A DNA stretch of 64,000 nucleotides from Minwuia sp. (lineage in GTDB: Bacteria > Pseudomonadota > Alphaproteobacteria > Minwuiales > Minwuiaceae): the NCBI GenBank assembly GCA_029213165.1, contig JARGNO010000014.1, forward strand, positions 1 through 64,000. Reading direction: 5' to 3'. The position numbers and the translations under genes were made by a program. Below, one piece after another: positions 1-64,000 of this stretch; the stretch's first letter is position 1; each line of letters starts with the position of its first letter. The notes under the pieces are model-generated. The model searched no databases and was not told where the DNA came from. It saw only the letters and a list, made by a program, of their open reading frames with translations.

Positions 1-600
1 TCCGATCTCTTCACCGTGGCCGGCACGGATCGTGGCATCGACCTGTTCGAGCTGGCGAAGCAGGCTCAGGATCCGGCTAACCTGCCGGAAGGTGAGGAGC
101 CCGGTATCGACAGCGAGCATGATCACACCAACACGGCCCCGACCTTCCCCAACGGCTGTCATGTCTGCGAGCTGGAAGTCGATGCGGCGACCGGCACGGT
201 GGAGATCCAGAACTATACGGTGGTGGACGACTTCGGCGTGACACTGAACCCGATGCTGCTGGAGGGTCAGGTGCATGGCGGCATCGTGCAGGGTCTTGGT
301 CAGGCATGGACGGAGCACACCGTGTTCGATCCGGACTCGGGCCAGCTGCTTTCCGGCAGCCTGATGGACTATCAGATGCCCCGCGCGGCGGAGATGCCCA
401 ACGTGAACTTCATCACCCGCAATGTCCGCTGCACGACAAATCCGCTGGGCGTGAAGGGCGCAGGCGAGGCCGGTGCCATCGGTGCCCCACCCGCCTTCGT
501 CAATGCCGTCCTGAATGCCGTGCGGTCCGCGCGCCCGGAGGTCGAGCATCTGGACATGCCGCTGACGCCGCTGCGTGTCTGGCACGCCCTGAACGACTGA
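1..600 (+). CDS. Xanthine dehydrogenase/aldehyde oxidase family, molybdopterin-binding subunit, C-terminal part (5' truncated by window)
   Basis: Open from base 1 in frame; CoxL/XdhB-like C-terminus (EIQNYTVVDDFGVTLNPMLLEGQVHGGIVQGLGQAWTEH...GVKGAGEAGAIGAPPAFVNAV). Confidence 0.93.
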   Translation, partial: SDLFTVAGTDRGIDLFELAKQAQDPANLPEGEEPGIDSEHDHTNTAPTFPNGCHVCELEVDAATGTVEIQNYTVVDDFGVTLNPMLLEGQVHGGIVQGLGQAWTEHTVFDPDSGQLLSGSLMDYQMPRAAEMPNVNFITRNVRCTTNPLGVKGAGEAGAIGAPPAFVNAVLNAVRSARPEVEHLDMPLTPLRVWHALND

Positions 601-606
601 CGACCG

Positions 607-1020
607 ATGACTGAGGAACGGGCCAAGATCGCGGTCGTTGTCCGCGATGACCTGGAGGTGTGGCAGAAGCTGAATGTGGTGGCGTTCCTCGCCTCCGGCA
701 TCGCGGCGGCGCATCCGGAGACCATCGGTCAGCCCTATGCGGATGCGGACGGACGGGCCTATACGGCGATCTTCGGCCTGCCGGTGCTGATCTACGGCGC
801 GGCAGGCGAGAAACTCCCCCGCGCGCTCAATCGCGCCAACGAGCGGGGGCTGACGGTCGGTGTCTATGACCGGGGCATGTTCGCCACCGGCAATGACACC
901 GACAATCGCGCGGTCGTCTCAGCCAGTCCGACCGAAGACCTGGATCTGGTCGGCATTGCCGTCCACGGTGGCGCAAAGGAAGTCGACAAGGCCCTGAAGG
1001 GGTTGAAGTTTCACCCCTGA
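607..1020 (+). CDS. DUF2000 family protein
   Basis: 137 aa ORF resembling DUF2000 (KIAVVVRDDLEVWQKLNVVAFLASG...). Confidence 0.7.
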   Translation: MTEERAKIAVVVRDDLEVWQKLNVVAFLASGIAAAHPETIGQPYADADGRAYTAIFGLPVLIYGAAGEKLPRALNRANERGLTVGVYDRGMFATGNDTDNRAVVSASPTEDLDLVGIAVHGGAKEVDKALKGLKFHP

Positions 1021-1033
1021 CACTTGTTGGGGG

Positions 1034-1651
1034 TCAGAATTCCACGCCGATCTGTGCTTTCACCCCATCACGGAACGGATGCTTCAGCAGGGTCATCTCG
1101 GTGGCGAGATCGGCGATTTCCAGCAATTCTTCTTTCGCGTTGCGGCCAGTGATGACAACGTGGGTCATCTCCGGCTTCTCGGTGGTCAGGAACTCGACGA
1201 TCTCGGCGACCGGTATGTAGTCGTAGCGCAGGGCGATGTTCAGTTCGTCCAGCAGCACCATGCGCACATCCGGGTCGCGGATCAGTTCCTTGGCGCGGTC
1301 CCAGGCCTTGCGGGCATTGGCAATGTCACGTTCCCGGTCCTGGGTTTCCCAGGTGAAGCCCTCCCCCATCGTGTCGAAGGTGCAGATGTCGCCGAAGCGT
1401 TCCTCGATCAGGCGGCGTTCGCCGGTATCCATGCCGCCCTTGATGAACTGCACCACGCCGCAGCGCATCCCGTGCGCGATGCAGCGGAAGATCATGCCGA
1501 AGGCCGCCGTCGACTTGCCCTTGCCCTTGCCGGTGTGGACAACGATCAGCCCCTTCTCCCCCGTCTTGGCCGCCATGATCTTGTCGCGGGCGGCCTTCTT
1601 GCGCGCCATCTTCTCGCTGTGGCGTGCGTTGACGTCCTGTTCCTCGGTCAT
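1034..1651 (-). CDS. cobO: Cob(I)yrinic acid a,c-diamide adenosyltransferase
   Basis: GLIVVHTGKGKGKSTAAFGMIFRCIAHGMRCGVVQFIKG motif; start at MTEEQDVNARH overlaps the cobN stop (TCAT overlap). Confidence 0.95.
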   Translation of the reverse strand: MTEEQDVNARHSEKMARKKAARDKIMAAKTGEKGLIVVHTGKGKGKSTAAFGMIFRCIAHGMRCGVVQFIKGGMDTGERRLIEERFGDICTFDTMGEGFTWETQDRERDIANARKAWDRAKELIRDPDVRMVLLDELNIALRYDYIPVAEIVEFLTTEKPEMTHVVITGRNAKEELLEIADLATEMTLLKHPFRDGVKAQIGVEF

Positions 1652-4600
1652 GCTGTCGTCTCCTCTGCCTCGGCCCCGCCATTCCCGCGAATGGCATCCA
1701 GTCGTGAGCGTACATCGTTGGCGCGCGGGTGCCACATGCCCCGGTCCACCGCCTCCTGCATCCGGTCGGCGATCTCCCGCAGCGCCGGGCGGTTGTTGTC
1801 CTCCAGGAACGTCCTGACCGCGTCATCCGCCAGATAGGCACGCCAGAGCAGGTCGAAGTGGTGATCGCGCACGGCATTGGTCGTGGCGGCGAAGGCGAAC
1901 AGGTAGTCCACCGTCGCCGCGATCTCGAAAGCGCCCTTGTAGCCGTGGCGCATGACCCCTTCGAGCCACTTCGGATTGACGGCGCGGGAGCGGACCACGC
2001 GTCCGATCTCCTCCTCCAGCGTGCGGATCACCGGTCGTTCGGGGCGGGAGTGGTCGTTGTGATAGACCGTCGGCGCCGCGCCCTTCAGATGCTCGACCGT
2101 GGCACTCAGCCCTCCCTCGAACTGGTAATAGTCATCCGAATCCAGCAGGTCATGTTCCCGATTGTCCTGATTCTGGACCACCGCCTCCACCTGTGACAGG
2201 CGCGTGCGCATCTGATCCGCCGCGCCCTGTCCGGCCACCCCGGCACCGTAGGCGTGCCCACCCCAGGCGATGAAGGCGTCGGCAAGATCACCGCGACCCT
2301 CCCAGAGCCGTTCGTCGATCATGGCTTGCAGGCCTGCGCCATAGGCACCGGGCCGCGCGCCGAAGATCCGGAACCCGGCCCGGCGTTCCGCCTCCACCGC
2401 ATCAAGCCCGTCCGCCAGCAACGCATCCCGGTCGCGGGCGAAAGCGGCGGCCAACGGGTTCATGTCCTCCGGTTCCTGCTGCCGCATCACTGCACGGACA
2501 GCGGAGTCAAACAGCTCGATCTGGGTCGGAAAGGCGTCCCGGAAGAAACCGGAGATGCGCAGGGTCACATCCACCCGTGGCCGGTCGAGAACGGTCAAGG
2601 GCAGGATCTCGAACCCCGTGACCCGGCGGGAGGCCGGCTCCCACGTCGGTCGGCATCCAAGCAGCGCCAGCGCCTGCGCGATGTCATCGCCGCCCGTCCG
2701 CATGTTGGACGTGCCCCAGGCGGTCAGCGCCATGACGCGCGGCCAGTCACCGTTGTCCTGCAAGTGCCGCTCGATCAGCCGGTTGGCCGACTTCCAGCCC
2801 AGCGCCCAGGCGGTCTGTGTCGGCATGGCGCGGCTGTCGATGGAGAAGAAATTGCGCCCGGTGGGCAAAGTGTCGGGCCGCCCCCGCGTCGGCGCACCGG
2901 ATGGTCCGGGGGCCACGAACCGCCCGGACAGGCCAGTCAGCAGGCCTGCAAGTTCCGCCGGGCCGCACCTGTCGAGATCGGGTGCGAGGCGTTCATGGAT
3001 CGCAGCCAGGACTTCCCCGCTCGCCGCACCCGGTGGGGCGGTGGCTTCCGGCTGTTCAAGCAGGTTGATGGCGAACAGTTCCAGCCGCTCCACCGTGTCG
3101 CCGACCGTGCGCCAGTTCTGTGCATCCACCGCCGCCAGCACTGCGGGCCGCGGGCCGTCCCATGCGTCGCCCATGGTGCAGTCCAGCGGGTCAAAGCCCA
3201 GCCCGAGATCATCCGCCATCGCCCGCAGCAGCGAGCCGTTGCCCGAACCACCGCCCCCGCGCGGCACCCGCGCCAGCGCCAGCAGCAGGTCCCGCCGCTG
3301 CCGCGCCGCCGGAGAGACCCCAAAGATGTGCAGGCCGTCGCGGATCTGCGCTTCCTTCAGCTCGCAGAGATAGTTGTCCAGCTTGGCAAAGGCAGCGTCC
3401 TCGTCATCGTCGTCGGTGATGGAGGCATCCGTTCCCAGGTTCTCCGCCGCCACCAGCGACAGGATCTCCCGGCGAAGCAGGTCCAGCCTGCGCCGGTCCA
3501 GCCCGGCAGCGTCATAGTATTCATCAACCAGCGCCTCCAGATCCCGCAGCGCACCATAGGTTTCAGAACGGGTCATCGGCGGCGTCAGGTGGTCGATGAT
3601 GACCGCCTGCGCCCGACGTTTGGCCTGCGTCCCCTCACCCGGATCATTGACGATGAAGGGATAGAGATGCGGCAGCGGCCCCAGTGCCACCTCCGGGAAG
3701 CAGGCATCGGAAAGGGCCAGCGCCTTGCCCGGCAGCCACTCCAGATTGCCATGCTTGCCCAGATGGACGACAGCCTGTGCGCCGAATGTCTCCCGCAGCC
3801 AGAGATAGAAGGCGAGGTAGCCGTGCGGCGGCGGCAGGTCGGGGCTGTGATAGGTCTCCTTGGGGTCGATCTGATAGCCTCGGGCGGGCTGGATGCCGAC
3901 AACCACCCGGCCAAAGGTCAGCACCGACAGGACGAAACCACCCCGCGCAGGATCATGAAACGGATCGCTCTCCGGCATACCCCAGCGTTCGGTCACGGTT
4001 GTCCGGACCGGATCCGGCAGGGTCGCGAACCATTTCGCATAGGCCTCCGTCGGCAGCACGACACCGCCGGTCCGGCTGGCACGGTCGGTCAGCCAGTTGG
4101 TGGGACCGGCAAGAATCTGCTCCATCAGCGCGGCACCGTCACCAGGCGCACCTTCGACACCGTAGCCTTCATCTTCCAGCGCCCGCAGCACACGGATCGT
4201 GCTGGCCGGTGTGTCGAGGCCGACACCGTTTGCCAGCCGCCCGTCCCGGTTGGGATAGTTCGCCAGCACCAGCGCGATCCGGCGTTCCGGCACCGCAGTC
4301 CGGCGCAACCCGACCCAGTTCGCGGCGAGTCGGGCGACGAAGGCAACCCGGTCCGGCACCGGTTCCGGACGCACGATGGCGCACTGCACCGCCGGGTCGA
4401 ACGATGCCTCCGCCTTGAAGGCAATGGCACGGGTCAGGATACGGCCATCCACCTCCGGCAGGGCCACATGCATCGCCACATCGCGCGCACCAAGCCCCTG
4501 CATGGACTCCTGCCAGACCGCCGCCGTACTGCCCCCTGAAACAAGTTGCAGCACCGGGCAGTCCGCCTGATCCAGCACCGTGCCCGGCATGGCGGCGGAG

Positions 4601-5430
4601 CCGTCCGCTTCCCCCGGCTTGCCGACCGCGAATGCCGTCAGGTTGAGCACGATGTCTGGGTTTGCCGCCGTCATGATCCCGCTCAGGATGGCGTTGGAGC
4701 CTGCGTCCTTCAGGCTTGAAACAAAGACCGGAACGGCCGCCAGGCCCTCCGCATCCAGTGCCGCGACCAGCGCATCGACAGGTGCCATCGCGCCGCCCTG
4801 CACATTGGCCCGATAGAATGTCACCAGGGCGCGGGGACGGGGGTCGTCGGCGGGTACAATGTCGGAAAGGGAAGGCGCGTCCCGCCCCGGCCAGTAAAGC
4901 CCGGCCCGCAGCAGGGGGCGCGCCGTTTCCGGCAGTTCGGTGCCATCCAGTATCGACCGGCAGGCGCGCAGGAAATTGCGGCTGTTGCCCGGCCCGCCCT
5001 CTGCCAGCCAGCCCCAGAGGGCGTCACGCACCTCCGGTCCGATGGTGGAGACTGCGGCCAGATCGGCGTCCGGTTTCTCGTCCCCCGGCAGGGCCACGAA
5101 GGGGATACCGTTCCGGCGGCAAGTGCGGGCAATCTCCTCGATGGCATAGGACCAGTAGCCGACACCGCCCAGGAACCGCCCAACCACCAGCTTCGCGCCC
5201 GCGACCGTCTTCTCCGCATACAGATCGACCGACATGGGATGTTTCAGGAATCCCAGTGCCGCAAGGCGCAGCCCCGGTGCGGCATCGCCCAGTTCGGCGC
5301 GTGCCGTGGCCAGTGCCGCGATCTCGGTATCGGCGGCGGTCAGGACCAGCACATCCGCCGGTTCCTGCGCCAGATCGACGGCTTCCTCACCGTCCTCGAT
5401 CGCTCCCGGCTGGGCCTGAAGCAGATGCAT
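1648..5430 (-). CDS. cobN: Cobaltochelatase subunit CobN
   Basis: 1260 aa ORF with CobN/BchH-like motifs (ANYPNRDGRLANGVGLDTPAS, VHLGKHGNLEWLPGKALALS). Confidence 0.96.
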   Translation of the reverse strand: MHLLQAQPGAIEDGEEAVDLAQEPADVLVLTAADTEIAALATARAELGDAAPGLRLAALGFLKHPMSVDLYAEKTVAGAKLVVGRFLGGVGYWSYAIEEIARTCRRNGIPFVALPGDEKPDADLAAVSTIGPEVRDALWGWLAEGGPGNSRNFLRACRSILDGTELPETARPLLRAGLYWPGRDAPSLSDIVPADDPRPRALVTFYRANVQGGAMAPVDALVAALDAEGLAAVPVFVSSLKDAGSNAILSGIMTAANPDIVLNLTAFAVGKPGEADGSAAMPGTVLDQADCPVLQLVSGGSTAAVWQESMQGLGARDVAMHVALPEVDGRILTRAIAFKAEASFDPAVQCAIVRPEPVPDRVAFVARLAANWVGLRRTAVPERRIALVLANYPNRDGRLANGVGLDTPASTIRVLRALEDEGYGVEGAPGDGAALMEQILAGPTNWLTDRASRTGGVVLPTEAYAKWFATLPDPVRTTVTERWGMPESDPFHDPARGGFVLSVLTFGRVVVGIQPARGYQIDPKETYHSPDLPPPHGYLAFYLWLRETFGAQAVVHLGKHGNLEWLPGKALALSDACFPEVALGPLPHLYPFIVNDPGEGTQAKRRAQAVIIDHLTPPMTRSETYGALRDLEALVDEYYDAAGLDRRRLDLLRREILSLVAAENLGTDASITDDDDEDAAFAKLDNYLCELKEAQIRDGLHIFGVSPAARQRRDLLLALARVPRGGGGSGNGSLLRAMADDLGLGFDPLDCTMGDAWDGPRPAVLAAVDAQNWRTVGDTVERLELFAINLLEQPEATAPPGAASGEVLAAIHERLAPDLDRCGPAELAGLLTGLSGRFVAPGPSGAPTRGRPDTLPTGRNFFSIDSRAMPTQTAWALGWKSANRLIERHLQDNGDWPRVMALTAWGTSNMRTGGDDIAQALALLGCRPTWEPASRRVTGFEILPLTVLDRPRVDVTLRISGFFRDAFPTQIELFDSAVRAVMRQQEPEDMNPLAAAFARDRDALLADGLDAVEAERRAGFRIFGARPGAYGAGLQAMIDERLWEGRGDLADAFIAWGGHAYGAGVAGQGAADQMRTRLSQVEAVVQNQDNREHDLLDSDDYYQFEGGLSATVEHLKGAAPTVYHNDHSRPERPVIRTLEEEIGRVVRSRAVNPKWLEGVMRHGYKGAFEIAATVDYLFAFAATTNAVRDHHFDLLWRAYLADDAVRTFLEDNNRPALREIADRMQEAVDRGMWHPRANDVRSRLDAIRGNGGAEAEETTA

Positions 5431-5433
5431 GGC

Positions 5434-6501
5434 TCAAATGGCCGACTGCTGCAGCGCCCCGGTGATCCGCGCCTGATCCAGACCCTTCTCGCCGATCACG
5501 ACCAGTCGGGTGCAACGTGTTTCGTCGGCGCGCCAGGGTCGGTCGAAATAATGGTCGATGCGCGGCCCCACGGCCTGGATCACCATCCGCATCGGCTTGC
5601 CTGAAACAGCAACGAAGCCCTTCAGGCGCAGCACGTTCTCCGCCGCCAGCATGGCCGAGACACTGGCGGAGAAAGCCGCCGGGTCGGTGATTTCCGGCAG
5701 ATCGACATGAAAGCTGTCGAAGTCATCGTGGTCGTGGTCGATCTCGCCCGCGCGCTCATGATGCGTCGGGCGGTTGGCTATGTCGTCCTCCGCCCCGATC
5801 CCCAGACCGATGAGGGCGGACGCGGGCAAGGCCCCCTGTATCGCCGCAACCACCGGCACGCCGGCACGCACGTCGGGGCGAATGAATTCCCGCACCACGT
5901 CCAGTCCGCCATCACCCAGCAGGTCGGTCTTGTTGACGATGATCAGGTCGGCACAGCCAAGCTGGTCCTCGAACAGTTCCGACATGGGGGTCTCGTGATC
6001 CAGGTTCTCGTCGGCCTGGCGCTGTGCATCCAGCGCCGCCTCGTCATGGGCAAACCGTCCGGCGGCGACAGCGGCACCGTCAACCACGGTCACCACGCCG
6101 TCCACTGTCACCCGGGTGCGGATGTCGGGCCAGTTGAATGCCTTTACCAGCGGCTGCGGCAGGGCAAGACCGGAGGTCTCGATGACAATGTGATCCGGCG
6201 GATTGTCCCGGTCCAGCAGGGCCGTCATGGTCGGCACGAAGTCATCGGCGACAGTGCAGCAGATGCAGCCGTTGGCCAGTTCCACCACGTCGTCCTCGCT
6301 GCAGGTTTCCTCACCGCAGCCCTTCAGGACTTCGCCGTCGACGCCCAGGTCACCGAATTCGTTGATGATCAGGGCAATGCGCCGCCCCCCCGCATTCTGC
6401 AGCAGGTGCCGGATCAGGGTGGTCTTGCCCGCGCCAAGGAACCCCGTGACCACGGTTGCCGGAATTCTGGACGTTCCCAGCTTTGGTGCTGTCTGTGTCA
6501 T
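5434..6501 (-). CDS. cobW: Cobalamin biosynthesis GTPase CobW (COG0523)
   Basis: MTQTAPKLGTSRIPATVVTGFLGAGKTTLIRHLL; CXCC-type motif GCICCTV; His/Asp-rich segment DHDHDDFDSFHV. Confidence 0.94.
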   Translation of the reverse strand: MTQTAPKLGTSRIPATVVTGFLGAGKTTLIRHLLQNAGGRRIALIINEFGDLGVDGEVLKGCGEETCSEDDVVELANGCICCTVADDFVPTMTALLDRDNPPDHIVIETSGLALPQPLVKAFNWPDIRTRVTVDGVVTVVDGAAVAAGRFAHDEAALDAQRQADENLDHETPMSELFEDQLGCADLIIVNKTDLLGDGGLDVVREFIRPDVRAGVPVVAAIQGALPASALIGLGIGAEDDIANRPTHHERAGEIDHDHDDFDSFHVDLPEITDPAAFSASVSAMLAAENVLRLKGFVAVSGKPMRMVIQAVGPRIDHYFDRPWRADETRCTRLVVIGEKGLDQARITGALQQSAI

Positions 6502-7307
6502 CGGTTGCCTTCCCTCTGTGCCGCATGATCCATGCGATGCCATACGTTGCCCGCGATCGCGCCAAGTACACACCAGAAAACCGCGGCCATGGCCAGCGAG
6601 GCCGTGACGAACCGGGCCGCGAGTTCCGGTGGTACGCCACCACCGCCGCCATGGTGCGGATGCGGCGCACCGATCACATGCGGAATGATCAGGGCGATGA
6701 TGCCGATGCCCATAAGTACCTGTCGCTCCGACAGGAAGATGAACCAAAGTCCCAAGCCGGTGAGCACGACCGTCAGAAACCACCAGATCTGGCGTGCCTG
6801 TACCTCTGCCGCCAGCATTCCCGGCAGTTCCGGCGGCAGCCCGAGCCCTGGTGCCAGCGCCGTGGTGACAAAACCCGCCGCGCCCCAGAGGACACCCCTG
6901 CGCGCCGTCATCCGCCGACCGCTGAAGGCAATCAGTGCCACCAGCACGAAGGCGTATCCAAGACCGATCAGCACGGTCATCAGGGAAGTATAGAAGATCC
7001 GCTCCACGCCATCCTGCGGCATCCAGCCATCACCATGGTCATGCCCGCCATGGCCGCCATCCGCAGGCGCAGCGGCACCATGGTCGCCAGATCCGTGGTC
7101 GTGCGATCCATGATCATGGGTACTGTGATCGTGGGAACTGTGATCGTGTCCATCACCATGCCCGGCTGGTGCGGCAGGTGCGGCACCCCCTTCAAGGGCC
7201 TCGGCGGCGACCACCAACGGGACCGTCACCGCCTGCTGCAGCACAGCGGCGACCAGTCCGGCGAGCACCCCGGCAATCAGGGCGCACGCGAATATGCGTT
7301 TGAACAT
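6498..7307 (-). CDS. cbtA: Cobalt transporter subunit CbtA
   Basis: MFKRIFACALIAGVLAGLVAAVLQQ..., several TM segments, His-rich loop; adjacent to CbtB and behind a B12 riboswitch. Confidence 0.88.
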   Translation of the reverse strand: MFKRIFACALIAGVLAGLVAAVLQQAVTVPLVVAAEALEGGAAPAAPAGHGDGHDHSSHDHSTHDHGSHDHGSGDHGAAAPADGGHGGHDHGDGWMPQDGVERIFYTSLMTVLIGLGYAFVLVALIAFSGRRMTARRGVLWGAAGFVTTALAPGLGLPPELPGMLAAEVQARQIWWFLTVVLTGLGLWFIFLSERQVLMGIGIIALIIPHVIGAPHPHHGGGGGVPPELAARFVTASLAMAAVFWCVLGAIAGNVWHRMDHAAQREGNR

Positions 7308-7326
7308 TCCGTTCAGGGATGATCGG

Positions 7327-7524
7327 TCAGTGACACGGCATGGCGAAGCTGTGGCGGCCATCATGCGCGGCATTGTGCAGGGTGTCGGACTGGGCCATGC
7401 CCGCCGCGAACACCAGGAACGTGCCAAGCAGCAGCGCCGTCACGACCGCAGGCAGCGCAGCCATGCGCACACCGGTCGAGCCAGCTTCGGTTGTCTGATC
7501 CATCGTCTGGTTGAATTCGTTCAT
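7327..7524 (-). CDS. cbtB: Cobalt transporter subunit CbtB
   Basis: Small single-TM protein with His-rich C-terminus HNAAHDGRHSFAMPCH, adjacent to cbtA. Confidence 0.87.
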   Translation of the reverse strand: MNEFNQTMDQTTEAGSTGVRMAALPAVVTALLLGTFLVFAAGMAQSDTLHNAAHDGRHSFAMPCH

Positions 7525-7574
7525 TGTCTCATTCTCCCTGTCGCCCCGCCGGCGACCATAGCGGGTTTCACACA

Positions 7575-7733
7575 TGCGGGCGGCAGGTTTCCTGGCTTGC
7601 GTCTGGTGCGGCTGTCCGGCCTTCCCGGCCAATCAGGGCCAGTGGCATGTTCGAACATCCTCGACGCATACAGTTGCGGGGGCAGCCACGGATTTGGTCC
7701 CTGATGGGTACGCCGAACCGTGTTCCCTTTTCT
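7575..7733 (-). promoter_or_regulatory. Cobalamin riboswitch upstream of cbtB-cbtA-cobW-cobN-cobO
   Basis: Minus-strand reading gives GGGAA...AAATCC...CCCCCGCAACTGTA...GCCACTG...GGGAAGG...AAGCCAGGAAACCTGCCG (B12 box at 7581-7598), in canonical order. Confidence 0.93.
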
Positions 7734-7740
7734 CATCCGC

Positions 7741-7850
7741 CCTTCCCTTGTGGGTCAGACGGAACCGTCACGCAGGATTGACCTTACAGTTGCCCCCTGC
7801 ATGGCGCAACAACGCGATCAGGATTTCACCGGGCACAACGCCGTGTTGCG
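7741..7850 (-). promoter_or_regulatory. Second, partial cobalamin-aptamer-like unit (no B12 box of its own)
   Basis: Minus-strand reading gives CCCGGTGAAATCC...GGGGGCAACTGTAAGG...ACCCACAAGGGAAGGG directly 5' of the canonical riboswitch. Confidence 0.6.
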
Positions 7851-7905
7851 ACTCTCCGGTGGCCGTGGTCAAGATGCCCCGGAATGATGATCCGGAGCGG
7901 CATTG

Positions 7906-8931
7906 ATGAAACCCGACAACCTAGACCACCTGCGCCAGTTGATCGCCGATCTGCCGCCCGCGGATGATGCGGCGGCGCGGGACGCCGCGGCGCGGCAGGA
8001 CAACCTGGTGAAACCCGCAGGCTCCCTGGGTCGTCTGGAGCAGATTGCCATCCACATGGCCCGCTGGCAGGGCAATGTACGCCCGACCATGGACAGCGCC
8101 CGCACCATCATCTTCGCGGGCAGCCACGGCATGACGAAGCACGGTGTTTCAGCGTTCCCCGATGAAGTGAACGCACAGATGCTTGCCGGATTCGGTGCGG
8201 GATTCGCCGCGATCTGCCAGCTGACCGAAGCCTTTGGCGCGGAGCTCTCCGTGGTGGACTGTGGCATCGCAACGCCGACAGCCGACTTCACGGAACAGCC
8301 TGCCATGGATGAAGCCGGTTTCCTGACGGCAGTCGGCATGGGCATGGATGCGGTGCGCGGGACGGAGGATCTGCTGGTCTTCGGCGAGATGGGGATCGGC
8401 AACACGACCGCCGCTGCTGCCGTGGCGCTGGCCCTGTTCGGTGGCGATCCGCGCGACTGGGTCGGACCAGGAACCGGCGTCGATGATGCTGGCATCGCGC
8501 GCAAGGCAGGGGTGATCGAGCGTGCGCGTGCAACCCATGGCGCCGCCCTGGATGACCCCCTGCTGGCGCTGGCGCATGTCGGCGGACGCGAACTGGCGGC
8601 GATCTTTGGTGCCTGCCTGGCCGCGCGACGCAATCGGATACCCGTTCTGCTGGACGGCTTCATCGTCACAGCCGCCGTTGCTCCGCTGCAGAGGATCGCA
8701 GGCGCGGACGGTCTGGCTCATGTGCTGGCGGCGCATCAGTCGGGGGAGCCCGGCCACCAGCGGCTGCTGGCGGCATTGTGCCTCGACCCGTTGCTGGCGC
8801 TGGGAATGCGGTTGGGTGAAGGATCGGGCGCGGCGACGGCGCTTGGCCTCGTCCGTGCGGCACTTGCCTGCCACAATGGCATGGCAACCTTTGCCGAAGC
8901 CGCCGTGGCTGGCAGCACACAGGACGCCTGA
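7906..8931 (+). CDS. cobT: Nicotinate-nucleotide--dimethylbenzimidazole phosphoribosyltransferase
   Basis: KPAGSLGRLEQIAIHMARWQG, GEMGIGNTTAAAAV, GSHGMTKHGVSAFP motifs. Confidence 0.95.
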   Translation: MKPDNLDHLRQLIADLPPADDAAARDAAARQDNLVKPAGSLGRLEQIAIHMARWQGNVRPTMDSARTIIFAGSHGMTKHGVSAFPDEVNAQMLAGFGAGFAAICQLTEAFGAELSVVDCGIATPTADFTEQPAMDEAGFLTAVGMGMDAVRGTEDLLVFGEMGIGNTTAAAAVALALFGGDPRDWVGPGTGVDDAGIARKAGVIERARATHGAALDDPLLALAHVGGRELAAIFGACLAARRNRIPVLLDGFIVTAAVAPLQRIAGADGLAHVLAAHQSGEPGHQRLLAALCLDPLLALGMRLGEGSGAATALGLVRAALACHNGMATFAEAAVAGSTQDA

Positions 8932-8935
8932 AACA

Positions 8936-9493
8936 TTGAGCGGCTATCGCACCATCCTCGGCCCTGACGCCGCGCTGCCATGGACGACGCTGGTGCTGGG
9001 TGGCGCGCGGTCAGGCAAGAGCAGACTGGGGGAGCGACTGGTGCGCGATCACGCCGGTGCGACAGTGCCGGTCTATCTCGCCACGGCTGAGGCCTTCGAC
9101 AGCGAGATGCGGTTACGGATCGAACAGCACAAGGCTGACAGGGGCCGCGACTGGGTCACGGTCGAGGCCCCGCGTGATCTGCCTGACCAGCTGGAGGCCT
9201 GTGGCGAGCAGCCTGTGCTGGTGGACTGCCTGACGCTCTGGCTGAGCAATCTGATGCTGGCCGATATCGCGCCGGATGCGGAGATCGCCAATCTGATCGA
9301 TGTCCTGGCGGAACGAACGGCCCCGACGGTCCTGGTCTCCAACGAGGTCGGACTTGGCCTGGTGCCAGAGACACCGCTGGGACGACAGTTCCGGGACTGG
9401 CAGGGGCTGGCGAATCAGCGGGTGGCACTCAGCGCCGATTGCGTGCTGTTCGTTGCTGCCGGTCTTCCTCTGGTCATGAAACGCCCCGACTGA
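8936..9493 (+). CDS. cobP: Bifunctional adenosylcobinamide kinase/adenosylcobinamide-phosphate guanylyltransferase
   Basis: TLVLGGARSGKSRLGERLV P-loop, VYLATAEAFDSEMRLRIEQHKADRG, VDCLTLWLSNLM, VSNEVGLGLVP. Start is uncertain; TTG at 8936 is the best in-frame candidate after cobT. Confidence 0.9.
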   Translation: MSGYRTILGPDAALPWTTLVLGGARSGKSRLGERLVRDHAGATVPVYLATAEAFDSEMRLRIEQHKADRGRDWVTVEAPRDLPDQLEACGEQPVLVDCLTLWLSNLMLADIAPDAEIANLIDVLAERTAPTVLVSNEVGLGLVPETPLGRQFRDWQGLANQRVALSADCVLFVAAGLPLVMKRPD

Positions 9494-10272
9494 TGCACCC
9501 GCGTCTTCTCAGACTGAACACCGATCTGGCCATCGCCCTTGGCTGGCTGACCCGTCTGCCGACGCGCTTTCCCGACGATGCCGCCGACCGCAAGCTGGCC
9601 GAGACGCGTTGGGCCTGTCCGGTTGTGGGCGCCATGCTCGCCGCAGCACTGGCCGCCACCTTCACAGCCATGACCGGGCTCGGTGCGAACGGTCTGCTCG
9701 CCGCTGCGGTGACCGTGGCACTCTCGGTGCTGCTGACCGGCGCGCTGCACGAGGACGGGCTGGCCGACATGCTGGATGGTCTGGGGGCACGTGGCGGTCG
9801 TGACGCCCGCCTCACCGCCATGCGCGACAGCCGCATCGGCACCTTTGGCACCCTTGGACTGATCCTCATCTTGCTGGTCCGGGTCGCGGCGCTCTCGTCA
9901 CTCGACCTGCTCGATGCCCTGGCAGCACTGCTGGCAGCACTCGCGCTCGGCCGGGCCGGCATGTCGGTGGTCATGGCACGCCTGCCGCTCGCCCGCGCTG
10001 ATGGAGCCGCGGCGGGTGCCGGGAAGGCAGGCAGCAGCGACGCGCGACAGGCCTGTGGCGTCGCGCTGCTGATCGCGCTGCTGGCAAGTGTCATTGGCGG
10101 CGCCCCAATCATGCTCATGCTGCTGGTGGCCCTGCTGGCGATGGCCGCAGCGCTCGCCCTCGCGGAACTCGCCCTGCGCACCTTCGGCGGCTATACCGGC
10201 GATGTGCTGGGTGCCACCTGCATGGCAGTCGAGACTGTCGTCCTGCTGGCATGGAGCATGGGCGCAGGCTAG
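9493..10272 (+). CDS. cobS: Adenosylcobinamide-GDP ribazoletransferase
   Basis: WLTRLP, LHEDGLADMLDGLGARGGRDARLTAMRDSRIGTFG motif; overlaps the cobP stop. Confidence 0.94.
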   Translation: MHPRLLRLNTDLAIALGWLTRLPTRFPDDAADRKLAETRWACPVVGAMLAAALAATFTAMTGLGANGLLAAAVTVALSVLLTGALHEDGLADMLDGLGARGGRDARLTAMRDSRIGTFGTLGLILILLVRVAALSSLDLLDALAALLAALALGRAGMSVVMARLPLARADGAAAGAGKAGSSDARQACGVALLIALLASVIGGAPIMLMLLVALLAMAAALALAELALRTFGGYTGDVLGATCMAVETVVLLAWSMGAG

Positions 10273-10306
10273 GCTCCCCCGCATGTGACAATCTGGGGAG
10301 GACAGC

Positions 10307-11050
10307 ATGACAGGACGGCTTGAGGGACGCGCGGCAATCGTGACGGGCGCGGCGAGCGGCATTGGACGGGCAACGGCGGATCTCTTTGCCCGCGAAGGGG
10401 CGATGGTTCTGGCCGTCGACCTGCCCGGCAAGGGGTTGGCGGAGGCCCATGACCATGCCTATGTGACGCCGTTCGAGGCGGACGTGGCGGCGGAGGGTGC
10501 AGCGGAGCGCATCATCGGCAAGGCCATCGAGACCTTCGGCAAGCTGGATATCCTCTACAACAACGCCGGGGTCAGCCGGAACGCGCTGGCCGAGGTCATG
10601 ACCGACGACCAGTGGGACATCACACTCGCTGTCAATCTGACCGGTCCCTACAAGTTGTGCCGCGCCGCAATCCCGCATCTGAAGGAAAGCCCGGCACCGC
10701 GCATCATCTCCACCGCATCGGTCATGGCCCGCATGACCGATTACGGTCTGACCGCCTATTGCGCATCAAAGGCCGGCGTCGCGGGCATGACCCGGACGCT
10801 GGCGCTGGAACTCGGCAAGTTCGGCATCACCTGCAACTACATCGAACCCGGCGCGATCCACACCGGCATGACCGGTGCCAGCTTTGCCGACGAGAACATC
10901 GCGACGATCTGGGCCAAGAAGTCCGCGCTGCGGCGGCTGGGACAGCCCATCGACATTGCCCGTGGCGCCCTGTTCCTGGCTTCCGACGATGCCGGATTCG
11001 TCTCGGGTCACGGTTTGACGGTTGATGGCGGCCTGACGCTGCGGACCTGA
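10307..11050 (+). CDS. SDR family oxidoreductase
   Basis: GXXXGXG (TGAASGIGRAT), NNAGVS, YCASK catalytic motifs; GGAGGA ribosome binding site upstream. Confidence 0.94.
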   Translation: MTGRLEGRAAIVTGAASGIGRATADLFAREGAMVLAVDLPGKGLAEAHDHAYVTPFEADVAAEGAAERIIGKAIETFGKLDILYNNAGVSRNALAEVMTDDQWDITLAVNLTGPYKLCRAAIPHLKESPAPRIISTASVMARMTDYGLTAYCASKAGVAGMTRTLALELGKFGITCNYIEPGAIHTGMTGASFADENIATIWAKKSALRRLGQPIDIARGALFLASDDAGFVSGHGLTVDGGLTLRT

Positions 11051-11063
11051 CCGGACCGTGATC

Positions 11064-11092
11064 GGGGAGCGAGGAATGCGCGCTCCCCTTTT
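11064..11092 (+). terminator. Intrinsic terminator after the SDR gene
   Basis: GGGGAGCG (11064-11071) / CGCTCCCC (11081-11088) followed by TTTT, 13 bp after the stop codon. Confidence 0.75.
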
Positions 11093-11142
11093 CGGCGGAC
11101 TGCGATAGATGTTCTTCTCCCGATTGCTGTGGAGAGAACCGG

Positions 11143-11778
11143 ATGGACCGCCCGTCAAGTGACATTGCCTTCACCCCTGCCGTCAAGGCGGCCCAGCAGC
11201 GGCTGGGCTCACGCGATACCTACCGGCGCATGGAGGAGAAGGGTGGGTTCCGCACCGCGTTGAGCGACGATCTGCTGGCCTTCATCGCCGAGCGGGATTC
11301 ATTCTATCTCGGCACCGTCAGTTCGGAGGGCCAGCCCTATATCCAGCACCGTGGCGGGCCGAAGGGCTTCCTGCGACCGGTCGATGAAACCACGCTTGGC
11401 ATCGCGGATTTCGGCGGCAATCGCCAATATGTGACACTCGGCAATCTGGCCGGAAATCCGAAGGCCTTCATCTTCCTGATGGACTATGCCAACCGCCGCC
11501 GGATCAAGGTCTGGGGCGAGGCACGTGTGGTCGAGGACGATCCGGAACTCATGGCACGCCTGTCATTGCCGGATTATCCGGCAGGCAAGGTGGAGCGTGC
11601 CATCCTGTTTCAGGTCACAGCCTGGGACATCAATTGCCCGCAGCACATCACGCCGCGCCATGACGTCGATGCCTTCGCGGAGGCAAACCGTCAGATCCTG
11701 CAACAGCTCGCCGACCTGGAGACCGAAAACGCCGAACTGAAACGTCTGCTGGCCGAGGCCAAGACCCGCTCCAACTGA
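11143..11778 (+). CDS. Pyridoxamine 5'-phosphate oxidase family (FMN-binding) protein
   Basis: DSFYLGTVSSEGQPYIQHRGGPKGFLRPVDETTLGIADFGGNRQYVTLGNL. Confidence 0.85.
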   Translation: MDRPSSDIAFTPAVKAAQQRLGSRDTYRRMEEKGGFRTALSDDLLAFIAERDSFYLGTVSSEGQPYIQHRGGPKGFLRPVDETTLGIADFGGNRQYVTLGNLAGNPKAFIFLMDYANRRRIKVWGEARVVEDDPELMARLSLPDYPAGKVERAILFQVTAWDINCPQHITPRHDVDAFAEANRQILQQLADLETENAELKRLLAEAKTRSN

Positions 11779-11949
11779 AATGTGTCCACGACGCCAGGCC
11801 GTTCCACTGTTTGATTGCGGCACCGGCCCGCTCCCCACCCGGCCAGCCTGCGACATAGCGCCAATCCGCAACATCGGACTGGAGGGTGCAGCGGGAATAC
11901 GGCAGGAAACAGGCATGCGTCCGACCGGATGGGCAGAAAGGTTCGTGCA

Positions 11950-12663
11950 ATGACTGACGATCTTCCGAACATCGTGCCCGAGGCACTGCACGCCATCAGT
12001 ACATCGCACCTCGCCGCCGCTGGTGCCCCGACACATCCGCCGCGTATCCTGCTGCTCTATGGCTCCCTGCGTGAACGATCCTATTCCCGGCTGATGACGG
12101 AGGAAGCGGCTCGCGTTCTGACGGCGCTGGGGGCCGAGCCACGGATCTACAGTCCGGCGGGCCTGCCATTGGTGGACGACGCGGCGGACACGCACCCGAA
12201 AGTGGCTGAACTACGCGAACTCTCCCTCTGGTCGGAAGCGCATGTCTGGTGCTCCCCCGAACGTCACGGCGCCATGACCGGGATCATGAAGACCCAGATC
12301 GACTGGCTGCCACTGGCCCCCATCGGCGGGGTTCGCCCGACCCAGGGCCGCACGCTGGCGGTGATGCAGGTCTGTGGCGGTTCGCAGAGCTTCAACGCAG
12401 TCAACCAGATGCGCATTCTCGGACGCTGGATGCGCATGATCACGATCCCCAACCAGTCCTCCGTCCCGAAGGCGTTCCTGGAATTCGAGGAAGATGGCCG
12501 CATGAAGCCATCACCGTTCTACAACCGCATGGTGGACGTGATGGAAGAACTGGTGAAGTTCACCTGGCTGACGCGCGGGCACGCTGCCTATCTGGTGGAC
12601 CGCTATTCGGAACGCGTGGAAAGCGTCGAGGAGTTGTCGCAACGGGTCAACCGGAAGAGCTGA
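11950..12663 (+). CDS. arsH: NADPH-dependent FMN reductase, ArsH family
   Basis: [28 protein letters not shown]...[21 protein letters not shown]...; ArsH signature. Confidence 0.9.
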
Positions 12664-12672
12664 CCGGGCATC

Positions 12673-12690
12673 GCAGCATCCGAATGCTGC
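12673..12690. terminator. Terminator-like hairpin between convergent genes
   Basis: Perfect inverted repeat GCAGCAT-CCGA-ATGCTGC between convergent ORFs; no strong T tract. Confidence 0.4.
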
Positions 12691-12701
12691 ACCAGACAGA
12701 C

Positions 12702-13409
12702 TCAGCCCTTCGCGATCCTGTCGGCGGCGGCGATCAGGAAGTCGGTCAGGTCGTCGGTGACATGATGGATGTGTTCACCTTCCGATTCCTCATGGCTCCA
12801 TTCGCTGATGCCGGGAATCCAAACCGTCGTCATGCCGATGGCATGGGCCGGCACCAGATTGCGGGCCATGTCCTCGAACATCGCCGCGCTGGCAGGCGTC
12901 ACGTTGTGGGTCGCGATGAAGCGGTGATAGGGCTCGACACTCTTCTTCGGAATGAACTCGGAATGAACGATATCGAAGATGGCCTCGAAGCAATCGCCAA
13001 TTCCGATCTTGCCCATCACGTTCTCGGCGTGACTGACCGACCCATTGGTGAAGACGAGCTTCCGGCCCGGCAGCCGTTTCAGCACGTCGGCAAGCTGCGG
13101 ATTGGCATCGACCGGCGACAGGTCGATGTCATGCACGTAGTCCAGAAAATCCTCCGGCCTGACGCCGTGGTGATCGATCAACCCCTTCAGCGTCGTGCCA
13201 TGGGAGAGGAAATATCCCTTCTGCAGCCGATGCGCCTCTGCCTCGTCCACCTGCAGGAAATCGCAGATGAAGAACCGCATGCGGTCACTGACCTGGTCGA
13301 ACAGGTTGCTGCGTGCCGGATAGAGCGTGTTGTCCAGGTCGAAGACCCATGTATCGACATGGCGCAGGTCGGGGGCGGCCTGATCACCGCGATGCTCGGA
13401 ATGTGTCAT
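12702..13409 (-). CDS. Pyrimidine 5'-nucleotidase (HAD superfamily)
   Basis: WVFDLDNTLYPARSNLFDQV...; HAD motifs, LVFTNGSVSHAENVM. Confidence 0.88.
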   Translation of the reverse strand: MTHSEHRGDQAAPDLRHVDTWVFDLDNTLYPARSNLFDQVSDRMRFFICDFLQVDEAEAHRLQKGYFLSHGTTLKGLIDHHGVRPEDFLDYVHDIDLSPVDANPQLADVLKRLPGRKLVFTNGSVSHAENVMGKIGIGDCFEAIFDIVHSEFIPKKSVEPYHRFIATHNVTPASAAMFEDMARNLVPAHAIGMTTVWIPGISEWSHEESEGEHIHHVTDDLTDFLIAAADRIAKG

Positions 13410-13528
13410 GCCCTCTTATCACCGCCAGCCACGCGCCCCGCAAGTCCATTCACATCTGGCCCGTTAACGTGGCGTTAGCTGACTTGGCAGATGATGGAAC
13501 GGTGATCCGCGACCGGGGACTGATCAAG

Positions 13529-14755
13529 ATGGCCGACGACAAGCGCAACACCGACATGATTGCCTACCAGAAACAGATTGCTGCCCTGAAGAGCACCAAT
13601 CAGGGCACACGCCTGGCGCTGGCGAAGGATGCCGACTCGCGCCCCGAGGTCCTCTATTATCTGGCAGAGGATCAGGACAAGGATGTCCGCAGTGCCGTTG
13701 CCGGCAACCCCTCCACACCCGGCCAGGCTGACCTGAAACTGTCGGAGGACGTGGACCCCTACGTCCGCACCGAACTGGCGCGCAAGATCGGCAGGCTGCT
13801 GCCCGGCATCGGTGGCGCGAAGCAGGAACGGCTGCGCGACCTGACCGAGCAGGCACTGGACCACCTTTCCGCCGACCGGCTTGTGGATGTTCGCGCTGCC
13901 CTCGCCGATGCAATCCGGGATTCCGAGATCGTGCCGAAGCCCATCGTCATGAAACTGGCGCAGGATGTGGAGGAGATCGTCGCCGCCCCGATCCTGGAAT
14001 ACTCGCCACTGCTGAATGATGCCGACCTGGTAGAGATCATTGCCGCCGGTGTCACCATCGGTGCCCTGCCCTCCATCGCCCGCCGCCGCGGCATTGGCCC
14101 GGACGTGGCCGACGCGGTTGTCGCAACCACCGACCTGCCTGCCGTCGCGGCGCTGCTGCACAACAAGTCCGCGAAGGTCCGCGCAGATACCCTGGATGAA
14201 CTGGCGGAAGACGCCCGCGATACCGACATGCTGCACGAACCGCTGGTGATGCGCCCGGAACTGTCACAGCGCGCCATCCGTCGCATTTCCACCTTCGTTG
14301 CCCGGTCACTGCTGGACCGGCTGGCGGAGCGGGGTGACCTTGACAACCGGACCCGTCAGGCGCTGGCGGAGGCCGTCGGCGAAAAGTTGTCGGAGGACAA
14401 GGACGCCGACCAGAAGCTGGATTCCGACTTCGCCGAACACCTGCACGGACGCGGCAAGCTGGACGATGAGGTCATGCAGAAGGCGATGGAGAAGAACCGC
14501 CGCAGTTTCGTCATCCGCGCCCTGGCCCTGAAGGCCGGTCGCAAGGAAGAAGCCGTGGAACGCATCATGGCCATGCGCAACGGCAAGGCGACGACGGCCC
14601 TTGTGCATCAGGCCGGTCTGTCGATGCGCACGGCCCTGCTGGTCCAGCAGCGCATCGCCCGCGTGCCACCGCACGAGTTGCTCGCCGCCCGCAACGGCGT
14701 CGACTACCCGATGACGGCGGAAGAACTGGAAATGCAGATCGCCCACATCGGGTAG
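13529..14755 (+). CDS. DUF2336 domain-containing protein (HEAT-like repeats)
   Basis: LALAKDADSRPEVLYYLAEDQDKDVRSAVAGNPSTP...; characteristic DUF2336 arrangement. Confidence 0.8.
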   Translation: MADDKRNTDMIAYQKQIAALKSTNQGTRLALAKDADSRPEVLYYLAEDQDKDVRSAVAGNPSTPGQADLKLSEDVDPYVRTELARKIGRLLPGIGGAKQERLRDLTEQALDHLSADRLVDVRAALADAIRDSEIVPKPIVMKLAQDVEEIVAAPILEYSPLLNDADLVEIIAAGVTIGALPSIARRRGIGPDVADAVVATTDLPAVAALLHNKSAKVRADTLDELAEDARDTDMLHEPLVMRPELSQRAIRRISTFVARSLLDRLAERGDLDNRTRQALAEAVGEKLSEDKDADQKLDSDFAEHLHGRGKLDDEVMQKAMEKNRRSFVIRALALKAGRKEEAVERIMAMRNGKATTALVHQAGLSMRTALLVQQRIARVPPHELLAARNGVDYPMTAEELEMQIAHIG

Positions 14756-14791
14756 GAAGCCGGGTGCTACCCACGCTGTCCTCCGACCAGA

Positions 14792-15817
14792 TTACCGGCC
14801 TGGCCTGCGCCCGGTCATGATCGTCAGGATCTCGAACAGCATCTGGCCACCGACCTGCGCGGTATTGGTGGTGGCGTCATATTGCGGTGCCACCTCCACC
14901 ACGTCTCCGCCGACGATGTCCAGCCCGTCGAGGCCACGGAAAATCTGCTGCACCTCACGCGGGGTCAGGCCACCGACTTCCGGTGTGCCGGTGCCGGGGG
15001 CGAAGCCGGGATCGATGCCGTCGATGTCGAAGGTGACATAGACCGGTCCGTCACCGAGCACACGACGCGCAGCCGCGATCACCGCCGGGATGCCCTGCTC
15101 CATCACCTTCTCGATGTGGAAGACCGTCATCCCGGCGTCCTGCGAGAACTCCCAGATGTATTCCGAAGCACCACGGATGCCGATCTGGATGCAGCGTTCC
15201 GGATCCAGCACGCCGTCCAGCACCGCCATGCGAAAAGGACCACCGTGATGGAACTTGCTGTGATCGAACTCGCCACCCGTATCGCAATGGGCGTCGATAT
15301 GGATCATGCCGAGCGGGCGGTCGCGCCCCAGCGCCTTCATGATCGGATAGGTGATGGAATGGTCTCCGCCCACGGACAGGGGACGCACCCCGGCATCACG
15401 GATCGTGTTGTAGTAGGCCTCGATGTCTTCCATTGCCATGTCGAGGCTGAAGCGGCTGCGGAACGGCACATCGCCCACGTCACCAACCTTCGCCTCCAGG
15501 AACGGCGCGCGGGCCAGGATATGGTGCCAGGGGCCGATCCGCTCGATCGTGCGCACGGCGCGGGGGCCAAAACGGGCACCGGGCCGGTTGGTGACGCCCA
15601 GATCCATCGGCACGCCGACCAGCGCGATATCCAGGCCGTCCAGCCCCTCCACCGCCGGTGCCCCCAGAAAAGTCGGTATTCCGGCAAAGGGCGCATGGCG
15701 ACGCCCGCCATCCTCGAACTGTGAATCCGTGATGGCGCGATAGCGCTCGTCATGGGTGGTGCCGGGCTCCACATCGCCATATCTGGCGCGCAGCCGCTTC
15801 AGGTTTTCCTGATCCAT
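14792..15817 (-). CDS. speB: Agmatinase / arginase family ureohydrolase
   Basis: GGDHSITYP, IHIDAHCDTGG, TFDIDGIDPGFAPGTGTPEVGG metal-binding motifs. Confidence 0.93.
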   Translation of the reverse strand: MDQENLKRLRARYGDVEPGTTHDERYRAITDSQFEDGGRRHAPFAGIPTFLGAPAVEGLDGLDIALVGVPMDLGVTNRPGARFGPRAVRTIERIGPWHHILARAPFLEAKVGDVGDVPFRSRFSLDMAMEDIEAYYNTIRDAGVRPLSVGGDHSITYPIMKALGRDRPLGMIHIDAHCDTGGEFDHSKFHHGGPFRMAVLDGVLDPERCIQIGIRGASEYIWEFSQDAGMTVFHIEKVMEQGIPAVIAAARRVLGDGPVYVTFDIDGIDPGFAPGTGTPEVGGLTPREVQQIFRGLDGLDIVGGDVVEVAPQYDATTNTAQVGGQMLFEILTIMTGRRPGR

Positions 15818-15840
15818 CTCACCCGGCCTCCTGTTGTTGC

Positions 15841-15928
15841 GTGGACCGTGCCGCCCCTCGCCCCCTCCCGGCCACCCACGGGATTATCCTGAAATGGGTC
15901 GCCAGGAGGCGGGGGCGGCACGGTCCAC
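15841..15928 (-). repeat. Long-hairpin repeat element, copy A
   Basis: About 36-bp imperfect inverted repeat GTGGACCGTGCCGCCCC.../...GGGGCGGCACGGTCCAC; core/loop GACCCATTTCAGGATA (minus strand) shared with copy B at 43471-43550. Confidence 0.8.
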
Positions 15929-15942
15929 CAAGAATCAATCCG

Positions 15943-16782
15943 CTACTTGCCGCTGAACTTCGGTGCGCGGCGTTCGACGAAATGTGCCACGCCTTCCTTG
16001 AAGTCCTCCGAATCGAAGCTGCCCGGCATTTCCGAGTTCGCTGTCAGGGTGGCGTGCTCCAGCGACTGCAGCATGGCCTTGTAGACCTGCGACTTCATCA
16101 CCCGGATGGAACGCGGCGAGACCATCGTTGCCAGTTCATCGGCATAGGCGTGACACTGGTCGGCGAAGTCCGCCATCTCGATCACCCGGTTGACCAGCCC
16201 CATCGACTGCGCCTCGGCGGCACCGAACTTGCGGCCCGACAACAGCAGGTCCAGCGCGTTGGCGTGGCCCACCAGCATCGGCAGCATCCAGGAAATGCCA
16301 TGCTCCGCGATCAGGCCACGGCGGGAGAAGGCGGTGGTGAAGACAGCCGCGTCGGAGGCGAAGCGCATGTCGCAATACAGCGCCATGACCATGCCCAGCC
16401 CGGCACACGGCCCGTTGATCGCCCCCAGCACCGGCTTCGGCACCGTCGGGAAATAGCTGTAGCGCATGGTGTAGTCCGTCGGCAGGTCCAGCCCGCCCGG
16501 AATGGCATTGTTCACCGCACTGAGCGACTGGATGCGGGACTTCGCGGAGGCCGCCTCGTCCTGGATATCCCCCAGCAGGTTCATGTCTGCCCCGGCGCAG
16601 AAGCCACGGCCCGCGCCGGTCAGCACGATGGCGCGCACGGCGTCGTCATTCGATGCCTCCAGCATCGCCTCCCGCACCTCCGCCTCCATCTTCCGGGTCC
16701 AGGCGTTGAGCTGGTCGGGACGGTTCAGGGTGATGGTGGCAACCGCGCCGTTGCGGTCATAGAGCACTTCCGAAAGGTTCAT
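15943..16782 (-). CDS. Enoyl-CoA hydratase/isomerase family protein
   Basis: ATITLNRPDQLNAW...AIVLTGAGRGFCAGADM...KPVLGAINGPCAGLGM crotonase motifs. Confidence 0.93.
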   Translation of the reverse strand: MNLSEVLYDRNGAVATITLNRPDQLNAWTRKMEAEVREAMLEASNDDAVRAIVLTGAGRGFCAGADMNLLGDIQDEAASAKSRIQSLSAVNNAIPGGLDLPTDYTMRYSYFPTVPKPVLGAINGPCAGLGMVMALYCDMRFASDAAVFTTAFSRRGLIAEHGISWMLPMLVGHANALDLLLSGRKFGAAEAQSMGLVNRVIEMADFADQCHAYADELATMVSPRSIRVMKSQVYKAMLQSLEHATLTANSEMPGSFDSEDFKEGVAHFVERRAPKFSGK

Positions 16783-16882
16783 GGTTTCCCTCCCCAGGAT
16801 CACGCTGCCGACAGGGGCCAGCACATTGACTGGCCACAGGATAGCGCCATGGTAGGGCATGGTCATCAGGGAGGATGATGGA

Positions 16883-18037
16883 ATGCCCGGCTCACTTCGC
16901 CCCTTCACGGTTCAGGTCCCGGACGCGGACATTGCTGATGTTCAGGCCCGCCTGCGCGAGACCCGCTGGCCGCGGGAGGAACCGGAGGCTGAGCCCTGGG
17001 CGCTGGGTGCGGACATGGCGCATGTGCGCGCCCTCTGCGACCACTGGGCGGACGGGTTCGACTGGCGCGCGGTGGAACGGCAGATCAACCGCTTCGACAA
17101 CTTCCACGCCACCGTCGACGGCCTCGACATCCATTTCATCCGGGAGAAGGGGTCGGGCAGCAATCCCCTGCCCCTGATCCTGACCCATGGCTGGCCCGGC
17201 TCCATCGTCGAGTTCCTGGAAGTGATCGAGCCGCTGGCCCACCCGGAGCGCTTCGGCGGACAGGCGGAAGACGGCTTCGACGTCATCGTCCCCAGCCTGC
17301 CCGGCTATGGTTTCAGTGCCGCACCGCCGAAACCCGTCGACTGTCGGGAGACCGCGCGGCTCTGGCGGCACCTGATGGTCGATGTGCTGGGCCATGAGCG
17401 CTTCATGGCACAGGGCGGCGACTGGGGCAGCCTGGTGACCTCATGGCTCGGCCTGGCGCATTCGGACGTCTGCTGCGGCATTCACCAGAACATGTGGATC
17501 CCCCGCCCGGCCACCATCGATCCGACCCCGGATGCGGAAGAACAGGCATGGCTGAAACAGCGCCAGCGCGACCTGCGTTTCGAGACCGCCTATCAGGCGA
17601 TCCAGTCCACCAGACCGCAGACGCTGAGCTATGGGCTGACCGATTCCCCTGCCGGCCTTGCCGCCTGGATCACGGAGAAATTCCACACCTGGGGCGATAC
17701 GCATGGCGATCTGCACAGCCGTTTCAGCGCCGACCGGCTGCTCGCCAATATCGCGCTCTACTGGCACACCGGCACCATCAACAGCTCCACCTGGATGTAT
17801 ACGTCCATCGTGGAGAGCGACAACTTCCTGGTTCCGGACGGCCAGCGGATCAGGGTGCCGGTCGGCATCGCGCGCTTCCCCGCCGACAGCTTCTCCATGC
17901 CCCCGCGCCAGTGGGTGGAACGCATGGCCAATGTGGTGCACTGGACGGAGATGCCCGCAGGCGGCCACTTCGCGGCGATGGAGGAACCGGCCCCCTTCAT
18001 CGACGACCTTCGCGCCTTCGCCCGGATGGTCAGGTAG
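16883..18037 (+). CDS. Epoxide hydrolase (EHN N-terminal domain, alpha/beta hydrolase)
   Basis: MPGSLRPFTVQVPDADIADVQARLRETRWP; HGWPGSIVEFLEVI; QGGDWGSLVTSWL nucleophile motif. Confidence 0.93.
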   Translation: MPGSLRPFTVQVPDADIADVQARLRETRWPREEPEAEPWALGADMAHVRALCDHWADGFDWRAVERQINRFDNFHATVDGLDIHFIREKGSGSNPLPLILTHGWPGSIVEFLEVIEPLAHPERFGGQAEDGFDVIVPSLPGYGFSAAPPKPVDCRETARLWRHLMVDVLGHERFMAQGGDWGSLVTSWLGLAHSDVCCGIHQNMWIPRPATIDPTPDAEEQAWLKQRQRDLRFETAYQAIQSTRPQTLSYGLTDSPAGLAAWITEKFHTWGDTHGDLHSRFSADRLLANIALYWHTGTINSSTWMYTSIVESDNFLVPDGQRIRVPVGIARFPADSFSMPPRQWVERMANVVHWTEMPAGGHFAAMEEPAPFIDDLRAFARMVR

Positions 18038-18087
18038 GGGCGTTCTGTCTTCCGACCCCGGCCGGGCCCCAAGGCAAAATCCGACTG

Positions 18088-18708
18088 CTACCGCTTCATC
18101 GCCGCGCGAATCCGGTCCGCCATCTCTTCGATCGCCATCTGGCCGTTGAAGATATCCACGTTCTGCCCGTCCGGCCCCATGAAGTAGATGAAGTTGGAGT
18201 GGTCCATCAGGTAGTAGGGATCGTCCGGGTCATCGCTCGGTGCCTTTGCGTAATAGACGCGGTAGGCCTTTGCGGCGGTCGTGATCTCCGCCTCCGTGCC
18301 CGTCAGCCCGATCATGCGGGGGTGGAACGCCTCCACATAGGCATGCATCTGGGCCACATCGTCCCGCGCCGGATCGACCGTGATGAAGACCGGCATGACC
18401 TGCGCCGCGTCCGCGCCCAGCTCGTCCATCACCGCCGCCATGTCCTGCAGTTCCGTCGGGCAGACATCGGGACAGAAGGTGTAGCCGAAATAGATCATCG
18501 ACCAGGTATCCGTCAGCGCCGCCTCCGTCACCCGCTCCCCGTCGTCATTGGTCAGGGCAAAGGGGCCACCGATGGAGACCGTACCGCTGGTCTGCACCCC
18601 ACCCGCCCGCTGCGCAGGGTCACGAAGGCCATCGACAATCACTGCCGCGCCGCCAATCAGCGCCGCGAGCACCAGGACCGAAATCCCGAAAATGCGTGTG
18701 CGTTTCAT
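18088..18708 (-). CDS. SCO1/SenC family copper chaperone-like protein
   Basis: IYFGYTFCPDVCPTELQDMA CXXXC motif; DHSNFIYFMGPDG. Confidence 0.93.
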   Translation of the reverse strand: MKRTRIFGISVLVLAALIGGAAVIVDGLRDPAQRAGGVQTSGTVSIGGPFALTNDDGERVTEAALTDTWSMIYFGYTFCPDVCPTELQDMAAVMDELGADAAQVMPVFITVDPARDDVAQMHAYVEAFHPRMIGLTGTEAEITTAAKAYRVYYAKAPSDDPDDPYYLMDHSNFIYFMGPDGQNVDIFNGQMAIEEMADRIRAAMKR

Positions 18709-18909
18709 GCCTCACGATTTAGGCCCCGCCACGCTCATCGCCTTCGTGGCATGCCGTCGCAGGACAGCACCGGAGAGGTCGAACCGGATCACCCCCGCGT
18801 GAACAACCGGAAATCGGACAAGGTACGATCCACCCGGCGTGAGACCGATTGCACCGCCCCCGCTTTTCCGCTATCAGGACGCCTGCGGTCCGCACACGCG
18901 AACCACCAA

Positions 18910-18986
<77 letters not shown>

Positions 18987-19238
18987 TTTCACAACGACAA
19001 GAATTTGAACCCATCGCGTAATTGCGCATCACCCCTCCCGCACTCCCACAATTTTCACCCCGTTCCGACAGGGGTGGCGATAGCGAAACACCCCACCACA
19101 AGCGTCAGTGCCCGGCATCGCTCCGCCGCCTGCTCTGCTTCTTCAGCCATTCGAATCCCGGATGACTGATGGTCCATGATCACCGATTGGCGCGCATGCT
19201 CTCGCGTGCTGAAATGGCTCCGGGGAGGACTATCACAC

Positions 19239-20018
19239 ATGACATACGAACAGATCGAATACAGGACCGAAGGCAATGTCGGGATCCTGACACTGAACCG
19301 GCCGGAAAAACTGAACGCCTGGACGTACCGGATGCGGGAGGAGATGCATGACGTCATCACCTCCGCCAACAATGACCCCGCGATCGGCGCGATCATCGTG
19401 ACGGGTGCCGGTCGGGGCTTCTGTTCCGGTGCGGACATGAAGGACACGTTCCGGGCCCGGATGGACAAGGCGGAATCCGGAGGCAAGGAATCCGCGCCGA
19501 TCCAGTGGGTGAAGTTCGTTCGCGAATCCAAGCCCCTGATCGCCGCGGTCAATGGCGTTGCTGTCGGGGTGGGCCTGAGCCAGATCCTGTCGTTCGATGT
19601 CATCCTGATCGCCCGGTCAGCCAGGGTCGCCGTGCCTTTCGTGAAGGTCGGCGTTGTGCCCGAACTGGCCAGTTCGCACCTTCTGGTGCAACGCATGGGC
19701 TTCGGCGCGGCGAGCGAGTTCGCGCTGACGGGCCGCTTCATGGACGGGGAGGAGGCCGCCGCCAGCGGTCTCGCCAACCGGGTTGTTGATGATGACGACC
19801 TGATGGCCGCGGCAATGGAGGTGGCCAACGCCATCGCCGCCAATCCGGACCGGCATCTGGCATGGACGAAGGAATTGCTGACACAGAATGGCTCCGAGAC
19901 AGATCTCGAGCTGGTGCAGGCGCGGGAGCAGGCCAGGTTGAAAGAGGCCTATGAAAGCGCAGAGCACAAGGAAGCCGTCGACGCCTTCCTCAACAAGCGC
20001 AAGCCGGTGTTCAGATAG
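19239..20018 (+). CDS. Enoyl-CoA hydratase/isomerase family protein
   Basis: GILTLNRPEKLNAWTYRM...IIVTGAGRGFCSGADMK...KPLIAAVNGVAVGVG. Confidence 0.93.
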   Translation: MTYEQIEYRTEGNVGILTLNRPEKLNAWTYRMREEMHDVITSANNDPAIGAIIVTGAGRGFCSGADMKDTFRARMDKAESGGKESAPIQWVKFVRESKPLIAAVNGVAVGVGLSQILSFDVILIARSARVAVPFVKVGVVPELASSHLLVQRMGFGAASEFALTGRFMDGEEAAASGLANRVVDDDDLMAAAMEVANAIAANPDRHLAWTKELLTQNGSETDLELVQAREQARLKEAYESAEHKEAVDAFLNKRKPVFR

Positions 20019-20156
20019 CGCCGCGGCTTTCCTGCCGATGTTCGAATTGGCAGATCAATGCGTGCCCCACACATTCCCCCTCCTCCCCCATTCCCGTGTA
20101 TGGTCCAACCCACAGGCTGACGCAGGGCGGTCGTCGTTGGGGAGAGGTACATTCGC

Positions 20157-21011
20157 ATGACCAGGCTGTTGGCCCTGATCGACGGATCGGTTTATTCGCG
20201 CAGTGTCTGTGACCATGCCGCTTGGGCGGCGGAGCGGACTTCGGCTTCGGTGGAACTGTTGCAGGTGCTGGGGCGGCGGAATACGTCGAGCGCGCCGACA
20301 GACCTGAGCGGCAGCATCAATGCCGATGCCAAGGAGCACCTGCTGTCCGAACTGGCGACGCTGGATCAGGAGCAGGCGCGGCTGACGCAGAAGCGGGCGC
20401 GGCTGGTGCTGGAAGAGGCGAAGCAGCGGCTGCAGCAGGCGGGCGTTGCCGATGTCACGGCGCGGCTGCGCCATGGCGACCTGATCGAGAACCTGCAGGA
20501 GGCCGAATCCGACGCCGATCTGGTGATCATCGGCAAGCGCGGCGAGGGCGCCGACTTTGCCAGGCTGCACCTGGGATCGAACCTGGAGCGGGTGGTGCGG
20601 GCAAGTCACAAGCCGGTACTGGTGACATCCCGCGCATTCCGGCCCATCAACAGCCTGCTGATCGCCTTCGACGGCGGCGAAAGCGCGATGAAGGCGGTGC
20701 GCCACATCGCCCACGGATCCCTTTTCCCCGGCACCGTCTGTCACCTGCTGACCGTCGGCAACCGCACCGACGAGGCCGAACGCAACCTGGAGAATGCCGC
20801 CGGGATGCTGCTCAAGGCGGGCTATGAGGTGGAGACCGGCATCCGCCCGGGTCAGGCCGACAGCGTCATCGCCGCCAAGGTGGAGATCGACAGGATTGAT
20901 CTGCTGGTCATGGGCGCCTATGGCCATTCCCGCATCCGCAGCCTGATCATCGGCAGCACCACCAGCGAGATGATCCGGTCCTGCCTGATCCCGGTGATGC
21001 TGTTCCGCTGA
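20157..21011 (+). CDS. Universal stress protein, tandem UspA domains
   Basis: LALIDGSVYSRSVCDHA...; DLLVMGAYGHSRIRSLIIGSTTSEMIRSCLIPVMLFR. Confidence 0.92.
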   Translation: MTRLLALIDGSVYSRSVCDHAAWAAERTSASVELLQVLGRRNTSSAPTDLSGSINADAKEHLLSELATLDQEQARLTQKRARLVLEEAKQRLQQAGVADVTARLRHGDLIENLQEAESDADLVIIGKRGEGADFARLHLGSNLERVVRASHKPVLVTSRAFRPINSLLIAFDGGESAMKAVRHIAHGSLFPGTVCHLLTVGNRTDEAERNLENAAGMLLKAGYEVETGIRPGQADSVIAAKVEIDRIDLLVMGAYGHSRIRSLIIGSTTSEMIRSCLIPVMLFR

Positions 21012-21051
21012 TCCGGGTTCCGAAACGACCGCCGAGACGACCGGAGACACA

Positions 21052-21861
21052 ATGGAACTGACAACCGCATTGATCCCGCTTGCCGCCATTCTGGTGGGAA
21101 CCGGATGTGTTGCCGGTGTGCTGGCCGGGCTGCTGGGCGTCGGCGGCGGCATCGTTGTCGTGCCGGTGCTCTACACCATGCTCGGGCAGCTGGAGATCGA
21201 CCCGTCGGTGCGGATGCATGTTGCCGTTGGAACATCACTCGCCAGCATCGTGCTGACTTCCATCGGTTCGGCGCGGGCGCATCACCGGCGGGGTGCGGTG
21301 GACGTGGATCTGCTGCGGCGCTGGGGGCCGTTCATCTTCGTCGGTTCTGTCTCGGGCGTGCTGATCGCCAGCCTGGTCAGCGGCGCGACACTGACCCTGG
21401 TCTTCGCCATCGTCGCGTTGATCGTCGCCGCCTACATGGCCTTCAGCCCGGCAGATTTCCGCCTGCGGGAGAAACTGCCGACCGGGCCGGCGGGCGCAGT
21501 ATCAGGTTTCACCATCGGCGGCACCTCGGCCATGATGGGCATCGGCGGCGGCACGCTGTGCGTGCCCTATTTCAACATCTTCGGCTATCCGGTGCACCGG
21601 GCCGTGGGCACGGCCTCCGCCATCGGCCTGATCATCGCGCTGCCGGGTGCGGTGGGCTTCATCGTCTCCGGATGGGGCGTCGCCGCCCTGCCGCAGGCGA
21701 GCGCGGGTCACGTCAACCTGCTGGGCCTGGTGCTGATCGCGCCCTTCGCCAGCCTGACGGCTCCGCTTGGTGCAAGGCTGGCACATGGCATGAAACCCCG
21801 CGCGCTGAAGCTCGCCTTCGCACTGTTCCTTTTCGCGACGGCAGTTCGGATGCTGGCGTAG
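21052..21861 (+). CDS. Sulfite exporter TauE/SafE family protein
   Basis: GVLAGLLGVGGGIVVVPVLYTML and GGTSAMMGIGGGTLCVPY twin TauE motifs. Confidence 0.93.
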   Translation: MELTTALIPLAAILVGTGCVAGVLAGLLGVGGGIVVVPVLYTMLGQLEIDPSVRMHVAVGTSLASIVLTSIGSARAHHRRGAVDVDLLRRWGPFIFVGSVSGVLIASLVSGATLTLVFAIVALIVAAYMAFSPADFRLREKLPTGPAGAVSGFTIGGTSAMMGIGGGTLCVPYFNIFGYPVHRAVGTASAIGLIIALPGAVGFIVSGWGVAALPQASAGHVNLLGLVLIAPFASLTAPLGARLAHGMKPRALKLAFALFLFATAVRMLA

Positions 21862-21897
21862 AACGGGCGGTCACCTGAACGCGCGCGCCTTCGCCCC

Positions 21898-23733
<1,836 letters not shown>

Positions 23734-23845
23734 GGCCCTGTCTTGCACGATTCGCGCGGCCACTGCACCTGATGCCGTCCAACAGGCCTGTGCTGACGGA
23801 ACGGCTGATGTAGATTGGCCCCGAACGAGCGGGAGGAGCCGGATC

Positions 23846-25075
23846 ATGCAATCACCCCTGAGCCATGCCGAACAGGACCTGCGCGCCCGCGCACGCGACC
23901 TGGCGCAAGGTGTCATCGCGGCGCGCGCCGCCGGGGTGGATCGCAGTGAACAATATCCCTGGGACAATGTGACGGCCCTGAAGGACGCCGGTTTCATGGG
24001 CATGACCGTGCCGAAGCAGCTTGGCGGGCCGGGCCTGAGCTATCTCGACGCCGCGCTGGTGATCGAGGAGATGGCGCGGGTCTGCGGCGTTACCGGGCGC
24101 ATCGCGGTGGAGGCCAACATGGGCGCGATCTCCGCCATCCTGCAGTACGGCACCGAGGTCCAGCGCAAGATGGCGGCTGACTTCGTGCTGAACGGCGACA
24201 AGCCCGCCATCTGCATCACCGAACCGGAGGCGGGCAGCGCCGCGACGGAGATGACCACGACAGCAGTGAAACACGGCGACCGCTTTGTGCTGAACGGCAA
24301 GAAGCACTGGATCACCGGCGGCGGCGTGTCGCGCCTGCATCTGGTCTTCGCGCGCGTTCTCGATACGCAGGGCAACCGGCTGGGCATCGGCGGTTTCATC
24401 GCCATCCGTGACCAGGATCCGGGCCTGAGAATCGGGGAGCGGGAACCGACCATGGGCCTGCGCGGCATCCCGGAAGCGGAGGTCTTCTTCGAGGATCTGG
24501 AACTGGCGGAGGATCGCGTCCTGCTGCCACCATCAGGTTTCGGGCGCGGCTTTGCCGACCTGATGAACGCCTACAACAGCCAGCGCGTCGGCGCGGGAAC
24601 CGTGGCGCTGGGACTGGCCGCAGGCGCGATGGATCTCGCCCGTGACCATGCGATCGACCGCCATCAGTTCGGACGCCCCATCGCGGAATTTCAGGGTCTG
24701 CAATGGATGCTGGCCGACATGGCGACACAGGTGGATGCGGCGCGGCTGATGATCCACACCGCTGCCCGCTCGCGCGGTCCCGACAGCAGCCCCTTCCCCG
24801 ACCCCTATTCAGCCGCTCAGGCCAAGGTCTTCGCCTCGGAGATGGCGATCAGGGTCACAAACGATGCCCTGCAGGTCTTCGGCGCGAAGGGCTATTCGCG
24901 CAACACACCGGTGGAGCGCATCCTGCGCGACGCCCGCATGTTCACCATCGGCGGCGGCACCGCACAGATCCTGCGTACCGTCATCGCGTCCCGGCTGCTG
25001 GGCATGAAGTTCCCGCAGACCCGCGACGGATACGTTGGTCGCAACAGCCCCCCGCCAGCAAACGCAGCAGAGTAG
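23846..25075 (+). CDS. Acyl-CoA dehydrogenase family protein
   Basis: ITEPEAGSAATEM, GKKHWITGGGVS, LQVFGAKGYSRNTPVERILRDARMFTIGGGTAQI. Confidence 0.95.
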   Translation: MQSPLSHAEQDLRARARDLAQGVIAARAAGVDRSEQYPWDNVTALKDAGFMGMTVPKQLGGPGLSYLDAALVIEEMARVCGVTGRIAVEANMGAISAILQYGTEVQRKMAADFVLNGDKPAICITEPEAGSAATEMTTTAVKHGDRFVLNGKKHWITGGGVSRLHLVFARVLDTQGNRLGIGGFIAIRDQDPGLRIGEREPTMGLRGIPEAEVFFEDLELAEDRVLLPPSGFGRGFADLMNAYNSQRVGAGTVALGLAAGAMDLARDHAIDRHQFGRPIAEFQGLQWMLADMATQVDAARLMIHTAARSRGPDSSPFPDPYSAAQAKVFASEMAIRVTNDALQVFGAKGYSRNTPVERILRDARMFTIGGGTAQILRTVIASRLLGMKFPQTRDGYVGRNSPPPANAAE

Positions 25076-25088
25076 CGACCAAGACAGA

Positions 25089-26264
25089 TCAGCCCATGTG
25101 TCCCCGCCGTTTGGCGCGCTGACGGAAGATGGTGAAGACGACGAAGATCAGGCAGATGCCCGTCATCACCCATGAATATCCATTGGGATCGTCCAGATCC
25201 ATCGCGACCCCGGTCATGGCGGGCCCGAGCAGCGAGCCGACGCCATAGAGGACGCCGAAGGCAGCGTTCGCGGTGACCAGGTCTGCACCGGAGAACCGTT
25301 CCCCCTGCAAGGCCATGGCGATGGTATAGAGCGACGCCCCGGCCCCGCCCCAGATGAACAGGATGCTGTAGCAGAGCCAGAGGTTCTGGACCGTGAAGGG
25401 CACAGCGACGGCACCGACCACACCGATCATGCCCAGGATCATCATCAGCCGGATCTTGTCGTAGCGGTCGGCCAGCCAGCCGACCGGCCAGGCAAAGAAC
25501 ATTCCGCCGACAACAACCGCGCTCAACATGATCAGCGCGTCCTGGTCGGCCAGTCCTGACCGGCGGCCGAAGACGGAGATCATCGAACTGGTCGAGTTCT
25601 CGATCATCGCGTAGAGCAGGATCGCGCCAACCAGCGTCGGCGCGACCTTCACATAGGTCAGCACGTTGAAGCTGGGGGTGCCATCAAAGCGCGGTGCCGC
25701 GACAGGCACGAAGATCATCGGGATTGCCGCCACGAACATGATGGCCGCGCCGATGACAAACGGTGCCCAACCCTGGACGCCGACGAATCCCAGCAGCACC
25801 GGACCCAGCGCAAATCCGGCGGACAGCGAGATATTGTAGATCGCCATGACCTGTGCACGCTGCTCACTGCGTGCGACCTGGTTGATCCAGCTCTCCGACG
25901 CGACGAACAGTCCGGCCACGGCCACACCGCTCAACAGGCGCAGAACCAGCCAGACGGCATACCAGTCCAGGACCTTGAACAGGATCATGGTGATGCCGTT
26001 GCCCAGCACGCACATCACGATGAAACGCCTGGCGCCGAACCGGGCAATCCATCGCGGCACGAAGGCAGATGACAGCAGGATGGCAAGCGGTCCCATCGCG
26101 CTGTTGATGCCGATGGCGGTGCCGCTGAATCCCTTGCCCTCCAGCAGCAGGGCCAGCAACGGGAAGGTCAGGCCGATGGCAAGCGCCGCCACCGCGATGC
26201 ACAGGATCGAGATACCCAGTCCGGCCCGTCGCTGACTGTCTGTCAGTTCAGGCCCGACGGTCAT
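25089..26264 (-). CDS. MFS transporter
   Basis: 12-TM-like hydrophobic profile; RFGARRFIVMCVLG, GWLADRYDKIRLM MFS-type loops. Confidence 0.88.
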   Translation of the reverse strand: MTVGPELTDSQRRAGLGISILCIAVAALAIGLTFPLLALLLEGKGFSGTAIGINSAMGPLAILLSSAFVPRWIARFGARRFIVMCVLGNGITMILFKVLDWYAVWLVLRLLSGVAVAGLFVASESWINQVARSEQRAQVMAIYNISLSAGFALGPVLLGFVGVQGWAPFVIGAAIMFVAAIPMIFVPVAAPRFDGTPSFNVLTYVKVAPTLVGAILLYAMIENSTSSMISVFGRRSGLADQDALIMLSAVVVGGMFFAWPVGWLADRYDKIRLMMILGMIGVVGAVAVPFTVQNLWLCYSILFIWGGAGASLYTIAMALQGERFSGADLVTANAAFGVLYGVGSLLGPAMTGVAMDLDDPNGYSWVMTGICLIFVVFTIFRQRAKRRGHMG

Positions 26265-26288
26265 GAGAAATGGGTCATGGCATGGGTC

Positions 26289-26957
26289 TCAATCGGCTTC
26301 GAAACGGTGGTAGCGTATGATGGGCGCGTTGTTCTGATAGCTGAACAGCGGGATCGCCTCAATCGCCGTGCCCCTGACCCGGCGGGACACTTCCTCCAGC
26401 ACGAACTCGGTCACGTCGGCGATAGGCATCTTCATCGCCTCGCCCAGGGGCCGCCAGTCCAGATCAAGCAATTCACCCGAACCGGTGAGCGGAGCATCGC
26501 CCCCCCCATCGGCACGGTCTGCATGGGTGATGAAGAAGCGGGCATGGAACCGGATCGGGCTGGGCGGCGGCGTGATGGCGCGGGCCAGATAATCGATGCC
26601 CGACAGGCGCGGCAGGAACCTGTCTCCCTGCATCTCACCGAAGCGCAGCCCGGTTTCCTCCCAGGTCTCGCGCACCGCGGCGACGGCCAGACCATGTGCG
26701 GTTTCGCCGCCGAACTGTGCGGCCAGCCTGCGCAACGGACGCTCATCCAGACTGTCCAGCGTGGGTGCGGTCAGATCAACGCGATCCAGGCGCCCACCGG
26801 GAAAGACATACATGTGCGGCATGAAGCGATGGCGTCCGGCGCGACGGCCCAGCAGCACCTCTGTCCCGTCACCTTCCCCACGCAGAATGACGAGGCTGGC
26901 AGCATCTCGCGGGCGTACCGGGCGCGGCGTCCCCTTGACCTGATCAATGGTGCTCAT
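26289..26957 (-). CDS. NUDIX hydrolase
   Basis: GL-x-VAAVRETWEETGLRF NUDIX box; YVFPGGRLD. Confidence 0.9.
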   Translation of the reverse strand: MSTIDQVKGTPRPVRPRDAASLVILRGEGDGTEVLLGRRAGRHRFMPHMYVFPGGRLDRVDLTAPTLDSLDERPLRRLAAQFGGETAHGLAVAAVRETWEETGLRFGEMQGDRFLPRLSGIDYLARAITPPPSPIRFHARFFITHADRADGGGDAPLTGSGELLDLDWRPLGEAMKMPIADVTEFVLEEVSRRVRGTAIEAIPLFSYQNNAPIIRYHRFEAD

Positions 26958-27676
26958 TCGAACGTATCCGTGTGCTTGCCGTGGACATATTTGTAGAGAG
27001 GCAGCTTGTGGGCGGCGCTGGCAGGTGGCGGCGTCTCCACGAACTCCTCGACGAACTTCAGCATCACCCCGGTGATGCGCGGGATCTCCAGGTTCAGGGC
27101 CTTGTCGATGGTCACCCAGTGGATGTCCAGCAGTTCCCCATCGCTCTCGATCACCTCGTTCGCAAGACGGTTCGCATCCGCCATGAAGAAGCGCGCATTG
27201 AAGCGGCGCGGACGAAAGGGCGGCGTGACCGCGCGGGCAACGAAATCCAGCGCATCGAAATCCGGGGCGAAACCGGTATCGAAGAATCCCTTCCAGTTGC
27301 GCGGAACGCTGCGTCCCGGCTCAGGGTCCGGCTTGCCGAGAATCAGCCCTGTCTCCTCGAACGTTTCGCGGATGGCGGCAGCGGCCAGCGCACGGGCACG
27401 CGCAGGTGAGGCGGCCTTCGTCAGATGCCCGCCGACATGTTGCCTGAGTTCGGTTGCCCCGCGGACGCGGGAGTCCGTCGGATCGACCCGACCGCCGGGG
27501 AAGACCCAGCGATTTGGCATGAAGGCATGCTTGCCATGCCGTTCCCCCATCACGACCTCCACCCCGCGCGCCGACTTGCGCCAGAGCACCAGGGTCGCCG
27601 CGTCGCGCGGCCTCAGCGCCTTCTGGCCCTCCGGCCGCAAGTGGGTATCGTTCGGGTCATGTGGATTCTCGGCCAT
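26954..27676 (-). CDS. NUDIX hydrolase
   Basis: AAIRETFEETGLILG NUDIX box; WVFPGGRVDPTD; ATGA overlap with the downstream NUDIX gene. Confidence 0.9.
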   Translation of the reverse strand: MAENPHDPNDTHLRPEGQKALRPRDAATLVLWRKSARGVEVVMGERHGKHAFMPNRWVFPGGRVDPTDSRVRGATELRQHVGGHLTKAASPARARALAAAAIRETFEETGLILGKPDPEPGRSVPRNWKGFFDTGFAPDFDALDFVARAVTPPFRPRRFNARFFMADANRLANEVIESDGELLDIHWVTIDKALNLEIPRITGVMLKFVEEFVETPPPASAAHKLPLYKYVHGKHTDTFE

Positions 27677-27778
27677 GGTGCGCGTCCGGTCTTCTGTGCA
27701 GGTTGCGCGCAAGATGGCCCGTGACGGACACACCTGTCCAGTCCGGGGCCGCGCATGGCAGTCCCCATGAACAGTCAG

Positions 27779-28192
27779 TCAGGGCGTTACCGGTTCGTCC
27801 TCTTCCTCCAGCCCGAAGCCGTGCATGCGGTTGGCCCACTGCAGACCGATGACCGCACCCTTCAGACGGGGCAGGAAATAGAGCGAAAGCAGCACGACCA
27901 GCGGCAGCCAGATGGCCATGTGCAACCAGAGCACCGGATGCCAGGTCTGCTCCACGATCAGGACCAGCGGCACGATGATGTGGCCCACGATCATGATCGA
28001 GAGATAGGGCGGCAGGTCGTCGGAGCGATGATGATGCAGCTCCAGCCCGCAGGACGGGCATTCATCGTTCACCTTCGTATAGCCGTCAAAGACGCGGCCT
28101 TCCCCGCAGGACGGGCAGCGCCGCCGCCAGCCCTTGCGCATCGCGGTCCAGACGGAGCGCGGTTCCAGTTCCTGGTAATCTGCGTGTTTCAT
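27779..28192 (-). CDS. DUF983 family membrane protein
   Basis: RRRCPSCGEGRVFDGYTKVNDECPSCGLELHHHRSDD zinc-ribbon followed by TM segments. Confidence 0.88.
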   Translation of the reverse strand: MKHADYQELEPRSVWTAMRKGWRRRCPSCGEGRVFDGYTKVNDECPSCGLELHHHRSDDLPPYLSIMIVGHIIVPLVLIVEQTWHPVLWLHMAIWLPLVVLLSLYFLPRLKGAVIGLQWANRMHGFGLEEEDEPVTP

Positions 28193-28262
28193 GATTGCAC
28201 AGATAGCACCTGTTGTTTGCCGGACCATGTGTCCGGCGGTCGCAGATGCCCGACTGCGACGA

Positions 28263-29414
28263 TCAGACCCCGAAGACCACCCGCTCGAACGTCCAGTAGA
28301 GACCGACAGCGGCAATGCAGAGCGATCCGGGAATGATCACGGTCCGGCGATAGGTCAATTCAGACATCTGCCACAGGGCCAGCAACAGCCAGGCCACCAG
28401 AATGACGCTCAACTGGCCGAACTCGACACCGACATTGAAGCCGACCAGCGCGGTCACGAACTGGTCCTGGGGCAACCCCAACCCGGTCAGCACGCCCGCG
28501 AAGCCAAGTCCATGCAGCAGGCCGAAGGCAAAGACCACGATCGGTCGCCAGGGACTGAGGCCGCGCATGAAGAGGTTCTCGATCGCGACATAGGCAATGG
28601 ACAGCGCGATCAGCGGCTCGACGATGGATGCCGGCAACTCAACAATGCCGTAAAGGGAAAGGGCCAGCGTGATCGAATGCGCCACCGTGAAACAGGTGAC
28701 CTGGATCAGCAGGGGCCGCATCCGGGTGCTGAGCAGGAACAGGCCGAGCACGAACAGGATGTGGTCCAGTCCGCGCGGCACGATGTGGATGTATCCAAGC
28801 TCGACGTAGTCCACCAGGGTCTCGACCGTGCCACGGTCCGGTACCAGCCCCTGCATCGGAAATGGATCGGACCTTTCCCCGGCCTGCAGCCAGGCAGAGG
28901 TGAAATCCCTGTCCCCGGCACGTCGCAACTTCACCGCGACCGCGCCATAACTGGCCGGGTAGTCCCAGACAAACTGATCGGCGCCCGGCGGTATCGCACC
29001 GGTCAGCACGACCTTCGAATTGCGCGAGACCCGCACGTCGCCCAACGGCGCCACAGCAACCCCTGCAACCGTCAGCGGGGCAACCTGCCCGTCGAACGTC
29101 AGGCTGAAGCCTTCGGCAAAGGCCTCATGCTCACTGGCAAACCGGGCCTCCAGTTCTGCGGGCGGCAGTTCCCGAAGCTGGTCGTAGAGCGCCGCGTTGG
29201 CACTGTCATCGGTATCGGCCAGCCCAGCCTCCACCTTCGCCATCGATGCTTCGAGGATGATGTCCAGCGAAACCGTCAGGCGACCATCGGCGGCAAACTC
29301 CACCTCCGCCACCATCGGCCGGATCTCATGCGCCCGCGCGCCGCCATCACCGGCAAGTGTCAGCGTGAACAGCATGACGACCGACAGGCCAAACGCTATA
29401 AGGGCTCGCATCAT
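28263..29414 (-). CDS. HupE/UreJ family membrane protein
   Basis: Signal peptide, HEIRP start of mature region, GLDHILFVLGLFLL, FGLLHGLGFAGVL HupE motifs. Confidence 0.85.
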   Translation of the reverse strand: MMRALIAFGLSVVMLFTLTLAGDGGARAHEIRPMVAEVEFAADGRLTVSLDIILEASMAKVEAGLADTDDSANAALYDQLRELPPAELEARFASEHEAFAEGFSLTFDGQVAPLTVAGVAVAPLGDVRVSRNSKVVLTGAIPPGADQFVWDYPASYGAVAVKLRRAGDRDFTSAWLQAGERSDPFPMQGLVPDRGTVETLVDYVELGYIHIVPRGLDHILFVLGLFLLSTRMRPLLIQVTCFTVAHSITLALSLYGIVELPASIVEPLIALSIAYVAIENLFMRGLSPWRPIVVFAFGLLHGLGFAGVLTGLGLPQDQFVTALVGFNVGVEFGQLSVILVAWLLLALWQMSELTYRRTVIIPGSLCIAAVGLYWTFERVVFGV

Positions 29415-29445
29415 CACGCTCCAGCAGGCAGGTTCAGAAGTGAAG

Positions 29446-30240
29446 ATGGCATATCGGATTTCAGGCCTGATCGCCATGCTGATGGCGATCACGTCAGCGT
29501 CGGCCCACGAATACTGGCTCGAACCGCAGAACAGTCGCGCGGAAGCGGGCGAGACCGTTCCCGTGACCATGGCCGTTGGCCAGGATTTTGTGGGCAGCAC
29601 GCAGATCTACATCCCTGACAACACGGTGCGTTTCGATGTCATCGGTCCGGAGGGAACGGTTTCCGCCGCGGCAGGATTCGCCGCCGACCCGGCCGGAAAG
29701 GTCGCGATCGGTGCGCCCGGTCTCTACACCGTGGTCTTTCAGAACGCGGGCAATCTGATCGAACTCGATCCAGAGACTTTCGAGACCTACGTGCGCCGCG
29801 ACGGACTGGAGCATGCTCTCGCCGCGCGCAAGGCCGCTGGGCGTCAGGACACCCGGGCGCGCGAGCGCTACACCAGGTTCCCGAAGACCTGGGTGCTTTC
29901 GGGCGATGTGTCGGCAGGCGAGGCTGCGACCCGCCCTGTCAACATGACCTTCGAGCTGGTTCCGCAACGCAATCCATTCGCGCTTTCGGCTGGCGACCCC
30001 TTGCGGGTACAGGCGCTCTACAGGGGGCTGCCCCTGCGTGGCGTGCTGGTGCAGGCGTTCCACAAGCAGACGGAACGCCGCGTCGGCACCATGCGCACGG
30101 ATGGCAATGGCATGGCTGTTCTGGAACTGCCCCTTGCGGGGCGCTGGATGATCAGCGCGGTTCACATGATCCCCGCCGACACTGACCCGGATCTCGATTG
30201 GGAGAGTTTCTGGGCCTCATTCGTCTTCGACCTGCCCTGA
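29446..30240 (+). CDS. DUF4198 domain periplasmic protein
   Basis: Signal peptide then HEYWLEP...; DUF4198-type sequence; divergent from HupE-like gene. Confidence 0.8.
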   Translation: MAYRISGLIAMLMAITSASAHEYWLEPQNSRAEAGETVPVTMAVGQDFVGSTQIYIPDNTVRFDVIGPEGTVSAAAGFAADPAGKVAIGAPGLYTVVFQNAGNLIELDPETFETYVRRDGLEHALAARKAAGRQDTRARERYTRFPKTWVLSGDVSAGEAATRPVNMTFELVPQRNPFALSAGDPLRVQALYRGLPLRGVLVQAFHKQTERRVGTMRTDGNGMAVLELPLAGRWMISAVHMIPADTDPDLDWESFWASFVFDLP

Positions 30241-30289
30241 CGATATCGACCGCGGTGCAGAATGTGACCCGCGCCAGGCGCGCGTCTGA

Positions 30290-30712
30290 TCAACGGGTGT
30301 CGAAAACCATCATCACGTGATTGCCGTCACGCTCCCGGGTGTAGCGCATCTCCCGCGAAAGGTTGATCGCGAGACGCACACCCACGCCGCCGACTGCTCC
30401 GGCGACCGGATCACCGGTTACCCGTTCCGCATCCAGAACAGGGTCGAAGTAGATGCCATTGTCCCGGAAATCCATCCGGACGCTGCCATCCTTCTGCTGC
30501 TCCAGACCGATGCGCACCTTGGCATCCTTGCCGACATTGCCATGATGAATGCTGTTGGCAAAAAGCTCCTCGAACGCAACAGCCATGCGGGTTGCAGCCG
30601 CCGCACTCAAGCCCAGTTCGCCACCCTGAAGCTCCACCCAGCGCGCTGCGCTGCGCACTTCACGCAAGTCACAGGCGAATGTACCGAAGCGGGACTTGGG
30701 ACTGGCAGGCAC
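30290..30712 (-). CDS. ATP-binding protein, HATPase_c / anti-sigma regulatory factor (RsbW-like)
   Basis: ATRMAVAFEELFANSIHHGNVGKDAKVRIGL (N box), DNGIYFDP, GVGVRLAINLSREM (G box). GTG start at 30712 (GGAG 10 nt upstream) favoured over ATG at 30784. Confidence 0.8.
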   Translation of the reverse strand: MPASPKSRFGTFACDLREVRSAARWVELQGGELGLSAAAATRMAVAFEELFANSIHHGNVGKDAKVRIGLEQQKDGSVRMDFRDNGIYFDPVLDAERVTGDPVAGAVGGVGVRLAINLSREMRYTRERDGNHVMMVFDTR

Positions 30713-30782
30713 TTGGCTTATTCTCCACGGTCTTCTGACCAATTCGGCGTCGATGTCTCGGAAGCTTACGGATGGAACTGTC

Positions 30783-31247
30783 ATGCGCAAAGTGACCTCA
30801 ATCGCAGTACTGCTTTTTGCAGCCGTCCTGGCATTTGCAGTTTCCATGCCCAATGCAGGGGCGCTTGCTGCGGAGACCATCGCCGTGGTTGAGAGGGTCG
30901 CTGGCCAGGTCAGCATCGATCGCGATGGCGCCCGGAGTACCGCGACCGAAGGACTGGCAATCGAGGCGCAGGACACCGTGATCACCGCTGCGGAAGGTGC
31001 GGTCGGGCTTCGTTTCACTGATGGTGCCGAGATCGCACTGGGACCGGAAACGACATTTCGCATTCAGGAGTATCGATACGACAGGACGCGGGATGAAGGC
31101 GCGTTCAAGGGGCGCCTGAGCCGCGGTACGCTCTCGGCCCGGTCGGGACGCATCGCAAAGCGCGGGAGGGACCGCATGCTGGTGGAAACCCCGTCCACCA
31201 TCCTCGGTGTCCGGGGAACGCGCTTCATGGTGAAGGTCGACGACTGA
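30783..31247 (+). CDS. FecR domain-containing secreted protein
   Basis: Signal peptide MRKVTSIAVLLFAAVLAFAVSMPNAGALA; AEGAVGLRFTDGAEIALGPETTFRIQEY; VETPSTILGVRGTRFMVKV. Confidence 0.87.
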   Translation: MRKVTSIAVLLFAAVLAFAVSMPNAGALAAETIAVVERVAGQVSIDRDGARSTATEGLAIEAQDTVITAAEGAVGLRFTDGAEIALGPETTFRIQEYRYDRTRDEGAFKGRLSRGTLSARSGRIAKRGRDRMLVETPSTILGVRGTRFMVKVDD

Positions 31248-31268
31248 CACCTGATCGCCGCAGGCCTG

Positions 31269-31757
31269 TCAGGTCCTGGGACCAAAGCGGATGTGATCCG
31301 TCCACCCGCGCTCCAGCGCCGTCATCCGGCTCACCATCTCGGTGAAGGCGTGTCCGCTGTCATCGAAGCCGGTTGCAAAGCGTTCCTCCGATGCATCCAG
31401 ACTCTCGCACAGATCAAGTCCGGCGCTTGTCAGTCTGACAATCGTCGCACGCCGGTCATGGCTGGACCGGAACTGCTCGATATAACCTGCTTCAACGAGC
31501 TTCTTCAGGTTGTAGCTGGCGTTGGAACCCTGGTAATAGCCCCGCTCCATCAGCGTCTTCACGTTGACTTCGGCCGTACCGATGTTCGACAGCAACAGTG
31601 CCTGAACAGCGGACAGGTCATCGATACCCATACGGTCGAGTTCCGCCCTGATGACATCCAGATAAAGCCGGTGCAGGCGCTCGATCAACCGGGTCGCGGA
31701 CCGGTAGTTCTCTGTCTCTTGTGACAACGATGGTGTGCTGCGTGCGGAATCTGCCAT
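31269..31757 (-). CDS. MarR family winged-helix regulator
   Basis: ALLLSNIGTAEVNVKTLMERGYYQGSNASYNLKKLVEAGYIEQFRSSHDRRATIVRLT. Confidence 0.88.
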   Translation of the reverse strand: MADSARSTPSLSQETENYRSATRLIERLHRLYLDVIRAELDRMGIDDLSAVQALLLSNIGTAEVNVKTLMERGYYQGSNASYNLKKLVEAGYIEQFRSSHDRRATIVRLTSAGLDLCESLDASEERFATGFDDSGHAFTEMVSRMTALERGWTDHIRFGPRT

Positions 31758-31882
31758 GGCGTCCTACCTGTGTCTCCTGCGGTTACCTCCCGATTGTCGC
31801 TGAACTTCGTTAACGTTCCTTTTCATGTTGCCATGGCAAGACAGGCTCCAGCGCATTGGCTGGAGACAGGATCACAAGAGGC

Positions 31883-32272
31883 ATGGCCAAGGGGAGACAG
31901 GAAGGTGGTGGGGGACACCTGTCGGTATTGGTTATCGACGACGACATCGTCGGCGCGGAGACGGTCGTCAGCTACCTGCGCCATGGCGGTCTGACCGCAC
32001 GCGCCGAGTCAAATGGCTTCGCTGGCGTCAACACCGCGAAGCGCTTGCGCCCGCATATCGTCCTGCTGGATGTCCAGATGCCCGGGCTTGATGGGCTGGA
32101 AACCGCCCGACTGATCAAGCGCGCCGTTCCCTCCACACGGATCATTCTGGTTTCCGGCCACCCGGCCTCCCTGGTCGAAGCCAATCGGGACGCCTCGGTC
32201 GCCTTCGCCGTGCTTGAGAAACCACTGCCACTGCCCGCCATCCTCGACTTCGTGCGCCGCGCACTTGGCTGA
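31883..32272 (+). CDS. Single-domain response regulator (REC)
   Basis: LVIDDDIVGAETVVSYL, HIVLLDVQMPGLDGLE phosphoacceptor Asp, LEKPLPLPAILDFV Lys. Confidence 0.9.
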   Translation: MAKGRQEGGGGHLSVLVIDDDIVGAETVVSYLRHGGLTARAESNGFAGVNTAKRLRPHIVLLDVQMPGLDGLETARLIKRAVPSTRIILVSGHPASLVEANRDASVAFAVLEKPLPLPAILDFVRRALG

Positions 32273-32384
32273 ATCTTGCATTCCGTCACATGTCGTAGCG
32301 TAAGGCTTGGTCGAATTTCCCAACGCAAACACATTGTTAACTTCGATGTCGATAATGGCAGGCGTATTTCCTTCGAGGAGCGTC

Positions 32385-33530
32385 ATGATGGCTGATACCG
32401 CAGCAGCTGCAGAGCCAAAGTCCGGCATTGCCAATCTGTTTGACCTCGCGCAGCGCAAGAGCCGTGAGGGCCGGGCGCAGCTGTATGAAGACATCTGGAA
32501 CCTGTTCGAGACCGAAGGTGAAACACTGACGGGCAGCGAACGCAAGCTGATGACCGATATCCTGCGTCGGCTGAGCCATGACGTCGAGATGAGCGTGCGC
32601 AAGCGTCTGGCCGTCCGGCTGAACGAGATGACGGACGCACCGATCGAACTTGCAGCCATGCTGGCCAATGACCAGATCGAAGTCGCCTATCCGATCCTGA
32701 TGGACAACAGGGCCCTGCGCGATGCCGATCTGATCGAGGTCGTGCGCCATCGCACACTGCAGCATCAGCTGGCCACAGCGATGCGCGCCAACATTTCCGA
32801 GGCCGTGGCCGGTGCGCTGGTCGAGACCGGTAACGAGGATGTGGTCGAGGCCCTGCTGGAAAACGACACCGCGCAGATTTCCGATGCCCTGCTGGAACAT
32901 CTGGTGGCGGAATCGCAGCGGGTGGACCGTTACCAGAAGCCCCTGCTGCGTCGTCCGGACCTGCCGAAAGCACTTGCCAAGCGGATGTTCGCCTGGGTTT
33001 CGGCAGCGCTCCGCCAGTACATTGTCGACAACTACACCTTCGATGCGTCGGAGCTGGACGACACGATGCTGAACGCCATGCGCGACGCCGTGCAGGAAAC
33101 CACCGGCGAGGTGGAGGTGACCGATCCGTCCCAGCGACTGGTCGAGAAGCTTCATGCCGCCGGTCAGCTCAACGCCGCATTTTCCGTGAAAGCCCTGCGT
33201 CAGGGCGAGATCAGCCTGTTCGAATTCTCCCTCGCACGGATCGCCGGGATGCGGCCTGAACTGATGCGGCGGATGATCTATGAACCGGGTGGAGAGGCGC
33301 TCGCGATCGTCTGTCGTGCACTGGATTTCGACCGCCAGATCTTTCTCACGATCTACGAACTGACCAGGGTCGCGCGGGGCATGCTCGCGCGCCAGATAGC
33401 GAACGACCGGGTGCGGCTGCAGAATTTCTATGAAGGCATGACGCCTGACGATGCCTTGGCGGTCGTGCGCCGCTGGCGGCAGGATCCCGAGTATCTCGCA
33501 GCCCTGAATCAGCTTGGTGCCAAGGGCTGA
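32385..33530 (+). CDS. DUF2336 domain-containing protein
   Basis: RLAVRLNEMTDAPIELAAMLANDQIEVAYPILMDNRALRDADLIEVVRHRTLQHQLATAMR. Confidence 0.85.
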   Translation: MMADTAAAAEPKSGIANLFDLAQRKSREGRAQLYEDIWNLFETEGETLTGSERKLMTDILRRLSHDVEMSVRKRLAVRLNEMTDAPIELAAMLANDQIEVAYPILMDNRALRDADLIEVVRHRTLQHQLATAMRANISEAVAGALVETGNEDVVEALLENDTAQISDALLEHLVAESQRVDRYQKPLLRRPDLPKALAKRMFAWVSAALRQYIVDNYTFDASELDDTMLNAMRDAVQETTGEVEVTDPSQRLVEKLHAAGQLNAAFSVKALRQGEISLFEFSLARIAGMRPELMRRMIYEPGGEALAIVCRALDFDRQIFLTIYELTRVARGMLARQIANDRVRLQNFYEGMTPDDALAVVRRWRQDPEYLAALNQLGAKG

Positions 33531-33608
33531 GCCCGACAGTTCTTCCTTTACTCGACCGTTCACGCGCGCAATATCTCAGTTCCAACCTGGAACCGGGACA
33601 AGTTTGCC

Positions 33609-34598
33609 GTGATTGATCCATTCGGGCGCGCCGTGACCTACCTGCGAGTCTCCGTGACGGACCGCTGCGACTTCCGCTGTGTCTACTGCATGTCGGAACA
33701 CATGACATTCCTGCCGAAATCGGACCTGCTCTCGCTTGAGGAACTGGACCGCGTCTGCACGGCCTTCGTCGCCAAGGGTGTGCGGAAGCTGCGTGTGACC
33801 GGCGGCGAACCCCTGGTGCGCAAGAACGTGATGGAGCTGTTTCACGGGCTGGGGCGGCACCTGAAGACCGGCGATCTGGAAGAACTGACGCTGACGACGA
33901 ACGGCAGCCAGCTCCCCCGCTTCGCCGACGACCTGCGCCGGGCCGGTGTGCGTCGCATCAATGTCTCCATCGATACGCTTGATCCGGAGAACTTCCAGCG
34001 CATCACACGCTGGGGCAGCCTGGAGAAGGTACAGGAAGGCCTGCGCGCCGCGAAGGAAGCGGGTCTGCACGTCAAGGTCAATGCCGTGGCGCTGAAGGGC
34101 GTCAACGAGGATGAGATCAGCGACATGGTTGCCTGGTGCGGCTCACAGGGCTTCGACCTCTGCCTGATCGAAACCATGCCGCTTGGCGACATCGACGGCG
34201 ACCGCACGGACCAGTACCTGCCGCTGTCGCTGGTCAGGGCACGGCTGCAGAGCAAATGGACACTGCGCGATACCGACTATTCGACCGGCGGTCCGGCCCG
34301 TTACACCATTGTCGAGGAAACGGGCCAGCGGCTCGGCTTCATCACGCCGATGACCCACAATTTCTGCGAAAGCTGCAACCGGGTGCGACTGACCTGTACC
34401 GGCACGCTCTACATGTGCCTGGGGCAGGAGGATGCGGCAGACCTTCGCACGGCACTGCGGACCGATCCAAGCGGGGCGCTGCTGGACGCAACCATCGACG
34501 AAGCCATTGGCCGAAAGCCCAAGGGGCATGACTTCATCATCGACCGTCGACAGAAGCAGCCTGCCGTGACCCGTCACATGAGTGTCACCGGAGGCTGA
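33609..34598 (+). CDS. moaA: GTP 3',8-cyclase
   Basis: Radical [11 protein letters not shown], second Fe-S Cys set ([21 protein letters not shown]), C-terminal GG. Confidence 0.96.
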
Positions 34599-34746
34599 CC
34601 GCTGTGGATGGGAGACGCGGTGCATGTCCCGGATGACGTGAAGTCAGGGGCACGCTATTTGCTTGATCGGACTACAGGTTGGCGAAAGGAATCGCGTAAC
34701 CTCCTGATCTGATGCAATTCGGAACGAAAGCACCCCGAACTTTCCC

Positions 34747-36879
34747 ATGATCGCACGGCGCGCCATACCGATATTCCTGAGTTTCGGCGAGAACATCAGC
34801 CGTGGAACGGCCGTGGCCATGGTCAGTCACGCCGCATTGCTGGCAGGTCTGGCAATCGCATCGCCGCAGCTGTTCGACAGCAAGCCGGATGACATCGGCG
34901 GCTTTCCGATCTCGATCCAGATATTTCCCGACGTCTACCGTGAACCGGTGACGGTGGAACTGGTCGATGAGAAGGACCTGTTGCCCGATCCGGAACCCGT
35001 CGCCGAGACTCCGCCCGCGCCGGAACCGGAGCCCGTCGTCGCCGAACCTGAACCTGAGCCAACCCAAGTGCTGGTGCCGGAACCGAAGACGGTCGAGGCC
35101 CCGAAGGACGCCCCCAAGATCGCCCTGCCCGATGTGCGCCAGGCCGCGATCGAGGCGGCACGGCGCTCGGAACGACCGGTCTCCGCCGGTCCTGCGCCCA
35201 TTGCCCCGAACGCCGGTGATGTGGCCCTGATCTACGAGAAGGGACCGGCGCTGACACCCAAAGAGGAATCCGGTGTCGCCGAGGTGCCTGCCAATCTGCG
35301 GCGCGGCGCCATCGAACCGGTCCGTGACATCCCGAGCGACCCGCAGGAGATCGAACGCGATATCCGCCGCACGGAAGCCCTGAAGGCTCAGGCAGAGCTC
35401 GCCGCGAAAACGGCATCGACAGATGCGGAGGCACAGGCCGCGGCCGAGCGTGCGGCGGAGTTGCAGCAACGACTGATGGACCTGGACCTTGAACTGGCAC
35501 GACTGACCCCGGACGCCGCGATCGCCGCCGCCACGCTGGAGGCTGACGGCGCGGTCGCCGCTGCCGACAAGGCACTGAAGATCGCGCAGGAGACCACGGC
35601 AGCCGTCCTGCGGGCCCGTGCCGAGACGCCGGTGACATCGCAACCGGCCCGCAAGGCGCTGGCGGACGCATCCAGGGCCGCACAGGCCGTGGCTGCCGCT
35701 GCGGAGCGGGCACAGGCGGCGGCTGAAACGGCACAGCGTGCCGCGGCAGCCGGCGCCACTGACAAGGCGCGGGAGAGCCGGTCTGCTGCCGAGACGGCGC
35801 TGTCGGATGCGGAAAAGTCCCGCAAGGTCGCGGTGGCGGCCCTGGACCAGTTGATCGAGGCGGCTGAGACTGCTGTCGCCCGCGCCGGTCCGACAGCCGA
35901 GCCGCCCGCTGCCACTGACAAGGTCGAGAGCGGGAAAAAGCCCCCGGAGCCGGAGGCCCCGCTTTCCGATGCCGAGCAGGAGCGTCTGAAGTCGGCGGTC
36001 GAACGCTACAGGAAAGCCGCAGATGCAGGCTATGCCCACGCGGAGTACAACCTTGCCAAGGCTATCGACGAAGGCAAGGGAACGAAGAAGGACCCGCAAA
36101 AATCCGCTGCCATCCTGGAGCGGCTGGCGAAACGCGGCTATCAGCCCGCCCAGGTCCGGTTGGCGGAAAAGCATCTGACCGGCGATGGTGTCGAGAAGGA
36201 CCGCAAGCGCGCCTTCGTCCTGCTGAAGATGGCTGCGGACGAAGGCAATCGCACCGCGAAACGCGCTGTGAAGGATCTGAACAAGGAAATGTCGACGGAG
36301 GAACGCCAGCAGGCCGAGATCGAGGCCGGGCGCTGGCGACGCTTCATCGAGAAGGAAAAGACGGACAGGGCCATCGCGCCGGCACAGCAGCGCCAGCTCG
36401 ACGGCGATCTGAGGCAGGCCGTGACCACAGGGAACGTGCAGCAGATTGAGGTGCTTCTCCGCTCCGGCGCCGACCCCAACGCAATTGATGCCGCCGGACG
36501 CGATGCGATCATCGCCGCATCATGGCGCGGGCGGGAGATGGTCGTGGAGTTCCTGATCGAGCGTGGCGTCGATATCGACACCAGGGATTTCGAGGGACGG
36601 ACCCCCCTGGCCTGGGCCGCGATCAACGGCTATGCATCGATCACCGAGGATCTGTTGAGCCAGCGCGCCAATCCGAACGCCGCCGATGAAGACGGTGTGA
36701 CACCGCTGATGCGCGCCGCATGGAACGGGCATGAGGATGTGGTGATGGCGCTGCTGAAGCAGGGTGCGAGCCCCGATGTCCGTGACGTCGAAGGCAAGAC
36801 AGCACGTGACCGCGCCCTTGAGGAACGCTGGGACCGTGTGGCCCGCATTCTGGAACGGCAATCAAGCTCAGCCAACTGA
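34747..36879 (+). CDS. TolA/TonB-like membrane-anchored protein with Pro-Glu linker, Ala-rich coiled coil, SEL1 repeats and ankyrin repeats
   Basis: N-terminal single TM, PEPEPVVAEPEPEPTQ linker, long Ala/Lys/Glu heptad region, SEL1-like AEYNLAKAIDEGKGTKKDPQKS, ankyrin TPLAWAAINGYASITEDLL and TPLMRAAWNGHEDVVMALL. Confidence 0.85.
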   Translation: MIARRAIPIFLSFGENISRGTAVAMVSHAALLAGLAIASPQLFDSKPDDIGGFPISIQIFPDVYREPVTVELVDEKDLLPDPEPVAETPPAPEPEPVVAEPEPEPTQVLVPEPKTVEAPKDAPKIALPDVRQAAIEAARRSERPVSAGPAPIAPNAGDVALIYEKGPALTPKEESGVAEVPANLRRGAIEPVRDIPSDPQEIERDIRRTEALKAQAELAAKTASTDAEAQAAAERAAELQQRLMDLDLELARLTPDAAIAAATLEADGAVAAADKALKIAQETTAAVLRARAETPVTSQPARKALADASRAAQAVAAAAERAQAAAETAQRAAAAGATDKARESRSAAETALSDAEKSRKVAVAALDQLIEAAETAVARAGPTAEPPAATDKVESGKKPPEPEAPLSDAEQERLKSAVERYRKAADAGYAHAEYNLAKAIDEGKGTKKDPQKSAAILERLAKRGYQPAQVRLAEKHLTGDGVEKDRKRAFVLLKMAADEGNRTAKRAVKDLNKEMSTEERQQAEIEAGRWRRFIEKEKTDRAIAPAQQRQLDGDLRQAVTTGNVQQIEVLLRSGADPNAIDAAGRDAIIAASWRGREMVVEFLIERGVDIDTRDFEGRTPLAWAAINGYASITEDLLSQRANPNAADEDGVTPLMRAAWNGHEDVVMALLKQGASPDVRDVEGKTARDRALEERWDRVARILERQSSSAN

Positions 36880-36897
36880 TCCGATACCGTTCAGACG

Positions 36898-36936
36898 GAT
36901 AGTGGCATCGCAGGCCAGGCCCACGATGCCACTATC
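36898..36936. terminator. Terminator-like perfect hairpin between convergent genes
   Basis: GATAGTGGCATCG (36898-36910) / CGATGCCACTATC (36924-36936), 13-bp perfect arms; no T tract. Confidence 0.55.
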
Positions 36937-36984
36937 GTCAGTTGACAAGGCAGTCTTCCCGTTGGAACGGGGCGAGAGCCGGTC

Positions 36985-37818
36985 TCAGTCGGCAGCGTCC
37001 TTGATCATGTGGATGGCACGCTGCGGGAACGGGATCTCGATACCCAGCTCGTCCATCTTCTCCTTCATCGCCTGGGTGAAATCGAATTTCAGGCCCCAGT
37101 AGTCACCGGCGTTGCACCAGAGACGGATGGTGATGTCGACGGAACTGTCGCCCAGGTTGGAAACGACGATCTGCGGTGCCGGCTCCTTCAGCACCCGTGC
37201 GTCGGCCCCGGCCATCGCATTCAGGGCCTTCATGGCCTCCACATGACTGGAGCCATAGCCAATGCCAAGCACGAAGTCGCACCGGCGCGTGGCATGGTGG
37301 CTGTAGTTCTTGATCGCCGTGTTCCAGAGCGAACCGTTCGGCACGATGATGTGGACATTGTCAGCCGTGTGCATCTCGGTCACGAACAGCGACACGGAAT
37401 CGACCGTTCCGGAAACACCGCCCCCTTCGATGAAATGCCCCTGACGGAAGGGACGGAAGGCCAGGATCATCACGCCGGCGGCAAGATTGCCCAGCGTGCC
37501 CTGGAACGCCAGGCCGATGGCGAGGCCTGCGGCACCCATGACCGCGACAAAGCTGGTGGTTTCGACACCGAACTGGTCCAGCGCGGCGATGATGGTGAAG
37601 GCAATAACGCCATAGCGGGCAACGGCAGCAACAAAGTTGGTGATCAGCGGATCCGTCTTCTTCGACCGGCCCAGCATGCTGCGCACGGCGCGGCCCACCC
37701 AGCCAGCGGCGATGAAGCCGACCACCAGGATGACGATGACACCAACCACCGCAATGGCATATTCCGCTGCGTAAGTGACCAGAAAATCCACTGTTTCCGA
37801 GGCTTTCTCAGAGTCCAT
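36985..37818 (-). CDS. Small-conductance mechanosensitive channel MscS family
   Basis: GAAGLAIGLAFQGTLGNLAAGVMILAFRPFRQGHFIEGGGVSGTVDSVSLFVTEMHTADNVHIIVPNG. Confidence 0.95.
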   Translation of the reverse strand: MDSEKASETVDFLVTYAAEYAIAVVGVIVILVVGFIAAGWVGRAVRSMLGRSKKTDPLITNFVAAVARYGVIAFTIIAALDQFGVETTSFVAVMGAAGLAIGLAFQGTLGNLAAGVMILAFRPFRQGHFIEGGGVSGTVDSVSLFVTEMHTADNVHIIVPNGSLWNTAIKNYSHHATRRCDFVLGIGYGSSHVEAMKALNAMAGADARVLKEPAPQIVVSNLGDSSVDITIRLWCNAGDYWGLKFDFTQAMKEKMDELGIEIPFPQRAIHMIKDAAD

Positions 37819-37850
37819 TTCTTGTATCCTTGTTTTCTTGACAGAGCGGG

Positions 37851-39953
37851 TCAGTCAGTACCGAACAGCCCCTTGAGTTTCTTCGCTGCGCCCTCGACCG
37901 GATTGGCGGATTCCTTTGCCGACCCATCTGCAGATGCGCCTTCGTCGTTCGCGGCCTTGCCTCCGCCGGTCACACTGTCGAGCAATCCCTTGACGGCACT
38001 TCCGCCGCCTTCGGTCACGCCCTTCACCACGCCACCAGCGCCATCGATGACACCTTTCACGGCATCGCCCGGGGCTTCAATGACGCCGCGGACAACACCT
38101 TCCAGATCCGGCTGGATCGACGGATCATCCAGGCTGCCCTTGATCAGGATCGGCACGCCAAGGCCACCCGCGCTCTTGGCCCCCTGCCCTGCAAGGCTGG
38201 CCACCAGCTTTGGCAGCACGCGATAGTCGATCTGGCGTGGCGGCAGGGACACGGTGCCCTTGCCGGTCACGCGCAGCAGCGGTGCGTTCATCATCAGGTC
38301 CGGATTGTTGATGACACCGTTCTTCGCGGTCCAGGTCGCCGAGATCTCGGCGAAGTCGGTCTTCTCGGCCTTGTCGTAGTCAAGATCGAGACTGGCGGTG
38401 GAGATGCCACGTACCGCTGCCGCCAGGTTGTAGCCGATGATCGCGCCATCCCGCACGGTCAGCCCGCCGGTACCATTCAGTGCGGAAACGATCTGCCTCT
38501 CCGAAGCGCCGACCGTTGTCATGTCGACAGCCATCTCGACCGTGCCCAGGAAATCACCGAAGTCGGCGAACTGCTGCAGCATCGGCTGGGCCTGAATGCC
38601 CTGTCCGTTCAGCTTCATGGCGAACTTCGGCGCAGCACCACGGCGGTCAATGCTGACCGCACCGGTTGCGTCGCCGTCATAGAGACCAAGCTTCGCAATC
38701 GTCAGATTGGTCCGCTTGCCTTCCGATACCAGCTTGATATCGGTTGCCGCCGTATCGACGATCCCGGTCTTGATCGAGTCTGCCGCGATGTGCAGATCGA
38801 CATCCGCAGCGTCCAGACCCGAAAGATCAATGGGATCATCGGACCAGTCCCTGGAACCACCAGCAGGGGCTGCGGCACTGTCGGACGAACCGACACCTTC
38901 CTTGGCCTCTGCCGGCATGTAGGGCCGCAGGTCCAGGTCGCCACCGGCAAGATCCGCGAACAGGGACGGACGGGCACCGGCAAGTCCGGCACGGATCGCA
39001 CCGGTCAGGCGGTTCCCGTCAAACCCGATTGCGGCATCGCTCAACGCCACCGCTGTCGGGCTGCCGGTCACATTTGCATCGAGAGAGATGGAGGACGGCA
39101 GCTTGACCTCCGGCCCCATGGCCGCGCCGACCCAGGCAAGCAACTCACCCAGCTTGTCAGCCGTCACCGTCAGTCGGCCAGCGCCCTTGGGTGCGGTTCC
39201 GGCCGACGCGGTGCCATTGAAATCGACCTTGAACAGGTCGCCGCTCTCCGCCGTCAGCCGCAGGGCCGTTTCCTGTCCGGCGGCAATCGCCTGAGGCTTG
39301 TCGACATGGGCGACAACCGTGACCTGACGGCCCTGCCATTCGGCACTGGCTTCCATGTCGAAGGGACCGGCAAAGTCAGGCAGTGACAGCTTCGCATTCA
39401 CGCCTTTCAGTTCCTGGCGCTGACCGGTCTGGGCATCCAGGTAGACGAAGGTCGCATTCTCCAGGCGCACGTCATCCAGCCGCAGGGCAAGGTCCCCACC
39501 GCCACCACCGCCACCGGAACCACCGCCGGAACTGTCCGACGTGGCAGGGGCCACAGCACCCGCTGGCGGGTCGAATTCAAAGTTGAAACGGCCCTTGGCA
39601 TCCTTCTCGACCGCGATCACCGGCTCCACCAGAACGAACCGCTTGATCACCACGTCTCCGGAGATTGCCGCCATCAGGTCAACCTGAATATCGGCGGACT
39701 TGATGCGAATCAGATCCTCCGCCTCTCCACCCGGCGCATTGCTCAGGGCGACTTCAGGCAAGGTCAGTGCAACATCGGGGAAGATCGAGAAACTGGGGTC
39801 GCCATTGACCGTGAGCTTTCGCCCGGTGGCTCCCTCCACCTCTTCCTTGACGTAATCGACAAGGGTGGAGGTCGGCACGACAAACGGCACGATGATGACA
39901 ATTGCCACCAGCAGAACCAGAATGACTCCGATAGCGATAAGGACGCGTTTCAT
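37851..39953 (-). CDS. AsmA family protein
   Basis: N-terminal TM plus TLVDYVKEEVEGATGRKLTVNGDPSFSIFPDVALTLPEVALSN; C-terminal AsmA LTVRDGAIIGYNLAAAVRGI. Confidence 0.92.
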   Translation of the reverse strand: MKRVLIAIGVILVLLVAIVIIVPFVVPTSTLVDYVKEEVEGATGRKLTVNGDPSFSIFPDVALTLPEVALSNAPGGEAEDLIRIKSADIQVDLMAAISGDVVIKRFVLVEPVIAVEKDAKGRFNFEFDPPAGAVAPATSDSSGGGSGGGGGGGDLALRLDDVRLENATFVYLDAQTGQRQELKGVNAKLSLPDFAGPFDMEASAEWQGRQVTVVAHVDKPQAIAAGQETALRLTAESGDLFKVDFNGTASAGTAPKGAGRLTVTADKLGELLAWVGAAMGPEVKLPSSISLDANVTGSPTAVALSDAAIGFDGNRLTGAIRAGLAGARPSLFADLAGGDLDLRPYMPAEAKEGVGSSDSAAAPAGGSRDWSDDPIDLSGLDAADVDLHIAADSIKTGIVDTAATDIKLVSEGKRTNLTIAKLGLYDGDATGAVSIDRRGAAPKFAMKLNGQGIQAQPMLQQFADFGDFLGTVEMAVDMTTVGASERQIVSALNGTGGLTVRDGAIIGYNLAAAVRGISTASLDLDYDKAEKTDFAEISATWTAKNGVINNPDLMMNAPLLRVTGKGTVSLPPRQIDYRVLPKLVASLAGQGAKSAGGLGVPILIKGSLDDPSIQPDLEGVVRGVIEAPGDAVKGVIDGAGGVVKGVTEGGGSAVKGLLDSVTGGGKAANDEGASADGSAKESANPVEGAAKKLKGLFGTD

Positions 39954-40211
39954 CGGTTTCCCCTAATTTGGAACTCGTTTCACTTTTTCGACTGCCATTT
40001 CGCACCTGTCAAACCTTCGCGCAGCCTGTCACAGGCTTCACACAGGGCGAAGGCTCGCATTTCCACAGTTCTGTGACGACATTAGCAGAATGTGTGCCGA
40101 CATTCGCATGATGCCTGCCGACGCGCCCCATCCCTTCCGCTTCTGCGCTTCCGGTTGATGAACGGCTGGCTTATGGTCGCCGCTGGCCGAGACAACCCTG
40201 GGGAGGACAAG

Positions 40212-41048
40212 ATGTCGAAAGGCAATGTACTGGCAAGCGGCGCGGATCTGAGCGGCAAATACGCGGATGTCGTGCCGCGCCCGGCCAGCAGCATCCTGCT
40301 CATCCGGGATACCGAAGCCGGGCTGGAAGTCTTCATGGTGAAACGCCACCACAAGATCGACTTCGCTTCCGGCGCGATGGTGTTTCCCGGCGGCAAGGTG
40401 GATCCTGAGGACAGCGATGCGGAAGCGCGCGCCGCAACCATCGGCGCCGAGCATTTCGACGACACGCAACTGGGCTTTCGTGTGTCTGCGATCCGGGAAG
40501 CGTTCGAGGAAACGGGTGTGCTGATTGCCACCCAGAAGGATGGCAGTGAACTCACCGCCGCACGGACCAATGAACTGAAGGACCGCTACGCCGCCCGCCT
40601 GGAGAAGAACCAGGTCACCATGGGCCAGATGGCGACAGCGGAGGGTCTGGCGATCCGGGTTGATCGTCTGGAAGCCTTCGCCCACTGGATCACGCCGCCG
40701 GTGATGCCGAAGCGTTTCGACACGCCCTTCTTCATCGCCGAAGCACCTGAGGCCCAGATCGACGGAGCCCTGCATGATGGCAAGGAGGCCGTGGAGAGCG
40801 TCTGGACCACACCGGCTGCTGTCATGGAACAGGTTGACCGTGGTGAAGTCACCATGGTCTTCGCGACCCGGTTGAACCTGCAACTGCTTGGGGAAGCATC
40901 AAACGTTGCCGAGGCGATGGCCGCCGCCGCGCGGCGCACGCCGGTCATTGTCACGCCGCATGTCTATGTGAAGGACGGCCGACGGATGATCGACATTCCC
41001 GCCGACGCCGGTTTCGGCAAGGCAACCTGGGATGTGGGCGAAGGCTGA
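40212..41048 (+). CDS. NUDIX hydrolase
   Basis: FRVSAIREAFEETGVLI NUDIX box; MVFPGGKVDPED. Confidence 0.9.
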   Translation: MSKGNVLASGADLSGKYADVVPRPASSILLIRDTEAGLEVFMVKRHHKIDFASGAMVFPGGKVDPEDSDAEARAATIGAEHFDDTQLGFRVSAIREAFEETGVLIATQKDGSELTAARTNELKDRYAARLEKNQVTMGQMATAEGLAIRVDRLEAFAHWITPPVMPKRFDTPFFIAEAPEAQIDGALHDGKEAVESVWTTPAAVMEQVDRGEVTMVFATRLNLQLLGEASNVAEAMAAAARRTPVIVTPHVYVKDGRRMIDIPADAGFGKATWDVGEG

Positions 41049-41090
41049 AACCGGCGCGGGCCGATCAGCCCGGCGCATTCCACAATACAT

Positions 41091-41125
41091 AAAAAAGAGC
41101 CGCGCCCTTTCGGAGACGGCTCTTT
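41091..41125. terminator. Intrinsic terminator between convergent NUDIX and leuB
   Basis: AAAGAGCCG (41094-41102) / CGGCTCTTT (41117-41125); T6 tract on the minus strand, TTT on the plus strand. Confidence 0.7.
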
Positions 41126-41288
41126 CTCAGCTTGTTCTGCGTACAGGAGCGGTGCTCTTGAACGGCTCCGTCTCCCTGCGCCCCTCCCAAGACTCGGGCA
41201 AAGCTGATGAAACGTTACCCGCATAGAATGCGTGACGCAACGTCAAGATACTTGTCGATGCACAAATATCTATCGCACTGCCTCAACT

Positions 41289-42401
41289 TCAGGCAGCCAG
41301 CTTGTCGAGTTCCTTGAGCAGCGCGTCTGACATGGTTGCCGTCGAGACCTGAGCCATGCCCTGGGCCATGATGTCGGCAGTGCGGAGGCCACGCGCGAGC
41401 ACGTTGTTCACCGCCGTCTCGATCAGGTCCGCATCCTCCGGCAGGTCGAAGGTGTAGCGCAGCGACATGGCATAGGACAGCAGGGTGGCCAGCGGGTTGG
41501 CCTTGCCCTGTCCGGCAATGTCCGGCGCGGAGCCATGCACCGGTTCGTAGAGGGACTTGCGGCGACCGGTCTCGTCAACATCACCCAGCGAGGCGGAGGG
41601 CAACATGCCGAGCGAGCCCGTCAGCATCGCCGCCGTGTCGGACAGCATGTCGCCGAACAGGTTGTCGGTGACGATGACATCGAACTGCTTCGGCGCGCGG
41701 ACCAGCTGCATCGAGCAATTGTCCGCATACATGTGGCTGAGTTCGACATCGGAGAAGGATTCCGCATGCAGCTTCGTCACTTCCTCGCGCCAGAGCACGC
41801 CGGATTCCATGACGTTGGCCTTCTCGACGGAGCAGACCTTGTTGCCCCGCTTGCGCGCCAGGTCGAAGGCGACGGCGGCAACGCGGCGGATCTCGGAGGT
41901 CGTGTAGACCTGCGTGTTGATCCCGCGGCGCTCTCCGTTCGGCAGATCCTCGATCCCGCGCGGTTCGCCGAAATACACACCACCCGTCAATTCGCGGATG
42001 ATCATGATGTCCAGCCCTTCGATCACGTCCCGCTTCAGGGTCGAGGCATCGACCAGCGGCGCGAAGCAGAGTGCGGGACGCAGGTTGGCGTAGAGGCCCA
42101 GATCCTTGCGCAGGCGCAGCAGACCGCGTTCCGGTTTCTGCGCGAACGGCAGGTCATCCCACTTCGGGCCGCCGACAGCACCCAGCAGGACCGCGTCCGA
42201 ATTCATGGCGGTATCCACCACCTTGTCGGTCACGGGGATGCCGTGCTTGTCGATCGACGCACCGCCGACCAGATCCTCGGTCACGTCGAAGCTGACGGCG
42301 CGACGGTGATCCATCCAGTCGATCACCTTGCGCACGACACTCATCACTTCAGGTCCGATACCGTCGCCGGGCAGCATCAGCAGCTTGCGGTTGGATGCCA
42401 T
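41289..42401 (-). CDS. leuB: 3-isopropylmalate dehydrogenase
   Basis: [56 protein letters not shown]. Confidence 0.96.
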
Positions 42402-42430
42402 GGTCTCAATTCCTCCAGTATGGTCGTGCG

Positions 42431-43045
42431 TCAGGATGCGGCGCGATAAAGCCAGGGCGCGCTGCTCTTCTGCTGGGCCTCGAAGCCATCAATGGCTTCG
42501 CCGCGCTGCATCGTCAGGCCGATGTCGTCCAGGCCATTGAGCAGGCAATGCTTGCGGAACGGATCAATCTCGAAGCGGAAGGTCTTGCCATTGGAGGCGA
42601 AGACGGTCTGGCTTTCCAGATCGACCTCGATCTCCAGGCCTTCTGCCGCGTCGGCCAGCAGATACTCGATGGCATCCTTCGGCAGCGGCACGGCCAGAAT
42701 GCCGTTCTTCGAGCAGTTGTTGTAGAAGATGTCGGCAAAGCTCTCCGCGATCACGCAGCGGATGCCGAAATCGAGCAGCGCCCAGGGCGCGTGTTCACGG
42801 CTGGAACCGCAGCCGAAATTGTCGCCCGCGACCAGGATCTCGGCCTTCCGGTAGGGTTCCCTGTTCAGCACGAAATCAGGGATCTCGGTCACACCATCGG
42901 TATAGCGCATCTCGTCGAACAGGTGCTTGCCCAGTCCCGAACGCTTGATCGTCTTCAGGAACTGCTTCGGAATGATCATGTCGGTATCGATGTTGGCAAT
43001 CTTCATCGGCGCCGCAGTCGCCTTCAGGCGGTCGAATTTCTGCAT
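42431..43045 (-). CDS. leuD: 3-isopropylmalate dehydratase small subunit
   Basis: [38 protein letters not shown]. Confidence 0.96.
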
Positions 43046-43131
43046 GGTTCGGGCTCCCTCTCCGTTCGCGCGTTGTCATAGCGCCAGCCAGTGCATAGTT
43101 AAAGTGCCAAGCAACACGGGAGAAGCCTGCC

Positions 43132-43458
43132 ATGTCACAACCTGACGCCGAATTCCCCGGAGGCCACGACACCGCAACGGCCCGATATCAGGCCAATGCC
43201 CGGTCAACGCTGATCGCCTATCTGCTCTGGTTCTTCCTCGGCTGGCTTGGCCTGCATCGTTTCTATCTCGGCCGGGTGTTCTCAGGAATCATCATGCTGC
43301 TGCTCTGGGGTGCCGGAACCGGCCTTGCCGTGGTCTTCATCGGCTACCTGCTGCTGGTACCCTGGGCCATCTGGTGGTGCCTCGACGCCCTGCTGATCCC
43401 CGGCATGGTCCGCGCGGAGAACAACGCCGTCGTGGACCGGATCGAACGCGGGAACTGA
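43132..43458 (+). CDS. TM2 domain-containing protein
   Basis: AYLLWFFLGWLGLHRFYLGRVFSGIIMLLLW TM2 motif. Confidence 0.92.
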   Translation: MSQPDAEFPGGHDTATARYQANARSTLIAYLLWFFLGWLGLHRFYLGRVFSGIIMLLLWGAGTGLAVVFIGYLLLVPWAIWWCLDALLIPGMVRAENNAVVDRIERGN

Positions 43459-43470
43459 CTGATTGCGGAT

Positions 43471-43550
43471 CGTTCCACCCCTCTCCCCCTCCTGGCCACC
43501 CATTTCAGGATACTTGCGTGGGTGGCCGGGACGGGGAGAGGGGTGGAACG
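43471..43550 (+). repeat. Long-hairpin repeat element, copy B
   Basis: Near-perfect 32-bp arms CGTTCCACCCCTCTCCCCCTCCTGGCCACCCA / TGGGTGGCCGGGACGGGGAGAGGGGTGGAACG; loop TTTCAGGATACTTGCG; core shared with copy A (15841-15928). Confidence 0.85.
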
Positions 43551-43566
43551 GCCAGCGCAAAGCCTC

Positions 43567-45828
43567 TTACTGCCGCGCCATCTCCGCGTTGGCGATCATC
43601 TCCCCGTCCAGACCGCGCGCCTGATGCAGCCGGACACTCACCCGGTGCAACTCGCCCGTGAAGCTGTAGGGCGCTTCATAGGCACCGACCGGGCTGCCCC
43701 GGTCCCGTCCGATATCAAGACCTGACCAGGAAATGAACGGGCCGAAGGTCAGGGGGGTATGCAGTGATCCGGCCTCCTGCCCGTCGATCAGCAGCCGGTA
43801 GGTGATGCCGTCGCCGTCCGTGTCGTTGCGGGCGGTCAGACCGAGTTCCTTCGTTCCCGAAGGGATCGCCGCTGGCGACCGCAGCACCGTCATCTCACCG
43901 CCGATATTGGTGGCATGAACCAGGTGACCGTCGGCGTCGATGTAGAGGGAATAGCCGGACGTGGCATCGCCATGGGCCAGCAGTATCCCCTCCGGCACCG
44001 CATCGCCGATCCGCACGTGTGCGGTAATGTCATAGTCGCGGCTGCGGATATCCGGGGCGACTTCGGTCGGAATGTGTCCCATGCCCCAGTGGAAGTCGAA
44101 ACGGGTCCGCGCGCCCTGATGACGCTCCGCGTTCTCCGCGAAGCGGGCGGCAAAGCGGTCATCCAGCGGCAGAACGTTCTTCTCTGCCGCCTCCTGCCAC
44201 CAGCGATCGATCATCGCCTGCAACTTCTCGGGATGCGCCCCTGCAACATCGGCGCTCTCCGAGAAATCCGCGTCCAGGTGATAGAGTTCCCAGACATCAT
44301 CGTCGAACGGCGTGCCCGGCGGATGGAACGCCACCGCCTTCCAGCCACCCAGCCAGAGACCACGGTGGCCGAACATCTCGAAATACTGCGGCCTATCGCG
44401 TGACGGTGCCTCGGCATCCTTCAGGCTGGCGGCGAAACTGACGCCCTCAAGCGGCATCTGCGGCACGCCATTGACCTCATCCGGCGGCGCGATACCGACA
44501 ATCTCCAGCAGGGTCGGCACCAGATCGCTGACATGGGCGAACTGGTGACGCAGGCCACCTTCCCGACCCAGACCGTTCGGCCATGAGATCACCAGCGGGT
44601 CGCGGATGCCCCCGCCATGGGTGTTCTGCTTGTAGCGTTTCAGCGGCGTGTTGGCCGCCATCGCCCAGCCGAAGGGGAAGTTGGAATGGGTATCCGGGCC
44701 GCCGATGTCGTCGATGCGCGCCAGCTTTTCCGCCACCGGTTCCTTGCGCCCGTTGTAGGGACCCATGGCATTGACGAAGCCGAAGGGCCCGCCCTCCTGA
44801 CTCGCGCCATTGTCGGACATGACGATGATGATGGTGTCATCGCGCACGCCCGCCTTCTCCAGAAACCCGACCAGGCGGGCGAGGTGCTGGTCGGCATGGT
44901 CCAGCATCGCGGCATAGGCGGACTGCAGCCGGGTGAAGACCTTCTGCTCATCCGCACTGTGCTGGTCCCAGGGGCGGACATTGTCGTTGATCGGCGGCAG
45001 CACGGTATCCTGCGGCACCAGCCCCAGTTCCTTCTGCCGCGCCAGCCTGCGCTCCCGCTCCACATCCCAGCCGCCGCTGAACATGGCATCATAGGACTTG
45101 ATCAGGTCGAAGGGCGCCTGATGCGGCGCGTGGCAGGCACCGAACGACAGCAGGGTCATCCAGGGCACGCCGGGCTGCTCCGCGATGTGGCCGGACAGGT
45201 ATCGGATGGCCTGATCCACCAGATCGGACGTCAGGTGATAGCCGTCGGCAAAGGTGCCGGGCGGGTCGATGTGGGAATTGTCCTGCACCAGTTCCGGCGC
45301 GTACTGGTCAGTCTCCGCATCCATGAAACCGTAGAACCGGTCGAACCCCCGCCCCAGCGGCCAGCCATCGAACGGCCCCGTCGCCCCGGTTTCCGTCAGC
45401 GGCGTGACATGCCACTTGCCCAGCATGTAATTGCGATAGCCCTGCCCCCGCAGCATTTCCGCAATGGTGCCTGCCTGCTTCGAGATCTTGCCGGTATAGC
45501 CGGGATAGCCGCTGTCGAAGTTCGCCAGACTGCCGACACCGACGGAGTGATGGTTCCGCCCGGTCAGCAGCGCGGCACGGGTCGTGGAACACATGGCTGT
45601 CGTATGGAATCCCGAATAACGCAGCCCTTCACCCGCCAGCGCATCAATGGTCGGGGTGCGGATCGTCGAGCCGTAGCAGCCGAAGTCGGAAAATCCGACA
45701 TCGTCGAACAGCACCATCAGGATGTTCGGCGCCCCCTTCGGTGCGGCCACGCGATCCGGCCACCAGGGCTCCGATTCCGAAATCGTCCGTCCGATCTTCC
45801 CCGGAAACACCTTGTTGTCTTCCGTCAT
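43567..45828 (-). CDS. Arylsulfatase (sulfatase family, CSTTR active-site variant)
   Basis: APNILMVLFDDVGFSDFGCYGS, MCSTTRAALLTGRNHHSVG, GKWHVTP, MSDNGASQEGGPFG. Confidence 0.92.
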   Translation of the reverse strand: MTEDNKVFPGKIGRTISESEPWWPDRVAAPKGAPNILMVLFDDVGFSDFGCYGSTIRTPTIDALAGEGLRYSGFHTTAMCSTTRAALLTGRNHHSVGVGSLANFDSGYPGYTGKISKQAGTIAEMLRGQGYRNYMLGKWHVTPLTETGATGPFDGWPLGRGFDRFYGFMDAETDQYAPELVQDNSHIDPPGTFADGYHLTSDLVDQAIRYLSGHIAEQPGVPWMTLLSFGACHAPHQAPFDLIKSYDAMFSGGWDVERERRLARQKELGLVPQDTVLPPINDNVRPWDQHSADEQKVFTRLQSAYAAMLDHADQHLARLVGFLEKAGVRDDTIIIVMSDNGASQEGGPFGFVNAMGPYNGRKEPVAEKLARIDDIGGPDTHSNFPFGWAMAANTPLKRYKQNTHGGGIRDPLVISWPNGLGREGGLRHQFAHVSDLVPTLLEIVGIAPPDEVNGVPQMPLEGVSFAASLKDAEAPSRDRPQYFEMFGHRGLWLGGWKAVAFHPPGTPFDDDVWELYHLDADFSESADVAGAHPEKLQAMIDRWWQEAAEKNVLPLDDRFAARFAENAERHQGARTRFDFHWGMGHIPTEVAPDIRSRDYDITAHVRIGDAVPEGILLAHGDATSGYSLYIDADGHLVHATNIGGEMTVLRSPAAIPSGTKELGLTARNDTDGDGITYRLLIDGQEAGSLHTPLTFGPFISWSGLDIGRDRGSPVGAYEAPYSFTGELHRVSVRLHQARGLDGEMIANAEMARQ

Positions 45829-45884
45829 CCTGCTGCTCCCCCCAATATCATGTCTCGCCGTCGAAATTCCTGCGCCCGACCAGT

Positions 45885-46742
45885 TCAGCCCTCGAACCAG
45901 TCGAAACCCGGCCCGGCCAACTGGCGCAGGCGGGCGTAGTCCTCGGCGAGGATTTCCCGCAGGTGTGCCCGTGTTTCCGGCGGAATGCGGTCGTCGTAGC
46001 CGCCGACATTCTGTGGCGCATAGTCGATGCCATGGGCCGGTTCCAGTTCCAGGAAGCCGAAGACGCGCTCGGTCTCGGTCTCCGGGTCTGCAAAAAAGGC
46101 CTCCGACTTGATCAGGCAGACATTCTCCGCCCCCAGCACGGTCTGCAGACGCTCGACCTGGGGCGCATAGCGGCTGCGGTCGACGTAGGAGAAATGCTGG
46201 TGCGCCCAGGACTGGTAATCCGGATCCTGGCGCATCTTCTCCGCCTCCCCCGCCAGCCGCTCGGGCTCCTGCGCGATGGCTTCCTCCAGCGAGAGGCTGT
46301 CCTGATCCTTCTTCCTCTCATGCCAGTAATGGGAGAAGGTCCGGTCAATGGGATCGCGCAGCATGGCGATGACCCGCACGCCGGGCAGGTCCGCCGCCAT
46401 CCGCTCGATCGCCAGCGGGTGGTACATGTAATAGGGGCTGGCCTCGAACGTCAGCACGGCTGCACCAAGCTGCTTCTCCAGTTCCAGCTTTTCCGAAGTA
46501 CGCGCGAAGTGGCCCCGATACCAGTTCTCGCCACGGGTATAGCCATAGTCGAAGTAATGCACTTCCTTCGACGACGGCGGCAGGACCAGCGGGTGCTGCT
46601 GCAGGTAGTGGTGCAACGACGTGGTTCCGGCCTTCTGCGCGCCGACGATGATGAAGTCCGGCAGCACCCGGTCATGCGCCGAGACCGCAACCTTCGCCCG
46701 GTGCCCGGCGTTGCGTATCAGATCCTTGGTCCGCTGCCACAT
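45885..46742 (-). CDS. Sulfotransferase family protein
   Basis: DFIIVGAQKAGTTSLHHYLQQHP (PAPS-binding loop), RVIAMLRDPIDRTFSHYWHE. Confidence 0.93.
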   Translation of the reverse strand: MWQRTKDLIRNAGHRAKVAVSAHDRVLPDFIIVGAQKAGTTSLHHYLQQHPLVLPPSSKEVHYFDYGYTRGENWYRGHFARTSEKLELEKQLGAAVLTFEASPYYMYHPLAIERMAADLPGVRVIAMLRDPIDRTFSHYWHERKKDQDSLSLEEAIAQEPERLAGEAEKMRQDPDYQSWAHQHFSYVDRSRYAPQVERLQTVLGAENVCLIKSEAFFADPETETERVFGFLELEPAHGIDYAPQNVGGYDDRIPPETRAHLREILAEDYARLRQLAGPGFDWFEG

Positions 46743-46899
46743 CGTCTGCGTCGCCCCTCGTTTGTTTCAGCGACGCGAAGATGCACCAGTGCGGTACGCA
46801 CCGCAAACCCAAGTCCGTTCCGCAGGTTCATTGGAAGGTTTGCAGATGGCCACATCGGGTTCAGACTGTGCCGGTCAAACGGTAGGGGAGGACCGGATC

Positions 46900-49179
46900 A
46901 TGAGTTACAGGCACCCGGCAGAGCCGAACTTCGGCGGCAAGATTGGACGGACCTTTTCGGAATCGGAGGCCTGGTGGCCCGAACCGCAATTGCCGAAGGG
47001 CAAGCCCAATGTCCTGCTCATCGTGCTGGACGACACCGGTTTCTCCCATTTCGGCAGCTATGGCTCCACCATCGAGACACCGAACGTGGACAGGCTGGCG
47101 GCGAACGGGCTGCGCTATTCCAGTTTCCACACCACGTCGCTCTGCTCACCGACGCGGGCCTGCGTCATGACCGGGCGGAACCATCACACGGTTCGGATGC
47201 GCGCCATTTCCAACATGGACAGCGGCTTTCCCAACATGCGCGGGGCCATGCCCCGGTCGGCGGCCACGGTGGCAGAGGTCCTGCGGGAATCGGGCTATGC
47301 CACCTTTGCCACCGGCAAGTGGCATCTGGCCCCGATGGTCGAGTGTTCCGCCGCCGGACCGTTCCACAACTGGCCGCTGCAGCGGGGCTTCAACCGCTAT
47401 TACGGCTTCATGCAGGGGGAAACGGACCAGTTCAGCCCGGAGATCACCTGCGACAATCACCTGATGTCGCCTCCGGGCACGCCGCAGGATGGCTATCACT
47501 TCTCGGAAGACAGGGTGGATCAGGCCATGGGCATGATCCGCGACACCACCTCGCTGGTGCCGGAGCGGCCGTTCTTCATGTACATGGCCTTTGGTGCAAC
47601 GCATTCGCCGCACCAGGCGCCGCAGGCTTACCTGGACAAGTATCGTGGCCGTTTCGATGACGGCTGGGATGCGACGCGGGAGGAGTGGTATGCACGCCAG
47701 AAGGCGTCCGGCATCATTCCCGCCAACACGAAGCTCGCGCCGCGCAACCGGGGTGTCGAGGCCTGGGATGACCTGTCGCCCAATCATCAGGCCTTCGCCA
47801 ACCGGCTGCAGGAAGCCTTTGCCGGGATGCTGGACCATACCGACCACCAGATCGGGCGCATGGTGGATTTCCTGGCCGAGATCGGTCGGCTGGACGACAC
47901 GATGATCGTCGTCATGTCCGACAATGGTGCCAGCCAGGAAGGCCAGTCGACCGGCGTTTTCGACGAGATGCGCTACTTCAACCAGCTTCCGGAGAATGTC
48001 GACGATGCGGTGAAGCATCTGGACCTGATCGGCGGCCCGCGCAGCCATTCGAATATCCCCTGGGGCTGGGCGCAGGCGGGCAATGCGCCGCTGAAATGGT
48101 ACAAGCAGAACACCCATGGCGGCGGCACGCGCGATCCCCTGATCATCCACTGGCCCGAGAAGCTGAAGGGACAGGAAGGACAGATCCGTCGTCCCTTCGC
48201 CTATGCCACTGACATTGCCGCCACGATTCTCGACGTTGCTGGCGTGGGGATGCCGGAGGAAGTGGCTGGGGTGCCGCAGATTCCAATGACCGGCATCAGC
48301 CTGAAGGAGACTCTGACCGACCCGGACGCGAAGCCAGACCGGGATGTGCAGTACATGGAAATGCTTGGCCATCGCGGCATCTGGATGGATGGTTGGAAGG
48401 CTGTGACCCTGCACCGGCGAGGCAAGAACTTCGCAGACGACAAGTGGGAACTCTACAATCTCGACGAAGATTTCTCCGAATGCGATGACCTGGCGGAGCG
48501 TGAACCGGCAAAGCTGAAGGAGATGACGGACCGCTGGTGGGTGGAGGCGGAGCGTCACGGAGTGCTGCCGCTGGACGACCGTGGCGCGGGGATGCTCTTC
48601 GGCGCCTCCCGCCAGCCGGGCACACCGACCGCCCGGCGCCGCTATGTCTACTATCCGCCGGTGAGTCACATCGTCGCCGATGCCTGTCCCAGCCCGGCGC
48701 GCAGCTTCACCATCACCGCCAGCATCAATCACCCTTCAGGCAACAGCGACGGCGCGATCCTGGCGCGCGGCACCATCAACAGCGGGCTGGCATTGTATGT
48801 CACTGGTGGCAGGCTGGTGTTCGACTACAACTGCTTCCGTGATCACAGTCGGGTGGAGATGCCGGAACCGCTTGCGCCTGGTGCGCATGAGATCGTGGTG
48901 CAGGTGGACCGCAAGGCTGACCAGTCTGCGGACGTCAGCCTGTCGGTGGATGGAACGGCTGTTGGCACCACCCGGATTCCGCTGCTCGTGCGCATTCTCT
49001 CCTCGACCGGCATGGACTTCGGCAGGTCGAACGCGCCCATCACCGACGACTACCTGGCCCCCTTTGTCTATCCCGGGACGATCAGGCAGGTCGTCATCCA
49101 GTTGCCGGAAGTGGCAACGGCGAAGGACCGCAAGGCGGAAGTGGAGGCAGAAGCCCGTGCGGCGATGACCCGGCAGTAG
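46900..49179 (+). CDS. Arylsulfatase (sulfatase family, CSPTR active site)
   Basis: KPNVLLIVLDDTGFSHFGSYGS, LCSPTRACVMTGRNHHTV, GKWHLAP, MSDNGASQEGQ. Confidence 0.94.
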   Translation: MSYRHPAEPNFGGKIGRTFSESEAWWPEPQLPKGKPNVLLIVLDDTGFSHFGSYGSTIETPNVDRLAANGLRYSSFHTTSLCSPTRACVMTGRNHHTVRMRAISNMDSGFPNMRGAMPRSAATVAEVLRESGYATFATGKWHLAPMVECSAAGPFHNWPLQRGFNRYYGFMQGETDQFSPEITCDNHLMSPPGTPQDGYHFSEDRVDQAMGMIRDTTSLVPERPFFMYMAFGATHSPHQAPQAYLDKYRGRFDDGWDATREEWYARQKASGIIPANTKLAPRNRGVEAWDDLSPNHQAFANRLQEAFAGMLDHTDHQIGRMVDFLAEIGRLDDTMIVVMSDNGASQEGQSTGVFDEMRYFNQLPENVDDAVKHLDLIGGPRSHSNIPWGWAQAGNAPLKWYKQNTHGGGTRDPLIIHWPEKLKGQEGQIRRPFAYATDIAATILDVAGVGMPEEVAGVPQIPMTGISLKETLTDPDAKPDRDVQYMEMLGHRGIWMDGWKAVTLHRRGKNFADDKWELYNLDEDFSECDDLAEREPAKLKEMTDRWWVEAERHGVLPLDDRGAGMLFGASRQPGTPTARRRYVYYPPVSHIVADACPSPARSFTITASINHPSGNSDGAILARGTINSGLALYVTGGRLVFDYNCFRDHSRVEMPEPLAPGAHEIVVQVDRKADQSADVSLSVDGTAVGTTRIPLLVRILSSTGMDFGRSNAPITDDYLAPFVYPGTIRQVVIQLPEVATAKDRKAEVEAEARAAMTRQ

Positions 49180-49211
49180 GCCGTTCGCAAGCTGCCCGAG
49201 TTCGTGGCTGC

Positions 49212-49838
49212 ATGAACGAGGCAGGTCAGGCTATAACCGCCCGCATGATTGATTTTGACCCCGATCTCGATTTCACGGGCGAGGACCTGCCGCCGACGCT
49301 TCGCGCCGTGGGCATGTTCGCGCAGACCCTGACCCAGGTGCGCTGGTTCCACCGTGTAGGTGAACTGCTGAGCGCGGAGGAGGCTGACGCCGCCCATGCC
49401 TATCTCTCCGCGCTGGGCTTCCCGGAGGCCGGACCGGCAGAGATCGGCGACTGGATGGAGGCGGAGGAAGCCGCAGGCAACCGGGACTGGAACAGTACAG
49501 GCTGGGAGGCGGAGGAGCAGCTGCGCGCCGCCCTGTCCGTGCAAGCCGTGGAAATCATCGGGGACGAGCAGGCCGTGCTGGTTGCACTGACGCATGTCAC
49601 CAGTACCGCGTCGGATGCGGTACATGCCGCGGCGGCACAGGCCGCATCCCGCTTCGGCATTGATGACGAGGGACTGATCCGCGCTGCCGCCGGTTCCGCG
49701 ACCCAGGCGGCCTACCTCGCGGCCCTGGTGCTCGCCGCCGGCGAAGACGAGGAACACGCCTTTGCCCACAAGTTCCGGCTGTATGAATCCGGGCGCTGGC
49801 CTCTGGGGGTGACAGGTGCCACGCTGAATATCTTCTGA
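49212..49838 (+). CDS. Hypothetical protein
   Basis: 208 aa ORF downstream of the sulfatase; GC-rich coding pattern; no recognised family. Confidence 0.65.
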   Translation: MNEAGQAITARMIDFDPDLDFTGEDLPPTLRAVGMFAQTLTQVRWFHRVGELLSAEEADAAHAYLSALGFPEAGPAEIGDWMEAEEAAGNRDWNSTGWEAEEQLRAALSVQAVEIIGDEQAVLVALTHVTSTASDAVHAAAAQAASRFGIDDEGLIRAAAGSATQAAYLAALVLAAGEDEEHAFAHKFRLYESGRWPLGVTGATLNIF

Positions 49839-49907
49839 TCCGATTCTCGCCGTTTACCGCCCCTGATTCCCCGCCCTGCCCGCCCGCCAACGAACACAGG
49901 CTGCCCC

Positions 49908-50714
<807 letters not shown>

Positions 50715-50819
50715 GCCCGCAGCGGCCATCGGTTGCGACGAAAGGTCGTTCCCAGGAAAATCGCGTTCTGGGCGATCATTGTCGCCTCTCTCCGACCGGA
50801 ACGCTGACGTACCTGCGCG

Positions 50820-52082
50820 ATGAAGCCCAAGCTGCTGACAACCCTTCCGACCTATACATCACGACTGCTGATGGCGGATGTGATTGCGGGTCTTACCGTG
50901 GCAATGGTGGCGCTGCCCCTGTCCATCGCCATCGCCATCGCGTCGGGCGCGGATCCAGCAGCCGGGCTTGTGACTGCAGTCGTCGCTGGCTTTCTCATTT
51001 CTCTGCTCGGCGGCAGCCGGGTGCAGATCGGCGGCCCAACCGGTGCGTTCATCGTTGTCGTCTACGGCGTTATCGCAAATCACGGATACGACGGTCTTGT
51101 GCTGGCCACGATGATGGCAGGGCTGATCCTGCTCGTGGCAAGTCTGCTCCGGGCCGGATCCCTGATCGCGCATGTGCCGGAGGCAGTGATCAACGGCTTC
51201 ACCATCGGGATCGCGATCATCATTGCCGCCAGTCAGTTGAAGGATTTTCTGGGCCTGCAGTTGGTCAATGTCCCGGCAGACTTCCTGCCGAAAGTTGCGG
51301 CACTGCTGTCCGTCCGCGACAGCTTCAGTCCGGCGGCGCTGGTCATCGGAATCGTGACAGTCTTGCTGATCGTGGCCCTGCGAAGGATTGCGCCCCGGTT
51401 TCCAGGGTTGATCGTGGCCGTTGCGGCGACCTCTGCGGCGGTCGCCCTGCTGAACCTGCCCGTTGAAACGATTGCGTCACGCTTCGGCCCTCTGCCGACT
51501 GGGCTCCCTGTGCCCGAATTGCCGGAGATCACGCTGGCGAAGGTGAGCGAACTGTTGCCCTCAGCCTTCATCATCGCCTTCCTGGCCGGTGTTGAATCCC
51601 TGCTCTCAGCCATTGTTGCCGATCGTCTGATCGACGGTCACTATCGACCGAACGCGGAGCTGATAGCACAAGGTACTGCAAACATCGGCTCCGCATTGTT
51701 CGGCGGTCTGCCCGCGACAGGGGCCATTGCCCGCACGGCGACCAACGTGCGTGCCGGTGGCCGGACCCCGGTATCCGGCATGGTTCACGCCATCGCGGTA
51801 CTCGCCATGATGATGATCGCTGCACCGCTTGTGGGGCACCTCGCGCTGCCTGCTCTGGCCGCGCTGCTGATCATCACCGCATGGAACATGAGCGAGCCGG
51901 AGAAATGGGGCACCTGGCTCAGAGGCGAAATCCCGGACAGGGTCCTGATGCTGGTGACACTGGGCCTGACTGTAGTCGCCGACCTGAGCATCGCTATCGG
52001 TGTCGGCGTCGCGGCAGGCCTGGCACTTCGATTGTATCGCCGGAACATCAGGCCCGCCAGATGGACGCCGCGCGATCGCTAG
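50820..52082 (+). CDS. SulP family inorganic anion (sulfate) transporter, no STAS domain visible
   Basis: DVIAGLTVAMVALPLSIAIAIASGADPAAGLVTAVVAGFLISLLGGSRVQIGGPTGAFIVVV; GGLPATGAIARTATNVRAGGRTPVSGMVHA; ORF ends right after the TM region. Confidence 0.92.
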   Translation: MKPKLLTTLPTYTSRLLMADVIAGLTVAMVALPLSIAIAIASGADPAAGLVTAVVAGFLISLLGGSRVQIGGPTGAFIVVVYGVIANHGYDGLVLATMMAGLILLVASLLRAGSLIAHVPEAVINGFTIGIAIIIAASQLKDFLGLQLVNVPADFLPKVAALLSVRDSFSPAALVIGIVTVLLIVALRRIAPRFPGLIVAVAATSAAVALLNLPVETIASRFGPLPTGLPVPELPEITLAKVSELLPSAFIIAFLAGVESLLSAIVADRLIDGHYRPNAELIAQGTANIGSALFGGLPATGAIARTATNVRAGGRTPVSGMVHAIAVLAMMMIAAPLVGHLALPALAALLIITAWNMSEPEKWGTWLRGEIPDRVLMLVTLGLTVVADLSIAIGVGVAAGLALRLYRRNIRPARWTPRDR

Positions 52083-52147
52083 AGAGCCGGAACTCTGTTC
52101 CTGACCCTCCCGGATGGACAACCTGATGAATCCTCACACCCAGTGAT

Positions 52148-53329
52148 TCAGTTCGCGCCACTGTTCTCCAACAACCACGCCTTCATGCGTGCCATCGCTT
52201 CCTCGATATTTCCGATGGAGCTGGCGCAACTGAAGCGCAGGTAGCCCTCGCCGAAGCGGCCGAAACTGGTCCCTGCGATGGCCGCGACACCTGTTTCCTG
52301 CAGCAACCTGTCCTGCATCGTGGCGCTGTCGAGGCCGGTGCCGGTGATGTTCGGGAAGGCGTAGAACGCGCCCTTGGGCATCACGCAGGACACGCCCGGC
52401 ATGTCGTTCAGCAGGGCGACCATCCGGGTGCGGCGGGTATCGAAGGCGGCCACCATCTCCTGCACCGCATCCTGCAGCCCCTGCAGCGCCGCAATCCCGG
52501 CGAACTGGGTGGCGGCATTGACGCAGGAATGGGTGTTGACCGCCAGCTTGCCGGCCAGCGGTGCCAGATTGGCGGGCCACAGGCCCCAGCCCAGCCGCCA
52601 GCCGGTCATGGCATAGGTCTTGGACCAGCCATCCAGCACGATCAGCCGGTCACGGATCGACGGATAATCCAGCAACGTGACGTGATCCAGCCCGTCGTAG
52701 GTCATGCAGGAATAGATCTCGTCAGACATGATGGCGACATCCGGGTGCCGTTCCAGCCCCTCCACCAACCGGTCGATCTCACTCCGGGGCACCACGCCAC
52801 CGGTCGGGTTCGCGGGTGAATTCAGAATGATCAGCCGGGTGCGACCGGTGATCTGGGCAAGCACTTCATCCGCCGAGAAGCTGAAACCATTCGCCTCATG
52901 CAAGCGGATCGGCACGGCGGTGGCGCCCGAGAACTCGATCATGGACCGGTAGATCGGAAAGCCGGGATCCGGATACATGATCTCGGCCCCGGCCTCCCCG
53001 AACATCAGCATCGCAAAGGCCATGGTGACCTTGCCGCCAGGCACGCACACAATGTGATCAGGATCGACGTCCGCGCCGTGGCGACGATGGATGTCGGCAG
53101 CGACAGCGGCGCGCAGTTCGGGGATGCCATTGGCGGGCGTGTAGCCGTGATAGCCATCAGCCAGCGCCTGGCGCCCGGCCTCGACAATATGTCCGGGCGT
53201 CGGAAAGTCCGGCTGTCCGATGCCAAGGTTGATGACGGACTTGCCCTGCGCCGCCAGCGCATTTGCCCGCGCCAGTACCTCGAAAGCCGTTTCCGTCCCG
53301 AGTTGCGCCATCCGGCCACTGAGTTTCAT
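52148..53329 (-). CDS. Class I/II pyridoxal phosphate-dependent aminotransferase
   Basis: INLGIGQPDFPTP, NSPANPTGGV, LDGWSKTYAMTGWRLGW (PLP lysine). Confidence 0.95.
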   Translation of the reverse strand: MKLSGRMAQLGTETAFEVLARANALAAQGKSVINLGIGQPDFPTPGHIVEAGRQALADGYHGYTPANGIPELRAAVAADIHRRHGADVDPDHIVCVPGGKVTMAFAMLMFGEAGAEIMYPDPGFPIYRSMIEFSGATAVPIRLHEANGFSFSADEVLAQITGRTRLIILNSPANPTGGVVPRSEIDRLVEGLERHPDVAIMSDEIYSCMTYDGLDHVTLLDYPSIRDRLIVLDGWSKTYAMTGWRLGWGLWPANLAPLAGKLAVNTHSCVNAATQFAGIAALQGLQDAVQEMVAAFDTRRTRMVALLNDMPGVSCVMPKGAFYAFPNITGTGLDSATMQDRLLQETGVAAIAGTSFGRFGEGYLRFSCASSIGNIEEAMARMKAWLLENSGAN

Positions 53330-53487
53330 CACGCACCCTCCCTGCATCATTCGTTTTGCGTTCTCATAGAGGGATTGGTGCGCGTTCGGAAGCGCTGCGT
53401 CGTATGACGCACCGTTTCAAGCTTCTCCCATTCCACGGATTGTGGTCAGCTTGCACCACAAGAAAACGCCAAGGGGAGAAGCACGGC

Positions 53488-54348
53488 ATGCAGGATCTGG
53501 CGGGGAAGGTGGCGTTCGTCACCGGCGCGGCGAGTGGTATCGGGCTGGCAATCGCACGGTCGATGCATCAGGCGGGCATGAAGGTGATGCTGGCCGACAT
53601 CGACGCCGGCGGGCTGGCCCGTGTCGCGGCGGAACTGGGCACCGGCACCGCGACCGTGCTCTGCGATGTGCGTGATCCGAATTCCGTGCAGGCCGCTGCA
53701 GACGCCACCATCGAGACCTTCGGCAAGGTCCACGCAGTGGTGAACAATGCCGGTGTCGGGCTGGGCGGCGCGCCGGGCACGATCCCGCTGGAGGACTGGC
53801 GCTGGGTCGTCGATATCAACCTGATGGGCGTCGTGCATGGTGTCGAGATATTCACCCCCCTGATCAAGTCACACGGGGAAGGCGGGCACTTCATCAACAC
53901 GGCCTCGATGGCCGGTCACTGGACCAATGCCAACATGGGTCCCTATTGCGCCACGAAATTCGCCGTCGTCGGCTATTCCGAATGCCTGAACGAGGCGCTG
54001 GCCCCGGAAGGCATCGGCGTATCGGTACTGTGCCCGGGTTTCGTCCAGACCAGCATCGCCACCAGCGGCACGGCACGCCCGTCGGGCAATATCCCCACCC
54101 GACCCGCCACCGCCCCGAACAGTGACACGCCACCGATCCCCGACGCCTCGGAACTGGTGGCGAACGGCATGCCGCCGGAGGTACTGGGTGACTGGGTCGT
54201 GGAATGCATCCAGCGCGACGCGCGCTACATCTTCACGCATCCCGACATGGCCCCGCTGATCGACATGCGCCATGCCGCGATCAAGGAAGAGTTCGCCCGC
54301 AGCGAAGCCAATGCCACACTGAAGGCCAACCAGACAGCACACGGCTAA
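53488..54348 (+). CDS. SDR family oxidoreductase
   Basis: VAFVTGAASGIGLAIARSM, NNAGVGLGG, YCATKFAVVGYSE. Confidence 0.94.
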   Translation: MQDLAGKVAFVTGAASGIGLAIARSMHQAGMKVMLADIDAGGLARVAAELGTGTATVLCDVRDPNSVQAAADATIETFGKVHAVVNNAGVGLGGAPGTIPLEDWRWVVDINLMGVVHGVEIFTPLIKSHGEGGHFINTASMAGHWTNANMGPYCATKFAVVGYSECLNEALAPEGIGVSVLCPGFVQTSIATSGTARPSGNIPTRPATAPNSDTPPIPDASELVANGMPPEVLGDWVVECIQRDARYIFTHPDMAPLIDMRHAAIKEEFARSEANATLKANQTAHG

Positions 54349-54365
54349 GGGGGGACGACACGGCC

Positions 54366-55670
54366 ATGGCGGATCTGATCGAACTGAGTTCGCGCATCAT
54401 CGACCAGGGCGACGAGCAGGCACCGGGGATGCTGAACCGCGTCACCCGTGAACTGTCGGAAGTGGCCGACGGTGTCGCGGTGGTCGAGGCCTTCAGCCAT
54501 GTCGTCAGCTTTCGCACCGGCGATGGCCTGGTGCTGTTCGACACCAGCCTGCAGGCCCATGCGCCTGCGATCATCAAGGCCCTGCGTGGCTGGTCGAAGG
54601 ATCCGGTCAATTCCATTGCCTTCACGCATGGACACGTCGATCACATCGGGGGCACGCAGGCCTTTCTGGATGAGGCTGCGGACAGCGGCAACCCGCGCCC
54701 GCGGATCATCGGGCATGAGAACGTCGCCCCGCGCATCGACCGCTACATCCAGACCAATGGCTACAACGGCCATATCAATGCCCGGCAGTTCGGCCCCAAC
54801 CGGCCGGGAGGCCAGCCGAAGGTGGAGCGTGACGGTCCGCCGCCCTTTGGTCCGAAGTCCTGGGTGAAACCCGACACCACCTTCGTCGACCGGATGAGCA
54901 TCCGCGTCGGCGACGAGCATGTGGAACTGTTTCACGACAAGGGCGAGACAGACGACCACCTCTGGGCCTGGTGGCCGGAGCGGAAGGCGATCTGTGCCGG
55001 GGACTTCATCATCTGGATGTTTCCCAATGCCGGAAACCCGCAGAAGGTCCAGCGCTATCCACTGGAATGGGCGCGGGCGCTGCGCCAGATGCGGGCGATG
55101 AAGCCGGAACTGATCCTGCCCGCCCACGGCCTGCCCTTCGCCGGGCAGAAGCGCATCGCCACCGTCCTGGACGACATGGCCTGCGCGCTGGAGGGACTGG
55201 TGGAGGACACGCTGTCGATGATGAACGACGGTGCCCGGCTGAATGACATCATCCACAGTGTCCGGGTGCCCGACGACCTGCTTTCCAAGCCCTATCTGCG
55301 CCCGTTCTATGACGAACCGGAATTCGTGGTGCGCAACATCTGGCGGCTCTACGGTGGCTGGCACGATGGCAACCCGGCCAACCTGAAACCCGCACCCGAC
55401 GCGGCGCTGGCATCGGAGCTGGCGCGGCTGGCAGGCGGCGCCCCGGCCCTGGCGTACCGGGCGCGGGAACTTGCGGAGGCGGGCGAGCATCGCCTTGCCT
55501 GCCATCTGGCCGAGTTCGCGGCGCAGGCTGCACCGGACACCGCGTCTGTCCATGCCGCACGCGCATTTGTCTATCAGAAGCGCCGCGAGACGGAGTTGTC
55601 GCTGATGGCGAAGGGCATCTATGGCGCCGCGGCGCGCGATTCGGAGGACAAGGTCCAGGTGGACACATGA
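54366..55670 (+). CDS. MBL-fold metallo-hydrolase, alkyl sulfatase (BDS1/SdsA)-like
   Basis: FTHGHVDHIGGTQAFLDEA; IIGHENVAPRIDRYIQTNGYNGHINARQFG; alkylsulfatase-type dimerisation region in the C-terminal half. Confidence 0.85.
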   Translation: MADLIELSSRIIDQGDEQAPGMLNRVTRELSEVADGVAVVEAFSHVVSFRTGDGLVLFDTSLQAHAPAIIKALRGWSKDPVNSIAFTHGHVDHIGGTQAFLDEAADSGNPRPRIIGHENVAPRIDRYIQTNGYNGHINARQFGPNRPGGQPKVERDGPPPFGPKSWVKPDTTFVDRMSIRVGDEHVELFHDKGETDDHLWAWWPERKAICAGDFIIWMFPNAGNPQKVQRYPLEWARALRQMRAMKPELILPAHGLPFAGQKRIATVLDDMACALEGLVEDTLSMMNDGARLNDIIHSVRVPDDLLSKPYLRPFYDEPEFVVRNIWRLYGGWHDGNPANLKPAPDAALASELARLAGGAPALAYRARELAEAGEHRLACHLAEFAAQAAPDTASVHAARAFVYQKRRETELSLMAKGIYGAAARDSEDKVQVDT

Positions 55671-56494
55671 CTGTCAGGATCGAAAGGGATGGCCACGTCT
55701 GGACCGTGATTCATGCCAGGCCGGAGGCCCGGAACGCCATGGACCCGGAGAGCTCCATCGCCCTGAACGATGCCTTTCTGGCGTTCGAGCGCGATGAGCA
55801 GGCACGCGTGGCCGTGTTCTATGGCGATGGTGGCGCCTTCTGTTCCGGCTGGGATCTGAAGCACGCGGCGGCGCTGGAAGCGCGGGAGCCCGGACAGCAG
55901 GCACTCGACGAACTGGATTTCACGGCGGATGGCCCTGCCCCCGGACCGGGGGATGACATTCCGCGCGGACCGATGGGACCAAGCCGTCTGGAACTGGACA
56001 AGCCTGTCATCGGTGCCATCGCCGGTCCCGCCGTTGCCGGTGGCATGGAACTGGCCATGTGGTGCGACTTCCGGGTTATGGAACAGAGTGCCTACATGGG
56101 TGTCTACTGTCGTCGCTGGGGTGTGCCGCTGATCGACGGTGGAACTGTGCGCCTGCCCCGTCTGGTGGGCCAGGGACGCGCGATGGAGATCATCCTGACC
56201 GGACGCAAGGTCCCGGCGGACGAATGCCTGAGGATCGGGCTCTGCGAACATGTCGTGGCCGATGGGGCGTCACGACAGAAGGCCGAGGAACTGGCGCATC
56301 AGATCGCGGCGTTTCCGCAGAACTGCATGCGCGCCGACAGACGCTCCACAATCCGCCAGCATGGCCTTTCGGTGCGGGAGGCACTGGCGCAGGAATGGCG
56401 GAACAGCCGTGCGGAACTGGCACGCGAAGGCATTGCCGGCGCGGCGCGGTTCAGGGACGGCAAGGGTCGCGGCGGCGATTTCAACGACATCTGA
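55667..56494 (+). CDS. Enoyl-CoA hydratase/isomerase family protein
   Basis: VWTVIHARPEARNAMDPES...FYGDGGAFCSGWDLK...KPVIGAIAGPAVAGGMELAMWCDFR; ATGA overlap with the MBL gene. Confidence 0.92.
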   Translation: MTVRIERDGHVWTVIHARPEARNAMDPESSIALNDAFLAFERDEQARVAVFYGDGGAFCSGWDLKHAAALEAREPGQQALDELDFTADGPAPGPGDDIPRGPMGPSRLELDKPVIGAIAGPAVAGGMELAMWCDFRVMEQSAYMGVYCRRWGVPLIDGGTVRLPRLVGQGRAMEIILTGRKVPADECLRIGLCEHVVADGASRQKAEELAHQIAAFPQNCMRADRRSTIRQHGLSVREALAQEWRNSRAELAREGIAGAARFRDGKGRGGDFNDI

Positions 56495-56517
56495 AGACCG
56501 GCTGGGGAGGCCGAAAC

Positions 56518-57996
56518 ATGAGCTTGTTCAAGAAGGTGCTGATCGCAAACCGCGGAGAGATCGCCTGCCGTGTCGCCAGGACACTGCAGGAGATGGGAAT
56601 CCGATCCGTCGGCATATATCACGCCGCTGACCGCCTTTCGGCGCATGTCAGTGCGGTGGATGAGGCGGTGCTGATTGCGGGTGAAACGCCTGTCGCGGCC
56701 CACCTGGACGTCGACCAGATCCTGAAGGTGGCAAGGGAATGCGGTGCCGACGCCATCCATCCCGGCTACGGTTTCCTGTCGGAGAATGCGGCTTTCGCCG
56801 AAGCGGTGAAGGGCGCCGGGCTGGCGTTCATCGGACCGGATCCGGACTGCATCCGCCTGATGGGCGACAAGATTGAATCGCGGAAGTTCGCTGAGGTGCA
56901 TGGTGTGCCCGTGGCGCCTTCCGTCCTGCCGACAGGCGATATCGACGGCTTCATCGCGGAGGCCGCGAGCATAGGTTTTCCCCTGCTTGTGAAGGCATCG
57001 GCGGGTGGCGGCGGCAAGGGCATGAGCATTGTCCGTGACCCCGCTGATCTGGCCGATCAGGCCCGTCGCGCGGCAAGCGAGGCCCAGCGCTACTTTGCCG
57101 ATGGCCGGGTCTATGCCGAGCGCTATGTCGAGCGTCCGCGCCATATCGAGGTCCAGGTGCTCGGCGACGGGACGGGCAAGGTCATTCACCTGCATGAGCG
57201 CGAATGCTCGATCCAGCGACGGTTCCAGAAGATTGTCGAGGAAGCCCCCTCCGCCGGGCTGCCCGACACCCTGCGCGCGGAGATCTGCGAGGCGGCTGTG
57301 CGACTGGCCAGTGCCGCGAACTATCTCAATGCGGGCACCGTGGAATTCATTCTGGCACCCGATGGCGCGTTCTATTTCCTGGAGATGAACACCCGTCTGC
57401 AGGTCGAACATCCGGTGACCGAGATGGTGACAGGCATCGATCTGGTGCGGAAGCAGGTGGAGATCGCGGCCGGTCAGGGCCTCAACCTGGAACAGGACGA
57501 AGTGGCGCTGAACGGCCATGCCATCGAATGCCGCATCTGCGCCGAGGATCCGACCAATGGCTTCCTGCCGGAAACCGGCCGGGTGCTGCTGCTCGATCCG
57601 CCAATGGATGATCACACGCGCTTCGAGAACGGGCTGACCCAGGGCCAGTCCGTCACCAGCGATTTCGATCCGATGCTGGCCAAGCTGGTGGTGCATGGGC
57701 CGGACCGGCCAGGTGCTGCGGATCTGATGCGCAAGGCGCTGCGGGACACGACCCTGCTCGGCGTTGGCACCAACATCGACTATCTGGCCGACATCGTGGC
57801 CCATCCCGCGTTCCGGTCAGGGGACCTGCATACGGGCTTCGTCGAGGAGCACGCGGAAAGCCTGACCCCGGCGGTGGCCGATGACCAGACCATCGACACC
57901 GTTCTGGTAGCCGCCCTGACGGGCCACGACAGCTTCCGCCGCCAGCACGACAATTATCCCGAACCCTATGCCAGCATGGGGCACTGGCGGAACTGA
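56518..57996 (+). CDS. Acyl-CoA carboxylase biotin carboxylase subunit (no biotinyl domain)
   Basis: FKKVLIANRGEIACRVARTLQEMG, HPGYGFLSENAAFAEA, HIEVQVLGDG, ECSIQRRFQKIVEEAPS, EMNTRLQVEHPVTEMVTG; ends without an AMKM biotinylation motif. Confidence 0.93.
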   Translation: MSLFKKVLIANRGEIACRVARTLQEMGIRSVGIYHAADRLSAHVSAVDEAVLIAGETPVAAHLDVDQILKVARECGADAIHPGYGFLSENAAFAEAVKGAGLAFIGPDPDCIRLMGDKIESRKFAEVHGVPVAPSVLPTGDIDGFIAEAASIGFPLLVKASAGGGGKGMSIVRDPADLADQARRAASEAQRYFADGRVYAERYVERPRHIEVQVLGDGTGKVIHLHERECSIQRRFQKIVEEAPSAGLPDTLRAEICEAAVRLASAANYLNAGTVEFILAPDGAFYFLEMNTRLQVEHPVTEMVTGIDLVRKQVEIAAGQGLNLEQDEVALNGHAIECRICAEDPTNGFLPETGRVLLLDPPMDDHTRFENGLTQGQSVTSDFDPMLAKLVVHGPDRPGAADLMRKALRDTTLLGVGTNIDYLADIVAHPAFRSGDLHTGFVEEHAESLTPAVADDQTIDTVLVAALTGHDSFRRQHDNYPEPYASMGHWRN

Positions 57997-58015
57997 GTTT
58001 CGGCTTGGCGCCGGA

Positions 58016-59191
58016 TCAGCCGATGGCGCCGCCGGATCGCATGGCGGCGATCTCGGCTTCCGAATAGCCCCATTCGCCGAGGATCAGGTCGGAATGTTCG
58101 CCGATGGACGGCGCATGGGTCATTGCGTCCGCGCCGGCAATGCGTGGCAGGCCGGGGATATGCGGCATGGGTACGGTGCCGGTCTCCGCATGCTCGACAT
58201 AGGCAATCGCCTCCACGGCCTTCGTGTGCGGGTGATCCATCAGTTCGCGGTAGGTCTGCACCGGTGCATTCATGACCCCCGCCGCCGTCAGCGCCTCGGC
58301 CCAGTCCTGCGTGGAACGGGTGCTGAAGACCTCCCGGATCATGGGCATCAGTTCAGCCTCGTTCTTCAGCCGCAGCTCGCCGGAGCAGAAGCGAGGATCA
58401 TCCTTCCATTCCGGCTTGCCCATGACATCGCACAGCGTCTGGTAATGGGCTTCCCGCATCGCGGTGATGTTGATGAAACCATCCGTGGTCGGCATGGTTC
58501 CCACCGGAACATAGAGTGGCTGGCTCTGGCCCTTCTCCAGATAGAACTCCATCACCTTCGCGGCCTGGAACGCCGCTGCGCTCTGCATCAGGTTGTTGTC
58601 CACATAGCACCCGGTCCCATAGCGGAATTTCCGCATCAGTGCCGTGGAAAGCGCCTGGAAGGCATAGAGGCCCGTCGTGACATCTATGGGAATCATGTTC
58701 AGCCGCTGCGGTATGCCGTCCTTGTCACGATTGACCGTCATCAGGCCCGAATAGGCCTGAATGACCGCGTCGGTCACCGGACGGTTGGAGTTCGGACCGG
58801 ACTGGCCGAAGCCAGTGACCGAAAGGTAGATGACATTCGGATTGATGGCCTTCACCTGGTCGTAGGACAGGCCGAACTTTGCCATCACGCCGGGGCGGAA
58901 GGCTTCGACAACCACATCGGCCTTCTCCGCGATCCGCCGCGCAACCGCCAGGGCATCCGGGTTCTTCATGTCCATGGCCAGCGATCGCTTGCCGCGGTTG
59001 AAGGCGATGGAATGCGCGCAGTGGTCATTGTAGACCGCCCCGAGTGCCCGGCCCCAGTCGCCCGCCAGCGGCTCGACCTTCATGACATTGGCGCCATGCT
59101 GGGCCAGCAGCATCGTCGCGTGCGGCCCGGCCACACCCTGTGAGAAATCCAGCACGTTGATCCCGTCAAAGGCACGCTGTTCGTCGGTCAT
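58016..59191 (-). CDS. CaiB/BaiF (family III) CoA-transferase
   Basis: NVLDFSQGVAGPHATMLLAQHGANVMKVEPL; NRGKRSLAMDMKNPDALAVARRIAEKADVVVEAFRPGVM. Confidence 0.94.
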   Translation of the reverse strand: MTDEQRAFDGINVLDFSQGVAGPHATMLLAQHGANVMKVEPLAGDWGRALGAVYNDHCAHSIAFNRGKRSLAMDMKNPDALAVARRIAEKADVVVEAFRPGVMAKFGLSYDQVKAINPNVIYLSVTGFGQSGPNSNRPVTDAVIQAYSGLMTVNRDKDGIPQRLNMIPIDVTTGLYAFQALSTALMRKFRYGTGCYVDNNLMQSAAAFQAAKVMEFYLEKGQSQPLYVPVGTMPTTDGFINITAMREAHYQTLCDVMGKPEWKDDPRFCSGELRLKNEAELMPMIREVFSTRSTQDWAEALTAAGVMNAPVQTYRELMDHPHTKAVEAIAYVEHAETGTVPMPHIPGLPRIAGADAMTHAPSIGEHSDLILGEWGYSEAEIAAMRSGGAIG

Positions 59192-59328
59192 TCTGGTCTC
59201 CCCAGCTCTCGATCATCTCCGCTGGCGCAACCCGAACATGCCGGACACCGTGCGGCCCTCCTCCCCGGAAAGCAGAACCCTTCTAGCAAAGTTGCCATCG
59301 CCGTCCAGAGCCTAGATTGGCAATGCAG

Positions 59329-60210
59329 TCATTCAGCGCGCTGCGGCACCGGCGCGGCAAGCAATTCCGACAGCAACCCCGACAGTGCCTCAACCGATGG
59401 CGAGGCCCTGCTGCCGCTGGCATGGAACAGGAATGTCTTCAGATCCGGCAAATCCGGAAAGCCGTCCTCAAGCACGCGCAGCTTCCCCGCAACCCCGTCG
59501 ATGGGCAGCACTGTCACTGCCAGACCGGCCTCCACGACGCAGTCCAATCCGGCGCGGCTGGTGCTTTCATAGGCAAAGCGGAAGGGCACGCCATGGTCAT
59601 CCAGTGCCTGGACCGCCGCCTTCCGATAGATGCAGTCCGGCGCGAAGATGGCGAGCGGCAGCGGGTCCACATCGGGCACGTCGGAATGGCGCGCCGCGGC
59701 CCAGACCAGCCTTCGCTGCATGATCTGCTGTCCGCCAGACCGGCCACAACGCTGGGTCACGAAGGCCAGGTCGGCATCACCGGCCTCCAGCAGTTCCAGC
59801 GCTTCCCAACTGCGGCTGCAACTGAGTTCCACCTGGACCAAGGGGAAACGCCTCCCGAACTCGGTCAGGACCGGCGGCAGGAAGCACATGGACATGTCTG
59901 TGGCGGCGAGCCTGACGCGCCCCGGCTCCACCCGCTGTCCAAGCTCCATCATCGCGTCCGCCGTCAGTCGCATGACCCGATGCGCATACCGCAGCACGAT
60001 CTCGCCTTCCCGCGTCAGGCGAACTTCCCGGCTTGTCCTGTTCAGGACGCGGACCTGCAACATTTCCTCAAGCCGCTTGATCTGCATGCTGACCGCTGAC
60101 TGCACGCAATTGAGCCGCTCAGCCGCCCGGGTGAAATTCCGGGTCTCGGCGACAGTCACGAAGGCCCGCAACAACGCGGCATCTATCGACTGGGCAGGAT
60201 CCAGCATCAA
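59329..60210 (-). CDS. LysR family transcriptional regulator
   Basis: DAALLRAFVTVAETRNFTRAAERLNCVQSAVSMQIKRLEEML wHTH. Confidence 0.94.
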   Translation of the reverse strand: MMLDPAQSIDAALLRAFVTVAETRNFTRAAERLNCVQSAVSMQIKRLEEMLQVRVLNRTSREVRLTREGEIVLRYAHRVMRLTADAMMELGQRVEPGRVRLAATDMSMCFLPPVLTEFGRRFPLVQVELSCSRSWEALELLEAGDADLAFVTQRCGRSGGQQIMQRRLVWAAARHSDVPDVDPLPLAIFAPDCIYRKAAVQALDDHGVPFRFAYESTSRAGLDCVVEAGLAVTVLPIDGVAGKLRVLEDGFPDLPDLKTFLFHASGSRASPSVEALSGLLSELLAAPVPQRAE

Positions 60211-60219
60211 TTTTCCTGA

Positions 60220-60230
60220 TGATCAGATCA
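60220..60230. promoter_or_regulatory. Candidate LysR operator in the divergent lysR/MFS intergenic region
   Basis: Perfect inverted repeat TGATC-A-GATCA between divergent start codons. Confidence 0.35.
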
Positions 60231-60310
60231 ATTCTATTCGTTTCACGGATTTCACTACAGGAACTACCGTCCGTTCACAACCTGAACCCCGGACGTGGCG
60301 AGACCTGAAC

Positions 60311-61495
60311 ATGAACCGAAAACTCTGGACTGCCCTGATCTGCGCCGGCTGCATCCTCGGCCTGTCCGTCGGCTTTCGCCAGGCGCTGGGCCTGTTCCTG
60401 ACACCGGTCTCGGAATACCTGTCCACGGGGCGGGAGACCTTTGCGCTCGGCATGGGCCTGATGAACCTGTTCTGGGGACTGGGCGCGCCCTTCGCCGGGG
60501 CGCTTGCCGACCGATTCGGAGCCGCCTGGATCATCGCGCTGGGCGGTCTGGCCTATGGCACCGGTCTGGCCATCATGACGCTTCCCGGGGCCGGAGAACA
60601 AATGCTGGTCGGCGGAGTCCTGATCGGGCTGGGTCTGAGCGGTTCCGGATTTACTGTCATCCTGGGCACCATTGGCCGCATCACACCGGAGAAGCATCGC
60701 AGCACCGCCCTCGGCCTGGCATCGGTCGGCGGCTCCATCGGACAGTTCATGGCCCTGCCCTATACCCATGTCATCATCGATGGTTTCGGGTGGTCGAACG
60801 CCCTGCTGATCCTGGGCGCCAGTGCCTGCCTGATCGTGCCGCTGGCCTATGGCCTGGCCAGCAAGCCGGTCGCGGTCGACAGCGCCCCGGAGCAGAAGAT
60901 CGGGGAAGCCCTGCGCGCGGCCTTCGCGATCCCGAGCTTCTGGCTGCTGAATGCCGGATTCTTTGTCTGTGGCTTTCACCTGGCATTCGTCGGTGTCCAT
61001 CTGCCCGGATTCCTCAGCGACCGGGGTTTCGACCCTTGGCTGGCCACGGTCTCCCTGACGATTGTGGGCCTGACGAATATCGCGGGCAGCTATGCCTGCG
61101 GCGTGCTGGGTGGCAAGTATTCCAAGAAGAACCTGCTCAGCCTGCTCTACCTCGCCCGGGCCGGGATCTTCCTGCTGTTCATCGTGACGCCGGTGACGGA
61201 AATGACCGTCATGATCTTTTCCGCCGCCATCGGGCTGCTGTGGCTCGGCACTGTCCCGCTGACCAGCGGGCTGGTCGGCCACATCTTCGGAACCCGCTAC
61301 ATGTCGATGCTGTTCGGCATTGTCTTCATGGGCCACCAGTTCGGCGGATTCCTCGGCGCGTGGATCGGTGGCTATGCCTATGACACCTTCGGGTCCTATG
61401 ACGCGATGTGGTGGCTCAGCATTGCGCTCGGCGTCGCCTCCGCTGCGATCCACTGGCCGATATCAGAGAAACCGGTTGCCGTTGCAGCGGCCTGA
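60311..61495 (+). CDS. MFS transporter
   Basis: GLMNLFWGLGAPFAGALADRFGAAWII; 12-TM-like profile; divergent from LysR. Confidence 0.92.
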   Translation: MNRKLWTALICAGCILGLSVGFRQALGLFLTPVSEYLSTGRETFALGMGLMNLFWGLGAPFAGALADRFGAAWIIALGGLAYGTGLAIMTLPGAGEQMLVGGVLIGLGLSGSGFTVILGTIGRITPEKHRSTALGLASVGGSIGQFMALPYTHVIIDGFGWSNALLILGASACLIVPLAYGLASKPVAVDSAPEQKIGEALRAAFAIPSFWLLNAGFFVCGFHLAFVGVHLPGFLSDRGFDPWLATVSLTIVGLTNIAGSYACGVLGGKYSKKNLLSLLYLARAGIFLLFIVTPVTEMTVMIFSAAIGLLWLGTVPLTSGLVGHIFGTRYMSMLFGIVFMGHQFGGFLGAWIGGYAYDTFGSYDAMWWLSIALGVASAAIHWPISEKPVAVAAA

Positions 61496-61520
61496 ACGGG
61501 CGAGTTCAGGCGGCACCCGG

Positions 61521-61560
61521 TATCATTGATATTGATATTGCGAGTCAGTTGCATTATCAG
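61521..61560 (+). promoter_or_regulatory. Fur-like box upstream of the TonB/ExbBD operon
   Basis: TATCATTGATATTGATATTGCGAGTCAGTTGCATTATCAG: overlapping GATAAT-like hexamers and a TTGCGAnTCAnTTGCATT partial palindrome. Confidence 0.5.
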
Positions 61561-61625
61561 GAATTCCTGTCGCCTGTTGCGGTCGTATCCGCAGCATTGT
61601 CCGAAACGTCAGGAATGTCTGACCC

Positions 61626-62051
61626 ATGAAATCCATCCGCACCGCGCTGGTCGGCCTGTTGCTTCTCGCGTCTCCTGTCCCGGTCGGGGCCGAGGCGCGT
61701 GATCCGGGAATCGGTCTGGAACTGAACAAGCTGGAAGCAGTGGAGGGCGCATGCCGCGCCTATGTCGTGTTGCAGAACGATACCGACGCGGCCTTCTCCG
61801 CGCTGCGCTATGACCTCGTCGTCTTCGACGCAGACGGCATCGTTGCCCGGCGACTGGCGCTGGAGACCGCACCGCTGGTCGCGGGCAAGACCAGCCTGAA
61901 GGTCTTCGATCTGGCGCAGATCGACTGCGACGGCATCGGACGCATCCTGGTCAACAGCATCCTGGAGTGCGCCGACCAGACCGGCGGGCGCGACGACTGC
62001 CTGTCTCTGGTGCGGACGACATCCCGCAGCGACGTTTCCCTGATCAAGTAA
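61626..62051 (+). CDS. Secreted hypothetical protein, first gene of the exbB-exbD-tonB operon
   Basis: Signal peptide MKSIRTALVGLLLLASPVPVGAEA; 141 aa; 11 bp upstream of exbB. Confidence 0.75.
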   Translation: MKSIRTALVGLLLLASPVPVGAEARDPGIGLELNKLEAVEGACRAYVVLQNDTDAAFSALRYDLVVFDADGIVARRLALETAPLVAGKTSLKVFDLAQIDCDGIGRILVNSILECADQTGGRDDCLSLVRTTSRSDVSLIK

Positions 62052-62062
62052 GGGCCGAACAG

Positions 62063-62800
62063 ATGCAGAGCGAATTGATCACCCCGCCCATCCAGACCGC
62101 GTCTGGAGGCCCGTTGGCCGACCTGCTGGCCATGCTCCAGTCCGGGGGCCCTGTGGTGGCCCTGCTGATCGCCATGTCGGTTGCGGCAACGGCCATTGTG
62201 CTTGCCAAGGCCTGGCAGTTGCGCGGCATACGGTCTGCGGATGCAAACCTGACCCGTGAGGCCCTGTCGGTGTGGCAGGCAGGCCGGACAGGCGAGGCCC
62301 TGTCGCGGCTGGAGCATGCGACCGGCCCGCTCGCCATGGTGATCGCCGCCGCCATGCGCGGCATGCGCCAGGGCATGGACGCGGACATGGTGCGCGCGGA
62401 GACCCTGCGTTTCGCCAGCGATATTCTTGAATCCTGCCGGTCCGGTCTGAGACCGCTGGAAGTCATCGCCTCCCTCGCCCCGCTGCTTGGCCTGTTCGGC
62501 ACCGTTCTGGGCATGATCGAGGCGTTTCGGCAGTTGGAGGCCGCAGGCAACCAGGTGAACCCGGCCATCCTGTCCGGCGGGATCTGGGAGGCTCTGCTGA
62601 CAACGGCAGTGGGCCTGGCCGTCGCAATTCCATCAGTCGTGGCCCTGAACTGGCTGGAACGCCGGATCGAGCGACTGACGCATGCGGCGGACAGCGCCAT
62701 CATCCGCCTGTTCACCCAGAACCTTCCCCCGGCACGCAATGCGGAGGCTTCCCATGTCGGCGATTTCCACCCCGCCGCCGTCGCTCAGGGCGGCGACTGA
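62063..62800 (+). CDS. exbB: MotA/TolQ/ExbB proton channel family protein
   Basis: LEVIASLAPLLGLFGTVLGMIEAFRQL...GGIWEALLTTAVGLAVAIPSVVALNWLERRIE. Confidence 0.93.
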   Translation: MQSELITPPIQTASGGPLADLLAMLQSGGPVVALLIAMSVAATAIVLAKAWQLRGIRSADANLTREALSVWQAGRTGEALSRLEHATGPLAMVIAAAMRGMRQGMDADMVRAETLRFASDILESCRSGLRPLEVIASLAPLLGLFGTVLGMIEAFRQLEAAGNQVNPAILSGGIWEALLTTAVGLAVAIPSVVALNWLERRIERLTHAADSAIIRLFTQNLPPARNAEASHVGDFHPAAVAQGGD

Positions 62801-63185
62801 CGGACGCCGACGGACATTGATCAGCCTGACACCGCTGATTGATGTCGTCTTCATCCTGCTGGTCTTCTTCATGCTCGCCTCCTCCTTCCTCGACTGGCGC
62901 GCCATCGACCTCGACCCGCCGGCGACGGCGGGCGCGGCCAACAGGCTGACCGGCGCCATGCTGGTAGATGTCCGCAGCGATGACCTGCGGCTGTCCGGGG
63001 AAAACCTGTCCCTGAACCTGATCGTGGATCGGCTGAAGCAGGTCGCCCGGGACCACCCGGACCGGGCCATCGTCGTGCGCCCGACCGAAGGTGTCTCCCT
63101 GCAGCGCACGATCGAGGTGCTGGACCGGCTGGCGGAGAGCGGAATGCAGAACATCTCCCTGAACCGGGGCGGGCAAACCAGATGA
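62754..63185 (+). CDS. exbD: ExbD/TolR family protein (first copy)
   Basis: LISLTPLIDVVFILLVFFMLASSFLDWRAIDLDPP. Confidence 0.92.
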   Translation: MSAISTPPPSLRAATDGRRRTLISLTPLIDVVFILLVFFMLASSFLDWRAIDLDPPATAGAANRLTGAMLVDVRSDDLRLSGENLSLNLIVDRLKQVARDHPDRAIVVRPTEGVSLQRTIEVLDRLAESGMQNISLNRGGQTR

Positions 63186-63583
63186 GCCTTGCCAGTGAAA
63201 GCCAGAAGCGCCCGCGCAACGACGACGACCGCATCCTGCCGCTGATCAATGTCGTCTTCCTGCTGCTGATCTTCTTCATGATTGCGGGCCATCTCACGGC
63301 CACCGACCCATTCGCCGTGACGCCGCCGCATTCCGCGACCGAGACCACACCCGATGCGGACAGTCACCTGATCCTGATCGACCGGAACGGCCGCCTGGCC
63401 CTGGATGGTCGCCCCCTGCCGGAGGCCGCTGTGCTGGCCGCGTTCGGGTCCGGTCCGGCGAACATGGTCAGGATCAAGGCCGATGGTGCCGTGGACGCGG
63501 TCACCGTGATTGCCCTGATGGAACGTCTCCGCGCGGCTGGCCTATCGGAACTGCAACTGTTGACTGTCCCGGCAGCAGAATGA
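63182..63583 (+). CDS. exbD: ExbD/TolR family protein (second copy)
   Basis: RILPLINVVFLLLIFFMIAGHLTATDPFAVTPP; ATGA overlap with first copy. Confidence 0.9.
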   Translation: MSLASESQKRPRNDDDRILPLINVVFLLLIFFMIAGHLTATDPFAVTPPHSATETTPDADSHLILIDRNGRLALDGRPLPEAAVLAAFGSGPANMVRIKADGAVDAVTVIALMERLRAAGLSELQLLTVPAAE

Positions 63584-64000
63584 GCCAGATCGCTCGTCCT
63601 GTCTGGTTCCCGGCACTGGTTGTGGCTGTCCTGCTGCATGTCGGACTGGCCGTTGCCATGCTGATGCAGGCACCGACCAAGGGCACGGCCCTGCCCGGCA
63701 TTTCCGGAATGCAGGTCGGCCTTGCCGCCTCGGGCGGCGCAGCAGGCGACGTGGCCGAGATCGAGGCCGACCCGGCAGAGGCAGGAAACCTGTCAACCGA
63801 AGCGGAAGAAGCAGTACCTGTCGAACCTGTCACAGAGCCGTTGTCCGACCCGACACAGGTTTCGGAAGTGTCGGAGATGACACCGGATACCCCACCGGTC
63901 GAAACCACAGCCACGGCAGATGTCCTGCCGCCCGATACAATGCCTGCGCCGCTACCCCAGGCGGACGCGGTGGCTCCAGTCCATGAAACCGTCCCGCCCG
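63580..64000 (+). CDS. TonB-like energy transducer, N-terminal part (3' truncated by window)
   Basis: N-terminal TM (VWFPALVVAVLLHVGLAVAMLMQ) followed by acidic/Pro-rich region; ATGA overlap with exbD. Confidence 0.75.
   Translation, partial: MSQIARPVWFPALVVAVLLHVGLAVAMLMQAPTKGTALPGISGMQVGLAASGGAAGDVAEIEADPAEAGNLSTEAEEAVPVEPVTEPLSDPTQVSEVSEMTPDTPPVETTATADVLPPDTMPAPLPQADAVAPVHETVPP

Follow-up and report, generated by a model that had tools for sequence, protein, structure and literature searches.

The window analysed here is a stretch of 64,000 nt from a Minwuia genome, which contains two copies, A and B, of a long-hairpin element as well as a riboswitch and a tRNA gene detected with Rfam. 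Copy A had been placed by the preliminary description at 15841-15928 in minus sense, 14 nt after the stop of a minus-strand crotonase gene; these coordinates and the sequence are exact, and the gap between the crotonase stop (15943, minus) and the hairpin is 14 nt as claimed. In the transcribed direction, the crotonase gene is the upstream neighbour of copy A. The agmatinase encoded on the other side has its best relatives in Minwuia MAGs and in 'Kordiimonadales' IMCC3096, in line with a Minwuia genome. Copy B lies between two convergent genes. The features of the window are as follows:

7565-7785, minus strand: Cobalamin riboswitch (Rfam, 112 bits)
14792..15817, minus strand: arginase/agmatinase-family gene (Pfam PF00491, E=5.7e-85), start 23 nt past copy A
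15841..15928, minus strand: copy A, complete hairpin of 88 nt (positions 1-91 of the model; covariance model R1, folding)
15841..15864, minus strand: copy A 3' outer arm GGGGCGAGGGGCGGCACGGTCCAC (sequence, alignment)
15865..15878, minus strand: copy A 3' core stem TGGGTGGCCGGGAG (sequence, alignment)
15879..15894, minus strand: copy A loop TTTCAGGATAATCCCG (sequence, fold, alignment)
15895..15908, minus strand: copy A 5' core stem CTCCTGGCGACCCA (sequence, alignment)
15909..15928, minus strand: copy A 5' outer arm, type I, GTGGACCGTGCCGCCCC... (sequence, alignment, arm typing)
15885-15905, minus strand, and 43492-43512, plus strand: 21-nt core CTGGCSACCCATTTCAGGATA (chance expectation zero)
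15932..15936, plus strand: GAATC, a GANTC motif of the CcrM methylation type, within the 14 nt that separate copy A from the crotonase stop
15943..16866, minus strand: enoyl-CoA hydratase/isomerase (crotonase) gene (Pfam PF00378, E=1.5e-51; gene call)
18910-18983, plus strand: tRNA gene (Rfam)
43132..43458, plus strand: TM2-domain protein gene, whose stop is 6 nt from copy B (convergent neighbour)
43465..43557, plus strand: copy B, full hairpin (covariance model R1, 94.2 bits; fold z -9.4)
43503..43518, plus strand: copy B loop TTTCAGGATACTTGCG (sequence, alignment)
43567..45828, minus strand: sulfatase gene, the other convergent neighbour, with its stop about 10 nt from copy B

The core said to be common to both copies occurs twice in the window and in none of 100 shuffles. 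Each copy forms one long hairpin, as RNA and as DNA. RNA folding gave -77.1 kcal/mol (z -7.6) for a 110-nt piece with copy A and -81.5 kcal/mol (z -9.4) for a 121-nt piece with copy B, with 0 of 200 shuffles as good in either case, and the z-scores for DNA folding were -8.2 and -8.8, respectively. Copy A scores 73.3 bits in minus sense and 53.7 bits in plus sense with covariance model R1, and its 5' outer arm is about 4 nt shorter than that of the family in the alignment. The type-I arm pattern is common to the two copies (GGACCGTGCCGCCCC versus GGATCGTTCCACCCC), with one arm of copy B left unclassified by the automatic typing. A different near-perfect hairpin, GATAGTGGCATCG...CGATGCCACTATC, lies at 36895-36939, behind the minus-strand gene 36985-37818 and at a distance of about 46 nt from its stop; this hairpin has a weak covariance-model score (E=0.04) and is not a sequence relative of copies A and B.

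A known Rfam family was rejected as an identity for the element, since only the Cobalamin riboswitch and the tRNA exceeded the gathering score in the window and the sub-threshold matches at copies A and B were generic hairpins, mainly animal and plant microRNA models. A plasmid-borne element was rejected as well, as copy B had no match in 72,556 plasmids. We found no description of the hairpin family or of its core string GGGTGGCCGGG in open-licence full texts, and on this basis it appears to be previously undescribed.

Copies A and B belong to one hairpin family of about 91 nt, and the proposed repeat element is therefore real. A covariance model of 91 nt with 35 pairs was built from 39 aligned members, and the genome search suggested beforehand returned about 60 copies in this Minwuia genome (G000) and many in its relatives, with 64 copies in the complete genome of one of these (G002). 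Among the 387 alphaproteobacterial genomes sampled, 33 from many families had matches, with rough E-values and a first-look filter that scored at most 150 candidates per genome. BLAST and pattern searches also yielded tens of copies. No copies were detected in two genomes of the genus Minwuia, G003 and G006.

From the centre outward, an element consists of the loop, a nearly invariant core stem, a CCCTCTCCCC-type stem and an outer arm. The core stems CCCGRCCACCCA and TGGGTGGYCGGG enclose a loop of about 16 nt with AGGATA, which comes as ATTTCAGGATACTTGCG or ATAAGGATAATCCCG types. Across the matching genomes the core stem CCCGRCCACCC/GGGTGGYCGGG is constant and the loop is variable. The outer arms had been described as variable but paired, and they do differ between copies while being complementary within each. 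However, they are not freely variable and fall into four discrete types, assigned by hand-written patterns: CCGTTCCnCCCC, CTGTTCCATCCC, CCCGGCCwGCCC and GCACCGGCCC. The ends have the consensus GTGGACC/GGTCAGC followed by AAACRACTCCC, and the latter forms a hinge outside the arm in Minwuia, where elements often have a hinge with GANTC (AAACGACTCCC) and sometimes additional arm copies beyond it. About 20 elements carry a further arm copy 11-14 nt outside, five of them on both sides in concentric shells. Matches to single arm words elsewhere were largely background when two mismatches were allowed.

Several side observations concern individual copies. In L223 (G002 1531018) and L224 (G002 1549817), arm and hinge are repeated beside the element with a period of about 31-32 nt, which suggests that a half unit of 31 nt can be duplicated in tandem as well. 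L212 (G002) and L261 (G000) combine type-IV arms with an extra outer pairing CTAGATCGTTCCA...TGGAACGATCTAG, and this subtype is similar to copies from other families (L164, L170). Assembly breaks and gaps are a common consequence of long palindromes, and the draft contigs of G000 often break inside element copies (contig ends C37:1, C38:1, C71 end, C112:1, C118 end and C54 end) or carry N runs in them (C103:8823, C95:16040 and L254 near 2900).

The genomic context was evaluated for 91 copies, namely the 64 of G002 and 27 of the about 60 of G000, with genes in the fetched loci called by a codon-bias caller. None of the 91 copies lies inside a gene; all are intergenic, with 60 in codirectional, 20 in convergent and 11 in divergent gaps. 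Divergent gaps are under-used compared to gaps of at least 110 nt (p=0.001). Between codirectional genes, the copies lie at a median of 18 nt from the upstream stop, in contrast to 62 nt from the downstream start (p=2e-7). Since the copies are intergenic and located just past stops, most of them should be transcribed in 3' UTRs. This tight placement, together with the codirectional and convergent contexts and the depletion of divergent ones, speaks for a 3'-UTR hairpin under selection, which would stabilize the upstream mRNA or act in rho-assisted termination and whose arms would be maintained by compensatory mutation. Nevertheless, a position past the stop is general for REPs too, which adjoin the 3' ends of upstream ORFs at varying distances to downstream ORFs (PMC3733652). 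The strand of the loop bears no relation to the direction of transcription (27 copies on the same strand, 33 on the opposite one), which counts against an RNA element and led to the rejection of the loop as a strand-specific RNA signal. A U-tract is also missing: in 59 of the 60 codirectional copies, no 8-nt stretch after the hairpin has more than four T, and T is scarcer past the hairpin than in the background (mean count 1.4 versus 2.1). The elements are therefore not intrinsic terminators, and a terminator scanner reported none at copy A.

The preliminary description had linked the self-complementary arms to structure-level selection. Their covariation is strong: 95.1% of the cells are paired, so the arms of the family do remain complementary, and 15 pairs have changed on both sides. 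Doubly changed cells number 113 versus 35 in shuffles, and the paired share falls to about 50% when the structure is slid. Such covariation far above shuffles would be expected of an RNA element. However, selection on RNA structure would favour G-U over A-C mismatches and transitions over transversions, because G-U is allowed in RNA and double changes by transversion cannot pass through a G-U intermediate; it would also not produce loop flips. The mismatches on the transcribed strand show no G-U preference (49 G-U versus 42 A-C, p=0.53); with an interval of about 0.43-0.64 for the share of G-U, a weak bias would still be compatible with these counts.

A comparison of orthologous sites in three Minwuia species provides a second view of the same arms. 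At the site of copy A, G001 (L050) and G002 (L051) hold orthologues with type-II arms versus type I in G000, and two more distant relatives have no copy there. A total of 54 orthologous pairs among the three species are occupied in both members, counting elements that are shared across the three species comparisons, so that the pairs are not fully independent. The flanks of these sites are 91-93% identical, and many of the sites are ancestral to the three species. The persistence of a hairpin at orthologous sites agrees with an RNA element. Other family members are often closer to an element than its orthologue, which has a median rank of roughly 11 of 64 (hand-computed). The arm type differs in 24 of 48 typed pairs, the arms switch as blocks, and hybrid elements with one arm of each of two types occur. 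In 16 of 54 pairs, i.e. about 30% (5/23, 8/19 and 3/12 by species pair), the loop has the reverse orientation with respect to the flanks, including cases with conserved outer arms (L256:11691 versus L227:3076). For the 42 gap-poor pairs, both arms have changed at 92 columns versus 16 expected (odds ratio 38), and 79 of these 92 columns are paired in both species. Of the 79 double changes, 45 are transversions.

RNA-level selection as the cause of the arm covariation is thus only partly supported. The conserved core and the co-varying arms of the earlier claim hold, and selection at the RNA level is not demonstrated in view of the mismatch, transversion, block and flip data. We consider the selected 3'-UTR hairpin unlikely as the principal explanation, although it retains a noticeable share of plausibility. 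The 95% pairing is above what drift alone leaves, and hence some selection for a hairpin, whether RNA or DNA, may also act; that the sites are so often still occupied likewise makes selection for keeping a hairpin possible. Covarying base pairs are the standard argument that an RNA structure is functional, whereas here an exchange of palindromes at the DNA level can yield it. The ratio of G-U to A-C mismatches and the share of transversions offer two simple tests to separate the two.

Turnover at fixed sites could also result from mobility. A MITE- or REPIN-like non-autonomous element moved by a transposase might insert repeatedly at favoured sites and thereby leave varied occupants in varied orientations, which would be in line with the tens of copies in either orientation and with the repetition of arm words 12-13 nt beyond some copies. 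The orthologous sites speak against this, as the flanks are conserved right up to the element in both species. Ten apparently empty sites included neither a clean empty site nor a target duplication; most of them hold decayed, partial or still hairpin-bearing remnants, which points to losses through decay by internal palindrome deletion and not by clean excision. In addition, a search for the Y1 (PF01797) transposase of the RAYT type gave no match in G000-G004, G006, G007 and G036 and one in G008, while control genomes did give matches. A RAYT-driven REPIN was rejected for this reason, and REPIN-type mobility is unlikely at present given that the Minwuia genomes searched lack a Y1 transposase. 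Overall, a mobile element is decidedly improbable, and recurrent insertion at the same sites is a less likely alternative to conversion.

The explanation that we regard as probable is that of an old, class-wide REP/BIME-like family of intergenic palindromes, whose copies recombine with each other as DNA and whose arms evolve in concert without necessarily being selected as RNA. Because every copy is a near-perfect palindrome, copies could recombine in either orientation by non-allelic gene conversion. In addition, replication or repair might allow each hairpin to correct one of its arms from the other. Orientation-blind copying combined with such arm correction would produce complementary arms, concerted evolution and loop flipping, with no need for RNA selection. 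The step from the pattern to gene conversion and template switching as the mechanism is one that we infer from sequence comparisons, and no donor copy is proven for any single conversion event. A cellular role, if there is one, is proposed more cautiously and might be that of an exonuclease-blocking 3'-end hairpin or of a DNA-level site like the BIMEs of E. coli, and not that of an intrinsic terminator. Among the putative functions, protection of mRNA 3' ends is the likeliest candidate.

The distribution of the copies along the chromosome of G002 bears on a role at the DNA level. When parS (sites at 1.774-1.783 Mb) is used as a stand-in for the origin, 45 of 64 copies fall within the quarter nearest to it (V-test p=1.5e-13). 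If the distance to the terminus is divided into eight equal steps, the successive counts are 29, 16, 9, 1, 3, 2, 4 and 0. The GC skew of this genome changes sign between about 1.7 and 2.4 Mb in a weak and irregular manner, and dnaA (about 1.53 Mb) is located directly upstream of copy L223. Moreover, GANTC occurs within 25 nt of an end at 44 of 91 elements versus 12% of intergenic ends (p=1e-10). Both findings would fit a DNA element of the origin domain to which a nucleoid, gyrase or methylation-linked factor binds, comparable to BIMEs, whose hallmarks include gyrase and IHF binding and mRNA stabilization. However, the origin bias is borderline in G036 from another family (9 of 16 copies in the first two steps, V-test p=0.05), and G267 has no such bias, with three copies near parS and three near the terminus. 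The GANTC enrichment is absent in other genera (3/26) and has no clear gradient from the origin (0.44 near, 0.32 far). Furthermore, the core region near the origin may simply retain old copies better, and the bias in G002 may have arisen through better survival in this conserved region. We therefore consider a bound chromosomal site very improbable. Origin clustering as a class-wide rule was rejected, as G267 speaks against it and G332 has just two copies; the bias is strong in G002, and its generality beyond this genome is not shown. As an observation on the G036 assembly itself, the contig ends (11596/4604932 and 23096/4616432) contain equal-scoring pairs at the same offset, which suggest that this circular genome has an untrimmed end overlap of 27.5 kb.

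A related but distinct reading treats the elements as interchangeable cassettes at fixed, mainly origin-proximal sites with GANTC-marked ends, i.e. as a replication- or methylation-linked feature of the chromosome and not of RNA. Here, arms and loop orientation would be continually swapped by orientation-blind recombination while each site keeps a hairpin. We give this reading little credence.

Regarding known systems, the family shares with REP/BIME elements, such as the PU-BIMEs of E. coli and the GTAG- and CGTC-tagged REPs, that it comprises tens of intergenic palindromes near 3' ends, mainly in codirectional and convergent gaps. In this broad sense, as a multi-copy, extragenic family adjacent to 3' ends, it is REP/BIME-like. 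Membership in the tagged REPs was rejected, as the Minwuia unit has about 91 nt and a 35-bp stem in contrast to 20-40 nt and a CGTC-type stem of 8-9 bp or similar, and no fixed unpaired GTAG or CGTC tag was recognised at its ends. In contrast to REP/RAYT systems, no RAYT was found in the Minwuia genomes searched. Arm-type exchange, loop inversion at fixed sites and the origin clustering in G002 further distinguish it from REP/BIME elements, and the last of these adds an origin-clustered repeat from a little-studied alphaproteobacterial order. ERIC/IRU, the RIME of Rhizobium and the YPAL of Yersinia are likewise dispersed intergenic near-palindromes of about 100 nt with a predicted RNA fold, with cores that we take to be unrelated to that of the Minwuia family. 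The loop flips resemble the hairpin-associated small inversions reported for chloroplast genomes, in which a loop flanked by short inverted repeats changes orientation from one related genome to another; unlike those, the Minwuia hairpin is a dispersed repeat family whose arms turn over too. Gene conversion was proposed for the evolution of REPs long ago, to judge from the title of Higgins et al. 1988 as cited in PMC2267715, and the turnover at orthologous Minwuia sites provides direct comparative evidence for this old idea of gene conversion as the way in which extragenic palindromes evolve.
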